Source: Anaeromyxobacter sp. Fw109-5 (GTDB lineage Bacteria; Myxococcota; Myxococcia; Myxococcales; Anaeromyxobacteraceae). From it: a DNA stretch of 64,000 nucleotides. Below, piece after piece: positions 1-64,000 of the stretch. The stretch spans positions 1,488,001-1,552,000 of the forward strand of contig NC_009675.1 in assembly GCF_000017505.1 (NCBI RefSeq), read 5' to 3'. Position 1 is the stretch's first letter; every line of letters begins with the position of its first letter. Position numbers and translations under genes: made by a program. The notes under the pieces are model-generated. The model was not told where the DNA came from and did no database searches. It saw only the letters and a program-made list of their open reading frames with translations.

Positions 1-707
1 ATCGCGCGGAGGCGGCCGAGGATGTAGTCGAGCCGCTCGTCGGAGAGCGACAGCGGATCGCCGCCCGAGATCACCACGTCGCGGATCTCGGGGTGCGCCG
101 AGATGTACGCGAGCGACTCCTCGATCTGGCGCTTCGCGGCGGCGCTCGTCGGGTCCGACACCTTGCGCTTGCGCGTGCAGTGACGGCAGTACACCGGGCA
201 GTTGTGCGTCGTGTAGAAGAGCACGCGATCCGGGTAGCGGTGGGTGATCCCCGGCACCGGCATGTCCCGCTCCTCGGCGAGCGGATCCTCGAGGTCGGCG
301 GGCGCGATCGTCAGCTCGCCCATGGTCGGCACCGACTGGAGCCGGATCGGGCAGCTCGGGTCGTCGGGGTCCATGAGCGCGGCGTAGTACGGCGTGATGC
401 CCATGTGAAACTCGGCGTCGCTCTCGATCACCGCGCGGCGCTCGTCCGCCGTCAGGTGGATCACCTTCTCGAGCTGATCGAGGCGCGTGACGCGCTCGCG
501 CTGCTGCCAGTGCCAATCGTTCCAGAGCGCGTCCGGGACGTCCTTCCACGCGGAGCGCGGCCCGGGCGGGAAGCGCGTGCGGACGCCCGCGACCGGCCGG
601 ATGCCGTCGTCTCGCGGCGACGTCGCGCGGGCCTCGCCGTTCGGGCGCTCGGGCCGCGCGGGCACCCCCACGAGCTCGCCCCCGCCGGTCAGTGGAAGAT
701 TCGCCAT
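1..707 (-). CDS. kamA: Lysine 2,3-aminomutase family radical SAM protein (partial, N-terminal 235 residues)
   Basis: This gene is cut by the left window edge, so only its N-terminal part is visible. The frame reads MANLPLTGG and carries the radical SAM cluster motif CPVYCRHC at Cys170, Cys174 and Cys177, followed by SGGDPL, which binds S-adenosylmethionine in this family. The family uses a 4Fe-4S cluster, SAM and PLP to shift an amino group from C2 to C3 of lysine or a related amino acid. The stretch WHWQQRERVTRLDQ near residue 70 is typical of the family. The ATG at 705-707 was chosen because the frame upstream carries no family similarity. It diverges from a second kamA-like gene at 953, and the 245 bp between them must hold both promoters. 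The substrate (lysine, or glutamate as in some relatives) cannot be told from this part. Confidence 0.9.
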   Translation of the reverse strand, partial: MANLPLTGGGELVGVPARPERPNGEARATSPRDDGIRPVAGVRTRFPPGPRSAWKDVPDALWNDWHWQQRERVTRLDQLEKVIHLTADERRAVIESDAEFHMGITPYYAALMDPDDPSCPIRLQSVPTMGELTIAPADLEDPLAEERDMPVPGITHRYPDRVLFYTTHNCPVYCRHCTRKRKVSDPTSAAAKRQIEESLAYISAHPEIRDVVISGGDPLSLSDERLDYILGRLRA

Positions 708-952
708 GTCGTTCGCTCCACGAGGGGCCCTTCGCTCGGGCTGCCCTGTCCTTTAACACCACGGCTGCCTGCCGCCAGGGTACGCCGCCCCTCCGACTGG
801 GGGGCGTGCCACCTCCCGCAGACACCCCGGGGCGGAGAGCGGGCAGGCCGTCGCTTCGCGGGCGGGCGGCGTTTGACCGCAGCCGCCAGGGCGGTTAGCT
901 TCCGCGCCCCGCCGGAGGTCGGCATCGCGGGCCGGCCGGAGCGGGCGATCCA

Positions 953-2110
953 ATGGACTGGCGAGCCCGATTTCCTGACGTCCCGGAGAGCGACTGGCGC
1001 GACTGGCGCTGGCAGCACCGGAACGCGCTCCGCACGGCCGAGGAGCTCGGGCGCGTCGTGTGGCTCGGCGAGGAGGAGCGGCGCGGGCTCGCCCAGGCCC
1101 TCGGGCGCACGCGCGTGGCGGTGACGCCCTACTACGCGTCGCTCATGGATCCGCGGCACCCGAGCTGCCCGATCCGCCTGCAGGCGATCCCGTCGGCGCG
1201 CGAGGCCGAGGAGGCGCCGGGGGATCTGCGCGATCCCATCGGCGAGGAGGCGCACCGGCCGGCGCGGGCGATCGTGCACAAGTACCGCGACCGGGTCCTC
1301 TTCCTCGCCGTGGATCGCTGCTCGGTCTACTGCCGCCACTGCACCCGCCGCCGGATCACGTTCGGCGCGGACGGCGGCTTCGACCGGGACGCGATCGAGG
1401 AGGGGATCGCCTACGTGCGCGCGCACCGCGAGGTCCGCGACGTCATCGTCTCCGGGGGCGATCCGCTGGTCCTCTCCGACGAGCGGCTCGACGCGCTGCT
1501 GGGGGGACTGCGCGCGATCCCGCACGTGCAGCTCCTCCGCGTCGCCACGCGCGCGCCGGTCACGTGCCCGATGCGGGTGACCCCCGCCCTCGCCGCGCTC
1601 CTCCGGCGCCACGCGCCGCTGTTCGTGGTGACGCACTTCAACCACCCGGCGGAGTGCACGCCGGACGCGCGCGCGGCGTGCGAGGCCCTCGTGGACCACG
1701 GGGTGCCGGTCGAGAACCAGTCGGTGCTGCTGCGCGGCGTGAACTCCTCCGCGCGCCTCCTCACCGATCTGAACGAGCGGCTCCTCACGTTCCGCGTGCG
1801 CCCCTACTACCTGCACCAGGGCGATCTGGCGGAGGGGACGGCGCACCTGCGCACGCCGCTCGAGGCGGGCGTCGCCATCCTCGAGGCCATGCGCGGCCGC
1901 ACGAGCGGGCTCGCCATCCCCCACCTCGCGGTGGACCTGCCGGACGGCGGCGGCAAGATCACGCTGCAGCCGAGCTACCAGCTCGGGCGGGAGGGCGGCG
2001 CCCACGCGCTGCGGAGCCACAGGGGCGGACGTTACCTGTACCCGGACCCTCCGGAGCGCGACCTGACCTGCCCCTACGAGCGCGTCTTCTACGGGGAGAG
2101 CGAGGGCTGA
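953..2110 (+). CDS. KamA-family radical SAM aminomutase, second paralogue
   Basis: A 385-residue protein of the lysine 2,3-aminomutase family. The iron-sulfur motif CSVYCRHC lies at Cys123, Cys127 and Cys130, followed by SGGDPLVLS. The C-terminal DGGGK segment near residue 325 matches the PLP-lysine loop of KamA enzymes. It lacks the roughly 50-residue N-terminal extension of the divergent neighbour and differs from it throughout, so it is a paralogue rather than a recent copy. A GGAG sits about 10 bases before the ATG. EpmB-type enzymes, which act on a lysine of elongation factor P, belong to the same superfamily. No epmA or efp is adjacent, so a free amino-acid substrate is at least as likely. 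Confidence 0.88.
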   Translation: MDWRARFPDVPESDWRDWRWQHRNALRTAEELGRVVWLGEEERRGLAQALGRTRVAVTPYYASLMDPRHPSCPIRLQAIPSAREAEEAPGDLRDPIGEEAHRPARAIVHKYRDRVLFLAVDRCSVYCRHCTRRRITFGADGGFDRDAIEEGIAYVRAHREVRDVIVSGGDPLVLSDERLDALLGGLRAIPHVQLLRVATRAPVTCPMRVTPALAALLRRHAPLFVVTHFNHPAECTPDARAACEALVDHGVPVENQSVLLRGVNSSARLLTDLNERLLTFRVRPYYLHQGDLAEGTAHLRTPLEAGVAILEAMRGRTSGLAIPHLAVDLPDGGGKITLQPSYQLGREGGAHALRSHRGGRYLYPDPPERDLTCPYERVFYGESEG

Positions 2111-2133
2111 AGGGCCGGACGCCCGCGGCCTCG

Positions 2134-2790
2134 CTACAGGTCGCTCCGGCCCTCGACCGCCCGCTGCTCGGCGGCCGCGCGGCGGCGGGCGCGCAGGTAC
2201 TCGACGATCCCGGGCGCGATCGACACGAGCACCACCACCACGATGACCTTCTCGATGTGGTGCTCGAGGTTCGGGATCGAGTTCCCCAGCCCGTAGCCGA
2301 GCAGCGTCATGGAAAGCACCCACGCCGCGCCGCCGACGACGTTGTAGCTCGCGAACCTCCGGTAGCTCATCTGCGCGACGCCGGCCACGACCGGCACGAA
2401 CGTGCGGACGAGCGGCATGAAGCGGGCGATGATGATCGCCTTGCCGCCGTGCTTCTCGTAGAAGTCGTGCGCCGCCTTCAGGTGCTCGGGGCGGAACAGG
2501 CGCGAGCGGGGGCGGTTGAAGATGTGGGGGCCGGCGCGGGCGCCGATGGTGTAGCTCACCGCGTCCCCGACGACCGCCATCGGGATGAGGAGCAGGTTGA
2601 GCGCCCAGATGGAGAGGTCGCCCTTCGCCGCGTACACTCCTGCCATGACGAGCAGCGAGTCCCCGGGCAGGAAGAACACGAGCGCGCCGGTCTCGAGGAA
2701 GACGATGAGCGCGAGGGCGGGGTAGCCACCCCATCGGATCAGCTCGCCCGGATCCCGGATGAGCTCGACGAACCACCGGATGATCTGCAC
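2134..2790 (-). CDS. DedA family inner-membrane protein
   Basis: A 218-residue polytopic membrane protein of the DedA/SNARE-associated family, whose members are linked to undecaprenyl-phosphate or phospholipid translocation and membrane-potential homeostasis. Visible motifs are the acidic FLETG segment at residues 31-35, PGDSLL at 42-47, GDAVSY at 75-80 and the arginine-containing RFMPLVRT at 123-130, all conserved in the family. I chose the GTG at 2790 because it gives the usual family length. An open frame continues upstream to 2937 but is low-complexity and overlaps the divergent SpoIID gene. Even with this start the two genes overlap by about 30 bp at their 5' ends, so one start may be misplaced. 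Confidence 0.85.
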   Translation of the reverse strand: MQIIRWFVELIRDPGELIRWGGYPALALIVFLETGALVFFLPGDSLLVMAGVYAAKGDLSIWALNLLLIPMAVVGDAVSYTIGARAGPHIFNRPRSRLFRPEHLKAAHDFYEKHGGKAIIIARFMPLVRTFVPVVAGVAQMSYRRFASYNVVGGAAWVLSMTLLGYGLGNSIPNLEHHIEKVIVVVVLVSIAPGIVEYLRARRRAAAEQRAVEGRSDL

Positions 2791-3727
2791 CGCTGACGTA
2801 TACACATCGCGCACCCGGGCCGCCAAGCGCGGGGCGCGCCCGGCCGGACCCGCGCGGCGCCGGGCGGCGCTCGTCCGCACGGTCGCCCTCGGGCTCGCGC
2901 TCGCCGGGGCGGCGGGGGCGCGGGGGGAGGAGCTCATCCGCGTGCGCGTGTCGGAGTCGCCCGAGCGGATCGAGGAGCTCCGGCTCGAGGACTACGTCGC
3001 CGGCGTGGTCTCCGGCGAGATGCCCGCCTCCTTCCCCGCGGAGGCCCTGAAGGCGCAGGCGGTGGCGGCGCGCAGCTACGCGCTCACGCGCAAGATCGAG
3101 GCGCAGGCCGCCAACCGGCGCTGGGACATCGCGACCGGCGTGCTCGCGCAGGTCTACCGGCAAGGCGCGAGCGGCCCTGCCCGCGCGGCGACGGCGGCGA
3201 CCGCGGGCGAGGTGATGGTGGCGGGCGTGGAGCCGCTGGAGGCGTACTTCCACGCGTCGTGCGGGGGCACCACCGAGGCCGGCCTGGCGGCGCTGGGGCG
3301 CGGCCACCCCTATCTCCCCTCGGTGGAGTGCGGGCGATGCGCGCGCGCCCCCGGCGCGCGCTGGTCGGTCCGGATCGACGCCCGCGCGCTCGCCTCGGCG
3401 GCGCGCCTGCGCGGCGCCGCCACGGACGCGCGCGTGACGTCGCGCACGCCGAGCGGGCGCGCGGAGCGGATCGAGATCTCCGCCGGGCCGCGGCGCGCCA
3501 CGGTGGCGGCCACCGATCTGCGCCAGCGCCTCGGCTACGGCCGCCTCCCGTCGCTCGCCTTCGCGGTGCGCGCCGAGCGCGGCGCGTTCGTCTTCGAGGG
3601 CCGCGGCCACGGGCACGGCGCCGGCCTGTGCCAGTGGGGCGCCGCCGGGCTCGCCCGCGAGGGGCGGGGCTACCGCGAGATCCTCGGCCACTACTACCCG
3701 GGCGCGGACGTGGTTCGGATGTACTAG
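2759..3727 (+). CDS. SpoIID/LytB domain protein, secreted
   Basis: A 322-residue exported protein with a SpoIID domain, the fold of the Bacillus lytic transglycosylase SpoIID and the amidase enhancer LytB. The basic stretch RRRAALVR followed by VALGLALAGAAGA is a signal peptide, possibly Tat-type. The family block LEDYVAGVVSGEMPASFP with ALKAQAVAARSYAL follows, and the C-terminus holds GRGHGHGAGLCQWGA and the terminal YYPG segment. In non-endospore formers such proteins act in peptidoglycan remodelling; that role is inferred here. The ATG at 2759 has GGAT about six bases upstream; an in-frame ATG at 2780 is the alternative. The gene ends eight bases before queA. Confidence 0.85.
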   Translation: MSSTNHRMICTADVYTSRTRAAKRGARPAGPARRRAALVRTVALGLALAGAAGARGEELIRVRVSESPERIEELRLEDYVAGVVSGEMPASFPAEALKAQAVAARSYALTRKIEAQAANRRWDIATGVLAQVYRQGASGPARAATAATAGEVMVAGVEPLEAYFHASCGGTTEAGLAALGRGHPYLPSVECGRCARAPGARWSVRIDARALASAARLRGAATDARVTSRTPSGRAERIEISAGPRRATVAATDLRQRLGYGRLPSLAFAVRAERGAFVFEGRGHGHGAGLCQWGAAGLAREGRGYREILGHYYPGADVVRMY

Positions 3728-3735
3728 GACGAATC

Positions 3736-4773
3736 GTGAGGCTATCGGACTTCGACTACGAGCTCCCCGAGGAGCTGGTCGCGCAGGAGCCGGTCACGCC
3801 GCGCGACGCGTCGCGGCTGCTCGTCCTCCCGCGCGAGGGCGCCGCCGAGCACCGCGCGTTCACGGACCTCCCGGACCTGCTCGCCCCGGGCGATCTGCTG
3901 GTGTTCAACGACACGAAGGTCATCCCGGCGCGGCTCGTCGGGACGAAGCCGACCGGGGGCAAGGTGGAGCTGCTCCTGTGCGAGCCGCTCGGCGGCGGGC
4001 TCGGGAGCCGCTGGCGCGCGATGGGGCAGGCCTCGAAGCCCATCCGCGAGGGCACGACGCTCCTGTTCGAGGGGCTCGAGGCGCGCGTCGAGGCGAGCGA
4101 GGGGGAGGGCTTCTACGTCGTGACGCTCGACCGCGAGGGCGAGGCCCTCGAGGCGGCGCTCGCGCGCGCCGGCCGGATCCCGCTGCCACCCTACATCCGC
4201 CGCGCCCCTTCCGACGTGGACCGCGAGCGCTACCAGACCATCTGGGCGCGCGCGCCCGGCAGCGCGGCGGCGCCCACCGCCGGGCTGCACTTCACGGAGG
4301 CGATCCTCGCGCGGCTCGCCGCGCGCGGGGTGGAGCGGACCGCCGTCACGCTCCACGTCGGTCCGGGCACCTTCCTCCCGGTCCGCGGTGACTCGGTGGA
4401 GGGGCACCGCATGCACGCCGAGCAATACGAGGTCCGTCCGGAGGCGGCGGCGGCCATCGCGGCCTGCCGCGCGCGTGGGAGCCGCGTGGTGGCGGTCGGG
4501 ACGACCTCGGTGCGGACGCTGGAGAGCGCGTGGCGCGGGGGAGCGGTCGCGGCGGGGGCGGGGCGCACGGCGCTCTTCGTGCGTCCCGGCCACGCCTTCC
4601 GCGCGGTGGACGCCCTCGTCACGAACTTCCACCTGCCCCGCTCGACGCTGCTCATGCTGGTGTGCGCGTTCGGTGGAACCCACCGGGTCCTCGCCGCCTA
4701 CCGCGACGCCGTCGCGCGCCGATATCGCTTCTTCAGCTACGGCGACGCGATGCTCCTGGCGCGTGCGGATTGA
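3736..4773 (+). CDS. queA: S-adenosylmethionine:tRNA ribosyltransferase-isomerase QueA
   Basis: A 345-residue enzyme that transfers the ribosyl moiety of SAM to preQ1 in tRNA, giving epoxyqueuosine at wobble position 34 of GUN-anticodon tRNAs. The N-terminus runs RLSDFDYELPEELVAQEP, as in nearly all QueA proteins. Family blocks NDTKVIPARL, GKVELLLCEP, TAGLHFTE, HVGPGTFLPVR and VTNFHLPRSTLLMLVCAF are all present, and the length is normal. I chose the GTG at 3736, nine bases after the upstream stop, because it gives exactly the family N-terminus. It heads a queA-tgt-yajC-secD-secF cluster, which is conserved in many proteobacteria, but a PilZ gene is inserted before tgt here. Confidence 0.97.
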   Translation: MRLSDFDYELPEELVAQEPVTPRDASRLLVLPREGAAEHRAFTDLPDLLAPGDLLVFNDTKVIPARLVGTKPTGGKVELLLCEPLGGGLGSRWRAMGQASKPIREGTTLLFEGLEARVEASEGEGFYVVTLDREGEALEAALARAGRIPLPPYIRRAPSDVDRERYQTIWARAPGSAAAPTAGLHFTEAILARLAARGVERTAVTLHVGPGTFLPVRGDSVEGHRMHAEQYEVRPEAAAAIAACRARGSRVVAVGTTSVRTLESAWRGGAVAAGAGRTALFVRPGHAFRAVDALVTNFHLPRSTLLMLVCAFGGTHRVLAAYRDAVARRYRFFSYGDAMLLARAD

Positions 4774-4842
4774 CCCACCGTCCGGCCCGGCGTCTGCCCG
4801 TGCTATAGGATTCTCTCGGCGAAAGGAGCGGGGGGGCCACGA

Positions 4843-6670
<1,828 letters not shown>

Positions 6671-6715
6671 GACCCCGGCGCCGGGCGAGCGTGCGGGCCC
6701 ACGGCCGGAAAGGGG

Positions 6716-6745
6716 TTGCGGGTAGGCGCCAACTCAGGCTAAAAG
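6716..6745 (+). promoter_or_regulatory. Possible sigma70-type promoter before yajC
   Basis: TTGCGG at 6716-6721 and TAAAAG at 6740-6745 are separated by 18 bases, about 37 bases before the yajC start. The match to the consensus is moderate (3 of 6 and 4 of 6). It lies in the only sizeable gap of the tgt-yajC region (111 bp), where a separate promoter for the Sec genes is plausible. Confidence 0.4.
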
Positions 6746-6781
6746 ACGGCGCTTTTCCCTTTCCGTACCCAGCGGAGACCT

Positions 6782-7132
6782 ATGCATCCCGTCCTGCACG
6801 CGTTCCTGTCGCAGACCGCTCCCGAGGGGCAGGCGCAGAACCCGATCATGGGGTTCCTGCCCTTCATCCTCATCGCGGTGGTCTTCTACTTCGTCTTCTT
6901 CCGCCCCCAGGCGAAGCAGGCGAAGAAGCACCAGTCGTTCCTCTCGGAGCTGAAGAAGGGGGACGAGGTGGTGACCCAGGGCGGAATCATCGGCACGGTG
7001 GTCCTGGTCGAGGATCGCACCGTGCTCGTCGACGTGGGCGGGGGGACCAAGCTGAAGATCCTCAAGGCCCAGATCGCCGGACAGTGGAACCCTGTCGCGA
7101 CCACGCCGGCCAAGGCGGAGGCGAAGAAGTAG
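6782..7132 (+). CDS. yajC: Preprotein translocase accessory subunit YajC
   Basis: A 116-residue single-span membrane protein. One strong transmembrane helix (residues 22-41, GFLPFILIAVVFYFVFF) is followed by the family motif RPQAKQAKKHQSFLSELKKGDEVVTQGGIIGTV, a small cytoplasmic SH3-like domain. YajC associates with SecDF and stabilises the translocon in the inner membrane. GGAG lies five to six bases before the ATG. The stop codon is immediately followed by the secD ATG, so translational coupling is likely. Confidence 0.96.
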   Translation: MHPVLHAFLSQTAPEGQAQNPIMGFLPFILIAVVFYFVFFRPQAKQAKKHQSFLSELKKGDEVVTQGGIIGTVVLVEDRTVLVDVGGGTKLKILKAQIAGQWNPVATTPAKAEAKK

Positions 7133-8968
7133 ATGGAACGCTCCTGGTACTGGCGCGTGGGGCTCGTCGTCGCCGCCACGCTCTTCTCGCTCTGGCAGCT
7201 CGTCCCGAGCTGGTTCTACTTCAAGCTCGCGCCCGAGCAGCGCAGCACCGAGGCGGTCGCGGAGGCGGTGCCCGGCTGGGCGCCCGACTCGGCGAAGCAC
7301 CTCAACCTCGGGCTCGACCTGCAGGGCGGCATCCACCTCGCCATGGGCGTGGACGTCGAGCGGGCCGTGAAGGCCAAGGTCGCGCGCCGCGGCGACGAGA
7401 TCGCCGAGTTCCTGAAGTCCAAGAGCGTTCCGGCGGAGTCCGTGACGACCACCGCCGGCGGCACTCGCATCGCGGTGAAGACCTCGGCGCCCGATCAGGT
7501 CGAGTCGGCGGTCCTCGACGCGGGCTACGGCGACGAGATGTTCTCGCCCGGCACGGAAGGTGACGTGGTCACCTTCGCGTTCAAGGACAGCGCGCTCCGC
7601 GACTTCCAGGTGAAGGCGGTCGAGCAGGCGGAGAAGACGATCCGCAACCGCGTCGACAAGTGGGGCGTCTCCGAGCCCGACATCAAGCGCAAGGCGAACA
7701 ACCAGATCCAGATCCAGCTGCCGGGCTTCAAGGATCCGGAGAAGGCGAAGGAGCTGCTCGGCCGCACCGCGCAGCTCGAGTTCAAGATCACGGACGACGA
7801 GAACCCGGCCCTCGATCCGCTGCGCGGGCAGCTCCCCGCCTGCTCCGAGGCCGAAGGCCTCCGCCTCCCCCTCCCGCAGGCCGGCTGCTGGGCCACGGAG
7901 ACCGTCGAGCTCCCGAACGGCGGGGCTCGCGCCGTCACCCTCCTCGCCGCCAACACCCGCGCCGAGCTCGAGAAGCTCATCCAGGAGAAGGCGGCCCCGC
8001 TGCTCGACCCGCAGAAGAACGTGATCGGGATCGGCGAGGACTCGCTGCCCACGGGCGCGGTCCGCACGCCGTACTACCGGACCTACCTGCTGCGCGCGAA
8101 GACCGAGCTCACCGGCGACTACATCGCCGACGCGCGGGCGGCCATCGACCAGTCCCAGCAGTTCGGCCAGCAGGGGCGGCCGCTCGTGCAGTTCACCATG
8201 ACCGCCGAGGGCGGGCGGCTCATGCAGAAGCTCACGAGCGAGAACATGCGGCGCCGCATGGCGACGGTCCTCGACGACAAGGTCGAGACGGCGCCGTACA
8301 TCCAGGGCGAGATCTCCACCAACGGGCAGATCACGCTCGGGTCCGGCCGGAACCCGCAGGAGATGTTCGAGGAGGCGAACGAGATCGCGCTCGTGCTCAA
8401 GGCCGGGGCGCTCCCGGCGCCGGTGACCATCTCGGAGGAGCGGACCGTCGGCGCGACCCTCGGGCCCGAGCTCGTGAAGCGCGGCACCGTCGCGGCCCTC
8501 GTCGGCCTCGGGCTCGTGCTCCTCTTCATGGTCGCGTACTACCGCGCGAGCGGGCTCATCGCGGACGTGGCGCTCGTGCTGAACGGCCTCCTCGTCCTCG
8601 CCATCATGGCGATGATCGGCTCGACGCTCACGCTCCCCGGGATCGCCGGCTTCGTCCTCACCCTCGGCATGGCCGTCGACGCGAACGTGCTCATCAACGA
8701 GCGCATCCGCGAGGAGCTCCGCGCCGGAAGGACCATCAAGCTGGCGGTCCAGCAGGGCTACGACAAGGTGTTCTGGACGATCGTGGACTCCCACGTGACC
8801 ACGCTCGTCGCGGCCCTCGTCCTCATGAACTACGGCTCCGGTCCGGTGCGCGGCTTCGCCGTGACCCTCACGATCGGCCTCGTGGCCTCGATGTTCACCT
8901 CCATCGTCGTGACCCGCGTCATGATGGAGTACTTCACGCGCCACGAGACGGCGCGGCTGAGCGTGTGA
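7133..8968 (+). CDS. secD: Protein translocase subunit SecD
   Basis: A 611-residue RND-type membrane protein that with SecF uses proton-motive force to pull translocated proteins into the periplasm. There is an N-terminal helix (residues 5-25), then a large periplasmic P1 region with LGLDLQGGIHLAMGVD, and GEISTNGQITLGSGR before the first helices of the membrane block. The C-terminal part holds five further helices with LTLPGIAGFVLTLGMAVDANVLINERIREEL, the essential family signature containing the proton-relay aspartate. The length is normal. Its stop overlaps the secF start by one base (TGATG). Confidence 0.97.
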   Translation: MERSWYWRVGLVVAATLFSLWQLVPSWFYFKLAPEQRSTEAVAEAVPGWAPDSAKHLNLGLDLQGGIHLAMGVDVERAVKAKVARRGDEIAEFLKSKSVPAESVTTTAGGTRIAVKTSAPDQVESAVLDAGYGDEMFSPGTEGDVVTFAFKDSALRDFQVKAVEQAEKTIRNRVDKWGVSEPDIKRKANNQIQIQLPGFKDPEKAKELLGRTAQLEFKITDDENPALDPLRGQLPACSEAEGLRLPLPQAGCWATETVELPNGGARAVTLLAANTRAELEKLIQEKAAPLLDPQKNVIGIGEDSLPTGAVRTPYYRTYLLRAKTELTGDYIADARAAIDQSQQFGQQGRPLVQFTMTAEGGRLMQKLTSENMRRRMATVLDDKVETAPYIQGEISTNGQITLGSGRNPQEMFEEANEIALVLKAGALPAPVTISEERTVGATLGPELVKRGTVAALVGLGLVLLFMVAYYRASGLIADVALVLNGLLVLAIMAMIGSTLTLPGIAGFVLTLGMAVDANVLINERIREELRAGRTIKLAVQQGYDKVFWTIVDSHVTTLVAALVLMNYGSGPVRGFAVTLTIGLVASMFTSIVVTRVMMEYFTRHETARLSV

Positions 8969-10170
8969 TGCGATTCAAGAGCTTCGACATCGTCCCCCAC
9001 GGCACGAAGTTCGACTTCGTCGGGAAGCGCCACATCGCGGTGGTGCTCTCGCTCATCGTCAACGCGGCCGTCCTCCTCTGGGCGGTGCCCGCCATCCACG
9101 GCCTCAACTTCGGCGTGGACTTCGCGGGCGGCACCGAGATGGAGGTGAAGTTCGCGCAGCCCGTCGACGCGGGCGCGATCCGCAAGAGCGTCGAGGACCT
9201 CGGCTTCAAGGGCGCGTCCGTCCAGACCTACGGCGACGAGGAGGAGCACGCGTTCCTCATCCGCGTCGAGCGCATCGCGCTCATGGGCGAGGAGGACGTG
9301 AAGCGCGTCGTCGACGCGGTCCAGGCGAAGTTCCCCGTCGAGCGCTGGAGCTTCAACCCCGAGATCGGCGACAAGATCGACTTCGAGTTCAAGCAGCCGC
9401 CGAGCCCGCAGGCGCTCCAGGCCGCGGTCGAGGGCGCCGGCGTGGGCGTCCGCGAGGTGCGCGCCGAGCAGGGCCTCGCGGCCGGCACCCGGTCGTTCGC
9501 GGTCATCACGCAGGGCATCCGCGAGAAGATCGAGCGCGACCTCTCGACGCACTTCGCCCAGGCGCAGCCGGAGGTGCGGCGCGTCGAGTACGTCGGCCCG
9601 GCGGTCGGCCGCGAGCTGCGCAACCAGGGCTTCAAGGCCGTGCTGTACGCGATGGCGCTCATCGTCGTGTACGTCGGCCTGCGGTTCGACTTCCGCTTCA
9701 GCCCCGGCGTGATCATCGCCATCCTCCACGACGCCATCGTCACCCTGGGCTACTTCGCCTTCACCGGGCGCGAGTTCAACCTCACCTCCATCGCGGTGCT
9801 CCTCACGGTGGTCGGCTACTCGGTGAACGACACCGTCGTGGTCTACGACCGCATCCGCGAGAACCAGGCGAAGTACAAGGGCAAGTCCCTCGCCGAGATC
9901 GTGAACCTCTCGATCAACGAGACCCTGGGCCGGACCTTCCTCACCTCGTTCGCGACGGCCCTCTCGCTGGTCGGCCTGCTCGTCTACGGCGTCGGGACGC
10001 TCTTCGACTTCTCCGCCGCCATGCTCGTCGGAATCGTCTCCGGCACCTACTCGACGTGGTTCATCGCCGCTCCGATGACGATCTGGTTCGAGGAGCGGGC
10101 GGCCAAGAAGAAGGCCTCGACCCCCGCCGCCGCGGCGCCGTCCGCGCCCGGGCGCGCCGCCCAGAAGTAG
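8968..10170 (+). CDS. secF: Protein translocase subunit SecF
   Basis: A 400-residue partner of SecD. It has an N-terminal helix (IAVVLSLIVNAAVLLWAV), the P1 motif LNFGVDFAGGTEMEVKF, and a C-terminal block of five helices with YVGLRFDFRF and VVGYSVNDTVVVYDRIREN. A long periplasmic insert of about 130 residues (roughly 80-210) separates the first helix from the membrane block, longer than in E. coli SecF. The Lys/Ala-rich tail is cytoplasmic. The ATG at 8968 overlaps the secD stop. A strong hairpin follows 24 bases after the stop. Confidence 0.97.
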   Translation: MRFKSFDIVPHGTKFDFVGKRHIAVVLSLIVNAAVLLWAVPAIHGLNFGVDFAGGTEMEVKFAQPVDAGAIRKSVEDLGFKGASVQTYGDEEEHAFLIRVERIALMGEEDVKRVVDAVQAKFPVERWSFNPEIGDKIDFEFKQPPSPQALQAAVEGAGVGVREVRAEQGLAAGTRSFAVITQGIREKIERDLSTHFAQAQPEVRRVEYVGPAVGRELRNQGFKAVLYAMALIVVYVGLRFDFRFSPGVIIAILHDAIVTLGYFAFTGREFNLTSIAVLLTVVGYSVNDTVVVYDRIRENQAKYKGKSLAEIVNLSINETLGRTFLTSFATALSLVGLLVYGVGTLFDFSAAMLVGIVSGTYSTWFIAAPMTIWFEERAAKKKASTPAAAAPSAPGRAAQK

Positions 10171-10193
10171 CGCGTCCTCGCGGCCATCTCCGG

Positions 10194-10222
10194 GGCCCCG
10201 TCGCCGAGGAGGCGGCGGGGCC
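10194..10222. terminator. Hairpin terminator between convergent secF and AEC genes
   Basis: A 12-bp stem (10194-10205 with 10211-10222) encloses the loop GAGGA. All pairs are Watson-Crick except one G-U wobble. There is no T-run on either side. It is the only structure in the 72-bp gap between two converging genes, so a bidirectional terminator or transcript-end stabiliser is likely. Confidence 0.55.
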
Positions 10223-10242
10223 TCGCCGCTTCGAGGGGCTCG

Positions 10243-11151
10243 TCACACGAGGGCGAGCAGCACCGTCAGCGTCGGCAGGCTGCAGAGCGTCGTGAAGATC
10301 ACCGCCGTCGTGACGAACGACGGCGCGATGCCGTGCTCGACGGCGATGATGGCGACGAGGATGGCGGCGGGGGTGCCTGCCTGCAGCACGCCCGTGGCGC
10401 GCTCGACCTCGCCGAGCCCGAAGGGGCCGACGATGGCCGCGGCGAGCAGGGGCGCCGCGACGAGGCGCAGCCCCGTCACGGCGAACACGTCGGGGGTGAC
10501 GCGCAGCCGGCCGGCCTCGGCGAGCTGGAGCCCGAGCGCGAGGAGCATGGCCGGGATCATCGCGCTCCCGAGCAGGCCCACGGATCGCGAGACCGAGAGC
10601 GGCAGCGCGACGACGTCGCCCGCGACGAGCATGGCGGGCGGGACGACCCACAGCGCGGGCGTGCGGAGCACCGACGTGATGGCGGAGAGGCCGCCCCCGC
10701 GGACCCAGGCGGCGGCGCCCACGCAGACCACGAACGAGGTGACCAGGATCGCGATGTAGTAGATGGTCGCGGGCGCGAGCGCTCCGGGGCCGAACCGGAA
10801 CTGCACGAGCGCGAGGCCGAAGTTGCCGACGTTGCCGAAGACGGCCAGCATCACGTACGCGGCGGTGACCTCCGGCGTGCGACGCAGCGCGCGCGCCACC
10901 GCGAAGCCGAGGAGCGCGAAGGCAGCGTGCGCGACCACGGCGAAGGCCACCATGCGAGCGGCGCTCCCGAGCGGCACGTCGGAGCGGGCGATCACGTCGA
11001 AGGTGAAGGCCGGGACGAACAGGTAGTAGGCCGCGCGCGAGACGGTGCGCGCCTCCAGCGCCAGGCGGGGCCCGAGGGCCCAGCCGAGGGCGACGATCGC
11101 GAAGACCGGGGCGACGACGTCGAGGAACACGGCGGGCAGCTGGCCGAGCAT
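10243..11151 (-). CDS. AEC family transporter (auxin efflux carrier-like)
   Basis: A 302-residue integral membrane protein with about ten hydrophobic helices in two similar halves, as in the AEC/BASS-like carriers of the bile-acid/auxin efflux superfamily. Conserved features are VFGNVGNFGL near residue 100 and QAGTPAAILVAIIAVEHG near residue 250, the two discontinuous helices of the fold. Bacterial members export or import small organic acids such as malate or malonate; the substrate here is unknown. I chose the ATG at 11151 (MLGQLPAVFLDVVAPVF) because the frame upstream is not hydrophobic or family-like. It converges on secF. Confidence 0.85.
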   Translation of the reverse strand: MLGQLPAVFLDVVAPVFAIVALGWALGPRLALEARTVSRAAYYLFVPAFTFDVIARSDVPLGSAARMVAFAVVAHAAFALLGFAVARALRRTPEVTAAYVMLAVFGNVGNFGLALVQFRFGPGALAPATIYYIAILVTSFVVCVGAAAWVRGGGLSAITSVLRTPALWVVPPAMLVAGDVVALPLSVSRSVGLLGSAMIPAMLLALGLQLAEAGRLRVTPDVFAVTGLRLVAAPLLAAAIVGPFGLGEVERATGVLQAGTPAAILVAIIAVEHGIAPSFVTTAVIFTTLCSLPTLTVLLALV

Positions 11152-11304
11152 GGCGGTCCCGATGGTACCCGGCAGACCTGATTGGTGACCAGTCGGGCGG
11201 CCGCCGGCGTCCCTGAGCAGCGCCGCAGGGTTGAGGTCCAAGCCGATCCACGACCCGGCGTGCGCAAGTTCGCACGCTGATCTCACCGAGGGTACGAAGA
11301 AAGA

Positions 11305-11336
11305 GCGGCGGGTGATCCTAGCCGATCACCCGCCGC
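11305..11336 (-). terminator. Orphan intrinsic-type terminator facing left
   Basis: A perfect 13-bp stem (11305-11317 with 11324-11336) has a six-base loop. On the minus strand the stem is followed by TCTTTCTTCG, a U-rich tail, so it would end leftward transcription. No leftward gene lies to its right: the adjacent DNA is the ISAs1-type element starting 16 bases away. It may have served a gene lost on insertion of the element, or may shield the AEC gene from read-through. Confidence 0.6.
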
Positions 11337-11351
11337 GAACGGCCTGTCGCT

Positions 11352-11367
11352 GGGTAGGAGCCCGGCG
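11352..11367 (+). repeat. Left terminal inverted repeat of the ISAs1-like element
   Basis: GGGTAGGAGCCCGGCG, the exact reverse complement of 12704-12719. Confidence 0.9.
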
Positions 11368-11404
11368 TGAGCCAACGACCCCGAGATCTTACGGGAGGAG
11401 ATCG

Positions 11405-12700
11405 GTGAGGGAAAGACGAGTTCGCCGGGTGGCCGGGCTGCTGCGTGCCCGCCTCCCGGAGCTGGACCTTGAGGCGGTGCCCGACGTCCGCGCCAGGGAG
11501 GGACGCTGGTCGCTGGCGGAGATCCTCACGGGGGTCCTTCTCGGCATCGTGGCCGGGGCGCGGAGCTTGGCCGAGGCCGAGGAGCTGACCGACGGGATGA
11601 GCCCCGCGGCACGCCGGCTCGCCAGCGTGCCACGACGGCTTCCGGACACCACGGCGCGCGACGCGCTCTGCGCCGTGCCGCTCGACGGGCTTCGCGCGGC
11701 GCTGCACCGGCTCGTGCGGGCCGCGTGGCGCCGCAAAGCGCTCACGCCGGTGGACCTGCCGGTCGGGGTGGTCGCGCTCGACGGCAAGGTCACGGCGTTG
11801 CCGACGCTGAACCATCCGCTCATCCAGAACCAGCACCCCGACGTCGGGCTGCCCTACGGCCTCGCCCGCACGGTCACCTGCGCGCTCGTCTCGGCGCCGG
11901 GGCGGCCGTGCATCGACGCGGTCCCGATCCCGGCGGAGACAAACGAGGCGGGTCACTTCCAGCACGTCCTCGCGGGCCTCGTTGAGACCTACGGCGCGTT
12001 GTTCCAGGTGGTGACCTACGACGCGGGCGCGCTGTCCGAAGCCAACGGCGCTGCGGTAGTCGCGGCGGGCAAGGACTACGTGTTCGCCCTAAAGAACGAT
12101 CACTTCACGATGGTGAAGCTCGCGACCGAGCTGCTCGACCCGCACGAGATCGCGGCGCGGCGCGAGGACGTCCTCGACAACGCGACGACGGCAACGCGCG
12201 AGATCCAGATCCTCGCCGTGGACCCGAGCCACGGATACGGCGCGGGCAAAGGGCCCGAGGAGTCGGTCTGGTCGCATGCGAGGACCTTCCTGCGCGTGAC
12301 CTCGACGGTGCGCCGCTCCGGCGTCGTGATCGAGCGTGACAGTCGGCTCTTCGTGTCGAGCCGAGCGGCCGACCAGCTCACGCCGGACCAGTGGCTCCAG
12401 GTCGTCCGCGCGCACTGGGGTGTCGAGAACAACAACCACCACACGCTCGACACCGCCTTCGCCGAGGACGAGCGGCCGTGGATCGCCGCCGACGCGAACG
12501 GCATGCTGGCGGTGCTCCTGCTCCGCCGCATCGCGTACACGCTGCTCGCGCTCTTCCGGGCGGTGACGCTCCGCTCGGACGACCACCGCGCGATGCGCTG
12601 GCTCGCCCTGCTGCGCTGGGTGCGCGACGCGCTCATCGTCCTCTCCGCGGAGCACGTCGAGAACCTGCGTCTTCGCTCGCTCGCCGTCGCCACACGCTGA
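11405..12700 (+). CDS. ISAs1 family transposase
   Basis: A 431-residue DDE transposase. The N-terminal DUF4372/H-repeat-associated-like region is followed by VALDGK near residue 125 (first catalytic Asp), VVTYDAGALSEANG near 210 (second Asp), and HWGVENNNHHTLDTAFAED near 345, which carries the catalytic Glu and the family signature. No frameshift or stop is visible, so it is probably active. The GTG at 11405 follows GGGAGGAGATCG (GGAGGAGATC ending just before it). Codon use resembles the host, suggesting an element adapted to this genome. Confidence 0.92.
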   Translation: MRERRVRRVAGLLRARLPELDLEAVPDVRAREGRWSLAEILTGVLLGIVAGARSLAEAEELTDGMSPAARRLASVPRRLPDTTARDALCAVPLDGLRAALHRLVRAAWRRKALTPVDLPVGVVALDGKVTALPTLNHPLIQNQHPDVGLPYGLARTVTCALVSAPGRPCIDAVPIPAETNEAGHFQHVLAGLVETYGALFQVVTYDAGALSEANGAAVVAAGKDYVFALKNDHFTMVKLATELLDPHEIAARREDVLDNATTATREIQILAVDPSHGYGAGKGPEESVWSHARTFLRVTSTVRRSGVVIERDSRLFVSSRAADQLTPDQWLQVVRAHWGVENNNHHTLDTAFAEDERPWIAADANGMLAVLLLRRIAYTLLALFRAVTLRSDDHRAMRWLALLRWVRDALIVLSAEHVENLRLRSLAVATR

Positions 12701-12703
12701 CAT

Positions 12704-12719
12704 CGCCGGGCTCCTACCC
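12704..12719 (-). repeat. Right terminal inverted repeat of the ISAs1-like element
   Basis: CGCCGGGCTCCTACCC, the exact reverse complement of 11352-11367. It begins three bases after the transposase stop codon. Confidence 0.9.
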
Positions 12720-12932
12720 GCGGCGAGCGAACATCGAAGGGACCTGAGGGCGGGCGGCGGGCGCGTCGGCGCCGGCCGGCTGCGGCCGCTGCTTGCCTCG
12801 ACGTCCAGGCCGACCGCCGGCCCGGCACCCCGGAACGAGAGCCTAACCCTGGGATCGGCGTGACCGATCAGGTCTGTGGTACCCGGGCCGGCGGGCGGGC
12901 GCTGTCACCCTCCTGTGCTATCGACCGGAGCC

Positions 12933-14675
12933 GTGGACGCCAACGCGCGGAGGCGGTGGATCGAGACGGCGGTGGACGCCGCTGCCGCCGCGCGCCTCGC
13001 GGAGGCGCTGCGGCTCCATCCCGTGGCGGCGCGGGTGCTCGCCGGGCGGGGGCTCGCGGACCCCGCCGACGCCGAGGCGTTCCTGGCCTCGCGGCTCTCC
13101 GAGCTCCCGGATCCCTTCACGATGAAGGGGATGGACGCCGCCGTGTCGCGGCTCGTCCAGGCGGTGGAGGCGGGCGAGCGGATCGCCTGCTACGGCGACT
13201 ACGACGTGGACGGCGTCACCTCCACCGCGCTCCTGTGCGGCTTCCTCCGCGCCGCGGGCGCCGACGTCGTGACCTACACCCCTCACCGGCTCGTCGAGGG
13301 CTACGGCCTCAACACGGAGGCGGTCCGCAAGCTCGCCGCGCAGGGGGCGCGGCTCCTCGTCACGCTCGACTGTGGCATCACCAGCGTCGAGGAGGTCCGC
13401 GCGGCCGCGGCGCTCGGGCTCGACACGGTGGTCGTGGACCACCACACCGTGCCGGTGGAGCTGCCCGCCGCGCGCGCGATCCTGAACCCGCACCAGCCGG
13501 GCTGCGCCTACCCGTCGAAGGGGCTCGCCGCCGTGGGCGTCACCTTCGCGCTCGCGATGGCGCTGCGGCGGACCCTGCGCGAGCGCGGCCGCTTCGGCGG
13601 CGGACGCGCGGAGCCGAACCTGAAGGACGCGCTGGACCTCGTGGCGCTCGGCACCATCGCCGACGTGGTGCCGCTCGTCGGGGCGAACCGGATCCTCGTC
13701 CGCTGGGGGCTCGAGGCGATCGCCAAGAGCCGGCGGCCGGGCCTGTGCGCGCTGAAGCGGGTGGCCGGGATCGCCGAGGGCGGCGAGGTCACCGCGGGCC
13801 AGGTCGGGTTCCGCCTCGCCCCGCGCATCAACGCCGCGGGGCGGCTCGACGACGCCGGGCGGGGCGTGCGGCTCCTGCTGTCCGACGACGAGGCGACCGC
13901 GCGGGCGCTGGCCGAGGAGCTCGACCGCGAGAACGCGGCGCGGCAGGAGATAGAGCGGCGGATCCTCGACGAGGCGACCGAGGACGCGCGCGCGCGGGTC
14001 GGGGCGGGCGTCCGCGGTCTCGTCCTCGCGCGCGACGGGTGGCACGCGGGGGTGGTGGGGATCGTCGCGTCGCGGATCGTGGAGCGCTTCCACCGCCCGG
14101 CGGTGCTGGTCGCCCTGGAGGAGGGCTCGGGGAAGGGGAGCGGACGCTCGATCGAGGCGTTCCACCTCTACGACGCGCTCGCCGCCTGCTCGGGGCACCT
14201 GGCGCGCTTCGGCGGTCACCGCCACGCCGCGGGGGTCACGGTCGAGCGCGGGAGCCTCGCCGCGTTCCGGGCGGCCTTCGAGGCGCACGCTGCGGCGCAG
14301 CTCGCCGAGGAGGACCTGGTCCCGCGCTGCCGCATCGACGGCTGGCTCGAGGAGCGGGACGTGACCGAGCGGATCGCGGAGGACCTCGCGAAGCTGGGAC
14401 CGTTCGGCGCGGGTCACCCGGAGCCGGTGTTCGCGCTGCGCGGCGCTGCCACCCGGGCCCGCACCGTCGGGGCGGGGAACGCGCACCTCAAGCTCGCGCT
14501 CGGACGCGGCATCGACGCCATCGGGTTCGGCATGGGCGACCGGCTCGCCGCGTGCGCGGGGCCGGTCGAGGCTGCGTTCACGCTGGGCTTCGACGCGTGG
14601 GACGGCGCGCGCCGGCTGCAGCTCAAGCTCCGCGACGTCCGTCCCGCCGCGGCCGGCGTTCGCGCGGCAGACTGA
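12933..14675 (+). CDS. recJ: Single-stranded-DNA-specific exonuclease RecJ
   Basis: A 580-residue DHH-family 5'-3' exonuclease used in recombination and mismatch repair. Metal-binding motifs are in order: CYGDYDVDGVTSTALL near residue 85, TLDCGITS, VVDHHTVP near 165 (the DHH motif), and GTIADVVPL. The DHHA1 region (ACSGHLARFGGHRHAAG) and the C-terminal OB domain (LGPFGAGHPEPVF) complete the family layout. I chose the GTG at 12933 directly behind CCGGAG; the frame is open 19 codons further but has no family similarity there. RecJ converges on the YHS gene with a 9-bp gap. Confidence 0.96.
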   Translation: MDANARRRWIETAVDAAAAARLAEALRLHPVAARVLAGRGLADPADAEAFLASRLSELPDPFTMKGMDAAVSRLVQAVEAGERIACYGDYDVDGVTSTALLCGFLRAAGADVVTYTPHRLVEGYGLNTEAVRKLAAQGARLLVTLDCGITSVEEVRAAAALGLDTVVVDHHTVPVELPAARAILNPHQPGCAYPSKGLAAVGVTFALAMALRRTLRERGRFGGGRAEPNLKDALDLVALGTIADVVPLVGANRILVRWGLEAIAKSRRPGLCALKRVAGIAEGGEVTAGQVGFRLAPRINAAGRLDDAGRGVRLLLSDDEATARALAEELDRENAARQEIERRILDEATEDARARVGAGVRGLVLARDGWHAGVVGIVASRIVERFHRPAVLVALEEGSGKGSGRSIEAFHLYDALAACSGHLARFGGHRHAAGVTVERGSLAAFRAAFEAHAAAQLAEEDLVPRCRIDGWLEERDVTERIAEDLAKLGPFGAGHPEPVFALRGAATRARTVGAGNAHLKLALGRGIDAIGFGMGDRLAACAGPVEAAFTLGFDAWDGARRLQLKLRDVRPAAAGVRAAD

Positions 14676-14684
14676 GCGCGCCTG

Positions 14685-14906
14685 TCAGGCGAGTCCCCAG
14701 CTCGCCTTCCGGTCCGTGAAGAGCGTCCCGAGCCTCGCGAGCTCGTTCACGTGGATCCTCTCGGCGTGCTGCTCGAAGCGCGCGCGGCACCGGCCGGAGC
14801 AGAAGAAGTAGCGCCGCCGCTTGTACTCGAGCTCCTGAGCGTCCGCCTCGATGACGGGTCTCCCGCAGATGGGGTCGACCGAAACGCCGCCTTCGTCTGC
14901 CCTCAT
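14685..14906 (-). CDS. Small YHS-domain protein
   Basis: A 73-residue protein. Residues 9-45 (VDPICGRPV, then YKRRRYFFCSGRCRARFEQ) form a YHS domain, a short metal-binding fold also seen in copper-transport ATPases and some monooxygenases, with cysteines at CG, FC and RC. The remaining tail is not recognised. The ATG at 14906 has GAGGAGGC upstream, a very good ribosome binding site. A longer open frame upstream is low-complexity and was not used. It may act as a metal chaperone or sensor, which is inference. The 269 bp between it and aspS hold the divergent promoters. Confidence 0.8.
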   Translation of the reverse strand: MRADEGGVSVDPICGRPVIEADAQELEYKRRRYFFCSGRCRARFEQHAERIHVNELARLGTLFTDRKASWGLA

Positions 14907-15175
14907 GGCCGCTGCCTCCTCGCCACAGGAGCTTTCTGCAATGGAGGGGCCACGCGGTGCGGACTGGCGCAGACACTGGCGCGGCGTCGCGCGCCCGCCC
15001 GGCTGTCGGAATTGCAGGCGCGTCCCTGAAAAATCGTCACGCCTGCTCGCTGTCGAGGCGCGCCCGCCCGGGTGCGGTCCAGCCCGCACGGGCGCGTGGG
15101 ATCGTGACACCTGCCGCGCTTGACCTGCCAGGTTCCGCGATGTTAGCTGCCGGATCCACTGCAGGGAGGCTGCCA

Positions 15176-16990
15176 TTGGCGCGCTTCATCACCGAGCTCA
15201 AGCGAACCCACACGTGCGGTGAACTCACGAAGGCCGACGTCGGGAAGGACGTCGTCCTTTTCGGGTGGGTGAACAACCGGCGCGACCACGGCGGAGCGGT
15301 GTTCATCGACCTCAGGGACCGGACGGGTGTCACCCAGGTCGTGTTCGAGGCGGACGTCCGACCGGAGGTGCACGACCTCGCCGGGCAGCTCCGCCTCGAG
15401 TACTGCGTGGGCCTCCGCGGGAAGGTCGTCTCGCGTGGCGCGAACGCGAACCCGAAGCTCCGCACGGGGGACATCGAGGTCCACGCGACCGAGCTGGAGC
15501 TCTTCAACCGCTCGGAGCCCACGCCGTTCCAGATCGAGGACAAGCTCGACACGAGCGAGGAGAAGCGGCTCCAGTACCGTTACCTCGATCTCCGCCGCGC
15601 GCCCCTCCAGAAGACGCTCATGACCCGCGCGCGCGTGAACCACCTCACGCGCAACTACTTCACCGACCTGGCCTTCCTCGAGCTCGAGACGCCGTTCATG
15701 GTGAAGTACACGCCCGGCGGGGCGCGCAACTTCCTCGTCCCCTCGCGCCTCAACCCCGGCAAGTTCTACGCGCTGGCGGAGAGCCCGCAGCTCTTCAAGC
15801 AGCTGTACATGATGGCCGGCTTCGACCGGTACTTCCAGATCGTGCGGTGCTTCCGCGACGAGGACCTCCGCCTCGATCGCCAGCCCGAGTTCACCCAGAT
15901 CGACGTGGAGATGTCGTTCGTCGAGCAGAACGACGTGTTCGACGTGATCGAGGGGCTCGTCGTCCGCCTCTGGAAGGAGGTCCTCGGGGTCGAGCTCCCG
16001 CGGCCGTTCCCGCGCATGCCCTTCGACGAGTCGATGGCGAAGTACGGCAACGACAAGCCGGATCTCCGCTTCGACATGCCGCACGTGGTGCTCACCGAGC
16101 TGGTGCGTCAGCACGACGGCGGGGGGCTGCCGCTCCTCGAGGAGGCGGTGAAGGCGAAGGGCATCGTCAAGGCGATGCGCGTGCCCGCCTCGGCGAACCT
16201 GTCCCGGACCGAGATCGACAAGCTCGAGGAGTACGTGAAGGGGATGGGCGCGAAGGGGCTCGCGCGCGCCAAGATCGGCGACGGCGGCGAGTGGACCCAG
16301 TCGCCGTTCGCGAAGACCGTCACGCCGGCGCTGCGGGAGGCGGTCAACGCCGCGTGCGGCGCGCAGCCGGGTGACCTCCTGCTCTTCCAGTTCGGCAAGG
16401 AGTCCGTCGTCCACACCGTCATGGCCAACCTCCGCGTGCACCTCGCGAAGCGGATGGGGCTCATCCCGGAGTACGGCTCCGGCGGGCAATGGCGCTTCCT
16501 GTGGGTCGTGAACCCGCCGCTCTTCGAGTTCGACGAGGAGTCCGGCCAGTGGGCCGCGGCGCACCACGCGTTCACGCGCCCGCACGACACCGACGTGCAG
16601 TACCTCGAGACCGATCCGGGCAAGGTGAACTGCTACCGGTACGACCTCGTGCTGAACGGCTTCGAGATCGGCGGCGGCTCCATCCGCCTGCACGATCCCG
16701 CCGTCCAGGCGCGCGTGTTCAAGGCGATGGGCATCTCGGACGAGGAGGCGAAGAACAAGTTCGGCTTCCTCCTCGAGGCGCTCAAGATGGGGGCGCCGCC
16801 CCACGGCGGAATCGCGCTCGGCATGGACCGGCTCGTGATGCTGCTCACCGGCGCCGAGTCGCTGCGCGACGTCGTGGCCTGGCCCAAGACGCAGAAGGGC
16901 ACGGATCTCATGACCGGCGCCCCCGGCGACGTGGACGCGAAGCAGCTCCGCGAGGTGTACGTCAAGTCGACCTACGACCCGGGCAAGTAG
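15176..16990 (+). CDS. aspS: Aspartyl-tRNA synthetase, predicted non-discriminating (Asp/Asn)
   Basis: A 604-residue class II synthetase of the bacterial AspRS type: N-terminal OB anticodon-binding domain (residues 1-120), class II motif 2 at CFRDEDLR near 228, a GAD insertion domain (about 300-425) and motif 3 at GIALGMDRLVML near 550. In the anticodon domain it has RRDHGG with His38. In characterised enzymes His here marks non-discriminating AspRS, which also charges tRNA-Asn, whereas Leu marks discriminating enzymes. It would then need the GatCAB amidotransferase to make Asn-tRNA. I chose the TTG at 15176 because GGAGGC sits six bases upstream and it gives the family N-terminus. Confidence 0.95.
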   Translation: MARFITELKRTHTCGELTKADVGKDVVLFGWVNNRRDHGGAVFIDLRDRTGVTQVVFEADVRPEVHDLAGQLRLEYCVGLRGKVVSRGANANPKLRTGDIEVHATELELFNRSEPTPFQIEDKLDTSEEKRLQYRYLDLRRAPLQKTLMTRARVNHLTRNYFTDLAFLELETPFMVKYTPGGARNFLVPSRLNPGKFYALAESPQLFKQLYMMAGFDRYFQIVRCFRDEDLRLDRQPEFTQIDVEMSFVEQNDVFDVIEGLVVRLWKEVLGVELPRPFPRMPFDESMAKYGNDKPDLRFDMPHVVLTELVRQHDGGGLPLLEEAVKAKGIVKAMRVPASANLSRTEIDKLEEYVKGMGAKGLARAKIGDGGEWTQSPFAKTVTPALREAVNAACGAQPGDLLLFQFGKESVVHTVMANLRVHLAKRMGLIPEYGSGGQWRFLWVVNPPLFEFDEESGQWAAAHHAFTRPHDTDVQYLETDPGKVNCYRYDLVLNGFEIGGGSIRLHDPAVQARVFKAMGISDEEAKNKFGFLLEALKMGAPPHGGIALGMDRLVMLLTGAESLRDVVAWPKTQKGTDLMTGAPGDVDAKQLREVYVKSTYDPGK

Positions 16991-17048
16991 CGGGGCCGCC
17001 CGGGGCAGGGCTGGCGCACGGCGAGGCGGTTCCGGTACCGTTCCGGAC

Positions 17049-17489
17049 ATGGCCTACCTCGTCCGCTTCGCCTCCACGCCCGAGGATCGCGACGCCGCCT
17101 TCGCGCTGCGGCGCGCGGTGTTCGAGGAGGAGCAGAACATCCCGCGCCCGCTCGATCGGGATCCGCACGACTCGAGCGCCGACCACGTGGTCGCGTTCGA
17201 CGACGGCGGTCGCTGCGTCGGCACCGGGCGCATCGTCCGGCTGGACTCGCGTACCTGCCAGGTGGGCCGGCAGGCGACCGCTCCGTCGTATCGCAAGCAG
17301 GGGGTGGGCGCCGCGGTGCTCGAGTGCCTCGAGCGGATGGCGCGCCTCCGGGGCATCGCCGAGCTGACGGTGCACGCCCAGCTGCCGGCGGAGCCGTTCT
17401 ACCGGGGCCACGGCTTCGTCCGCGAGGGCGAGGTCTTCCGGGATCAGGGCGTCCCGCACGTCCTCATGCGCAAGCGGCTCGCGGGCTGA
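17049..17489 (+). CDS. GNAT family N-acetyltransferase
   Basis: A 146-residue single-domain acyltransferase. The acetyl-CoA loop is seen in VGRQATAPSYRKQGVGAAVLECLE (residues 76-99, with the R-x-Q-G-V-G motif), and the C-terminal PFYRGHGFVREG is the usual last strand. The N-terminal FALRRAVFEEEQNIP resembles the ElaA/YjcF subgroup. The acceptor substrate is unknown. It lies 58 bp after aspS on the same strand, and a hairpin follows it, so the two may share a transcript. Confidence 0.88.
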   Translation: MAYLVRFASTPEDRDAAFALRRAVFEEEQNIPRPLDRDPHDSSADHVVAFDDGGRCVGTGRIVRLDSRTCQVGRQATAPSYRKQGVGAAVLECLERMARLRGIAELTVHAQLPAEPFYRGHGFVREGEVFRDQGVPHVLMRKRLAG

Positions 17490-17505
17490 GAGAGCGTGAA
17501 GAAAT

Positions 17506-17537
17506 CGGCCGCGCCCCATCGATGGGGGGGGTGGCCG
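17506..17537 (+). terminator. Palindromic hairpin after the GNAT gene
   Basis: A 14-base perfect palindrome (17514-17527, CCCCATCGATGGGG) is enclosed by CGGCC/GGCCG arms at 17506-17510 and 17533-17537. There is no T-run. It lies 17 bases after the GNAT stop, where the aspS-GNAT transcript should end. Confidence 0.42.
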
Positions 17538-17633
17538 TGATCTGCTCGGAGCGTGAGCGAACGGTTGATCGCCGCGGCCTCGTGGCACCGACCCTCGGCC
17601 AACGTCGAACCCGACGCACACCTGGACTCCGGC

Positions 17634-17828
17634 CTCGACGCCGACGCCGACGCCGACGCCCGACCCCGACCCCGACCCCGACCCCCGACGCCGACCTCGA
17701 CCTAGACCCCGACCCCGCGACCGCGACCGCGACCCCGACCGCGACCGCGACCCCGACCGCGACCGCGACCCCGACCGCGACACCCCACCTCGACCCCGAC
17801 CTCGACCCCGACGTCGACCGCGACCTCG
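17634..17828. repeat. Imperfect hexanucleotide tract (GACCNC-type units)
   Basis: About 195 bases of near-tandem GACGCC, GACCCC and GACCGC units with a few interruptions. Both this tract and the one at 19681-19880 are C-rich on the plus strand, and they flank the HNH pseudogene on either side. The right edge is followed by TCATTCATCACATC, whose complement resembles the left edge of the other tract. Confidence 0.8.
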
Positions 17829-18001
17829 TCATTCATCACATCGGCTCGTCCTGGACTCGGGACGAGGTGCCGACCGCGCGACCGCGGTGGGCACGCGCGA
17901 GGGAGCAGTACGAGCCAGGGAAAGCGGGCTACGAGCGGCGGAGGGGGGGGCGTCGCCGCGCCGCGCTGCGGTCGGCTTAGCTCCCGTTCCGCCGTCCGCG
18001 G

Positions 18002-19169
18002 TCACGTTGCCCACAACGGCTGAATGGCACCCGGTACGGCTCCGCCGTACCCCGTCCGCCCGGAGACGCTCTCGCGCCGGAAGCGATCCATGTGCTCGCG
18101 CCCGTAGGTCTGTTCGGCGTGCAACAGGTTGTGGGACTTGCAGGCGACTCGGAGGTTCTCGACCGTCGAGGGTCCGCCCAGGGCCTGCGGGTGGATGTGG
18201 TCGAGCTCCAGCTGCCAGCGGCTGTCGCAGCGCCGCCCGTCCGGAGCGACCCAGGCGCAGCGTCCGCCGTCGCGCTTCCAGACCTCGCGCCGCACTATCG
18301 CCGGGATCGTGCCCGTGGGCGCGGCGCGCTCGGCAGAGGGCCGTGGGTCCCCGTCTGCTTTCCGCTGCCGCTCCGGCGCGATCGCGCCCTTGCGCTTGCC
18401 GTGCTTGTCGATGGCGCAGCGGATGGCCTCGCGGAGCACCGCCGCGAGATCGCCGTCCGGGATCTTGTGCGAGAGCAGCGCGGTGAGCGTCTCGAGGTCC
18501 TCCTTGCAGGACGCGTCGATGGTGACCCGCAGCGACCAGTCGCTCTCGCTCACCGCGCGGGTCTCCGCCCGCGCCTTCTGGCGAGGAACGTCGGGCAGCG
18601 CGGAGACCGTGGGCGGCAGCGACCCACCAGCAGCCGCCCGAGGCGCGTGGATCGCCTCCTGCGGCTCGGCAGGTCCGGCATCCACTGCCGCCAGCGGCAG
18701 CGCCGGGGCGCTCGCGGCTGAGGCGCGGTCGGGCAGCTTGCGCACGCCCGCCCGCGGAGCGGTGCGCGCCTGGAGCGAGGCGACGAGGTGATCCACCTCC
18801 GCCTTGGTGCGGTACGCGGCCCCGGGCGACGAGGTCGCGCAAGTTCTCCTCGGTCAGCACCTGGCCGAGCAGCTGGACGGTGGAGATGCAAAGGCGGCCA
18901 TCCCGAAGCGCGCCCTCGAGGCTGGGGAACCGGCGCAGCACCCGCATCGCCTGGATGCGTCGCCCGGCCGCGCCCTCGCGCAGGTGGAGCACCTCCAGGC
19001 AATACGCCCAGAGCGAGGGGTACCCGGCGTCCACGTACGCGCGGCGGCGATCGAACACCTCGAGGTGGAGGAGGAACTCGACCTGGACGTCGCGCTCCTG
19101 GCCTGCGAGCTCGCGCAGGCGCTGGGCGAGGAGGGTCGAGTCGAGGGCGGAAGGGGCGATCGCGGGCAT
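18002..19169 (-). pseudogene. HNH endonuclease gene with a one-base frameshift
   Basis: Two overlapping minus-strand frames together encode one protein of about 388 residues. The first, from the ATG at 19169 (MPAIAPSALDSTLLAQRL), encodes an alpha-helical N-terminal domain typical of myxobacterial and actinobacterial HNH proteins. The second encodes the C-terminal HNH nuclease: CAWVAPDGRRC, then LELDHIHPQALGG and NLRVACKSHN, with the catalytic His and Asn. They join at 18820-18823, where the coding strand has GGGG and three Gs would restore NLRDLVARAAYRTKAEVDHLVAS. The cause is a real mutation or a homopolymer sequencing error. The target and biological role are unknown. Confidence 0.8.
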
Positions 19170-19188
19170 GGTGCACCTCCTGTGCACC
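19170..19188 (-). promoter_or_regulatory. Shine-Dalgarno displayed in a hairpin loop before the HNH gene
   Basis: On the mRNA strand a perfect 7-bp stem (GGTGCAC paired with GTGCACC, 19182-19188 with 19170-19176) encloses the loop AGGAG, which is the ribosome binding site. The stem abuts the ATG at 19169. As DNA the palindrome could also be an operator. As RNA it could regulate initiation. Confidence 0.6.
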
Positions 19189-19680
19189 CTTCGTAACACG
19201 CGATGTCGGCCCCTTCGGAAACGCACCAGGATCGCGCCTGCGCCGTTTTCCGGCCCCGCCCCTTCGCCGTCCACGCGGCGCGCCGGACGCGCACGGCGCG
19301 GCCTGCCTGCGCTCGCGAGGTACGTGCTCTCGACGTACCGCGGACGTCGAAGCGCGTTTCGCCTCGAACCTCGTCAAGAGGGCAACGTTCACCCACCGCA
19401 ACTGGGACTCGCGTGGCTCGCAAGAGCTGTCGCTGGGGATAGCAGGTACTAATAGTGAATACCGCCGTCGACCGAGCGTGCGCGCACCTCCTCGGACCTG
19501 GTCCGCCCGCTGCCCAGTCCTCGCGCCGCCGGCGACGAAGACCCGCCCGTGCGATGCGCGAGGCGCGCCGGGAAGGACCGAGCGCTTCCCCCCTCGATGC
19601 CCGAGCCCCTCTCCGTCGACCGACGGCACACGACCACCCCACGCGCGTGCTGTCGCCGTGGGATGTGATGGATGAAGAGA

Positions 19681-19880
19681 CCTCGACCCACCTCGACCCC
19701 CGCCCCGACCTCGACCCCGACCCCCGACCTCGACCGCGACCTCGACCTCGACCGCGACCTCGACCTCGACCTCGACCTCGACCTCGACCTCGACCTCGAC
19801 CTCGACCTCGACCTCGACCTCGACCGCGACCGCGACCCCGACCTCGACCCCGACCCCGACGTCGACCTCGCCCCTCGACC
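19681..19880. repeat. Hexanucleotide tandem tract (GACCTC)n
   Basis: About 200 bases of GACCTC, GACCCC and GACCGC units. Bases 19756-19821 are 11 perfect GACCTC copies. Such a pure run is prone to slippage, so copy number may vary between strains. The tract is preceded by GATGTGATGGATGAAGAG, similar to the inverted edge of the tract at 17634-17828. Confidence 0.9.
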
Positions 19881-19885
19881 TGCCG

Positions 19886-19943
19886 CCCCTCGACTACGCG
19901 CTCCTGCGGAGCGCTACGCTGGGGCGAGCGGATTCATTCACGG
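19886..19943. repeat. Palindromic intergenic element, copy A
   Basis: It starts CCCCTCGACTACGC and contains a perfect 7-bp stem (19898-19904 with 19908-19914) around the loop TGC, then GCTACGCTGGGGCGAGCGG. The same layout occurs at 39749-39797, with different stem bases that still pair, and in a divergent form at 49388-49443. Confidence 0.7.
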
Positions 19944-20007
19944 TCTCTGAGCGGGCGGCGGGCCCCGCGGGCGTGACCGGCGGCGCGGCCCGGCGCGGCC
20001 TGGGGGC

Positions 20008-20658
20008 CTAGCTCGCTCCGACACCCGTGCCGATCGGACAGGAGACCCCCGTGCCGCCCAGCCCGCAGTAACCGGCGGGGTTCTTCGCCAGGTACTGCTG
20101 GTGATACTCCTCGGCGTAGTAGAAGGGCGGGGCGTCGAGGATCTCGGTGGTGATGGGGCCGTGGCCGGCGGCGCGCAGCGCGGCGGCGTACGCCTCGCGC
20201 GACGCCTCGGCGCTGCGGCGCTGGGCGGCCGAGTGCACGTAGATCCCGGAGCGGTACTGCGTCCCCGTGTCGTTGCCCTGCCGCATCCCCTGCGTCGGGT
20301 CGTGCGACTCCCAGAACACGCGGAGCAGCGTCTCGTACTCGAGCCGGGCGGGGTCGTAGATCACGCGCACCGCCTCGGCGTGGCCCGTCCGTCCCGTGCA
20401 GACCTCCCGGTACGTCGGGTTCGGAGTGAGCCCGGCCTGGTAGCCGACCGCCGTCGCGTAGACGCCGGGGAGGCTCCAGAACACCCGCTCCGCGCCCCAG
20501 AAGCAGCCGAGCGCGAAGTCCGCCACGGCGTGGCCCTCCGGGAACGGCGGCACGATCCGGTTGCCATTCACGAAGTGCCGCTCCGGCACCTCCAGGGGCT
20601 CGGCGCGGCCCGGCAGCGCCTCGGCGGGGGTGGGGAGCTCGAGCGACCTTCCGACCAT
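20008..20658 (-). CDS. msrA: Peptide-methionine (S)-S-oxide reductase MsrA
   Basis: A 216-residue enzyme that reduces methionine-S-sulfoxide in proteins using a cysteine thiol. The catalytic [11 protein letters not shown] motif is near residue 52, with [28 protein letters not shown] and FWESHDPTQ downstream as in the MsrA family. Resolving cysteines are plausible in the Gly-rich tail ([12 protein letters not shown]). An N-terminal extension of about 45 residues precedes the domain. The ATG at 20658 has GAGGAGG upstream. It is divergent from glpA, with 179 bp between. Confidence 0.95.
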
Positions 20659-20837
20659 GGAACCTCCTCGGCGGATCTAAGCCGCGCCCTGCCTGGGCGC
20701 AGGACCGCCGCCGGCGCCCCTGCGCGGGCAGGCGCCGTGCCGCTCGGGAGCGCGGCCCTCGCCGGCGTGCGCGCGCCCAGCAGATTAGGGGCGTCCTCCC
20801 CCCGGCGGCGCGTTACGCTGGGCGCGGCACGGACTTC

Positions 20838-22475
20838 ATGGACTTCGACGTCATCATCCTGGGCGGGGGCGTGAACGGGACGGGCACGGCGCGCGACTGC
20901 GCCATGCGCGGGCTGCGCGTCCTGCTCCTCGAGAAGGCCGACTTCGGCGTGGGGGCGAGCGGAAACTCGTCCGGCATGATCCACGGCGGCATCCGCTACA
21001 TGCTCTCGGACCGGCACGTCACCGCGCTCGCCGCCCGCGACTCCGGGTACATCCAGCGGATCGCCCCGCACCTGCTCTTCCGCATCCCCTTCCTCCTGCC
21101 GTTCACCTCGCGGAGGGAGGGGGCGACCCTCCGCGACCGCGCGGCGTGGTACGCGACCGAGGTCTACGTCGGCACGTACGATCTCTTCCAGCCGCTGAAG
21201 CGCGGGAAGCCCTCGACCCGGCTCTCCGCCGAGGAGCTGTACCGGCTCGAGCCGGGGCTCCGCCCGGGCCTCCACGGCGCGGTGACGCTCGACGAGTGGG
21301 GCATCGACGCGTTCAGGCTCTGCGCCCTGAACGCGCTCTCCGCCCGGGCCCACGGGGCCGAGCTCCGCACCTGGACCGAGGCGCGCGAGCTCCTCGCCGA
21401 GGGCGGGCGCGTCCGCGGGGTGCGCTTCCGGGACGTGCTCACCGGCGAGACCGGCGAGGCGCGCGCGCCCGTGGTGTTCAACGCCGCCGGCGCCTGGTCG
21501 CCCGCGCTCGCGCGCCGCAGCGGCGCGGAGGTCCCGATGCGGCCGGGGAAGGGCGTCCACCTCACCCTCGACCGCCGCTACTCCAACTACGGCGTCATCC
21601 TCTCCGCGGTGGACGGGCGGCAGATGTTCGTGATGCCGCACGAGAGCGAGTCCATCGTCGGGACGACGGACGACGACTACTACGGCGATCCGGACGACCT
21701 CGAGGCGACGAACGACGAGGTCGAGTACCTCATGGAGGGAGCGGCGTCGCTCCTGCCCGGCGTCCGCAACGCCCGCATCACGCGCGCGTGGTGCGGCCTG
21801 CGCACGACGATCTACGCCTACGGCCCCAACGAGGACGCGCTCTCCCGCGAGCACCAGCTCCACGACGGCGCCCCCACCGGCCACGCCGGGCTCCTCTCGC
21901 TCGTGGGCGGGAAGCTCGCGAGCTACCGCGCCCAGGCGGAGGAGGCGACGGACCGCATCCTCTCCCTGCTCGGGCGGAGCGGCGCGCCGTGCCGGACGCA
22001 CGAGGAGCCGCTCCCGGGCGGCGACGCCGTGCCCGATCCGGCGGCGCTCGCCCGCGCCCATCCGGTGGCCGCGCCGGTGGCGGCGCGGCTCGTCTACCGG
22101 CACGGCAGCCGCGCCGGGGAGATCCTCCGCCTCGTGGAGGAGGACCCGCGGCTGGGGCTCGTGCTGTGCCGCGACGAGGGCGTCCTCGCCGCCGAGGTGG
22201 TGCACTGCGTGCGTCACGAGCAGGTCAGGCGGCTGCAAGACCTCCGCCGGCGGTGCCGCATCGCGGTCGGCGGGTGCGCCGGGCTCGACTGCGCCCGGGG
22301 AGCGGCGCAGCTCGCCGCGCGGGAGCTCGGCTGGTCTCCGGAGCGGGCGCGTGCGGAGCTCGCCGACCTCCTCGACGCAGGCTGGCGCGAGCGGCGGGCG
22401 ATCCTCGACGGCGCACAGCTCGTCCAGGAGGAGCTCGTGCGCGGGGCCCACGCCGGCGCGGGGGTCCCGTGGTGA
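20838..22475 (+). CDS. glpA: Glycerol-3-phosphate dehydrogenase subunit A (FAD-dependent)
   Basis: A 545-residue flavoprotein that oxidises sn-glycerol-3-phosphate to dihydroxyacetone phosphate. The N-terminal FAD-binding GGGVNGTGTARDCAMRG and GNSSGMIHGGIRY match GlpA/GlpD. The C-terminus (about residues 430-520, LQDLRRRCRIAVGGCAGLDCARGAA) resembles the BFD-like iron-sulfur domain of GlpA, with CAGLDC matching the CxxxxC pair. The usual CxC pair is only partly kept (CRDE). This domain and the following glpB favour GlpA of the anaerobic membrane-attached enzyme over aerobic GlpD. Its TGA overlaps the glpB GTG. Confidence 0.9.
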   Translation: MDFDVIILGGGVNGTGTARDCAMRGLRVLLLEKADFGVGASGNSSGMIHGGIRYMLSDRHVTALAARDSGYIQRIAPHLLFRIPFLLPFTSRREGATLRDRAAWYATEVYVGTYDLFQPLKRGKPSTRLSAEELYRLEPGLRPGLHGAVTLDEWGIDAFRLCALNALSARAHGAELRTWTEARELLAEGGRVRGVRFRDVLTGETGEARAPVVFNAAGAWSPALARRSGAEVPMRPGKGVHLTLDRRYSNYGVILSAVDGRQMFVMPHESESIVGTTDDDYYGDPDDLEATNDEVEYLMEGAASLLPGVRNARITRAWCGLRTTIYAYGPNEDALSREHQLHDGAPTGHAGLLSLVGGKLASYRAQAEEATDRILSLLGRSGAPCRTHEEPLPGGDAVPDPAALARAHPVAAPVAARLVYRHGSRAGEILRLVEEDPRLGLVLCRDEGVLAAEVVHCVRHEQVRRLQDLRRRCRIAVGGCAGLDCARGAAQLAARELGWSPERARAELADLLDAGWRERRAILDGAQLVQEELVRGAHAGAGVPW

Positions 22476-23779
22476 TCCCGGCCGCCGCCGGGGCGGACGT
22501 GCTCGTGGTGGGCGGCGGCATGGCCGGGACGATCGCCGCGCTCGCGGCGCGCGACGCGGGCGCGCGCGTGGTGCTCGTCCGCCGCGCGCCGGGCGCGACC
22601 GCGCTCTCCTCCGGCGCGATCGGCGTGGCGCCCGACTTGCTCGCCCTGCCGGGCGAGCCGTTCTCCTCCGCGCTCGGCCCCGTCGAGGCGGCGCGGCGGA
22701 TCGCGCGCCTCCGGCCGGACCACCCGTACGCCGTGCTCGGGCCCCAGCTGGAGGCGCTCACCGCGGCGCTCGACTTCGCGTCGCGGGCGCTCGCGCCGCT
22801 CCTCGCGCCGCCGCTCGACCGCCCGCGCTTCCTCGCGACGCCCTTCGGCACCGCGGTCCCGGCGGCGCTCTGCCAGCGCTCCCAGGCCGGCGGCGACCTC
22901 GCGGCGGTGGAGGGCACGCTCGTCGTCGCCGGCCTGCGCGGCCACGCCGGCTTCGACGCCGCGCAGGTCGGGAAGGGGCTCGAGCGCCAGCGAGCGCGCG
23001 GGGGGCCGGCGGTGATCGCGGTGGAGGCCGACCCCGGGCTCGCGGGGCTCGCGCTGCTGCGGCCGCACGAGCTCGCCCGCGCGCTCGAGGCGCCCGGCGC
23101 GGCGGAGGCGCTCGGCGCGTCCATCCGGGCCGCCTTGCCCGCGGGGGCGGGGGCCGTGCTGGCGCCGCCCGTGCTCGGCCTCGATCCCCGGGCGCGGGTG
23201 CCGGAGCGCGTCGCCGCAGCGGCGGGGCTGCCGGTCGCGGAGACGCTGTCCGACGTGCCCAGCGTGCCCGGGCTCCGGCTCCAGGCGGCGCTCGACGCCG
23301 CGCTCCGGGCCGCGGGGGTGGAGCTCGTCCAGGGAACGGTCGAGGACGCCTCGGGGCCCGGCGCGCCCGCCACCGTCGGCGGGGCGCGGATCACGGCGGC
23401 GCGCTGGGTCCTCGCCACGGGGCGCTTCGTGGGCGGAGGCATCGCCCGCCGCGGCACGCTGCGCGAGACGACGCTCGGGCTCCCGGTGCAGGCGGCGGAG
23501 GGGCGCGAGGCGGGCATCGATCTCGCGGCCCGTCCCGCCGCCTCGCTCACCCTCCGCGCCCGCACCGGCCCGCAGCCACTCCTCTCCGCGGGGGTGGGGA
23601 TCGACGCCGGGCTCCGGCCGCTCGACGCGGGCGGCCGCCCCGCCGCAGAGGGGCTCTTCGCCGCGGGAGCCGTGGTGGGGGGCCACGAGCAGGCCAGCGA
23701 CGGCACCGGGCTCGGAGTGGCGATCCTGACGGGCTGGCTGGCCGGCCGGGCGGCGGCGCGCGCCGGGGAAGGGGGCTGA
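22472..23779 (+). CDS. glpB: Anaerobic glycerol-3-phosphate dehydrogenase subunit B
   Basis: A 435-residue FAD/NAD-binding protein. The N-terminal VLVVGGGMAGTIAALAARDAGARVVLV is the dinucleotide fold. The C-terminal GLFAAGAVVGGHEQASDGTGLGVAILTGWLAG matches the closing FAD motif of GlpB, which passes electrons from GlpA toward the quinone pool. The GTG start at 22472 overlaps the glpA stop by four bases (GTGA), so the two are translationally coupled. It is followed after two bases by the iron-sulfur subunit gene. Confidence 0.9.
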   Translation: MIPAAAGADVLVVGGGMAGTIAALAARDAGARVVLVRRAPGATALSSGAIGVAPDLLALPGEPFSSALGPVEAARRIARLRPDHPYAVLGPQLEALTAALDFASRALAPLLAPPLDRPRFLATPFGTAVPAALCQRSQAGGDLAAVEGTLVVAGLRGHAGFDAAQVGKGLERQRARGGPAVIAVEADPGLAGLALLRPHELARALEAPGAAEALGASIRAALPAGAGAVLAPPVLGLDPRARVPERVAAAAGLPVAETLSDVPSVPGLRLQAALDAALRAAGVELVQGTVEDASGPGAPATVGGARITAARWVLATGRFVGGGIARRGTLRETTLGLPVQAAEGREAGIDLAARPAASLTLRARTGPQPLLSAGVGIDAGLRPLDAGGRPAAEGLFAAGAVVGGHEQASDGTGLGVAILTGWLAGRAAARAGEGG

Positions 23780-23781
23780 GG

Positions 23782-24282
23782 ATGGCGACGCGGGCCGCCG
23801 CGCTCTCGTACCTCGCGTGGCGCGCGCTCGTCGCGCACCCGCTGCGGCGGCTCTTCCGGCGGCGGGGCACCGGCCTCGAGCGGTTCACGGCCGCCTACGT
23901 CGCGGAGGGGCTCGGGCCGACGACGGCGGAGGACCGCGCCGTCGCCGAGGCGGCCTCCTCGTGCGTGTCCTGCGGGCTGTGCGAGCCGCGGTGCGAGCTC
24001 GCCGGCGCGGCGCCGGCGGTCCGCGCCCTCGGGCTCCACGCCGCCTTCCGGCTCTATTCTCGCAGCGCCGCCGCGCTGCCCCTCGCGGCCGAGGCGCTCT
24101 CCGCGTGCGCGGGCTGCGCGGGCTGCGACGCGCTCTGCCCGACGGGGGTGCCGATCTCGCGGATCGTTCGCCACCTGCGCGCGAAGGTCGTGCCGGGCGC
24201 CGCGGCCGAGGCGCCGGAGGAGCCCGATGACGCGGCGCGGCGGCGCGCCGGCGACGATCGCCTGCTATCCTCTCGCACGTGA
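23782..24282 (+). CDS. Short two-cluster 4Fe-4S protein, GlpC-like electron transfer subunit
   Basis: A 166-residue protein with two CX2CX2CX3C motifs, CVSCGLCEPRC near residue 54 and CAGCAGCDALCP near 110, arranged as in the N-terminal half of GlpC and HdrC. Its position after glpA-glpB marks it as the electron-transfer subunit. GlpC normally continues for about 250 more residues with cysteine-rich CCG domains; these are absent. No frameshift explains the loss, because the next gene starts in the overlapping GTGA. The N-terminal basic segment (RRLFRRRG) may lie at the membrane surface. Confidence 0.8.
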   Translation: MATRAAALSYLAWRALVAHPLRRLFRRRGTGLERFTAAYVAEGLGPTTAEDRAVAEAASSCVSCGLCEPRCELAGAAPAVRALGLHAAFRLYSRSAAALPLAAEALSACAGCAGCDALCPTGVPISRIVRHLRAKVVPGAAAEAPEEPDDAARRRAGDDRLLSSRT

Positions 24283-25205
24283 AGCCCTTCCTGATCGTGA
24301 ACCCGCAGAGCGCCGCCGGGGGGACCGGCCGGCACTTCGACGCCATCGCCCGGGCGGTGCGCGCCGAGGTGGGCGAGTTCGAGTGCTCCTTCACCGTCGC
24401 GCCGGGCGACGGAGCGCGGCTCGCGCGCGAGGCGGTCGCCGCGGGCGCGGGGCTCGTGGTGGCGGTCGGGGGAGACGGGACGGCGAGCGAGGTCATCCAC
24501 GGATTGGTGAACGGGGACGCCGCGGCGCCCGGGGACGTGGTGTTCGGCTTCATCCCGCGCGGCACCGGGGGCGATCTCCGCAAGACGCTCGGGATCGGCC
24601 GCGACCTGGGCTCCGCGGCGCGCGTGCTCGCGGGGCGCACCGTCGCGGTGTGCGACCTCGGCCGCGTCACCTTCGCCGGGCACGACGGGACGACGCGGGT
24701 CCAGCACTTCGCCAACGTCGCCGGCTGCGGCGTCTCCGGCGAGGTGTCGCGCCTCGTCAACGAAGGCCTGAGGCTCCCGAGCGGGAGGCTCTCGTTCATG
24801 CTCGCGTCGGCGCGCGCGCTGATCGGCTGGACGGACCGGAGCGTCCGCTGGCGGGTGGACGGCGGCGAGTGGACCGAGGAGCGCATCACCGCGCTCTCCG
24901 TCTGCAACGGACGCTACTTCGGCGGCGGCATGCAGGTCGCGCCGGACGCGAGGATGGACGACGGCCTGTTCGACGTGGTGGTCTGGTCCGGCCTCGGCCT
25001 CGGCGACTTCGTCACCAAGAAGCGGATGCTCTACGACGGCACCCACGTGCGGCTCCCGAACACCCGCGTGCTGCGGGCGCGGACCGTCGAGGTGGAGCCC
25101 GCCGGAGACGCGCGGGTGCTGCTCGACGTGGACGGCGAGGCCCCGGGCACGCTGCCGGCGCGCTTCGAGCTCCTGCCGGGGGCGCTCCGGATCCGGGTGG
25201 GTTAG
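24279..25205 (+). CDS. Diacylglycerol/lipid kinase family protein (YegS-like)
   Basis: A 308-residue cytoplasmic kinase of the DAGK catalytic superfamily. The N-terminal FLIVNPQSAAGG and the nucleotide-binding VVAVGGDGTASEVIHGL near residue 66 are the family signatures, followed by GFIPRGTGGDLRKTL and GGGMQVAPDARMDDGLFDVV. Substrates may be diacylglycerol or another membrane lipid. The GTG at 24279 overlaps the preceding stop by four bases, so it belongs to the glp operon. The link between glycerol phosphate oxidation and lipid kinase activity is plausible but inferred. Confidence 0.9.
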   Translation: MKPFLIVNPQSAAGGTGRHFDAIARAVRAEVGEFECSFTVAPGDGARLAREAVAAGAGLVVAVGGDGTASEVIHGLVNGDAAAPGDVVFGFIPRGTGGDLRKTLGIGRDLGSAARVLAGRTVAVCDLGRVTFAGHDGTTRVQHFANVAGCGVSGEVSRLVNEGLRLPSGRLSFMLASARALIGWTDRSVRWRVDGGEWTEERITALSVCNGRYFGGGMQVAPDARMDDGLFDVVVWSGLGLGDFVTKKRMLYDGTHVRLPNTRVLRARTVEVEPAGDARVLLDVDGEAPGTLPARFELLPGALRIRVG

Positions 25206-25245
25206 TCGCCTCACGGTGAACGGAGGCGTGCTTACCCTGGGGACC

Positions 25246-26184
25246 ATGGTCCCAGCGCTCGCCCTCCTGCTCCTCGCCCTCGCCGGGTCCGGCCCGGCCG
25301 GGGCCGTGCCCCCCGACGCGACCGCCAGCGCAGACGGCTCGACGGTGCACCTCGAGGCTCCGGACGACGTGAAGCGGCTCTGCGACGCGCTGGCCCCGGT
25401 GGAGCGGCTGCGGACGAAGGGCGACGCGGTCGCGCGCGGCGAGGCGGAGCGCGCGCACGAGCGCGCGCGCCGGCGCGCCCTCGCGGCTCGCTACGCCGCG
25501 ACGGTCCCCGCCGCCGGGCTCGCGCTCGCCTTCGATCCCGCCGAGGGTACCCTGGCGCTCTCCGAGCCCGCTCAGCTCCCGGTGGCGCACGGCACGGCGC
25601 GCCTGTGGCCGGCGCTGGACGGGGGCCTCCCCGTCGAGGCGAGCGCCGACGCCGCGCGCCGGATCGTGGAGGCGCAGCGCGCCGGACATCTCGCCCTCGC
25701 GCTCGAGTTCGCGCTCCCCGACGAGGCGACGTGTGGAACGGGCGCGCGCGGCACCCGGTTCGTCCTGCCCGTGGAGCCGGTCGCGTGGCGCTGGACGAAC
25801 GACACGAAGGTGGTCGCCGCCGGCGGCGCCGCCGCGGAGCGGCCGCTCGCCACGGCGGCGCAGGGGGCGGCCCCGCGGATCACGGTGGGCGCCCCGATCG
25901 CCGGCAACGCCGGCGCGCGCCGCGGCGTGGCCGATCGCTCGGGGGAGCTCGAGGCCTGCTACGCCGAGGCGCTCCGTCGCGCTCCTGGGCTGGACGGCGT
26001 GCTGGTCGCGCAGGTGGGCGGCGGCCGCACGCACATCGCCGCCGACTCGGTCGGCGACGCCGAGCTCGCGGCGTGCGTGGTCCGCGCGCTCGGCTCCCTG
26101 GGGAGCGGCGCGGCGGCGGTGCCGATCCGCTTCGACCTCGTGGCGACGAGCCCCGGCCCGTCGCCCACCCCGGCCGTGCGCTGA
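25246..26184 (+). CDS. Secreted protein with AgmX/PglI-like C-terminal domain
   Basis: A 312-residue protein with a clear signal peptide (VPALALLLLALAGSGPAGA, residues 2-20). The middle region is not recognised. The last 90 residues (SGELEACYAEALRRAPGLDGVLVAQVGG, then ELAACVVRALGSL and PIRFDLVA) resemble the C-terminal domain of myxobacterial AgmX/PglI gliding proteins, which is TonB-C-like, with the two cysteines in CY and CV. The ATG at 25246 has GGGGAC just upstream. Function is unknown; the domain is common in envelope proteins of this phylum. It converges on the helicase gene. Confidence 0.65.
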   Translation: MVPALALLLLALAGSGPAGAVPPDATASADGSTVHLEAPDDVKRLCDALAPVERLRTKGDAVARGEAERAHERARRRALAARYAATVPAAGLALAFDPAEGTLALSEPAQLPVAHGTARLWPALDGGLPVEASADAARRIVEAQRAGHLALALEFALPDEATCGTGARGTRFVLPVEPVAWRWTNDTKVVAAGGAAAERPLATAAQGAAPRITVGAPIAGNAGARRGVADRSGELEACYAEALRRAPGLDGVLVAQVGGGRTHIAADSVGDAELAACVVRALGSLGSGAAAVPIRFDLVATSPGPSPTPAVR

Positions 26185-26230
26185 GGGTCGTGATCCGGTC
26201 CCCGCACCGAGCCGGCGCGGGCGCCCCGCG

Positions 26231-28996
26231 TCACGGCGCGCGCCAGTAGGCGGTGGCGACGAGGGTGCGCTTCTCGCGGATCTCCGCGCGCTTCTTCAGC
26301 TCGGCGATGGCCCGGTCCTTCTCGGCGTACCGGTGCCCCTCGGTCGCGCGCAGGTCGTCGAGCTTGCGGCGGTACTCGCGCTCCGCGCGCTCGCACAGGG
26401 CGCGGCGGTCGCGGAGCGGGGTCTCCGACCGGTCGTGCAGCGCGGCGCGCGCCTTCGCCCACGCCGCGCGCGCGTCCTCGACCGACTTGCGCGGCGCCGC
26501 GAGGGCGTCCTCGATCGAGCGGTCCCAGCGGTCACGCGACTCGTCGTAGGCCGCGGCGATCCGCTCCTGGAGGTCCTGCGTGAGGCGGAGGTGGATCGTC
26601 TGGAGCGCCTCCTCCTGCGCCGTCCCGATCGACACCGTCGCGCCGCGCGGTCCGGCCTTCGCCTCCTCGGCGGGCAGCGCCGCGAACACCTCGGCCTCCT
26701 CCGGCGTGAGCGCGTGGAAGCGCTCGCCGTCGTGCCAGAGGATGAGGTGGATCACCTTCTCCTCCGAGACCAGCGCGTCGAAGGCGAACTTGTAGGCGAA
26801 CCACCAGCCCTCGCGGCCGGCGAGGCGTCCGAGCTTCGCCGGGAGGTTCACCGCCGGGAGCTCCAGGAACGAGACCGCGTCCTGCGGGCGCGAGCGCACC
26901 TTCTCGGCCGCCTCGCGCACCAGCTTCGCGCGCCGGGTCCGTCCCTTCCCGGCCGGCTCCGGCGCGGGGGCCTCGGCCGGGAGGGCTGGACCTTCGTCCT
27001 CGAGGACGGCCGCGACGAGCGCGTCCTCCTCGGCCTCGCGGCGCGCGACGGCCTCCTTCGCCTTCTGCTCCGCGACCCGCAGCCGGCCGCGGACCTCGCC
27101 GTCGAAGCGCTCGAACAGCAGCGCGCGCGCCGCGGCGAAGCGGGCGGAGATCCGGTCGTCGAGCTCGCCGCGGAGCTTCTGGAAGGCGGCGTCGATCTGC
27201 TCGCCCGAGCGGCAGGACTGGTAGATGTCGAGGACCCGCTTCTCGAAGTCGATGCCCGTGCCGAGCGCGCCGAGGATCTCGTCGGACGAGCCGAAGACGC
27301 CGTCGAAGAGCGCGAGCTTCTGCGAGAGGAGCTCGTAGAGCCGGTTGTCGGCGGCGTTCTGCCGGTTCAGGAAGTTCAGGACGAGCACGTCCCGCTGCTG
27401 CCCGTAGCGGTGGCAGCGCCCGATGCGCTGCTCCACGCGCTGCGGGTTCCAGGGCAGGTCGTAGTTCACGACGAGGTTGCAGAACTGGAGGTTCAGGCCC
27501 TCCGCGCCCGCCTCGGTCATGATCAGGATCTGCGTCCGGTTCCGGAACTCCTCCACGAGCGCCTGGCGCTTGTCCGTCCCGCCCACGTCGCCCGAGAGGC
27601 AGGTGACGGTGTAGCCCTTCGCCTTGAGCAGGCGCGCGAGGTAGTCCTGCGTCCGCCGGAACTCGGTGAACACCACCGCCTTGTCGGGCCAGTTGCAGGC
27701 CTTCGCCACCGTGAAGCAGCGATCGAGCCCGCGCACGAGGGCGTCGCCCTTCGCGTTCACCTGGATCTCGCGGGCGAGCCGCGCGCAGGCGCGGAGCTCG
27801 GAGAGCTCGTCGTTCATCCGGCGGAGCGCCGCCTGCCCCTTGGGCCGCGCGCTGCCCCCCTGATCGTCGAAGAGCTCCTCCACCTCCTCGGCGAACCCGT
27901 CCATCTCGAGGAGCAGCTCCGCCTGGGCGGAGCACTCCACGCCCGCGATCTTCTGGTCGAGCGTGTCGGCGAGCCGGTCGAGCGTCGCCGCGAGCGCGAA
28001 GGACGAGGACGCGAGGATCTTCCGGTAGACGAGGACGAACAGCTGCCGCCGCGCGGCCGGGATGGCGAAGGCGTCGTCGCGGCGCAGGTACTCGGAGACG
28101 CGATCGTAGAGCTCCTGCTCCTGGGCGGTCGGCGCGAAGTCCTCCACGATGGAGCGTCGCGCGGTGTACTTGACGTACTCCTTCACCTGTCGCCGCAGGG
28201 TGCGGATGAACACCGGCGCGAGCCGCGCCTTCAGGTCCGCCGCCCGGTCCTCGGTGAGCTCGCCCGAGGCGTACTGAGACCGGAACGCCTCCTCGTTCCC
28301 GAGCAGCGCGTCGTCGATGAAGGCGGCGAGCCCGAGCAGCTCCATGAGGTCGTTCTGGAGCGGCGTGGCGGTGAGGAGCAGCTTCGGGGCCTTGCGGAGC
28401 GCCTTGCGGAGCGCCTGGCCGGTGCGGTGGTCCTTGCGGTACGCGTTCCGCAGCCGGTGCGCCTCGTCGATCACGGCCACGTCCCAGGGGACGCGCTCGA
28501 TGTCCGCCTGGCGCAGGGCCGCGAACGGGTGGGAGCAGATCACGATCCCGCCCGTGTCGAACGGGTTCGTCCGCAGCCCCTGCCGCTCCTTCTCCCTGAC
28601 CGAGTCGCCGTCGACGACCTCCGCCTCGAGCCCGAACTTGGAGCGCAGCTCCTCGCGCCACTGGGCGCGCAAGGAGGCGGGGACGAGGATGACGGCGCGC
28701 CCCTTGCCCTCGGCGGCGAGCTGGGCCAGCACGATGCCCGCCTCGACGGTCTTCCCGAGGCCCACCTCGTCGGCGAGCACGGCGCCGCCGGTCGGCAGCG
28801 CGGCCAGCGCGAACGCCGCGGCCTCGATCTGGTGCGGGTTGAGATCCACCGCGGAGTGGGCGAGGGCGCCGGCGAGCCGGGTGGTCCCGCCGCCGCCGCG
28901 CGCCGTCAGCGCCTCGGCGGCGATCCGCTGGTGGAACGGGGTGAGCTGGGGCTTGTCCGCTCGAGAACGCGACGCCACGTGAGACACCCCGCCCAT
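26231..28996 (-). CDS. SNF2-family DEAD/DEAH helicase
   Basis: A 921-residue superfamily 2 ATPase. Motif I ADEVGLGKTVEAG is near residue 70, motif II DEAH in VAVIDEAHRLRN near 165, motif III TATPLQND near 205, and the C-terminal helicase motifs VVFTEFRRTQDYL, TEAGAEGLNLQ and QRIGRCHRYGQQRDV lie near 460-560. A long C-terminal region rich in charged helices follows (roughly 600-921). The N-terminal LTPFHQRIAAEAL and DLNPHQIEAAAFAL resemble a class of SNF2 helicase often found next to restriction or other defence genes. No methylase or nuclease adjoins it here. GGGGAGGTC precedes the ATG at 28996. Its target is unknown. Confidence 0.9.
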   Translation of the reverse strand: MGGVSHVASRSRADKPQLTPFHQRIAAEALTARGGGGTTRLAGALAHSAVDLNPHQIEAAAFALAALPTGGAVLADEVGLGKTVEAGIVLAQLAAEGKGRAVILVPASLRAQWREELRSKFGLEAEVVDGDSVREKERQGLRTNPFDTGGIVICSHPFAALRQADIERVPWDVAVIDEAHRLRNAYRKDHRTGQALRKALRKAPKLLLTATPLQNDLMELLGLAAFIDDALLGNEEAFRSQYASGELTEDRAADLKARLAPVFIRTLRRQVKEYVKYTARRSIVEDFAPTAQEQELYDRVSEYLRRDDAFAIPAARRQLFVLVYRKILASSSFALAATLDRLADTLDQKIAGVECSAQAELLLEMDGFAEEVEELFDDQGGSARPKGQAALRRMNDELSELRACARLAREIQVNAKGDALVRGLDRCFTVAKACNWPDKAVVFTEFRRTQDYLARLLKAKGYTVTCLSGDVGGTDKRQALVEEFRNRTQILIMTEAGAEGLNLQFCNLVVNYDLPWNPQRVEQRIGRCHRYGQQRDVLVLNFLNRQNAADNRLYELLSQKLALFDGVFGSSDEILGALGTGIDFEKRVLDIYQSCRSGEQIDAAFQKLRGELDDRISARFAAARALLFERFDGEVRGRLRVAEQKAKEAVARREAEEDALVAAVLEDEGPALPAEAPAPEPAGKGRTRRAKLVREAAEKVRSRPQDAVSFLELPAVNLPAKLGRLAGREGWWFAYKFAFDALVSEEKVIHLILWHDGERFHALTPEEAEVFAALPAEEAKAGPRGATVSIGTAQEEALQTIHLRLTQDLQERIAAAYDESRDRWDRSIEDALAAPRKSVEDARAAWAKARAALHDRSETPLRDRRALCERAEREYRRKLDDLRATEGHRYAEKDRAIAELKKRAEIREKRTLVATAYWRAP

Positions 28997-29217
28997 CCCG
29001 CCGACCTCCCCGCGCCGCGCGCTGCGGCACTCCGCCGCCCGTTCCCGGGACCGCGCGAGCGCCATGCGCCCAACCACCCGGCCGTGGCTCCACGCGCTTC
29101 CCTCGCGTCGCGGCGCAAACGGCAGTATCCCCTGATATCGGCGGCACTGTAGCAGCAACTCGATCGAGGGGGCAGTCCCGATGTACCGTCGCGGTCGGGT
29201 CGGGGAGGAGCGCGGGA

Positions 29218-29886
29218 GTGAAGTTCGCGTGTGACCGCTGCGCAAAGCGCTATGCGAGCGTCGACGAGCCGGCGCCCGGACGCGTGTACCGTGTCCGGTG
29301 CAAGTGTGGGCACGTCATCGTGGTGCGCGGGACCGGCGCGCCGCGGGGCGCTGCCGAGGCGCGGCGCAGCGGGGTGGAGGCGCCGCCGCTGCCGCCGCCG
29401 CTGGAGGCGCCTCGCGCCGCCGCCCCGCCGCCCCGCGAGTCGCATCGGCTCGAACCGCAGCCGCCGCCGCCCGGGGAGCCGCCGCCCCTGCGCGCGTCCG
29501 ACGAGGCCGCGCGCCCGCGCGAGGGAGATCCGGAGGTAGTCCCCGCGCCGGCGCTGGGCCCGCCCGACGAGGCGCCGTCGGTGGTCGAGCCCGTTCGACA
29601 CGATCCAGGCGACACGGAGCCCACGATCGCCGACGACCCGTTCCTGCGCGGCGGGGGCGAGCCGGAGGCGCGCGGGTCCGCCAGGCTCGTCGGGGGGGAG
29701 CGCGCCGCGGCGCCCGTGCCCACGCCGTTCGGCCCCGCCCCGGGAGCGCTGGCGGCCACCGACGCGCGGCCGGTCCTCTCGCTCGGCCTCGACGACGGCG
29801 CGAGCGCCGCGCGCCGGCGGATCCTCGCCGCGGCGATCCTCGCGATGCTGGCGATCGGCGCGGCGCTCGCGGTGTGGAGGCCGTGA
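29218..29886 (+). CDS. MJ0042-type zinc-ribbon protein with C-terminal membrane anchor
   Basis: A 222-residue protein in three parts. Residues 1-40 form an MJ0042-family zinc ribbon (CDRCAKRYASVDEP, then RVRCKCGHVIVV); the second knuckle is CKC rather than the usual CxxC. Residues 45-195 are a disordered Pro/Ala/Glu-rich linker. Residues 201-219 (ILAAAILAMLAIGAALAVW) form one C-terminal transmembrane helix, so the ribbon would face the cytoplasm. Many myxobacterial regulators and gliding proteins begin with this ribbon. The GTG at 29218 is preceded by GGGGAGGAGCG. The partner is unknown. Confidence 0.75.
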   Translation: MKFACDRCAKRYASVDEPAPGRVYRVRCKCGHVIVVRGTGAPRGAAEARRSGVEAPPLPPPLEAPRAAAPPPRESHRLEPQPPPPGEPPPLRASDEAARPREGDPEVVPAPALGPPDEAPSVVEPVRHDPGDTEPTIADDPFLRGGGEPEARGSARLVGGERAAAPVPTPFGPAPGALAATDARPVLSLGLDDGASAARRRILAAAILAMLAIGAALAVWRP

Positions 29887-29904
29887 CGAGGCGCGGTCGC
29901 CCTC

Positions 29905-32760
<2,856 letters not shown>

Positions 32761-32778
32761 CACGTTCACCTCGAGTGC

Positions 32779-34977
32779 TCAGCGGGCGCCGACCTGCGCG
32801 GGGACGCCGAGCTCCTGGAGCAGGTTCGGCGCCTTCGCGACGTCGCCGAGGAACCAGAGCAGGTAGCGGGAGTCGACCTGGATGGAGCGGGTGGACTCCG
32901 CGTCGAAGAGGAAGTCGGACGCGATCGTCTCCCAGGTCCCGTCGAAGAGCAGGCCCACCAGCTCGCCGCGGGAGTTCAGCACGGCCGAGCCGGAGTTGCC
33001 GCCGGTCGTGTCGACGCTGGAGAGGAAGTCCACGGGCACGTCGCCGAGCTTCGCATCGACGAACGGGCCGCCCCCCCGCGCGCGCTGCGCGCGGATCGCC
33101 TCGCGCACGGGCGCCGGCACGTCGAACTCCTCGTCGCCGGCGCGGTGCTTCGCGAGCACGCCCGCGAGCGTGGTCTGGGGCAGGTAGTAGAGCCCGTCGC
33201 GCGGCGACACCCCCTTCACCACCCCGTACGTCACGCGGAGGGTCGAGTTCGCGTCGGGCGCGAGCACGCCGCCCGCCCTGGCGACGAGGGCGCGCGCGTA
33301 GAGCGGGCCCACGCGCGAGCGCGCGCCGTCGCGCGCATACTGCTCCTCACGCAGCTGCCGCTCGAACGGCCGGAGCGCCGCGAACAGCTCGAGGAAGCGG
33401 TCCTTCCGGCCGGTGAGGTCCTTCGTGGACGCCCGCTCGAGCAGCGCGAGGCGGGTCTTCCGGTCCGCCAGCCGCGTCCCGGCGTAGAGCCGGTCGAGGA
33501 ACGCGTCGATCCGCCGGGCGGCCTCGTCCGGCGGCGCGCCGGGGGTGAGCCCGACGGCGGCGTCGAGCGGCGGGATGCGCTGGTCCGCGGGGAGCGCCGC
33601 CGCCTCCACGAGGGCGTAGCGGAGCTGCGCGCGATCCGCGCCCAGGTCGAGCGTGCGCTCGAGCCGCTCGAGCGACTCCCGGAGGCGGGGCCACTCGCGC
33701 TGCTGGTACGCCGGGTCGCGCTCGAGGTCCTTCTTCGGGCGCTCCTCCGCGACGCGCGAGATCGCTCGCGCCGCGGAGAGGAGCGAGGAGTTCATGGTGA
33801 GCGACTGGAACACGAGATCGCGCTCGCGGGTCCGCTCCTTCGCCGCCTGGAGCCGGTCGAGCGCAGGGAGCGCGGCGCCGAGCTCGGCCTGGCGCGCGGG
33901 CTCCGCCTGGAGCCACGCCACGAGCGCCTGCTCGTCCCGGGCCTTCTTCTCGAGGAGCCCGCCCCTGGCGGCGCCCTCGAGCACGCCCTCGCGGTTCTTC
34001 ATCGAGTTCGCGAGCCCCCGCACGCGGGGGTTCACGCGGATCGCGGTCTCCGGCGACTCGCGGGAGAGCCGCTCGAGGATGGCGAGGAGGTCCTTGTTGC
34101 GGCGCACCGTGCCCGGGTACGCCCACTCCATCTGCTCCTTCACCTCGCGCAGCGTCTTGAGCCGCTGCGTCCGCCCGGGATAGCCGGCCACGAACACGAG
34201 GTCCCCCTCGGACGCGCCCTTCGGGGACACCTTCAGCCAGCGCCTCGGACGGTAGGGGACGTTGTCCTTCGCGTGCGGTCGCGGCGCGCCGTCCTTGCCC
34301 ACGTACGCGCGGTACAGCGCGAAGTCGCCCGAGTGGCGGGGCCACATCCAGTTGTCGGTCTCGCCGCCGAAGTTCCCGACGTTGCCGGGCGGAGCGAACA
34401 CGAGCCGCACGTCCTGGATCTCGAGCTGGCCGATCTCGAACCAGCGCGCGCCCTCGAAGAAGGAGGCCACCGTGCAGCGGAGGCCCGGCTTCTCGCAGCG
34501 CGCGGTGCGCGCCTTCACGCGGCGCTCGAGGAGCTTGCCCCGCTCCGCGTCGCCCACCCTCGCGTCGATGCCTCCCGCGATCTCCGCCGTGACCTCCTTC
34601 ACGGACACGGTCACGAACACGCGCGCGCCTGGGCCGCTCCACAGCTCCTCCGCGCGCGCGCGCGCCACGAACCCGTCCTCGAGGAGGTTCCGCTCGGGCG
34701 TCGAGTTGAACTGGAGCGTGCCGATGACGCAGTGGTGGTTGGTGGCGACGAGGCCGTCGGGCGAGACGAACGAGGCGCTGCACCCGCCGAGCGAGACGAT
34801 CGCGCCCATCGGCTGGCCGGTCAGGTCCGCGAACTGGCGCGCGTCGCCGTCGAAGCCGAGCTGCTGGAGACGCGGGGCCAGGTCGGGGATCTGCTGCGGC
34901 ATCCACATGCCCTCGTCGGCAGGAGCGAGGACGGGGAGCGCGAGCGCGAGCAAGGCGGCGAGGCGAGCTTTCACCAT
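32779..34977 (-). CDS. S46 family serine peptidase (dipeptidyl-peptidase 7-like)
   Basis: A 732-residue secreted peptidase. After a signal peptide (ARLAALLALALPVLAPA) the triad regions are SPDGLVATNHHCVIG (His), DNWMWPRHSGDFALYR (Asp) and TTGGNSGSAVLN (Ser). S46 enzymes remove dipeptides from peptide N-termini. Eighteen residues after the catalytic Ser lies Gly in LLFDGTWE; in characterised enzymes Gly here marks DPP7 (hydrophobic P1) and Arg marks DPP11 (Asp/Glu P1), so DPP7-type specificity is predicted. The ATG at 34977 has GAGGAG six bases upstream; an ATG at 34983 is the alternative. It forms a peptide-salvage pair with the M16 gene. Confidence 0.93.
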   Translation of the reverse strand: MVKARLAALLALALPVLAPADEGMWMPQQIPDLAPRLQQLGFDGDARQFADLTGQPMGAIVSLGGCSASFVSPDGLVATNHHCVIGTLQFNSTPERNLLEDGFVARARAEELWSGPGARVFVTVSVKEVTAEIAGGIDARVGDAERGKLLERRVKARTARCEKPGLRCTVASFFEGARWFEIGQLEIQDVRLVFAPPGNVGNFGGETDNWMWPRHSGDFALYRAYVGKDGAPRPHAKDNVPYRPRRWLKVSPKGASEGDLVFVAGYPGRTQRLKTLREVKEQMEWAYPGTVRRNKDLLAILERLSRESPETAIRVNPRVRGLANSMKNREGVLEGAARGGLLEKKARDEQALVAWLQAEPARQAELGAALPALDRLQAAKERTRERDLVFQSLTMNSSLLSAARAISRVAEERPKKDLERDPAYQQREWPRLRESLERLERTLDLGADRAQLRYALVEAAALPADQRIPPLDAAVGLTPGAPPDEAARRIDAFLDRLYAGTRLADRKTRLALLERASTKDLTGRKDRFLELFAALRPFERQLREEQYARDGARSRVGPLYARALVARAGGVLAPDANSTLRVTYGVVKGVSPRDGLYYLPQTTLAGVLAKHRAGDEEFDVPAPVREAIRAQRARGGGPFVDAKLGDVPVDFLSSVDTTGGNSGSAVLNSRGELVGLLFDGTWETIASDFLFDAESTRSIQVDSRYLLWFLGDVAKAPNLLQELGVPAQVGAR

Positions 34978-35176
34978 CGTCATCTCCTCTTCGGGGGACC
35001 GCGACGTAACCATGCAGGCGGCCTGCGGGCAAGCCATCCCGCGCGCGCGGCGCCGGCCCGCGCGCGAGGCGGGAGCACCGGCTTCGTGACGTGCGGGCCC
35101 CGAGGGGAGAGGGGCGCCGCGCCGTGAAATAGCCGCGCCGGGTGCGCGTAACCCAGCTCGACGGAGGTCACGGATC

Positions 35177-35341
35177 ATGAAGGGTTTCGCGCTTCTCGCA
35201 CTCGCTCTCGCGCTCCAGGCGGCGTTCTTCTTCAGCGTGATGATGACGCCCACCGCGTCGGAGGCCGCCGCCCGCCTCCCGGCGGTCGACGACGAGCCGG
35301 AGCTCGTCCACTACGCGGCGCCGATCGTGGTGCGCTCGTGA
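35177..35341 (+). CDS. Small exported or membrane peptide, 54 residues
   Basis: This short frame begins MKGFALLALALALQAAFFFSV, a typical signal peptide or single membrane helix, and ends in an acidic to neutral tail (VDDEPELVHYAAPIVVRS). GGAGG lies nine bases before the ATG. It resembles no family I know. Its presence between the S46 gene and thiS, its good ribosome binding site and its signal-like start support it being real, but 54 codons are too few to be sure. Confidence 0.5.
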   Translation: MKGFALLALALALQAAFFFSVMMTPTASEAAARLPAVDDEPELVHYAAPIVVRS

Positions 35342-35523
35342 TCGCCGGTGCGACGCTCGCGCTCGCCGGCGATGCGCGCGGGCGCGGCCGAGCTCCAGCG
35401 CCGCGCGGGAGAGGCCGCCCGGACGCGCTGCTCTCGGCCGCTCGGGTCGAGCTCCCGGCGTGAGCGGTCTCCCGCGGCTGCGCCGTCGCGTGCGCCGGAG
35501 CCGGCGGCCCGGCGCGGCGTGCG

Positions 35524-35552
35524 TTGACGCGGGCGCGCCTACGTTCTAAGTG
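35524..35552 (+). promoter_or_regulatory. Possible sigma70-type promoter of the thiamine genes
   Basis: TTGACG at 35524-35529 and TAAGTG at 35547-35552 are 17 bases apart, eight bases before the thiS ATG. The -35 is good and the -10 weak. I looked for a TPP riboswitch in the 218 bp upstream of thiS and saw no CUGAGA-type element. Confidence 0.35.
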
Positions 35553-35559
35553 TGCGGTC

Positions 35560-35760
35560 ATGCAGGTGAGACTCAATGGGGAGCTCCGGGAGGTGCCGGA
35601 GGGCGTCACCGTCGCCGGGCTCCTCGGCCACCTCGGCGTGAAGGCGCAGCGCGTCGCCGTCGAGGTGAACGACACGGTGGTCACGAAGGACCGCTACGAG
35701 TCGCAGCGGATCGGCCCCGGCGACTCCATCGAGATCGTCGCATTCGTCGGCGGAGGGTAG
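35560..35760 (+). CDS. thiS: Sulfur carrier protein ThiS
   Basis: A 66-residue ubiquitin-like protein ending in GGG. The C-terminal Gly-Gly becomes a thiocarboxylate that donates sulfur to the thiazole of thiamine. The sequence MQVRLNGELREVPEGVTVAGLLGHLGV, with VAVEVNDTVV and GDSIEIVAFVGGG, matches ThiS throughout. The ATG at 35560 gives the usual length; the open frame extends 12 codons further but without family similarity. It is three bases from thiG. Confidence 0.95.
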   Translation: MQVRLNGELREVPEGVTVAGLLGHLGVKAQRVAVEVNDTVVTKDRYESQRIGPGDSIEIVAFVGGG

Positions 35761-35763
35761 GCG

Positions 35764-36537
35764 ATGGCGGACACCTGGAGCATCGGCGCGCACACGTTCA
35801 CGAGCCGCCTGCTGGTGGGGACGGGCAAGTACCCGGACTTCACCACCATGCAGCGGGCGCTCGTCGCCTCGGGCGCCGAGGTGGTGACCGTGGCGGTCCG
35901 TCGCCTCGAGCTCTCGAAGAGCGGCGAGGCCTCCTTGCTCGAGTGGATCCCGAAGGGCATGAAGCTCCTGCCGAACACGGCCGCGTGCTTCACGGCCGAG
36001 GAGGCCATCCGGACGGCCAGGCTCGGGCGCGAGCTGGAGATGGGCGATCTGGTGAAGCTGGAGGTGATCGGCGATCGCCGGACGCTCTTCCCCGACGTCG
36101 AGGGGCTGGTGGCGGCCGCGAAGGTCCTCGTGAAGGAGGGCTTCACGGTCCTGCCGTACACGAACGACGACCCGGTGACGGCCAAGAAGCTCGAGGACGC
36201 CGGCTGCGCAGCGGTCATGCCGCTCGGCGCGCCCATCGGCTCGGGCCTCGGGATCCGGAACCCGTACAACCTCCGCATCATCATGGAGACGGTGAAGGTC
36301 CCGGTCCTCGTGGACGCGGGCGTCGGCACGGCGAGCGACGCCGCGGTCGCGATGGAGCTCGGCGCCGTGGCCGTCCTCATGAACACCGCCATCGCCGAGG
36401 CGAGGGATCCGGTGCTGATGGCGGAGGCGATGCGGGCGGGCGTCGAGGGGGGGCGCAAGGCGTACCTCGCCGGGCGAATCCCGACGAAGCTGCACGCCTC
36501 GGCGTCGAGCCCGATGACCGGGCTCATCGGCACCTAG
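35764..36537 (+). CDS. thiG: Thiazole synthase ThiG
   Basis: A 257-residue TIM-barrel enzyme that condenses deoxyxylulose phosphate, dehydroglycine or glycine imine and ThiS thiocarboxylate into the thiamine thiazole. Family blocks are [36 protein letters not shown] (with the Schiff-base Lys), [19 protein letters not shown] and [21 protein letters not shown]. It directly follows thiS. No thiO or thiH, which supply the glycine-derived imine, is in the window. The adjacent gene at 36582 converges. Confidence 0.97.
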
Positions 36538-36581
36538 CCGTCACCGCGATCGGCGGGTGGGGCGCAGCCCCGCGAGCTCCC

Positions 36582-37391
36582 TCAGCCCACCGGCGCGATG
36601 CGCGCGACGGACCGGATCTGCGAGCGGAACACGCGCGAGGGCTTGCCCCAGCTCCCCGCGGCGAACCCCTGGCAGATCCGCTCGTAGGCCTCCGGGTGCT
36701 GGTGGGGAGCGAACTCCTCCACCACGCCCTGCAGCACGTACCCGTGGAAGTCGTCGAGGTCGAGGACGAGCCGCGTCTCGTGCCGGTTCGCCTTCAGGTT
36801 CATGTACGTCTTCAGCGCGAGCCCGTCGCCGTGGAACAGCGACAGCCGATCGCCCTCGACCTGGTGGTGGAAGATGAACCGCGGAGAGATGTTGGCGGTC
36901 TCACCCACCCCGACGAGCGCGTACCGGACGCCCGCGAGCGTCTCCTGCAGCTCCTCGAAGGGGACGTTCTCGAAGAACTTGAGCGTGTAGGGGCTGTGGT
37001 GGACGGTGAAGATCTGCGCTCCCTTCACCAGCAGCGCCCCGCCGTCGAGCTCCTCGACGAGGTCCCGCTCGCTCGCGCCCGCCGAGAGCACGCGGGTCTT
37101 CACCTGGTACCCCTGGTACTGCTCGACCCGCGTCATGTGGACGGTGAGCGACTCGCCTTTCTGCGGCCGGCGCGCGAGCGGCCCGGAGAGGCGGATCTCG
37201 AGGTCTCGGCCGGTCGTGCCGGGGGCGATCTCGCGGATGCGGTTCACGGAGACGGTCGCGAACGTCCCGGCGAGGCTCGTCGTCCCCATGAACGACAGCG
37301 CCTTGTCGTACTTGACCGTCGGGAAACGGCTCGCCTGCTTCGCCTTCTGCTCCTCCAGGAACGCGAGGAAGCTGTGAAGGTCGCTCGACAC
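36582..37391 (-). CDS. Uncharacterised protein, possible FMN-binding split barrel
   Basis: A 269-residue soluble protein with no signal or membrane segment. Two similar beta-rich halves can be seen: residues 15-110 (FPTVKYDKALSFMGTTSLAGTFATVSVN) and 125-240 (KGAQIFTVHHSPYTLKF to RLVLDLDDFHGYVLQGVVEEF). The latter resembles strands of pyridoxamine-phosphate-oxidase-like split barrels. This is a weak pattern-based suggestion. The GTG at 37391 has GAGG seven bases upstream. It lies inside the thiamine cluster in opposite orientation, between thiG and thiE, and only 21 bp separate its start from that of thiE. Confidence 0.7.
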   Translation of the reverse strand: MSSDLHSFLAFLEEQKAKQASRFPTVKYDKALSFMGTTSLAGTFATVSVNRIREIAPGTTGRDLEIRLSGPLARRPQKGESLTVHMTRVEQYQGYQVKTRVLSAGASERDLVEELDGGALLVKGAQIFTVHHSPYTLKFFENVPFEELQETLAGVRYALVGVGETANISPRFIFHHQVEGDRLSLFHGDGLALKTYMNLKANRHETRLVLDLDDFHGYVLQGVVEEFAPHQHPEAYERICQGFAAGSWGKPSRVFRSQIRSVARIAPVG

Positions 37392-37412
37392 GTGATCACC
37401 TCTGGGCGCAGG

Positions 37413-38054
37413 ATGGCGAGCGCGAGCTTACGAATGGCCGTTCCCGTTGTCCACCTGATCACCGACCGCCGTCTCGCTCGGGATCTCCCCGCGCGCCTCG
37501 CCGCGGCGCTCGCCGGTCTGCCGCCCGGACGGGTGCTCGTCCAGCTGCGGGAGAAGGATCTCGGCGGGCGCGACCTGCTCGCGCTCGCGCGCGCGGTTGC
37601 GGCGGCGTGTCGCGCCGCGGGCCAGCGGATCGTGGTGAACGATCGCGTCGACGTGGCGCTCGCCGCGGGCGCGGACGGCGTGCACCTGCCGGCCGCCGGG
37701 ATCCCGGCGGCGGACGCCCGTCGCCTGCTCGGCCCGGACGCGCTCGTGGGCGTCTCGTGCCACTCCGCGGCGGAGGTGCGGCGCGCGCGCGACGCCGGGG
37801 CGAGCTTCGCGACCGTGAGCCCGATCTACGACACGCCCTCGAAGAGGGGGTACGGACCGCCGGTGGGGCTCGCGGTGCTGCGCGAGGCCGCCGCGCTCGG
37901 GCTGCCGATCGTCGCGCTCGGCGGGATTACCCCGGCGCGCGTGCCGGAGGTGATCGCCGCGGGCGCGCACGGAGTCGCCGCCATCCGCGCCTGGCTGGAG
38001 GGCGGCGACCCGGCCGCGGCCGTTCGCGCCCTGCTCCCGGCCACGAGGAGCTAG
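37413..38054 (+). CDS. thiE: Thiamine-phosphate synthase ThiE
   Basis: A 213-residue TIM-barrel enzyme that joins the pyrimidine and thiazole phosphates into thiamine monophosphate. It shows HLITDRRLARDL, VQLREKDLGGRDLL, IVVNDRVDVALAAGADGVHLP, VGVSCHSAAE, ATVSPIYDTPSKRGYGPPVGL and IVALGGITPARV, the ThiE/TenI signature order. ThiE is preferred because the diphosphate-binding VSPIYDTPSK and NDR motifs are intact. An ATG at 37434 is an alternative start. The stop codon TAG (38052-38054) is formed by the TA target of the IS630 element plus the first base of that element. Confidence 0.93.
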   Translation: MASASLRMAVPVVHLITDRRLARDLPARLAAALAGLPPGRVLVQLREKDLGGRDLLALARAVAAACRAAGQRIVVNDRVDVALAAGADGVHLPAAGIPAADARRLLGPDALVGVSCHSAAEVRRARDAGASFATVSPIYDTPSKRGYGPPVGLAVLREAAALGLPIVALGGITPARVPEVIAAGAHGVAAIRAWLEGGDPAAAVRALLPATRS

Positions 38055-39238
38055 TGCCGTGGAACGAAGATAGCTAGCAAAACGCTGCCGCCTGTGATCT
38101 TGTCGATGTATGGCAACCATCGGCCGCCCGAAAGCTCTGCTCGTCGTGAGCGACGACGAGCGCGAGGTTCTCGAGCGTTACGCCCGTCGAGGTCGCGCGA
38201 ACCGGCACCTCTCATTTCGGGCGCGCATCGTCGTGCGTTGTGCGGCAGGCGAATCGAACTGCGACGTCGCTCGCGAGCTGCGGACGACGAATGCGACGGT
38301 TGGCAAGTGGCGCAAGCGCTTCATCGATCAGCGCCTCGACGGTCTCCTCGACGAGCCGCGGCCGGGGGCCGAGCGGACGATCACAGACGACCAGGTCGAG
38401 CGCGTCGTCGTCCAGACGCTCGAGACCACGCCGAAGGGCCGCACGCACTGGAGCACGCGGTCGATGGCGAAGAGCGTCGGGTTGAGCCACACGACGATTG
38501 GCCGCATCTGGCGGACCTTCGGCCTGAAGCCGCACCGCACCGACGACTTCCGACTCTCCGACGATCCGCTGCTCATCGAGAAGGTGCGCGACGTCGTCGG
38601 CCTCTACATGGCGCCCCCCCACAACGCCGTGGTGCTCTGCGTCGACGAGAAGTCGCAGATTCAGGCCCTTGCCCGCGCCACGCCCGTCTTGCCGATGGAC
38701 CTCGGTCAACCCGAGCGGCGCACGCACAACTACGCGCGCCACGGCACGACCGACCTCTTCGCCGCCCTCGACATGAAGACCGGGAAGGTCACGAGCGCCC
38801 TGTACGCGAGGCATCGCGCCGTCGAGTTCATCAAGTTCCTCGGCACCATCGACGACGACGTGCCGGCTCAGTACGCCGTTCACGTCGTCCTCGACAACCT
38901 GTCGACGCACAAGACGCCAGCAGTGAAGCGCTGGCTCCTGCGGCACCCGCGGTTCTGCCTGCACTTCACGCCGACGCACGCGTCTTGGCTGAACATGGTC
39001 GAGCGCTTCTTCGGCCTGCTCACGGAGCACGCGCTTCGCCGCGGGTCGCACGACAGCGTCAAGCAGCTCCGCGCCGCCATCGTCGAGTACATCGAGACTC
39101 ACAACGACGCGCCGAAGCCCTTCCGCTGGACGAAGAGCGCCGACGACATCCTCGCGTCGCTTGCTCGCTTCGGCGGGCGCACCCTCGCGGCGCACCCGAC
39201 GTGAGCTCCTTATTCAACAAATCACCGATCCACGGCAC
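38054..39238 (+). mobile_element. IS630-family insertion sequence in the thiE stop codon
   Basis: A 1,185-bp element flanked by duplicated TA (38052-38053 and 39239-39240), the hallmark target of IS630/Tc1-mariner. The ends are inverted: GTGCCGTGGA at 38054-38063 and TCCACGGCAC at 39229-39238, with imperfect similarity continuing inward. It carries one intact transposase gene and sits exactly in the thiE stop codon. Confidence 0.92.
38110..39204 (+). CDS. IS630 family transposase
   Basis: A 364-residue DDE transposase. The N-terminal helix-turn-helix region (DVARELRTTNATVGKWRKRF, residues 50-70, then a winged-helix block with THWSTRSMAKSVGLSHTTIGRIWR) binds the ends. The catalytic core has LCVDEKSQIQAL near 180 (Asp), VLDNLSTHKT near 262 (Asp) and WLNMVERFFGLL near 298 (Glu). 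No stop or frameshift is seen, so the element may be active. Base composition is slightly lower in G+C than the neighbours, consistent with recent arrival. Confidence 0.94.
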   Translation: MATIGRPKALLVVSDDEREVLERYARRGRANRHLSFRARIVVRCAAGESNCDVARELRTTNATVGKWRKRFIDQRLDGLLDEPRPGAERTITDDQVERVVVQTLETTPKGRTHWSTRSMAKSVGLSHTTIGRIWRTFGLKPHRTDDFRLSDDPLLIEKVRDVVGLYMAPPHNAVVLCVDEKSQIQALARATPVLPMDLGQPERRTHNYARHGTTDLFAALDMKTGKVTSALYARHRAVEFIKFLGTIDDDVPAQYAVHVVLDNLSTHKTPAVKRWLLRHPRFCLHFTPTHASWLNMVERFFGLLTEHALRRGSHDSVKQLRAAIVEYIETHNDAPKPFRWTKSADDILASLARFGGRTLAAHPT

Positions 39239-39317
39239 TAGCAGGCCGTTGGAATTGTCCGGCCAGAGATCGACAGCCCGGACGGTTCATGATCTGGTCC
39301 GCGCACGGAGGTTCGCC

Positions 39318-39663
39318 GTGCGCGGACGCAAGACCCCGCAGACCACGATGCTGAGCCTGGTCGCGCCCGAGCAGCGGGTGCCCGAGGCGCACCCGCTCCG
39401 CCGAATCTAAGGAGTTGGCCGACGCGGCGCTCCAGGCCCTCTCTCCGAGCGGTTGCAGAAGTCGACGTGGCTGAGGGCGCTCTACAGCGTCCGCAGCGAC
39501 CGGCTCTTTTGCGAGCAGCTCCTGCTCCGGTGTTCGGCTGGGCGAAACGGTCGCGTGCTTCCGGAAGGCGAGGTTCAGAGCGTGGGCGCGCACTCGGCTC
39601 GCCGCCCACTTCGTCGCCGCCGCTTACAACCTGCTGAGGATCTCGAAGCTGCTGCCCGCCTAA
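39318..39663 (+). pseudogene. IS5/IS1182-type transposase, internally deleted and frameshifted
   Basis: The N-terminal frame from GTG at 39318 reads RGRKTPQTTMLSLVAPEQRVPEAHPLRRI and hits a stop. One extra T in ATCTAAG explains it, because the next frame continues KELADAALQALSP. A further frame reads STWLRALYSVRSDRLFCEQLL. The end of the gene (ETVACFRKARFRAW to AAYNLLRISKLLPA, stop at 39661) is the family C-terminus. About 200 residues of the DDE core are absent. GGAGG lies before the GTG. It is plainly dead. Confidence 0.85.
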
Positions 39664-39666
39664 CGA

Positions 39667-39699
39667 CCGCTCGTGGTGAGCTCGTCGAACCACGAGCGG
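39667..39699. repeat. REP-like hairpin behind the transposase remnant
   Basis: Perfect 11-bp inverted repeat (39667-39677 with 39689-39699, CCGCTCGTGGT and its complement) around the loop GAGCTCGTCGA. It starts three bases after the remnant's stop codon. Similar GTGGTGAGC-type hairpins are widespread in bacterial intergenic DNA as REP elements; that relation is from general knowledge. Confidence 0.7.
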
Positions 39700-39748
39700 G
39701 ACCCCGGTCGCCCTTCGACAGTGAGCGGCCAACTCGTTCACACGGCCG

Positions 39749-39797
39749 CCCCTCGACTCCGCCCGCCTGCGGCGGGCTACGCTCGGGGCGAGCGGGG
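39749..39797. repeat. Palindromic intergenic element, copy B
   Basis: CCCCTCGACTCC, then a perfect 7-bp stem (39761-39767 with 39771-39777) with loop TGC, then GCTACGCTCGGGGCGAGCGG. It aligns with copy A at 19886-19943; two stem positions differ from A on both arms so that pairing is kept. Confidence 0.7.
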
Positions 39798-39920
39798 TTG
39801 TGAAGCGCGTTCTTCAACGGCCTCTAGGAGAGGCACGGGCGCGCGCGATCCCACGCTTCAGGCTCCAGGCTTCGGGAACGGCGCTTGCGCGCCTCCCTGT
39901 GGCCCGTAGCCCGAAAGCCG

Positions 39921-40574
39921 TCAGGGCGCGGCGCGGGGTCTCATCGCGAGGAAGTACTGGTACGGCAGGAACGATCGCTCCTCGGCGACCTCCAGCCCCG
40001 CGGCCGCGGCAGCGGAGAGGAACGCCTCGCGCGAGACCTTGTGATCCGCAGGCGGGCCGACGGGCAGCTCCCCGGCGTGGAAGTCCACGTTCACGATCCG
40101 TCCGCCGGGCTTCAGCCGGTCGGCGAGCCGGCGCAGGTAGCCGGGGCCGTCGGGGAAGTGGTGGAACGTGTTCACCACCAGGATCGCGTCGCACGGCTCG
40201 GGCGGCAGCCCCTCGCCCTCGGGCGCGTGCAGGGGCCGGACGTTCGTGACCCCCGCCTCCCTCGCGCGCTGCTCGAGCAGCGCGATCATCCTCGCGTCGA
40301 CGTCGATCGCGTGGACGCGGCCGGTCGGCCCCACGGCGCGCGCGAGGCGGATGGCGAAGTAGCCCGGCCCCGCGCCCGCGTCGCAGGCGACGTCGCCCGG
40401 GCGGAGGCCCAGCGCCGACACCACCTCGTCCGGCTTCTGCCACTCGACGCGCGACGGGTCCTCGAGCCGCGCCAGGTAGGCGTCGAGGTTCTCGGGGTTC
40501 CCGTGGCGGTCGCGGCCCTCGCCGTGGCCACCGGGGCCCGCGCCGCGCTCGTGTCCCTCGCCGTGTCCGCTCAT
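39921..40574 (-). CDS. Class I SAM-dependent methyltransferase with His-rich N-terminus
   Basis: A 217-residue enzyme. Residues 1-27 are Gly/His-rich (seven histidines), unusual for a soluble methyltransferase and suggestive of metal binding. The Rossmann fold starts with DVACDAGAGPGYFAIRLARAVG near residue 63 (motif I), VHAIDVDARMI (motif II) and DAILVVNTFHHFPDGPGYLRRLADRLKPGGRIVNVDF (motifs IV-VI), similar to UbiE-like enzymes. The acceptor is unknown. It is the last gene of a rhodanese-like, MauE-like, methyltransferase operon, 32 bp behind the MauE-like gene. Confidence 0.85.
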   Translation of the reverse strand: MSGHGEGHERGAGPGGHGEGRDRHGNPENLDAYLARLEDPSRVEWQKPDEVVSALGLRPGDVACDAGAGPGYFAIRLARAVGPTGRVHAIDVDARMIALLEQRAREAGVTNVRPLHAPEGEGLPPEPCDAILVVNTFHHFPDGPGYLRRLADRLKPGGRIVNVDFHAGELPVGPPADHKVSREAFLSAAAAAGLEVAEERSFLPYQYFLAMRPRAAP

Positions 40575-40606
40575 GGAGGAGGAGAGCCAGCCCGGGCCGT
40601 GCCGGT

Positions 40607-41071
40607 TCAGCCGTTCGCCGCCGTGGCGCCCTCCTGGGCGGAACGCGCGGCGCGCGCGCGCGCGGGGAAGAGTCTCCCCGGGCCGCGCACGAGCAGGGCG
40701 AGGGCCGCGAGGAGCATCGCCCCGTCGCGCGCGACGGTGAGCCAGGTCGCGCTCTCGGTCCCGCCGAAGCAGCCGCAGCGGAGGTCGATCCCGCGCAGCA
40801 GCGCCTGCGAGAGACCGATCGTGAACACGGCGAGGAGCGCGGTCGCCACGAGCGCCGCGCCGCGGGCGAGCCGGCCGGAGACGAGCAGCGCCCCGAGGAC
40901 GAGCTCGACCCCGATCACGCCCGCGGCCACGGCGGGCACGAGCGCCGCCGGGACCAGCCGGTAGTTCGCGACGGACTCGGCGAACGCGGCCATGTCCGGC
41001 AGCTTGGTGAGGGCCGCGTAGAGGAAGGTGCCGCCGAGGGCGACGCGGAGCAGGGCGAGGACGACGCTCAT
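40607..41071 (-). CDS. MauE/DoxX-like membrane protein
   Basis: A 154-residue protein with four predicted membrane helices (VVLALLRVALGGTFLYAAL, VAAGVIGVELVLGALLV, GAALVATALLAVFTIGL, DGAMLLAALALLV). The motif DLRCGCFGG near residue 100 is typical of MauE-type proteins, which are linked to disulfide formation in methylamine dehydrogenase maturation, and of related DoxX oxidoreductase subunits. No mau structural genes are present. Its ATG overlaps the upstream rhodanese-like stop (ATGA), so the two are translationally coupled. Confidence 0.82.
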   Translation of the reverse strand: MSVVLALLRVALGGTFLYAALTKLPDMAAFAESVANYRLVPAALVPAVAAGVIGVELVLGALLVSGRLARGAALVATALLAVFTIGLSQALLRGIDLRCGCFGGTESATWLTVARDGAMLLAALALLVRGPGRLFPARARAARSAQEGATAANG

Positions 41072-41601
41072 CGGTGAGCCTCGGCGTGGTCGTGGCAAGC
41101 GGGGCAGAAGCCGGAGGTCCCGGCGCCGCCTCCCGCGACCCAGGCCGGCCACGCGCCCTCGAGGACGCGAACGTCCGGGAGCCCCTCGCGGAGGAGCCGC
41201 TGGGCGACCTCGTCCGCGAGCGCGCAGGAGTAGTCGCCGTCGTAGACGACCACCATCGGGTAAGCGCGCAGCGCGGCGACGGCGGCGGCCTCGTCCGGAT
41301 GCCCGGCGGGCGGCAGGTGGATGGCGTTGGTCACGTGGCCGGCGGCGAATTCGGTCGCCCCGCGCGCGTCCGCGAAGCCGGCCTTGCACGCGTCGCACAG
41401 CCCCTTCGCCTCGTCGACGGCGATGCGCGGAGAGCGGGCGACCGGCGCGGCGCCGGGCACGGCGCACATGCCCGTGCCGCTCTCCGCCGCCGAATGCACC
41501 GAGCGGGCGAGCGCCGCGGGCCTCGGGCTCGCGGCGTTTCCGGCGAGCCCGAGGAGCGCTCCGGCGGCGAGGACGAGGGCGGCTTCCGACAGCGTGCGCA
41601 C
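41068..41601 (-). CDS. Rhodanese-like domain protein lacking the catalytic Cys, exported
   Basis: A 177-residue protein with an N-terminal hydrophobic segment (LSEAALVLAAGALLGLAG) and a rhodanese-like domain: FADARGATEFAAGHVTNAIHLPP, then VVVYDGDYSCALADEVAQRLL and VLEGAWPAWVAGG. In active rhodaneses the position of Asp in VVYDG is Cys, so sulfurtransferase activity is doubtful. Two other thiol pairs are present, LCDACKAG before the domain and FCPACHDH at the C-terminus, which could bind metal or form disulfides. The start is uncertain: GTG at 41601 is the best codon but has no clear ribosome binding site. Confidence 0.8.
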   Translation of the reverse strand: MRTLSEAALVLAAGALLGLAGNAASPRPAALARSVHSAAESGTGMCAVPGAAPVARSPRIAVDEAKGLCDACKAGFADARGATEFAAGHVTNAIHLPPAGHPDEAAAVAALRAYPMVVVYDGDYSCALADEVAQRLLREGLPDVRVLEGAWPAWVAGGGAGTSGFCPACHDHAEAHR

Positions 41602-41688
41602 GGAGGGGATGCTAACGCGGGAGCGCCCGCGGAGCGATCCGAAGGCACGAGTGCGCTCCCTCGCCAAGGCGGCTATATTGCGCCGCGC

Positions 41689-42081
41689 ATGGGTGTCCCC
41701 GTCTTCGAGATCTCCAAGGAGTTCCTGTTCAGCGCCGCGCACCAGATCCGCTTCCACGGCGGCAAGTGCGAGCGGTTGCACGGTCACAACTGGCGGATCC
41801 GCGTCCACGCGCGCGCGTCGGAGCTGAATCGCATCGGCATGGTGATCGACTTCGCGGACCTCCAGCGGATCGTCGCCGACATCGGTGGGCGCTTCGACCA
41901 CCAGAACGTGAACGAGATCCCGCCGTTCGACGAGCTGAACACCACCGCGGAGCTCCTCGCGCGCCACTTCTACGAGGAGGCGAACCGGGCCGTCCTCGAG
42001 CGCGAGGGCGGACGCGTCCGCGTCTCGAAGGTGGAGGTCTGGGAGAACGAGGGCTCGCTCGCCGTCTACCGGGAAGACTGA
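41689..42081 (+). CDS. queD: 6-carboxytetrahydropterin synthase QueD
   Basis: A 130-residue enzyme of the PTPS family that makes 6-carboxytetrahydropterin, an early intermediate of preQ0 and queuosine. Zinc ligands are in FSAAHQI and ERLHGHNW; the catalytic Cys in GGKCERLHGH and the WENEG segment near the C-terminus fit QueD rather than eukaryotic PTPS. The ATG at 41689 follows a TATATT at 41674-41679. The gene lies far from queA and tgt (37 kb), though all three serve the same pathway. It overlaps the convergent hemerythrin gene by 16 bp. Confidence 0.93.
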   Translation: MGVPVFEISKEFLFSAAHQIRFHGGKCERLHGHNWRIRVHARASELNRIGMVIDFADLQRIVADIGGRFDHQNVNEIPPFDELNTTAELLARHFYEEANRAVLEREGGRVRVSKVEVWENEGSLAVYRED

Positions 42082-42602
42082 ACCTGGCCTCGGCGCGCGC
42101 GGAGCTCGCGCACGATCTCCGCCCGCGCGCCGTCGCCCAGCACCGCTCGGACGGCGGGGAACACGACCTCCTCCTCCAGGGCGAGGTGCCGCTCGAAGTG
42201 CTCCCGGACCGAGGCCGCCGCGCCCGCGAGCGCGGGAGCCAGCTCGCCGTGGCGGCCGGGGGCGCAGGCGAGCTCCCCGCACAGCTCGACCATCCGCGCC
42301 AGCGCCGCGCTCTGGCCCTCGTGATCCCGGTGCATGGTCACGAGGGCGGCGTCCACCTGCCGATCTCGCCCGGCCAGGCGCGGGAGGAGCGACTCCTCCT
42401 CGTCCTGCATGTGCAGCGGGAGGGCCTCGGCGAAGTAGCGGCGCACGCCGGCCGCGGCCCCGGCGATCTCCTCCTCCGTCGCTCCCTCGGCCATCGCCAG
42501 GCGGGTCGCCAGCTCCGTGAACGTGCGGATGCGCCCGTGGCACTCCAGGAGCAGCTCCACCGCGTCCTCCGCGATCGCCAGCGCGCCGATGTGGGTGAGC
42601 AT
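42066..42602 (-). CDS. Hemerythrin HHE domain protein
   Basis: A 178-residue alpha-helical protein of the hemerythrin cation-binding class, with metal ligand patterns ECHGRIRTF near residue 22, HMQDEEESLLPRL near 70, MHRDHEGQ near 96 and HFERHLALEEEVVFPAV near 145. Such proteins bind a diiron centre and sense or scavenge oxygen or nitric oxide; the exact role here is unknown. Its 3' end overlaps queD by 16 bp in convergent orientation. The start at 42602 (MLTHIGALAIAEDAV) is the only ATG that fits. Confidence 0.88.
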   Translation of the reverse strand: MLTHIGALAIAEDAVELLLECHGRIRTFTELATRLAMAEGATEEEIAGAAAGVRRYFAEALPLHMQDEEESLLPRLAGRDRQVDAALVTMHRDHEGQSAALARMVELCGELACAPGRHGELAPALAGAAASVREHFERHLALEEEVVFPAVRAVLGDGARAEIVRELRARRGQVQSSR

Positions 42603-42630
42603 GCCTCTTCGAACGCGGCGGGGGACGTCA

Positions 42631-45600
42631 GTGTTCCCCGGTATCCTGGGGGTCGTGGCCGCGCTCATCCTCGCCCGGACGTCCCTCGCCGCGGCAAGGG
42701 CAGCGCGACGTCTCTGCGACGCGCAGGACGGCGTCCTGTTCGGGCCGCAGGTCGCGACCCTCGAGCGGCTCGTCCTCCCGCTCCTCGCCGCCTCGGGGGA
42801 CCGGCGCGCGGTCATCGACCCGCCGACCGAGCGGCTCGTCGCGGTCGAGGCGGCACGCGAGGCGGGCGGTCCCTTCGGATCGCTGGAGGCGCACGACGGG
42901 AACGCGGCGGTGCTGGCGGCCACGCTGGCGGAGCTCCGGCGCGCCGAGGTCTCGGTGGACGACGCGCGCGCGGCGGCGCGGAGCCTCGCCGGCGCCGCCG
43001 CGCAGCGTCTGCTCGCCCTCGCCGAGGCGCTCGCGGCGTTCGAGGGACGGCTCGTCGCGGCGGGTGCGCTCGACCGGGCGGGAGCGCTGCGGGTCGCGGC
43101 GGACGCGGCCGCGCGGGGAGCGACCTGCCCGGAGACGGTCGATCTCGACCTGCTCGTGGTGGCGGGGATCGCGGAGGCGAGCCCCGCCGAGTGGGACCTG
43201 CTCGCGACCCTCGTCGCGCGCGCGCGCCGCTCCCGGCTGCTCCTGCCGTACTTTCCCGAGCGCGCCGACGCGTGCGCGCCCGTGGAGCCGCTCCTTCGCC
43301 GGGTGGAGGCGCTCCACGAGCTCGCCGGACGGCGCGAGATCGAGGTCGTGCTCGGGCGCCTGGAAGGGGACGGCCGCGCCCCGCTGCCGGCCGCGCTGCT
43401 CGCGAGCATGGGCCGCGGGCGGGCCGCGCGAGCCGTCGCTGGCGGCCAGCTCCTCGCGGTCGCGGCCGCGGGGGAGGAGGGGGAGGCGGACGCCGCCGCG
43501 CACACCGTCGCGAGGCTGGTCGAGGACGGCGTGCCGGCCGAGGAGGTCGCGGTGATCGCGGCCGCGCCGCGGCGCGTGGCGGCGCCGCTCGCGCGCGCGC
43601 TCGCCGCCCGAGGCATCCCGTTCGCCTCCGGGCGCGGCGCCGGGCTCGCCGACCTGCCGCCGGTGCGCGCCGCCCTCGACGCGATCGTCGCCGCGGGGTC
43701 GCCCACCCGCGCCGTCGTGGAGCGGCTCGCGGCCTCGAGCTACCTGGCCTCCGCCGGCCCGGGGCTCGCGCTCGGTGCGCTGCTCGACCGGGCCGGGGCG
43801 CTCGACGGGCGGGCCACGCCGCTCGCCGCGCTCCGCCGCCGCGCCGCCGCGCTGCGCGCGCCCGCCGCCGCCCGCGAGCGGGCCGCGCTCGAGCGCGCGG
43901 CGAGCGGGCTCGAGGAGCTCTCCGCGCTGCTCGCGCCGCTCGGCGTGGCGGCGACGCCGCGCGAGCACGCACGCAGGCTCGGCGGCTTCCTCGACGCGGC
44001 GGGGGTTCGCCGGCGCGCGGCGCGCGGCCCGCGGGACCTCGCCGCGCGCGATCTCGCCGCGCTGCGCGCGCTCGAGGAGGCGGCGGACGCGCTCGCGCGG
44101 GGGCTCGCGATCGCCGGGCGCGGTGAGGCACGGCTCGAGGCGGGCGCGTGGAGCGCCCTGCTCCGCGTCGCCGTGGAGGGCGGGGCGTTGCCGGCGCCTC
44201 CCGAGCCGGCCGCGGGCGCGGTGGAGCTGTGGGGGCTCGACGAGGCGCCGGGGTTCTCGATCCACGCCGCCGTCCTCATGGGCTGCGCCGAGGGCGCGTT
44301 CCCGCCTTCCGCCCCGCCCGACCCGCTGCTCCGCGACCCGGAGCGGATCGCTCTCGCGCGCCAGGTCCGCCGGGTCGCGGTCCCGACCGCCGCCGCGCGG
44401 CGCGCCGAGGCGCAGCACCGCGCGCTCTGCGCGGTCGCCGCGGGCCGCGAGGTCCTCGCGTTCGTATGGGCGGCGCCCGGGCCGTCGGGGCGGGGCGGAT
44501 CGCTGGCGCCGGTGCTCGCCGACGCCCTCGCCGTGCTCGGCGTGCCCGTGTCGCCGGTGGCGGCTCCCGAGCCGGGGCTCGCCGCCGCCCGCACCGAGCG
44601 CGAGGCGCTCCGGGCGGCGGTCCGCGCCGGAGCGACGGGCGTCGCCGCGCTCGCGGGGACGACGCTCGCGAGGCGCGCGCAGGCCGCGCTCGACCTGGGC
44701 GCGGTGGAGGCGTCCCGCGGCGAGGCGCTCCGCGGTCGCCGGGCCGCGCCATACGCGGGGGCGATCTCGGGACCTGCCGGCGACGCGCTCCGGGCGATGC
44801 TCCCCGCCGAGTGGGCCCCCACGCAGCTCGAGGGCTACGCGCGCTGCCCGTTCCGGCTCTTCCTCCATTCCGCCGCGCGGCTGCCCGATCCTGCCGCGGG
44901 CGACCTCGATCAGGAGCCACGCGACGAGGGGAGCCTGCTGCACGCCGCGCTGGAGCGGTTCGTGGCGGCGCGGCGCGCGCGCGGCGCGTGGCCGCCGGCG
45001 GGCGACGCCGCCGACGTGGCGGAGGCGCAGGCGGCCGCCGAGGCGGTGTTCCTGCGCTTCGAGGCGGAAGGCCGCACCGGAGACCCCGCGGTGTGGGCGG
45101 CGCGGCGCGAGGCGGTGCTGGCGCGCATCGCGCGCGTGGTTCAGGCGGAGGCGCGCGACCACGACGGGCTCGTGCCGGCGCTCCTCGAGCACCGCTTCGG
45201 CGGGACCTCCGGCAACCCCCCGCTCGAGGTGCGGGCGAGCGGCGAGACCGTGCGCCTCCAGGGACGGATCGACCGCGTGGACGCGTCGGGCGAGCGGCTC
45301 CTCGTCATCGACTACAAGAACGCGCGCGACGGGAAGGCGTACGCGGAGCTGCTCGCCCCGGACGCGATGGGCGTGACGAGCTTCCAGGTGCCGGCGTACC
45401 TCGCGGTGGCGGCGCGCGACCTGCCCGGGCGGGAGCGGCTCGAGGCCACCTACGCGCTCCTGCGGCGGGCGGCGCGGACCGAGCCCTTCACCACCGAGGC
45501 GTCGGCGGCGTCTGTCGCGCTCGAGGCGGCGGCCGGCGAGGCGGGCTCGCCGGCCGGGGCGTACGGGTTCGCGCTGGGTGTCGTCGAGGTCGTGCGGCGC

Positions 45601-45717
45601 ATCCGGGTGGGCGAGTTCCCGATCGCGCCGCGCGCGTGCGAGGGCTGCCCGTACGGCGCGGTGTGCCGCGCCGAGGGCAGCGCCGGCGAGCCGGACGACG
45701 CGGGAGGCGGCGCGTGA
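42631..45717 (+). CDS. addB: AddB-like ATP-dependent nuclease subunit (Fe-S PD-(D/E)XK)
   Basis: A 1,028-residue protein. The N-terminal two thirds form an inactivated helicase-like scaffold rich in Ala/Arg. The C-terminus is a RecB-type nuclease: YARCPFRLF near residue 735, SLLHAALERF, and the catalytic LLVIDYKNARDGKAY near 890. The iron-sulfur cysteines are complete: the early RCPF and a late CX2CX5C (CEGCPYGAVC), the spacing of Bacillus AddB. The protein processes double-strand break ends with the next gene. Start 42631 (GTG, GGGGGA upstream) is used; 42655 is equally possible. It overlaps addA by four bases (GTGA). Confidence 0.88.
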   Translation: MFPGILGVVAALILARTSLAAARAARRLCDAQDGVLFGPQVATLERLVLPLLAASGDRRAVIDPPTERLVAVEAAREAGGPFGSLEAHDGNAAVLAATLAELRRAEVSVDDARAAARSLAGAAAQRLLALAEALAAFEGRLVAAGALDRAGALRVAADAAARGATCPETVDLDLLVVAGIAEASPAEWDLLATLVARARRSRLLLPYFPERADACAPVEPLLRRVEALHELAGRREIEVVLGRLEGDGRAPLPAALLASMGRGRAARAVAGGQLLAVAAAGEEGEADAAAHTVARLVEDGVPAEEVAVIAAAPRRVAAPLARALAARGIPFASGRGAGLADLPPVRAALDAIVAAGSPTRAVVERLAASSYLASAGPGLALGALLDRAGALDGRATPLAALRRRAAALRAPAAARERAALERAASGLEELSALLAPLGVAATPREHARRLGGFLDAAGVRRRAARGPRDLAARDLAALRALEEAADALARGLAIAGRGEARLEAGAWSALLRVAVEGGALPAPPEPAAGAVELWGLDEAPGFSIHAAVLMGCAEGAFPPSAPPDPLLRDPERIALARQVRRVAVPTAAARRAEAQHRALCAVAAGREVLAFVWAAPGPSGRGGSLAPVLADALAVLGVPVSPVAAPEPGLAAARTEREALRAAVRAGATGVAALAGTTLARRAQAALDLGAVEASRGEALRGRRAAPYAGAISGPAGDALRAMLPAEWAPTQLEGYARCPFRLFLHSAARLPDPAAGDLDQEPRDEGSLLHAALERFVAARRARGAWPPAGDAADVAEAQAAAEAVFLRFEAEGRTGDPAVWAARREAVLARIARVVQAEARDHDGLVPALLEHRFGGTSGNPPLEVRASGETVRLQGRIDRVDASGERLLVIDYKNARDGKAYAELLAPDAMGVTSFQVPAYLAVAARDLPGRERLEATYALLRRAARTEPFTTEASAASVALEAAAGEAGSPAGAYGFALGVVEVVRRIRVGEFPIAPRACEGCPYGAVCRAEGSAGEPDDAGGGA

Positions 45718-48700
45718 CCGCGCGGGGACGGATCGAGTTCGGGCGGGCTGCCACCGCCCTCTTCCAGCTCGACGCGCCGACCGCGGTGTCGGCCGGCGCG
45801 GGGTCCGGCAAGACGACGGCGCTCGTCGAGCTGTGCGCGCGGCTCCTCTCCGGAGAGGCGCTCGGGACGCCGTGCGCGCCCGCCGAGATCGCCGCCATCA
45901 CCTTCACCGAGAAGGCCGCCGAGGAGCTCGCGCAGCGGCTGCGCGGGGCCGTGGCGGAGCGGGCGCGCGCCGCCTGCGAGGCGGACCCCGGGTCGGAGGC
46001 CGCGCGGGCCTGGCTGGAGCGCCTCGACGGCCTCGAGCGGCTTTCGGCCGGCACGATCCACGGCTTCTGCGGGCGGCTGCTGCGCGAGCACGCGCCGGAG
46101 GCGGGGCTCGATCCGGAGTTCGCCGTCGCGGACGAGGAGCGCTCCTCCGGGTGGCTGACCGCGGCCGCGCGCGCCGCGACCATCGCCGCGCTCGACGCGG
46201 GACGGCCGGCGGCGCGCACGCTCGCGGCGGGCCTGGGGGCCGCCGGCGCGCGAGGGGGGCTCGCCGGGGTCGTGGCGGAGCTCGTTCGCGCTCGTGCCAC
46301 CCGCGGCGACATCGGTCCGCTCGTGCCCGCTCCGGCGCGCCCCGCGGACGTGGACGCGGCGCGGGCGAGGCTCCTCGCGGCGGCGGAGGCGATCGCCTCC
46401 TCGGGACCGCAGGCGACCGGGGCGGGGGCGCGGGACCTCGTCGAGGCCGTCCGCCGCGCGCTCGACGCCCTCGCGCCGGACGACGTACGAGGAGAGGTCG
46501 ACGCGGAGGGGCTCCGACGGCTGCTCGCGCTGGGCGCGGCCGCGAAGGGGAAGCGGCTCGGGAAGGCCGACGGCCCGTTGCGCGAGCTGAAGGACGCCCT
46601 CGCCGCCGCCGCCGAGGAGCTCGGGCCGCTCGCCGCCGAGGGGCTCGCCGCCGCGACGAAGGAGGAGCTCTGCCTGCTCGTGGCGGAGGCCGAGGCGCGC
46701 TACGCGGCGACCAAGCGCGCCGCCCGGGCGGTCGACTTCGACGACCTGCTGGTCCGAGCGCGGGATCTCCTGCGCCACGACGGCGCGCTCCGCGCGGAGC
46801 TGCGCGCCCGCTACCGGGCGCTCCTCGTGGACGAGTACCAGGACGTGAACGGCGTCCAGCAGGAGCTGTTCGAGCTGCTCTCGGGGCCGGGCGGCCCGGC
46901 GGGCCCGCTGCTGGTGGCGGTCGGCGATCTCAAGCAGTCCATCTACCGGTTCCGCGGCGCGGACGTCGCCGTGTTCGCGCGCCTGATCCGGCGGCTCGAG
47001 GCGGGCGACGGGCGCGTGCTCCACCTGTCCGACAACCACCGTTCGGCGCCGGCGGTGGTGGAGCTCGTGAACGAGGTGTTCGCGCGCTGCATGCGGCCGC
47101 CCGACGGCGCCCCGCCGCGCGACGACGAGATCCGCTTCTCCGACGCGGATCGGCTCGTCCCGCGCCGGCCCGAGGGGGCGCGGCCGGCCTGCGAGCTGCT
47201 GGAGGACCACGAGGACGGGAACGCGGCCGAGCGGCGGCGGCGTGAGGCGGGCGCCATCGCCCGGCGCATCCGTGCGGTCGTCTCGGGCGCCGCCGGCGTC
47301 GCGGTGCGCGAGCGAGGCGAGGGCGGGGCCGAGCGCGTCCGGCGCCCTCGCCTGAGCGACGTCGCGATCCTGTTCCGCCGCCTGACGCAGATCGGTGAGT
47401 ACGAGCGGGCCCTGCGCGCCGCGGGGATCCCCTACCGGCTCGCGCGCGGCGGCGGCTTCTACCAGGCGCCGGAGGTGCGCGACCTCGGCGAGCTGCTCGC
47501 CACCCTGGCCGACCCGTCGGACGCGATCGGCTGGGCCGCCGTGCTCCGCTCGCCCATGTGCGGCGTCTCCGACGCCACGCTCTTCCTCCTCGCGCGCGCC
47601 GGCCTGGCCCGGCTCGCGCGGGTTTCCCCGGAGCGCCTCGCCGCCGAGGTCGCCCGGGCGCTCGGCGAAGGCGGCGCAGGGGCGCTCGCGCCGGAGGCGG
47701 CGGAGCGCGCCGTGGCGTCGGTGCCCGCGGAGGACTGGGCGCGGCTCACCCGGCTCCTCGACGCGTGGCGCGAGCTGCACGCGCTGCGCGATCGGCTGGC
47801 GCCGGACGCGCTGCTCACGCGCGCGGTGGAGCGGCTGGACCTCGACGCGGTGCTGCTCGCCGGCCCCGACGGCGAGCGACGCGCGGTGAACGTCGCGAAG
47901 GCCATCGCGCTCGCCGCGCGCTTCGGCTCGGACGGCGGGACCGCGGCGGAGCTGGCGCGCCACCTGCGGGCGCAGGCGTCGAGGCCGCCGCGCGAGCCGG
48001 AGGCCGAGGTCGAGGCGGGCGACGCGGTGGCGCTCCTCACCGTGCACCAGGCGAAGGGGCTCGAGTGGCCGGTGGTGTTCGTGCCGGACCTGGGCGCGCG
48101 CCCCCGCAGCGACGCACGCCGGGCGCTGCTGGACGCGGAGGGGCGCCTCTGCGCGATGCGCTACGACCCGGCGGCGGATCGCTTCGAAGAGACCGCCTCC
48201 GTGCGCGACGCGCGCGCGCACGAGCGGCGCGCGGCGGCGGCGGAGTCGAGGCGCCTCCTCTACGTGGCCATGACGCGCGCCCGCGATCGGCTCGTCCTGT
48301 CGGGGGAGGCCTCGAACGGCGCGGAGAGCTGGCGCGGCCTCGTGGAGGTCGCGGCGGAGGCGCGGGCGGAGCTGGTGCGCCGGATCGCGCTCGAGGAAGC
48401 CGGCTCCGCGCCGGCGTGCGGCCCGCCCGTGGACGGCGACGACGCGCCGGCGCCGGCGGAGCCTCCCGCGGTAGCGCCGCCGCGCCTCGCCGGCGCCCCG
48501 CGCGTGGCCGCGGTCCGCGTGGCCGTGACGGAGCTCGCCGAGTACGCGCGCTGCCCGCGACGGCACCTCCTCGGCCGCGTGCTCGGGCTGCCCGAGCCAC
48601 ACGGCGCGCGCGGCGCGCCCGCGGACGATCCGGGCCGGGCGACCGCGCGCGGCACGCTCGCGCACGCCATGCTCGCAGAGGCGGATCTCGCCGCGCCGCC

Positions 48701-49304
48701 GCTGGAGCGGCGCGCGCAGCTCGCCGCCGCGGCGGCCCGGCGCGGCTACGACCCGCGGTCCCCCGGCGTGCGCCGCATCCTGGGCGAGGTGGCCCGCTTC
48801 GCCAACGCCGAGGGCGGGCGCGCGCTCGCCGAGGCGGCCCGCGACGGCCGCCTCCGCCGCGAGGTGCCGTTCCTGCTGCGCCTGCCGTCGCGGACGCGCG
48901 GAGACCCTTCCGTCTACCTCGTCGGCGCCATCGACGCGCTCATGGTGGACCGGCGGGCGCGCGCGCTCACCGTCGTCGACTACAAGTACGCGACCTGGCG
49001 GCCGGACGCGGCGGACCGCTACCGGCTGCAGCTCCTCGCCTACGTGCTCGCCGCCCGCCGCGCGCACCCCGACGCCCGCGTCCGCGCGCGGCTCCAGTTC
49101 CTCCGCGGCGACTGCCGCGCGGTGGACGTGACGCCCGGTGAGCGCGAGCTCACCCGCTTCGCCGCCGACGCGCCGCGCCTGGCGTGGGAGGCGTTCCGCG
49201 GCGACGGCGACCGTCCCCCCGCCGAGCTCGGCCGCGACGAGCCGCGCTGCCGCGCCGAGGCCTGCGGCTACGTCTCGCGCTGCTATCCGCCTCGGCGGGG
49301 TTGA
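45714..49304 (+). CDS. addA: AddA-like UvrD helicase and nuclease subunit
   Basis: A 1,196-residue superfamily 1 helicase. Walker A GAGSGKTTAL is near residue 27; further motifs are ITFTEKAAEELAQRL, ALLVDEYQDVN, GDLKQSIYRFRGAD, LTVHQAKGLEWPVVF and LLYVAMTRARDRLVLSG. The C-terminal RecB-type nuclease has LTVVDYKYATWRP near 1,090. It also has cysteines in YARCPRR and a terminal CX4CX5C (CRAEACGYVSRC), resembling the Fe-S nucleases of AddB or AdnB, unlike Bacillus AddA. The GTG overlaps the addB stop. The pair should act as a resection machine in homologous recombination. Confidence 0.9.
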   Translation: MTARGRIEFGRAATALFQLDAPTAVSAGAGSGKTTALVELCARLLSGEALGTPCAPAEIAAITFTEKAAEELAQRLRGAVAERARAACEADPGSEAARAWLERLDGLERLSAGTIHGFCGRLLREHAPEAGLDPEFAVADEERSSGWLTAAARAATIAALDAGRPAARTLAAGLGAAGARGGLAGVVAELVRARATRGDIGPLVPAPARPADVDAARARLLAAAEAIASSGPQATGAGARDLVEAVRRALDALAPDDVRGEVDAEGLRRLLALGAAAKGKRLGKADGPLRELKDALAAAAEELGPLAAEGLAAATKEELCLLVAEAEARYAATKRAARAVDFDDLLVRARDLLRHDGALRAELRARYRALLVDEYQDVNGVQQELFELLSGPGGPAGPLLVAVGDLKQSIYRFRGADVAVFARLIRRLEAGDGRVLHLSDNHRSAPAVVELVNEVFARCMRPPDGAPPRDDEIRFSDADRLVPRRPEGARPACELLEDHEDGNAAERRRREAGAIARRIRAVVSGAAGVAVRERGEGGAERVRRPRLSDVAILFRRLTQIGEYERALRAAGIPYRLARGGGFYQAPEVRDLGELLATLADPSDAIGWAAVLRSPMCGVSDATLFLLARAGLARLARVSPERLAAEVARALGEGGAGALAPEAAERAVASVPAEDWARLTRLLDAWRELHALRDRLAPDALLTRAVERLDLDAVLLAGPDGERRAVNVAKAIALAARFGSDGGTAAELARHLRAQASRPPREPEAEVEAGDAVALLTVHQAKGLEWPVVFVPDLGARPRSDARRALLDAEGRLCAMRYDPAADRFEETASVRDARAHERRAAAAESRRLLYVAMTRARDRLVLSGEASNGAESWRGLVEVAAEARAELVRRIALEEAGSAPACGPPVDGDDAPAPAEPPAVAPPRLAGAPRVAAVRVAVTELAEYARCPRRHLLGRVLGLPEPHGARGAPADDPGRATARGTLAHAMLAEADLAAPPLERRAQLAAAAARRGYDPRSPGVRRILGEVARFANAEGGRALAEAARDGRLRREVPFLLRLPSRTRGDPSVYLVGAIDALMVDRRARALTVVDYKYATWRPDAADRYRLQLLAYVLAARRAHPDARVRARLQFLRGDCRAVDVTPGERELTRFAADAPRLAWEAFRGDGDRPPAELGRDEPRCRAEACGYVSRCYPPRRG

Positions 49305-49350
49305 CGCGGGGACGGACTCCAAGCTCTGGGGAGAGCTCCGTCGCAATCGG

Positions 49351-49490
49351 GCGGGGAACCTGCGCGCAGGCCGCGCCAGCGGGCGCGTCCCTCGACTCCG
49401 CTCCGCCGCGATCGCGTCGGAGCGACGCTCGGGATGAGCGGCCGTTCACGGCCCCCGCCGAGCAGGGGGCGGAGGACGCAGTCCCCCGTC
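49351..49490 (-). repeat. Composite palindromic repeat, inverted shorter copy
   Basis: On the minus strand this matches the array at 63783-63895: GGGGGACTGCGTCC just after the DUF2795 stop, then CCCCTGCTCGGCGGG, and CGCGCAGGTTCCCCGC at the far end. It lacks the CAGCAGC hairpin of the other copy. It is interrupted at 49388-49443 by palindromic element C. It occupies most of the 187-bp gap between addA and DUF2795. Confidence 0.78.
49388..49443. repeat. Palindromic intergenic element, copy C, nested in the composite repeat
   Basis: TCCCTCGACTCC, then GCTCCG/CGGAGC arms (49400-49405 with 49418-49423) enclosing CGCGATCGCG, then GACGCTCGGGATGAGCGG. The first and last blocks match elements A and B. 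The copy replaces three bases of the composite repeat found at the window's right end, so it looks inserted. Confidence 0.65.
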
Positions 49491-49491
49491 C

Positions 49492-49791
49492 CTACGAATG
49501 CTTGGTGGGAACCGCGCCCGTCTCCGTCGCCTCCTTGCCGATGTTCCCGCGGTGCCGCACGTCGGTCGAGAACAGGCCGAAGCGCGCGCCCGCCTCGCCG
49601 AACTGGCGCATCACGTCGTTCGGGCTCGTATAGATCCGGTCGGGGAGCGATCTGAGGAAGTTGATCGCGTCCGCCGGCGCGTCGTTCTCCGCCGCCGCCT
49701 GTGCGAGGTCATCGCGTGAGATGGGGTACTCCACCGCGGACAGGATCGCCGCGGGGCTCCGCTCCGGCCGCTCACCGACTCCACGCGCCAT
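49492..49791 (-). CDS. DUF2795 domain protein
   Basis: A 99-residue soluble protein. Residues 20-65 (VEYPISRDDLAQAAAENDAPADAINFLRSLPDRIYTSPNDVMRQFG) match the DUF2795 family, small proteins found in actinobacteria and myxobacteria with no settled function. The tail (FSTDVRHRGNIGKEATETG) is hydrophilic. AAGGAAGG upstream of the ATG at 49791 is a good ribosome binding site. It is divergent from the aldolase gene, with 188 bp between, and its stop is directly followed by a TGC-loop hairpin. Confidence 0.85.
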   Translation of the reverse strand: MARGVGERPERSPAAILSAVEYPISRDDLAQAAAENDAPADAINFLRSLPDRIYTSPNDVMRQFGEAGARFGLFSTDVRHRGNIGKEATETGAVPTKHS

Positions 49792-49880
49792 GGGACCTTC
49801 CTTTTCGGGGGTTCACGGTGAACCTGCGCAGCGCGCCGCGCGCCGGCCACCGCCCGGCGGGCGAGCGGCGGCTTTTCCCC

Positions 49881-49910
49881 TTGCCTCCCGATCCCGGCGG
49901 TCTCTAGATT
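49881..49910 (+). promoter_or_regulatory. Predicted promoter of the aldolase gene
   Basis: TTGCCT at 49881-49886 and TAGATT at 49905-49910 with 18 bases between. This gives a leader of about 60 bases before the ATG at 49980, which has GGGAG eight bases upstream. Confidence 0.5.
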
Positions 49911-49979
49911 GCGCGTCGACTCGAAGCGGGACTCGTCCTAGAGAACCCGAACACCTCGCGACCTCTTGGGAGAACCGAA

Positions 49980-50909
49980 ATGCCGGAGCGAACCACCGCG
50001 CGCGTGAAAGAGATCCTCTCCTGGTACCAGAGCGACAACCCCGGGACGCTCGCCAACCTCCACCGCCTCCTCATGACCGGGACCCTGGGCGGCACCGGCA
50101 AGCTCGTGATCCTCCCGGTGGACCAGGGGTTCGAGCACGGGCCGGCGCGCTCGTTCGCGCCGAACCCCGAGGGCTACGACCCGCAGTACCACTTCCAGCT
50201 CGCGATCGACGCGGGGTGCAACGCGTACGCGGCGCCGCTCGGCTTCATCGAGGCGGGGGCGGCGAGGTACGCGGGCCAGATCCCCACCATCCTCAAGCTC
50301 AACAACTCCGACTCGCTCTCGAAGCTCGGCGGCGCGCCCATCTCCGCCGTCACCGGCTCGGTGAAGGAGGCGGTGCGGCTCGGGTGCTCGGCGATCGGCT
50401 ACACCATCTATCCGGCGTCCGACGCCCGTAACGAGCAGTACGAGCACCTGCGCGAGCTCACCGAGGAGGCGAAGGCGCACGGCCTCGTGGTGGTGGTGTG
50501 GAGCTACCCCCGCGGCTCCGGCGTCTCGAAGGAGGGCGAGACCGCCGTCGACATCGCCGCGTACGCCGCGCAGATCGCGGCGCAGCTCGGCGCGCACATC
50601 ATCAAGGTGAAGCCGCCGAAGGACCTCGTCGAGCATCCCGAGGCGAAGAAGGTCTACGAGAAGTACCAGATCCCGACGAAGACCATGGCCGACCGCGTGC
50701 GCCACGTCGTGCAGTCCGCGTTCAACGGGAAGCGCATCGTGATCTTCTCGGGCGGTGAGGCGAAGGGCACCGAGGACGTGCTGAACGAGATCCGGGGCAT
50801 CAAGGAGGGCGGCGGCTTCGGGTCCATCATGGGCCGCAACGCCTTCCAGCGTCCCAAGGCGGAGGCCCTGAAGCTCCTCTCCGACGTGATGAAGATCTAC
50901 CAGGGCTAG
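49980..50909 (+). CDS. fbaB: Class I fructose-bisphosphate aldolase (FbaB/DhnA type)
   Basis: A 309-residue TIM-barrel aldolase for glycolysis and gluconeogenesis. Blocks KLVILPVDQGFEHGP near residue 42, ILKLNNSDSL, VVVVWSYPRGSG and HIIKVKPPKD near 205 (candidate Schiff-base lysines), and IVIFSGGEAKG match the archaeal/DhnA-type class I family rather than the zinc class II enzyme. The related 2-amino-3,7-dideoxy-hept-6-ulosonate synthases share the fold; the length and GNAFQRP ending favour aldolase. It is monocistronic with its own promoter and terminator. Confidence 0.92.
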   Translation: MPERTTARVKEILSWYQSDNPGTLANLHRLLMTGTLGGTGKLVILPVDQGFEHGPARSFAPNPEGYDPQYHFQLAIDAGCNAYAAPLGFIEAGAARYAGQIPTILKLNNSDSLSKLGGAPISAVTGSVKEAVRLGCSAIGYTIYPASDARNEQYEHLRELTEEAKAHGLVVVVWSYPRGSGVSKEGETAVDIAAYAAQIAAQLGAHIIKVKPPKDLVEHPEAKKVYEKYQIPTKTMADRVRHVVQSAFNGKRIVIFSGGEAKGTEDVLNEIRGIKEGGGFGSIMGRNAFQRPKAEALKLLSDVMKIYQG

Positions 50910-50983
50910 CGAGCGCGCCCGGGCGGCGCCGCGCGCGTCGGTCATCGCCGCGGGGTCGACGTCGGCTGCCACCGTGCGTTCGG

Positions 50984-51013
50984 GAGAGCGGCGCCTCCAG
51001 GGGCGCCGCTCTC
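50984..51013 (+). terminator. Hairpin terminator after the aldolase gene
   Basis: Perfect 12-bp stem (50984-50995 with 51002-51013, GAGAGCGGCGCC and its complement) with a six-base loop TCCAGG, followed by GTCGTCTCC. There is no true T-run, as is common at this G+C content. Confidence 0.65.
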
Positions 51014-51160
51014 GTCGTCTCCGGGTGGCGCCGCGCGCCTCCGCGGGGGCCGGTCGAGGGACGGGGAGCGCCTCCGTGCCCGTGAGGGGACGGGCCCACG
51101 GGGGCGGGTGGCGGGGCCCCGGATCGCGTGGAACCATGCTGCAGCCGAGGCCTTTTTTTC

Positions 51161-51190
51161 TTGCCACCCCTGGCGGCCGGGGTTTATACG
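51161..51190 (+). promoter_or_regulatory. Predicted promoter of the DUF507 gene
   Basis: TTGCCA at 51161-51166 (5 of 6) and TATACG at 51185-51190 (4 of 6) with 18 bases between, in the most AT-rich stretch of the region. Transcription would start near 51197, giving a leader of about 75 bases. Confidence 0.55.
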
Positions 51191-51270
51191 GCTTTACCTT
51201 TTGTTTCGCGGTCTTCGCAACGGCACTCGGCCCGCGGCGCGGTCCGCGGCCGTCCAGGCGAGGAACATCC

Positions 51271-51789
51271 ATGCGGCTTTACCCCAAGGTCATCCCCACG
51301 ATCGCCCGCGAGGTCATCCAGACCCTCATGCAGGACGGCGACATCGAGGTCGAGACCCTGCGCATCGCCGACGCCGAGATGGACATGGCGGCGATCATGA
51401 AGGAGTACCTCGCCGCCGAGGAGCGCGTGAACGCCGCGACCCGCGAGGCGCTGGAGCGCCGCGGCTACGATCACTCCAAGTTCAGCCAGGTGAAGCGCGA
51501 GATGGCGGACGTCCGCGGCTTCAAGATGGGCGACGAGGGGATCGAGTACGTCATCGGCCAGATGATCGAGTTCCTCCTCATCTCGCGGAACGTCGAGGAG
51601 GTCTACTCCGAGGATCACGCCCTCCGGAAGAAGGTCTTCGGCATCTTCAAGAAGCACCTCGACGTCGACGACGAGATCGATCGCGAGGCGCGCGCCCGCC
51701 TGAAGCACCTGCAGGAGGGGACCAGCGCCTGGGACGTCGAGTATCAGAAGACGGTCGAGCTCCTCCGCCGCTCCCGCGGCCTGATCTGA
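51271..51789 (+). CDS. DUF507 family protein
   Basis: A 172-residue mostly helical cytoplasmic protein starting MRLYPKVIPTIAREVIQTLMQDGDIEVE, which is the conserved N-terminus of DUF507. It contains charged helices (MKEYLAAEERVNAATREALERRG) and a second copy-like region from residue 90 (VIGQMIEFLLISRNVEEVYSEDHALRKKVFGIFKKHL), so it may be a tandem DUF507 pair. Function is unknown. GAGGA lies five to eight bases before the ATG at 51271. The strong promoter suggests high expression. Confidence 0.87.
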   Translation: MRLYPKVIPTIAREVIQTLMQDGDIEVETLRIADAEMDMAAIMKEYLAAEERVNAATREALERRGYDHSKFSQVKREMADVRGFKMGDEGIEYVIGQMIEFLLISRNVEEVYSEDHALRKKVFGIFKKHLDVDDEIDREARARLKHLQEGTSAWDVEYQKTVELLRRSRGLI

Positions 51790-51795
51790 TCCGCC

Positions 51796-51819
51796 GGGGA
51801 CTGCGTCCCCCCCAGCAGC
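51796..51819 (+). terminator. TGC-loop hairpin after DUF507 (fragment of the composite repeat)
   Basis: GGGGAC-TGC-GTCCCC at 51796-51810, followed by CCCAGCAGC, starting seven bases after the stop. It matches the beginning of the array after rodA (63785-63812) and the hairpin after DUF2795. Confidence 0.6.
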
Positions 51820-51952
51820 CGCGCCGCAGTGAGTCCACGCCCGCGGACGCGGCGCGCGGGGTCTCCTCGCCGGCGAGGCCTCTCGAGCTGCCCTCCGGGA
51901 TTCACTTCGGGTGACTGGCGTGAGCCGCCGCGAACGCGCGCGGCGCGAGCGG

Positions 51953-52714
51953 TCAGCGCGCGCCCCGCACCGACGCGAGCTCGGCGCGGACGGACCCGAG
52001 ATCGATCTCCGACGTCGCGGCCACCAGCAGGCGCCGCGCGTCCCGCGTGATCCAGAGCGTGATCGGGCGCGGGCGCGCGTCGGGGCGATCGACACGGCGC
52101 GCGACCGCGTCGAGCCGCAGGGTGTCGAAGTCCCCGGCCGGCGTCTCCACTCGCTCCGGCTCCGCGGCGACGCTCCCCTCCACGTGCCAGAAGCGGCGGA
52201 CCGCGATCATGTCGAAGCAGAACGGCTCGCCCGGCGCGAGCCGCGCCGCGCGCAGGTAGTACACGGCGGAGAGCGCGTCGAGCACCTCGCCCGTCGCGCC
52301 GTAGGTCGTCTCGCTCGGGCGATCCCCCCTGCGGGTGAAGATGGTGATCCGCTCGGCGTCCTCCGGGATCCGCGTGTCGCTCGTCTTGCGGACGCCGGCG
52401 TCGTCGAGGTCGTCGAGGTAGCGCTCGGGCAGCAGCGTGCCGACGTCGATCCACGAGAGCGCCACGCCCGCGAACCTCCGGATGGCGTCGAGGGGCGCGC
52501 TGGTGCGGGCGCGGGCCCGGAGCGGGACGATGCGCCCGCCGGACATGGGCCGCTCCACCGAGAGCTGGAGCGTGCCCGCCTTCAGCGCCCCGAGGATGGC
52601 CAGCTGGAGCTCGAGCGTCTCGCCCGCGCGCCACGGGCGCTGGCCGTCCGAGAGCGGCGGCAGCCCGCAGGCGGGGCCGGCCGCGAGCGTCAGGGCGACG
52701 ATCGGCCCGATCAC
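51953..52714 (-). CDS. DUF3108 domain protein, secreted
   Basis: A 253-residue exported protein. It begins with a short hydrophobic signal (IGPIVALTLAAGPACG) that might carry a lipobox Cys. The rest matches DUF3108: WRAGETLELQLAILGALKAGTLQL at the start, TFTRRG-type segments in the middle, and VETPAGDFDTLRLDAVARR with TLWITRDARRLLVAATSEIDLGSVRAEL at the end. These proteins are predicted periplasmic beta-rich proteins of unknown function. The GTG at 52714 overlaps the upstream stop (GTGA), so it is coupled to the DUF4091 gene. Confidence 0.85.
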   Translation of the reverse strand: MIGPIVALTLAAGPACGLPPLSDGQRPWRAGETLELQLAILGALKAGTLQLSVERPMSGGRIVPLRARARTSAPLDAIRRFAGVALSWIDVGTLLPERYLDDLDDAGVRKTSDTRIPEDAERITIFTRRGDRPSETTYGATGEVLDALSAVYYLRAARLAPGEPFCFDMIAVRRFWHVEGSVAAEPERVETPAGDFDTLRLDAVARRVDRPDARPRPITLWITRDARRLLVAATSEIDLGSVRAELASVRGAR

Positions 52715-54399
52715 CGGCGCGCTCCGTGCTGCGCCGCCGCGAGCGTCCGCCGGGCGAGCGCCTCGCCGAGCGCGAAGCGCGCGTCGAGCCACGGCCGCGG
52801 CGCGCGCTCGAACCCGCGGGCGGTCGGGATCAGCCGCGCCGCGGTCCTCTGCGCGAGCGCGCCGAGCCCGGCGGCGTCGGCCATGCGCAGCAGCTCCACG
52901 TCCTCGAGGGCGTCTCGGATGACCTTGAGCCGGATCGACTCCACCGGGAACCCGTGCTCGCCGCCGAGCTCCGCCGGCCGGCCGGGGTAGAGGAGCGTCC
53001 CGTCCCCGTTCCCCGCGAAGGCGCGGACGTCGTGCCAGGGGTCCGCGTCGATCCAGGCGTGCAGCACGTCGTAGTAGAGCTCGCCCGAGAGCCCGCGCCG
53101 CCAGCCGAGCCACGGCACCGCGCGAGCGGCGGTGGCCGGGCGGTCGATGGCGTACCCGGGCCAGCCGCGGAAGTCGCGCAGCATCGCCGTGCGGGTCGGC
53201 CCGCCGGGGGGGATCTCGTCGCAGCCGTGGGACATGCACGAGGCGTAGGAGAACGAGACGCCGCGCTCCGGACGCTCCGGCGCCAGCGTGAGGTTCGGCG
53301 CGAACGCGTCGACCGCGCCGGCGAGCGCGGGATGAGGCGCCAGCGTCGCGAACACCCGGATCCCGGCCTGCCGGGCGAGGCGGGCGCGACGGCGCAGCTC
53401 GGGGAACTGCTCGGGCCGCGGCTCGTCGAGCGTGTAGAGCCAGAGCCGGTCGCCCCAGCCGCGCGCGTCGAAGTGACGCTTCCAGGCGCGGAGCGTCGCG
53501 GCGAGGTCCTGCTCCGGTCCGTCCCAGACCTTCGCGGAGATCCGCACCTCGGCGAACGTGCCCTTCACCCCCGGCACCAGCGTGCCGTCGAGCACCGGGC
53601 CGAGCTCGGCGTCGAAGCGCGACCAGTCGAGGTCGCAGCGGCGCGCCGTGCAGGTGCCGTCCGGCGGATCGGCCGAGAGCGTATAGGGCGAGATCCGGTG
53701 GCGCAGGAGCACCGCAGCCAGGGCGCGCCCGAGCTCCGGATCGTCCGGGCGCCCCAGCGCGCGCGTACCGACGCGCGTGGGGAGCCCGAAGGCCGCGGTG
53801 AAGGTCCCGGTGGCGGGGAGCGCGAACGGCCAGACACGCAGGCGTACCGGCACGGCCGCCAGCGCGCGATCGCCGTCCCGGAGGCGCACCTCGCCTCGGT
53901 ACTCGCCCGGCGCCGCGCCGGCTGGGACGCAGACCTCCACCCAGATCGCCTGCAGGCGCCCGGACGCGACCTCCACGGGGAACGCACGGCGAGCCTCGCC
54001 GAAGAAGGCATCGCGCGCCGGCACGAGCGGGTCCGGCCACTCGCCCGCGGTGCCCTCGGGACCCGACCCGCGGGGGAGCGCGAGCGTCGCCACCCGGTAG
54101 AGCTGCACCGAGACGGCGCCGGGCCCGCGGAGCGGCGCGGCCGCGGCCGAGAGCAACGCGATCCGGTGGGTCGCGCGAACCGCGATCTGGGCGGACTCGC
54201 ACTCTCCGCGGGCCGCGACGAGCGAGACCTGGCGCTGCCCGGGGACGGGATCCCCCGGCCGCAGCTTCTCGAGCCCGCTCGCGACCCCGATCTCGACCGG
54301 GGCACCGCGGGAGGCGGCCGGTGCAGCCGCCGCCGACGACCGGACGGGAGTGCTCCCCGAGCACGCCGCGAGGAGGAGGAGGGGAAGGGCGGCACGCAT
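52711..54399 (-). CDS. DUF4091 lipoprotein, glycoside-hydrolase-like
   Basis: A 562-residue lipoprotein: the signal RAALPLLLLAACSGS has lipobox LAAC, so Cys12 or so is lipidated. An N-terminal beta-sandwich (AARGECESAQIAVRA, GEYRGEVRLRDG) precedes a TIM-barrel-like region with WLYTLDEPRPEQFP near residue 320, which has an acidic pair typical of GH123-like domains. The DUF4091 signature follows near the C-terminus (GDGTLLYPG, PVESIRLKVIRDALEDVELL). The substrate glycan is unknown. The ATG at 54399 is chosen for the signal peptide; a frame extends 12 codons upstream. Confidence 0.82.
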   Translation of the reverse strand: MRAALPLLLLAACSGSTPVRSSAAAAPAASRGAPVEIGVASGLEKLRPGDPVPGQRQVSLVAARGECESAQIAVRATHRIALLSAAAAPLRGPGAVSVQLYRVATLALPRGSGPEGTAGEWPDPLVPARDAFFGEARRAFPVEVASGRLQAIWVEVCVPAGAAPGEYRGEVRLRDGDRALAAVPVRLRVWPFALPATGTFTAAFGLPTRVGTRALGRPDDPELGRALAAVLLRHRISPYTLSADPPDGTCTARRCDLDWSRFDAELGPVLDGTLVPGVKGTFAEVRISAKVWDGPEQDLAATLRAWKRHFDARGWGDRLWLYTLDEPRPEQFPELRRRARLARQAGIRVFATLAPHPALAGAVDAFAPNLTLAPERPERGVSFSYASCMSHGCDEIPPGGPTRTAMLRDFRGWPGYAIDRPATAARAVPWLGWRRGLSGELYYDVLHAWIDADPWHDVRAFAGNGDGTLLYPGRPAELGGEHGFPVESIRLKVIRDALEDVELLRMADAAGLGALAQRTAARLIPTARGFERAPRPWLDARFALGEALARRTLAAAQHGARR

Positions 54400-54574
54400 C
54401 GACGCGAAGTTGCGATGCGGCGCCCGGGGATGCAACGCGCGGCTCGGCCGGGGCGTGCAGGAGACGCGGCGCGCGACGTCGCCACGGAGTGGACGCGCAC
54501 GCGCGCCGCCGAGGCGCCTCCCGCAGCAGTCGGGCCCCGATGCCCGGGATCGTAGCGGAGCCCGGAGCGGCGCG

Positions 54575-55327
54575 TCAGCGCGCGGCGACCTCGCCGCCCG
54601 GGGTGTACCTGCTCAGCTCCGCGACGATGCTCCCCACCGCGAAGTCCGCCTCGGCGCGGAGCAGCACGTGCCGCCCGTCGTCGGAGAGCCACATCCACGA
54701 GTCGCGCTTGGTCGAGAACTTCCCCTGGAGCGCGGTGCCGATCTTCACCTTGAGCCCGGGGAACGTGCCCGCGGGCGTCTCGACCTGCTCGCGGCCGACG
54801 ACCTCGGCCACGAGCGTGAACTGGTGGGTGCCGGACGCGACCGGGACGTCGAAGCGGCGGCCGACGGCGAGCGGCTGGAGTCGCAGCCACATGAACGCGC
54901 TCGTCAGGTCCTGCACGTCGCGCGGGACGTCGATGGTCTTCTCCTTCTTCTTGCCCTTGCGCTGGACCGTGACCGTCGCCTGACCGCGCTCGCGGTCGAA
55001 GCGCGCGCTGTCCTGGTGGAAGTCGCCCACCTCGTACGCCTTGAGGTCGGACCCACGGGTGAGCCGCGTGCGCGCATCCCAGTAGCTGACGAGGTGCTCG
55101 CGGATGTCGATGAGCCCTGCGATGCCCTGGGTCTTGGCCTGGAAGATCACCGGCCAGATGTCGCCCTCCGGCTTGCCGACCACGATCCGTCCCTCGCCGG
55201 TGGGCAGGCTGAGATACGTGATCCGGAACACGGTCTCCTCGCCCGGAGCGAACCCCCGCGCCGCCGCGGGGGCGACGAGGAGGGCGAGGGCGAGGGCGAG
55301 GGCGAGGGTGGCGAGGCGCTGGTGCAA
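54575..55327 (-). CDS. DUF3108 domain protein, secreted (second)
   Basis: A 250-residue periplasmic protein. The signal peptide core is an almost pure Leu-Ala repeat (ATLALALALALLVAPAAA), encoded by a tandem GCGAGG-type repeat at about 55274-55310. The mature part has the DUF3108 layout: FAPGEETVFRITYLSLPTGEGRIVV, AGLIDIREHLVSYWDARTRLTRG, then VETPAGTFPGLKVKIG and a terminal TKRDSWMWLSDDGRHVLLRAEADFAVGSIVAELSRY. I used the TTG at 55327 because GGGAG lies five bases upstream and it gives a normal signal peptide. It precedes the DUF4091 gene by 175 bp on the same strand. Confidence 0.85.
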   Translation of the reverse strand: MHQRLATLALALALALLVAPAAARGFAPGEETVFRITYLSLPTGEGRIVVGKPEGDIWPVIFQAKTQGIAGLIDIREHLVSYWDARTRLTRGSDLKAYEVGDFHQDSARFDRERGQATVTVQRKGKKKEKTIDVPRDVQDLTSAFMWLRLQPLAVGRRFDVPVASGTHQFTLVAEVVGREQVETPAGTFPGLKVKIGTALQGKFSTKRDSWMWLSDDGRHVLLRAEADFAVGSIVAELSRYTPGGEVAAR

Positions 55328-55667
55328 GTAGGCTCCCGTTTCCGCGTAGGAGTTCGTTCCGCGAGGGACCGGTTCAGCAAGCGGGGTGCCATCTTCGGCC
55401 ACCCCCGGTTTTCCGGCCATCCGGCGGTCCCACCGCGCCGCGCAGCGGCACGACTGCGACACGGGTGTCGGTTTCCCGCACGCTCCCCGCGGATCGCGTG
55501 CTCCCGCCGCATACAATGGAGCGCGGCCGGACGCTATTCCGCGGCCGAAACTCACGCTGAGTCCTACATCGGAGCCTCGGCGCTCGCTCGCACGCTCGCC
55601 GTCCCTGGCGTACGCTCCTGCCCGGCACGGCGCCCGGCGTGGCGGGCGCGCAGGGAAGGGGCGGACG
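55328..55667. other. 340-bp divergent intergenic region
   Basis: No gene seen. It must hold promoters for the DUF3108 gene (leftward) and the zinc-ribbon gene (rightward). TACAAT at 55512-55517 is a fair rightward -10 element, but no -35 at the right spacing is convincing. No repeat or strong hairpin was found. Confidence 0.55.
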
Positions 55668-55886
55668 ATGGGCATCGATCCGGGGAACGACGAAGACGAG
55701 CAGCCCGAGGGGGAGGACGCGGGGAGGGGACGGCGCTTCGGCGACTTCGACTGCCCCGACTGCTCTGCGAACAACCCGTGGGACGACGGCTTCGGCGGCG
55801 GCGACGAGATCCGCTGCTTCTACTGCGGCCAGGAGTTCCGCGCGGACGTGAACGACTCGGGCCGGCTGCGGCTCAAGCCGGTCTGA
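55668..55886 (+). CDS. Small zinc-ribbon protein
   Basis: A 72-residue protein. The first 27 residues are acidic ([14 protein letters not shown]). Residues 31-58 contain [14 protein letters not shown] and [10 protein letters not shown], two CxxC knuckles of a rubredoxin-like zinc ribbon. The tail is [13 protein letters not shown]. No family is recognised beyond the ribbon. AAGGGG lies about seven bases before the ATG at 55668. It converges on yggS with 15 bp between. Confidence 0.7.
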
Positions 55887-55901
55887 GTCGTTGGCGCGAG
55901 C

Positions 55902-56539
55902 TCAACCCGCCCTGGGCGCGCGCGCACCGAAGATCGCCGACCCGATCCGCACGAACGTCGCGCCTTCCTCGACGGCGACGCGCCAGTCGCCGCTCATGCC
56001 CATCGACAGCTCGCGGACGCCGAGCGCGTCCCGCAGGGCGCGCAGGGCGCGGAAGTGCGGGCGCGGGTCGTCTTCCGGCGGCGGGATGCCCATCACGCCG
56101 ACGAGCTCGAGCGAGGGCAGGTCGCGGATCGCGGCCGCGAGCGCGGGGACCTCGCCGGGCGCGCAGCCCGCCTTCGAGGCCTCGCCGCCGGTGTTCACCT
56201 CGACGAAGACCCGCGCGACCGCGCCCTTCTGGGCGAAGCGGCGCGAGAGCTCGCGGGCGAGCTCCTCGCGATCCACGGTGTGCACGTAGGCGACGCGGCC
56301 GGCGAGGTACTTCACCTTGTTCGTCTGCAGGGCGCCGATGAAGTGCCAGCGGAGCTCCGGCAGGTCGGCGAGCGCGTCCGCCTTCTCGCGCCATTCCTGC
56401 GCGTAGTTCTCGCCGAAGTCGCGCTGACCCGCCTCGTACGCCTCGCGGATCGCCGCGGCGGGCTGCGTCTTCGAGACCGCCACCAGCGTCACGCCGGCGG
56501 GGAGGTCCGCCCGCAGCGCGGCGAGGCGCGCGGCGACGC

Positions 56540-56543
<4 letters not shown>
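55902..56543 (-). CDS. yggS: Pyridoxal phosphate homeostasis protein (YggS/PROSC)
   Basis: A 213-residue PLP-binding TIM barrel. [33 protein letters not shown] near residue 20 carries the PLP lysine in [38 protein letters not shown] and [29 protein letters not shown] are the other signature blocks. It has no known enzyme activity and buffers PLP. Its start overlaps the maf stop by four bases (ATGA-type), so it is the second gene of a maf-yggS pair. Confidence 0.96.
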
Positions 56544-57157
<614 letters not shown>

Positions 57158-57164
57158 GGGAGGC

Positions 57165-58736
57165 CTACTGCGCGGCGGCGGCGCTCCCGAGCAGCGAGAG
57201 GTTGCGCTCGATCTCGGCGTCCTTGCGGAGGCCCTCGAGCCACCGCGAGACCACCTGCGCCTCCTTCTCGTTGCGCAGCCGCTCGGCCACCTGGTCCCGC
57301 GCGCCCTCGAACGCCTTCTCGTCCGGCGTCTCGCGCGCGGTCACCACCGCGACGACCGGCCCGGCGGGCAGGTCGTACACCTTCGGGAGGACCTCGCCGG
57401 CCTTCGCCGCGCGGGCGGCGCCGACGAGCTCGGCCGCTGGGCCCAGCTTCGGCACGAACGGGCTCGAGGCGGTGAACGTGCCCGTCTCCTCGGCGGCGAT
57501 CGTCTGGCCGCCGACCTTCACGGGCGTCGCCTTCGCCTTCTTGGCCGCCTCCGCGTCCGGGAACTGCTGGGCGAGCGGCTTGCCGCTGCGGGCGGCGGCG
57601 TGCGCGGCCTGGGCGCGCTCGGCGGCGAGCTTGCGCGCCCGGTCCTGCTGGAGGAGCTCGCGCGCGATGTCCAGGCGGGCGTCGGCGAGCGAGACCTTCT
57701 TGGCCGGGACGACCTCCTCCGCCTTGACGAGGTGCCAGCCGGAGGCGCTGCGGACCGGCGCCGAGACCTGCCCCTGCTCGAGGGCGAGCGCCGCCTTCGC
57801 GAACTGCTCGTCGAACAGGCCCTCGGTCACGAAGCCGAGATCCCCGCCGCGGGCCTTCGTCCCCTCGTCGTCGGAGAGCGCCGCGACGACCTTCTCGAAG
57901 GCCTCGCCCTGCTTCACGCGGGCGGCGGCCTCCTCGATCTTCTTCCGCGCCGCCGCGTCGTCCGCGCCCGGGGTCACGCGCGCGAGGACGTGGCGCACCC
58001 GGACCTTCTTCTGCTGGTCGAAGCGGGCGGCGTTGTCCTTGTGGAACTGCTCGATGCGCGCGCCGTCCTTCTCCGCGAACGCCTTCACCTCGGCGTCGGA
58101 GGGCTTCACCTCGGCCTGGAAGGCGGCGAGCGGGAAGCGGACGAACGAGAGCGAGAGCTTGTCGGCGTCGGCCTGCCACGCCTCCTTGACCTCGGCGCCG
58201 GAGACCTTCACCGTCTCGCCGACGGCGGCGAGCATCTTGCCGTAGAGGAGCTGCTCGCGGTACCAGCTCTCGAACTTGGCGGGCGACCCGAAGTTCTGGC
58301 GCGCCGCCGCCTCGTAGGTCTCGAAGTGGAAGGCACCGCTCCGGTGGAAGGCGGGGATCGCGTGGATGGCGCTCGAGAGCTCCTCGTCGGAGACGACGAT
58401 GCCGCGCTCCTTCGCCTCCTGGATCACCAGCTCGCGATCGACGAGCTGGCTCAGCGCCTGCTCGGCCAGGCCGAGCTGGGCCGCGAGCTCGCGGGTGAAC
58501 CCGCCGCCCATCTGCGACTGGTAGAGGTCGTACAGCTGCGAGTACTGCCGCTCCCACTCCACCGCCGGGATGGTCTTCCCGTTGACCTTCGCGGCGTAGG
58601 AGGCTCCCGCCCCCGCGCAGCCGCCGCCCTGGTTGAGGCTGCCCGGACCGAAGCTGATCACGAACACGAGGATGATCGCCCCGAGGAAGATCCAGGTGAT
58701 GATGCCGCCCTTGTTTGCCCGCAGGCCTTCCAGCAT
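57165..58736 (-). CDS. ppiD: PpiD-like periplasmic peptidyl-prolyl isomerase
   Basis: A 523-residue protein anchored by one N-terminal helix ([18 protein letters not shown], residues 12-29) followed by a SurA-N-like helical region. The parvulin domain is near residues 235-345 ([30 protein letters not shown], then [27 protein letters not shown]). A second, degenerate prolyl-isomerase-like segment may follow. It folds proteins leaving the Sec channel. It starts 60 bases from the promoter of the divergent mreC gene. A Gly/Cys-rich linker (GGGCAGAGA) sits just after the helix. Confidence 0.9.
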
Positions 58737-58796
58737 GAACCGGTGCTCCGAGTTGTTGTAGGTCGGCAGCCCCGCGTGGGAGGGGGCGCCGCGAAG

Positions 58797-58826
58797 TTGA
58801 ACACCCTAGTCGAAATGGGCTAAAAT
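58797..58826 (+). promoter_or_regulatory. Promoter of the mreC-mreD-mrdA-rodA operon
   Basis: TTGAAC at 58797-58802 and TAAAAT at 58821-58826 (5 of 6) are separated by 18 bases, in an AT-rich island within GC-rich DNA. Transcription would start near 58833, leaving a leader of about 24 bases before the mreC start. This is the clearest promoter in the window. Confidence 0.7.
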
Positions 58827-58856
58827 GCAAGGGTTTCTGGCCCCGCCGGAGTGTCC

Positions 58857-59732
58857 GTGTTCGCACTGCTGAGGCGGTACCGCGAGCTCATCCTCGTCGC
58901 GGTGCTGCTCGTCGTACCGCTCGGTGTCTACTTCGCGCACGCGAGGAAGCCGAGCGAGCGCTCGAGGCTCGATCGCGCCATCCTGTGGCTCACCACCCCG
59001 GTGGAGCGGGCCGTGGGCTGGACGGTCTCGGGCGCGGTCGGCGCGTGGGACGGGTATCTCGCGCTCCGTCACGCGCGCGAGAAGGCGACGGCGCTGTCTC
59101 AGAAGGTGAACGAGCTCGAGATCGAGCGGCAGCAGCTCCTCGCGGAGCGGGCGGAGGTGGAGCGCCTGCGGAAGCTGCTCGGGTTCGCGCAGGCGTCGCC
59201 GGACCGCAAGTACGTCGGCGGACGGATCGTGGGCGTTCGGCTCGCGCCCGCGGGGCTCCAGGTCGTGACGATCGATCGCGGCGCCGAGGACGGCGTGGAG
59301 AAGTTGATGCCGGTCGTGGTCGCCGACGGAGTGGTGGGGCGCGTCCACGCGGTCTCCGCGCACACGGCGGACGTGCTCGTGGTCACCGACCGCAACAGCT
59401 CGATCGCCGCGGTGGTGGAGCGCACGCGCGCCCGCGCCAACGTGCGGGGGCTCGGCAAGCCGGACGCGTGCAAGCTCGACTACGCGCTGCGCGTCGAGGA
59501 CATGATCGAGGGCGACGTGCTCGTCACCTCGGGCACCGACGGCGTGTTCCCGCGCGGCCTCCCCATCGGCAAGGTGACGAAGCTCGAGCGGAACCAGCAC
59601 GGTCTGTTCCAGGAGGCGCGCGTGGTCCCCTCGGTCGACGTCACTCGCCTCGAGGAGGTGCTCGTGGTCACCGACTGGGAGCGGACCGCGGACATCCTCC
59701 CGGCCGCCTACGTGCCCGGACACGCCCCGTGA
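58857..59732 (+). CDS. mreC: Rod shape-determining protein MreC
   Basis: A 291-residue inner-membrane protein with one helix (LILVAVLLVVPLGVYFA), a coiled coil (LSQKVNELEIERQQLLAERAEVERLRKLLGF, about residues 80-110) and the periplasmic beta-barrel domain (GGRIVGVRLAPAGLQVVTIDRGAEDGV, then VVADGVVGRVHAVSAHTADVLVVTD). MreC links the cytoskeleton to PBP2 and RodA. I chose the GTG at 58857, which has GGAG five bases upstream; a GTG at 58851 adds two residues. Its stop overlaps the mreD GTG by four bases. Confidence 0.95.
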   Translation: MFALLRRYRELILVAVLLVVPLGVYFAHARKPSERSRLDRAILWLTTPVERAVGWTVSGAVGAWDGYLALRHAREKATALSQKVNELEIERQQLLAERAEVERLRKLLGFAQASPDRKYVGGRIVGVRLAPAGLQVVTIDRGAEDGVEKLMPVVVADGVVGRVHAVSAHTADVLVVTDRNSSIAAVVERTRARANVRGLGKPDACKLDYALRVEDMIEGDVLVTSGTDGVFPRGLPIGKVTKLERNQHGLFQEARVVPSVDVTRLEEVLVVTDWERTADILPAAYVPGHAP

Positions 59733-60238
59733 AGCCCCTCGCGCACGTCGTCTTCGCCCTCCTCCTCGCCGCCCTGCAGTCCGCCGTCCTCCGCTGGGCC
59801 GGGGGCGGGGGCTTCTCCGTCCTGCTCCTCGCCGCCTGCGTGGTCTACCTCGGCCTCCACGGCGGCAACGTGGAGGGCTCGGTGGCCGCGGCGGGGATCG
59901 GGTACGTGCTCGACCTCGTGACCGGCTCGCCCAAGGGGCTCATGACCTTCCTCGCGGTCCTCCTCTTCGTCCTCGTGCGCGCGGTGAGCGCGGGCTTCGA
60001 CGTCCGGGGCAGGAGCGGGTTCGCGCTGCTCTCGGGGGCCGGCGCCCTCGTGCTGTCCCTGGGCGCGCTCGTGCTCACGCGCCTCACCGCCACGCCCGAG
60101 ACGGCGCCGGGCCTGGGGCTCCTGCCGCGCATGCTCCTCGAGGCCGTCCTGACGGCGCTCGCCGCGCCGCTGCTCTACCCGGGACTCCGGCTGGTGGACC
60201 GGCTGTTCCACCGCGAGGAGCACGGGCTCCTCCGCTGA
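59729..60238 (+). CDS. mreD: Rod shape-determining protein MreD
   Basis: A 169-residue membrane protein with about five helices (AHVVFALLLAALQSAVL, SVLLLAACVVYLGLHGG, GSVAAAGIGYVLDLVTGSP, LMTFLAVLLFVLVRAV and a C-terminal pair). GYVLDLVTGSPKGLMTFL is the part best matching MreD. The family is poorly conserved, so the call rests on hydropathy, length and position between mreC and mrdA. Start GTG overlaps the mreC stop. Confidence 0.9.
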   Translation: MKPLAHVVFALLLAALQSAVLRWAGGGGFSVLLLAACVVYLGLHGGNVEGSVAAAGIGYVLDLVTGSPKGLMTFLAVLLFVLVRAVSAGFDVRGRSGFALLSGAGALVLSLGALVLTRLTATPETAPGLGLLPRMLLEAVLTALAAPLLYPGLRLVDRLFHREEHGLLR

Positions 60239-60244
60239 CACGCG

Positions 60245-62671
60245 ATGTCACTCATTCCTCCCAGCGCGCCGGGGACGGCGCAGAAGGACTTCCGGCCGCG
60301 GCTCGCCTGGGCGACGGGGCTCGCGGTCCTGACGTTCCTCACGCTCGTCGGGCGGCTGTACCTGCTGCAGATCCTGAAGGGCGACGAGTACAAGGAGAAG
60401 GCCGAGGAGAACTTCGTGAAGGAGATCCGCCAGCCGGCGGATCGCGGCCACGTCCTCGACCGTCACGGCCGCATCCTCGTCGACTCGCGCCCCTCGTACG
60501 ACGTGACGCTGACGCCGTACTTCTGCGGGAAGCAGTGCGACGAGGTCCTCTCGCGCCTCGCGACCATGCTGGCGATGACGCCGGAGGAGGTGGAGCGGGC
60601 GCGGGGGCAGCTCGCCGGCGCCCGGAAGCTCGAGCGGTTCCGGCCCTTCACGGTGAAGGTCGACATCGCGCGCGAGGAGCTGGACCTCTTCCTCGCGCGC
60701 CAGATGGATCTGCCCGGCGTCGACGTGCAGGCGATCCCGCACCGGAACTACCGGTTCGGCGGGCTCGGCGGGCACCTCATCGGCTACATGAACGAGGCCG
60801 GCCCCGAGGAGCTGAAGCGGCTCAACGAGGAGGTGCAGCGCTCGGGCACGGGTCAGGGGCCGTACCTGCTCGGCGACTACACCGGGCGGCGCGGCCTCGA
60901 GCGGAGGTTCGAGCGGCAGCTGCGCGGCATCGACGGCAAGGAGCGCGTCCCGGTCGACGCGAAGGGGCGCCGGAAGGAGGACGCGGACGAGCTCATCCCC
61001 GAGGATCAGCGCGTCGTGCCGAGCGTCCCCGGGCACAACCTCGTGCTCTCGATCGACTGGCGCCTGCAGGAGGCGGCGGAGGCGGCGTTCCCCGCGACGG
61101 CGGGCGTCGTGCTCGCCATGGACGCGAAGACCGGGTTCCTCCTCGCCCTCGTCGACCGGCCCGCGCCGGACCCGAACAAGATGTCGGGCCGCATCACCTC
61201 GGCGGAGCTCGCCGCCATCCACTCCGACCCGCTGGAGCCCGAGCTGTTCCGCGCGATCCAGCAGCACTACCACCCCGGCTCGACCTTCAAGGCGCTCACC
61301 GCGATCGCCGCGCTGGAGGAGAAGCACTACCACCCCGGCACCACCGTGTTCTGCCCGGGCCACTTCAAGATGGGCAGGCACCGCTGGCGGTGCGACAAGG
61401 ACTCGGGGCACGGGTACGTCGACTTCGCGCACGCGCTCGGCGCGAGCTGCGACGTCTTCTTCTACGAGGCCGGCGCGCGGCTCGGCGCCGACGCCCTCGC
61501 GCGCTGGGCGCGCGAGTTCGGCCTGGGCGTGCCGACGGAGTTCGGGCTGCCGGGCGAGGTCCCCGGCGTCGTGCCCGACGTCGCCTGGCACGATCGCCAC
61601 CTCCGCGGCGGCTACCAGCGCGGCATGCCGGTCAACCTCGCCATCGGGCAGGGCGACGTGAACGTGACGCCCATGCAGCAGGTCGTCTTCTACGGAGCCC
61701 TCGCCACGGGCATCGTCTGGAAGCCGCAGGTGGTGCTGCGCGTCGAGGACGCGGACGGGAAGGTGCTGCAGGAGTTCGCGCCCCAGGAGCGCAGCCGCCC
61801 GCAGGTGAAGAAGTCGACCCGCGACACGGTCATGAAGGGCCTGCTCGCCGCGGTCAACGAGCCCTACGGGACCGCCTACTGGCAGCGCATCAAGGAGTTC
61901 ACCGTCGCCGGGAAGACGGGCACCGCCCAGGTCGTGAAGATGGGCAAGCGCCTGCGCGCCGACCAGGTGCCGTACTTCGAGCGCGACCACGCCTGGTTCG
62001 CGGCGTTCGCGCCGGCGGAGGACCCGGAGATCGTGGTGGTGGTGCTGAACGAGCACTCGGGGTTCGGCTCCACGAACGCCGCGCCGACCGCGATGGCGGT
62101 CATCCGCAAGTACCTGGAGCTGAAGGCGCAGGACGCCGCGGAGCGGGCCGGCGTCGCGCTCTCGCCGCCCGCGCTCGGGGCTGCCCCGGGCGCGGCCCCG
62201 GCGGCGACCGCTCCCGCCCCGGCGGCGGCCGTCGCGGGCCCCGCGGCCCTTCGCGGCGCGAAGCCCGCTCCGACGGGAGCTCCCGCGGCGGCTCCGCCGC
62301 CCAGCCGGGGCGCCCAGGTCGTCCCCACGCCGCTCGCCACCTCCGGCGCCGCGGCGGTGGCGCCCGCGGCGATGAAGCCGAAGGCTACGCCGGTCGAGGC
62401 GAAGAGCCCGCCGGCCGCGGCGAAGCCGAGCACGCCGGTCGAGGCGAAGCCGAGCACGCCGGCCCCGGCGAAGCCCAGCGCGCCGGTCGCGAAGCCGAGC
62501 CCGCCCGTCGAGACGGAGCCGGTCGCCCCGGCCGCCTCGAAGCCGCTCGCGCCGGAGGCCCCGCCGCTCGAGCCCGCTTCGCCGCCGGTCGCCGCTCCGG
62601 CGGGCGCGGCCCCGGCGGCTCCCACGCGGTCGCACGGCGAACGACAGGGAGGGAACGACGGTGGCGCCTGA
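60245..62671 (+). CDS. mrdA: Penicillin-binding protein 2 (elongation transpeptidase)
   Basis: An 808-residue class B PBP that cross-links peptidoglycan in lateral wall growth. It has one N-terminal helix (LAVLTFLTLVGRLYLLQIL), a dimerisation domain with the NFVKEIRQPADRGHVLDRHG motif, then the transpeptidase domain: catalytic Ser346 in HPGSTFK (Lys349), the SCD motif in GASCDVFFY, and KTG at 557-559. The last 170 residues (about 640-808) form an Ala/Pro/Lys-rich tail with KPSTPVEAK-like repeats, absent from E. coli PBP2. It overlaps rodA by 11 bp. Confidence 0.95.
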   Translation: MSLIPPSAPGTAQKDFRPRLAWATGLAVLTFLTLVGRLYLLQILKGDEYKEKAEENFVKEIRQPADRGHVLDRHGRILVDSRPSYDVTLTPYFCGKQCDEVLSRLATMLAMTPEEVERARGQLAGARKLERFRPFTVKVDIAREELDLFLARQMDLPGVDVQAIPHRNYRFGGLGGHLIGYMNEAGPEELKRLNEEVQRSGTGQGPYLLGDYTGRRGLERRFERQLRGIDGKERVPVDAKGRRKEDADELIPEDQRVVPSVPGHNLVLSIDWRLQEAAEAAFPATAGVVLAMDAKTGFLLALVDRPAPDPNKMSGRITSAELAAIHSDPLEPELFRAIQQHYHPGSTFKALTAIAALEEKHYHPGTTVFCPGHFKMGRHRWRCDKDSGHGYVDFAHALGASCDVFFYEAGARLGADALARWAREFGLGVPTEFGLPGEVPGVVPDVAWHDRHLRGGYQRGMPVNLAIGQGDVNVTPMQQVVFYGALATGIVWKPQVVLRVEDADGKVLQEFAPQERSRPQVKKSTRDTVMKGLLAAVNEPYGTAYWQRIKEFTVAGKTGTAQVVKMGKRLRADQVPYFERDHAWFAAFAPAEDPEIVVVVLNEHSGFGSTNAAPTAMAVIRKYLELKAQDAAERAGVALSPPALGAAPGAAPAATAPAPAAAVAGPAALRGAKPAPTGAPAAAPPPSRGAQVVPTPLATSGAAAVAPAAMKPKATPVEAKSPPAAAKPSTPVEAKPSTPAPAKPSAPVAKPSPPVETEPVAPAASKPLAPEAPPLEPASPPVAAPAGAAPAAPTRSHGERQGGNDGGA

Positions 62672-63782
62672 CGTCTCGCTCTCGGCGACGCCGCACCGGC
62701 GGCTGTTCGCCCACTTCCCCTGGCACCTCGCGTTCGTCACGCTCGCCATCTCGGCGATCGGCGTGTGGAACCTGGCGTCGGCGTCGCGGAGCGCCCACGC
62801 GCCGGTCTGGATCTCCCAGGCCGCGTGGATGGGGCTCGGCGTCCTCGTCGCGCTGTCCCTCACGCTGTTCGATCAGCGCACCTTCCACCGCTTCGCGTGG
62901 GTGTTCTACGCGGTGGTGATCGTCCTGCTGGTGCTCGTCTACGTGAAGGGCCGCTACGTGATGGGGGCGCGGCGCTGGCTCACCATCGGACCCGTGAACT
63001 TCCAGCCCTCCGAGCTCGCCAAGCTGTCCGTCGCGCTCGCGCTGGCGAGCTGGTTCCACGGCGACGCCGAGCGGCGCAAGGACGGCTACGGCCTCGTCGG
63101 CCTGCTCATCCCGTTCGCGATCATCCTCGTCCCGGCCGCGCTCGTGCTGAAGCAGCCGGACCTGGGCACCTCGCTCATCGTGATGTCCGTCGGCTTCACG
63201 CAGATCCTGTTCGCGCGGGTCCGCTGGAAGACGCTCGCGCTGCTCGCGGGCGTGGCGGTCGTCTCGGCGGGGCTCCTCTACCCGCACCTGAAGCCGTACC
63301 AGAAGAAGCGGGTGGAGACGTTCCTGAACCCCCAGTCGGACGTGCTCGGCGCGGGCTATCACGCCACGCAGTCGATGATCGCCGTCGGCTCCGGGCAGGC
63401 GCTCGGGAAGGGCTGGGGGCAGGGCACGCAGACGTACCTGTCGTTCCTCCCGGAGCAGCACACCGACTTCATCTTCTCGGTGTGGGCGGAGGAGCACGGG
63501 TTCCTGGGCTGCCTCCTGCTGCTCGCCCTCTACTTCGTGCTGGTCGCGAGCGCGATCGACATCTGCGGCAACGCGCGCGATCGCTTCGGCCACTTCCTCG
63601 CCGCTGGGCTCACCGGGATGCTCTTCTGGCACGTCGCCATCAACATCGGGATGGTGATCGGGCTCCTGCCGGTGGTGGGCGTGACGCTGCCGCTCATGAG
63701 CTACGGCGGCTCGTCCGTCATCGCGATCTACACCGGGATCGGGCTGCTCGCGAACGTCGGGATGCGACGGTTTGTCAATTAG
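62661..63782 (+). CDS. rodA: Peptidoglycan glycosyltransferase RodA (SEDS family)
   Basis: A 373-residue SEDS polymerase with ten helices. Signature blocks are GARRWLTIGPVNFQPSELAKLS near residue 100, LKQPDLGTSLIVMSVGF near 167 (with the catalytic-loop Asp), GSGQALGKGWGQGTQTYLSFLPEQHTDFIFSVWAEE near 245 and LPLMSYGGSSVIA near 345. Together with PBP2 it makes glycan strands for elongation. FtsW is the close alternative, but the mre/mrdA context gives RodA. The GTG start lies inside the mrdA gene. A long hairpin array begins directly after the stop. Confidence 0.96.
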   Translation: MAPDVSLSATPHRRLFAHFPWHLAFVTLAISAIGVWNLASASRSAHAPVWISQAAWMGLGVLVALSLTLFDQRTFHRFAWVFYAVVIVLLVLVYVKGRYVMGARRWLTIGPVNFQPSELAKLSVALALASWFHGDAERRKDGYGLVGLLIPFAIILVPAALVLKQPDLGTSLIVMSVGFTQILFARVRWKTLALLAGVAVVSAGLLYPHLKPYQKKRVETFLNPQSDVLGAGYHATQSMIAVGSGQALGKGWGQGTQTYLSFLPEQHTDFIFSVWAEEHGFLGCLLLLALYFVLVASAIDICGNARDRFGHFLAAGLTGMLFWHVAINIGMVIGLLPVVGVTLPLMSYGGSSVIAIYTGIGLLANVGMRRFVN

Positions 63783-64000
63783 ACGGGGGACTGCGTCCCC
63801 CGCCCCAGCAGCGAAGCTGCTGGGGCCCCACCCCCTGCTCGGCGGGGCCCGTGAACCTGCGCGCCCGCTGGCGCGGGTACGCGCAGGTTCCCCGCCGGGA
63901 GGGGCTTCGCCCCTCCCCGCGCGTTGCGCGGGGCCCCTCCCGCAGGTTCCCCGCGCGTTGCGCGGCCCCTCCGGCAGTGAGGTTCGACCGCGAGACGCGA
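63783..64000 (+). repeat. Array of consecutive perfect hairpins behind rodA
   Basis: Five perfect hairpins in 149 bases: 63785-63801 (7 bp, loop TGC), 63803-63825 (10 bp, GAA), 63853-63890 (11 bp outer stem, 5 bp inner), 63897-63917 (9 bp, TTC) and 63915-63933 (8 bp, GTT), plus a repeat of the last at 63951-63965. No gene is seen. The segment 63783-63895 recurs inverted at 49351-49490. The array continues to the window edge or near it. Confidence 0.85.

Follow-up and report, generated by a model that had tools for sequence, protein, structure and literature searches.

Palindromes that carry a REP inside them have been described in A. variabilis (GTAG-15), T. roseum (GTAG-23) and H. neapolitanus (CGTC-1); T. 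roseum has, in addition, hundreds of target palindromes that are empty (Di Nocera et al. 2013, PMC3733652). Anaeromyxobacter is absent from that study (PMC3733652), and the nest from Anaeromyxobacter sp. Fw109-5 reported here adds a well-supported case to a form of REP insertion already known in 2013. The nest lies in a stretch of 64,000 nucleotides, called the window throughout, which corresponds to positions 1488001-1552000 of the 5,277,990-bp single-contig genome (G000). Coordinates such as 49351-49490 and 63783-63895 are those of the window, while those of copies elsewhere refer to the genome; copies of the outer and the inner repeat were gathered genome-wide by BLAST, pattern searches and targeted stretches. 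Very probably, a REP-like palindrome of a family termed here REP-I, about 57 bp long, entered the 3′ arm of hairpin 1 in a pre-existing outer repeat at the 3′ end of a DUF2795-domain gene, after the split from the sampled relatives.

The intact form of the outer repeat is found directly after a rodA/ftsW-family gene (62661-63782, plus strand; PF01098), whose 3′ end it abuts. It occupies 63783-63895 on the minus strand, ending at the rodA stop codon, with matching sequence that goes on to about 63943, and consists of four hairpins: hairpin 1 (AACCTGCGCG..CGCGCAGGTT around a smaller stem), hairpin 2 (GGCCCCGCC..), hairpin 3 (CCCAGCAGC..GCTGCTGGG) and hairpin 4 (GGGGGAC GCA GTCCCCC). The stretch at 49351-49490 is a degraded copy of the same family. 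As proposed in the first-pass annotation, both of its ends align with the reverse complement of the rodA copy, and the three common blocks could be located: GCGGGGAACCTGCGCG at 49351-49366, GTTCACGG with CCCCGCCGAGCAGGGGG from 49444, and GACGCAGTCCCCCGT at 49475-49489, the last being an exact match to the rodA copy. Alignment to intact copies assigns 49351-49386 (plus strand) to the 5′ arm of hairpin 1 and its inner stem CCGCGCCAGCGGGC, as far as the junction, and 49444-49469 (plus strand) to the end of hairpin 1 (GTTCACGG) followed by the core CCCCCGCCGAGCAGGGGG. The left arm of hairpin 1, the core and hairpin 4 are thus retained, hairpin 3 is absent, and 57 bp are lodged within the right arm of hairpin 1. 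The annotation had also noticed that one hairpin was missing, which we can place at 49470-49474 (plus strand), where the intact copies have TGGGGCCCC-AGCAGC..GCTGCTGGGGC (TGGGGCCCC...GGGGC). The remnant of the terminal hairpin 4 (GACGCAGTCCCCCGT; 49475-49490, plus strand) adjoins the stop codon of the DUF2795-domain gene (49492-49791, minus strand; an open reading frame matching PF11387 with 56.8 bits), the 3′ end of which abuts the outer repeat. The fold z-score of the nested copy, -1.30, is little better than that of shuffled sequences, compared with -5.69 for the intact rodA copy; once interrupted and without hairpin 3, the window copy would have lost most of its 3′-end array structure.

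An uninterrupted hairpin 1 reads AGCGGGCGC, GCAG and GTTCACGG in succession, and the inner element takes the place of GCAG (or CAG), with a loss of three to four target bases at the junction and no target-site duplication at the junctions of 49387-49443. The annotation had described 56 bases (49388-49443) where the other copy has three; the junction is the same, with one ambiguous G, and moving it by 1 nt gives an element of 57 nt at 49387-49443 (plus strand), bounded by the family-conserved GT and GCC. It is composed of GT-CCCTCGACT, a central part with CGCTCCGC, CGCGATCGCG and TCGGAGCG, and CGCTCGGGATGAGCG-GCC, and has an internal stem CGCTCCGCCGCGA/TCGCGTCGGAGCG. The REP-I consensus is GT-CCCTCGACTCCGCGCCTCCGCTGnCGCGGAGnCGCTACGCTCGGGATGAGCG-GCC. 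Among the 27 genomic REP-I-class copies from which the ends were determined, 26 have GT in front of the unit and 24 have GCC behind it, and conservation drops beyond these edges. Family ends and insertion junctions, derived independently of each other, agree: the nested REP-I spans exactly GT (49387) to GCC (49443). The inserted bases do match a palindromic family other than the outer one, as first suggested: in a genome-wide BLAST with the window copy, outer-repeat matches had E-values of 5e-9 to 1e-7, while inner-element matches reached down to 5e-16 at dozens of loci, so that the similarity of these repeats is not due to chance. A list of inner-like candidates comprises 73 sequences in the genome, including some that match by chance or in coding sequence. 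At many loci (e.g., L004, L015, L021, L022) REP-I lies within GGTCGN-type hexamer microsatellites (ggtcggggtcgcggtcg), which border it on one side or on both.

HUH/Y1 transposases act on single-stranded, folded DNA. A single-strand mechanism of this type would fit the nest, since the targets are hairpins and there is no target duplication: a REP-like short palindrome would land in the 3′ arm of hairpin 1 in an existing outer repeat, with the loss of three to four target bases, mobilised perhaps by an HUH/Y1-like enzyme that acts on folded single strands and favours hairpin targets. The main rival to insertion is template switching or recombination between palindromes at replication, through which the REP would have been copied in and three to four bases swapped with no transposase involved. 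We regard this as a possible but doubtful course of events. It would account for the missing target duplication, for the replacement of a few bases instead of a clean insertion and for the lack of a linked transposase, and hairpin modules of the outer family have been swapped among many sequences. On the other hand, REP-I family ends coincide precisely with the junctions on both sides, which is more like the movement of a defined unit, and REP copy number differs sharply between species, as in mobile DNA, with 44 BLAST matches to the REP-I query in G000 vs one to two in each of the relatives G003, G004 and G005. Our confidence in insertion and in this exchange overlaps, because the latter disputes the mechanism and not the gain of 57 bp.

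The outer repeat could also have reached this locus already carrying its REP, in which case no insertion took place here. Such spread is suggested for other nests: seven composites in G000 with a second subfamily, REP-II, in hairpin 1 have a derived right junction in common (about GACGTCGAAG before GGCCCCGCC), for which a single insertion with later spread of the composite is the best reading, and at the treS locus the whole composite of outer repeat and REP is found in G000 only, so that the outer repeat also reaches new sites or gets lost. The window copy, however, holds REP-I and not REP-II, has a junction of its own that differs from the REP-II composites, and no second copy of its composite was found in the genome-wide search. 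Moreover, at the orthologous DUF2795 locus of G008 an outer repeat lies at that stop codon, its hairpin 1 is intact and it holds no REP. Of the other relatives compared, G003 and G004 have no outer repeat at this locus, G006 has an outer variant in which hairpin 3 holds a REP, and the contig of G005 ends there. An arrival of the ready-made composite is thus improbable here, and since a close relative is uninterrupted at the orthologous site, the insert is derived and lineage-specific. The hairpin-1 stem of G008 is CGGTCGCG, not CCTGCGCG, and because of this difference the outer repeat at its DUF2795 stop codon might also stem from gene conversion or from independent acquisition.

It is very unlikely that the 56-57 bp belonged to the outer repeat from the start and have since disappeared from its other copies. 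In G000, around half of the loci of the hairpin-1 type do have some REP in that place. Against this, the genome has eight uninterrupted hairpin-1 copies at six other loci (811548, 1551700, 1868530, 2207598, 2942866 and three in tandem at 4436721-4437228), and in the relatives none of 47 outer copies has a REP in hairpin 1, where stem pairing is compensatory, whereas two have a different REP (CCTTCGACAGGCTCAGG or CCTTCGGCAAGCTCAGG) in hairpin 3. The inserts in G000 also belong to two REP subfamilies with different junctions, and dozens of loci have the same REPs but no outer repeat. Given the intact copies in the same genome and in all sampled relatives, the extra bases are an insertion, with empty sites among the paralogues as well as at the orthologous locus. 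The 56 bases are not present in most outer copies, so that the outcome which the annotation had named as speaking against an insertion did not occur. Similarity by chance can also be considered, as short GC-rich hairpin motifs recur randomly at three mismatches in DNA of such high GC content, but can be dismissed in view of the inner-element E-values, the dozens of copies and the conserved loci in relatives.

A polyprenyl-synthetase-like gene (a weak Pfam match of 23.6 bits, below the cut-off of 27) has the outer repeat at its 3′ end too. At this second locus REP-II occupies hairpin 1 in G000, while hairpin 1 is intact in G008 and in G001, the latter with a REP in hairpin 3. A previous assignment of this gene as truA was dropped, as Pfam points weakly to a polyprenyl synthetase instead. 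Hairpin 3 also serves as host in G000, for REP-II at 2475825 and for another REP at 5114170, and REPs are nested within REPs at 1811561, 1863630, 2353367, 2864371, 3059724, 3592485 and 4837610. Taken together, the second orthologous locus, the hairpin-3 REPs and the REP-in-REP nests indicate that nesting in palindromes is recurrent. Hairpins are recurrent REP hosts and may be preferred targets. The proposal of the annotation that the inner repeat moves or has moved holds for the past, by virtue of the empty copies in this genome and in relatives, while no movement was observed in real time; the alignment of outer copies that it recommended has yielded uninterrupted as well as other nested copies. 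At 2864371 and 3059724 the loop of a REP unit holds a second, inverted REP. At the remaining five of these positions the loop of REP-I holds another REP (GTCCTTCGCCAGGCTCAGGAC) and most share flanks; these nests look like copies, for the most part, of one event.

The annotation further advised a check for a RAYT-type transposase gene elsewhere in the genome, and this found no curated-level match. With the NCBIfam RAYT model, three full-length (56.8-59.2 bits) and two short RAYT-like frames were retrieved, all five scoring 30-59 bits against a cut-off of 80, and the Pfam Y1_Tnp model alone gave one sub-threshold gene. Within about 1.5 kb of the RAYT-like frames there is no REP-I or REP-II pair, and no outer core is found nearby; a linked REPtron was rejected on these grounds, and the RAYT link raised by the annotation is not supported. 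The three RAYT-like Y1 transposase genes are located at L031/L250, L248 and L249. Tandem CGGACCGGTTACTCTCGGCGGGGC units are present at positions 2521-2720 of L031 and ACCCAGAGTAATT-type inverted repeats in L248, which may be the cognate ends of the respective RAYT-like genes.

The outer repeat was matched in each of nine genomes from the genus, with 2 to 47 matches per genome. In a species-level genome collection, from which the window's own genome may be left out, its exact 28-base core occurs only in Anaeromyxobacter terrae and A. soli. Across 24 aligned copies, the stems of hairpins 1 and 4 alter on both sides with pairing kept: 97.2% of the stem cells are paired, vs 85.4% in shuffled and at most 49.2% in slid alignments, and the covariation score is 0.291 vs 0.081 and at most 0.064, respectively. 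Of 44 copies, 26 have an opposite-strand stop codon within 40 nt past the end of the repeat (nearly all of them at 12 nt or less), compared with 4% of random positions; by this proximity and strand, the outer repeat is oriented and placed as a 3′-end element. Covarying stems, together with an opposite-strand stop codon that usually lies no more than 12 nt from the end of the repeat, point to a probable 3′-end hairpin array that is transcribed, with a putative role in termination or in protection of the mRNA 3′ end. Of the features of an intrinsic terminator, stable hairpins and the position after the stop codon were observed, but no U-run after the hairpins is visible in the outer-repeat sequences. 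No Rfam family matched above its gathering score in the window, and no description of these Anaeromyxobacter repeats was found in the open-access literature searched; the array appears to be undescribed.

Tandem arrays of the outer repeat are present in G000 at 4436649-4437228 (L081; three full copies, 175-bp spacing) and at 3154826-3155535 (L080; four copies, 208-bp spacing). A distinct subfamily with the core GGCCCCGCGTAGCAGGGG (545689, 2307344, 3362703, 4838335, 4370593 and 5114161) has long conserved flanks (taaacgaccgtgcgcgattcgg..., atggctaaaccatggcgtgattcgcg) and resembles a larger mobile unit. In the draft relatives G005 and G008, contigs often break in or beside the outer repeat (e.g., G008:C139, G005:C60).

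More tentatively, the whole may be seen as a genus-wide, undescribed 3′-end hairpin array whose folded hairpins are favoured landing sites for several REP subfamilies, giving rise to matryoshka-like nests of REPs in REPs and of REPs in arrays. Because several subfamilies land with different junctions, the target would be defined by the folded palindrome and not by a sequence motif. What the locus offers is a clean REP insertion, supported by an orthologue, for which both the exact ends and the empty site are available. It is direct evidence for the movement of REP-like palindromes that have no linked transposase and that repeatedly use hairpins as hosts. The outer repeat, whose stems covary and which lies beside stop codons, is in addition a candidate 3′-end regulatory element for the whole genus.

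When compared with known systems, the arrangement resembles BIMEs and the mosaic intergenic repeats of E. coli and Neisseria in its interleaved short repeat modules between genes, but the outer repeat has other sequences, a fixed hairpin order and a fixed orientation to the stop codon. The inner element is REP-like, being a short palindrome in many copies, for part of which an intergenic position was counted, whereas its main class of 52-57 nt exceeds the usual REP unit of 20-40 bp, a difference explained by the extra internal hairpin. With GTAG REPs and REPtrons mobilised by RAYT (TnpA-REP) it shares small palindromes, tens of copies and RAYT-like Y1 genes in the genome, but here no REP pair flanks these genes, and the GTAG label was rejected, as the ends are GT...GCC with no unpaired GTAG. 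CGTC-tagged REPs (PMC3733652) are similar in having no dedicated transposase known and in the CGTC-like end (TCGTCCC, GCGTCCC, GGGTCCC) often seen in the inner element. They differ in their length of 20-40, their stem starting with AT and their CCA-like tail, and this label was rejected as well, given that CGT precedes CCC in about 14 of 27 copies and the stem does not start with AT. Lacking the defining features of both families, the inner element was filed in neither. Closest are the nests of PMC3733652, which likewise consist of a short palindromic repeat family inside a longer palindrome; unlike in those nests, the host here consists of four successive hairpins whose stems covary and which lie next to stop codons, it is used by several REP subfamilies, and an orthologous empty site is shown.
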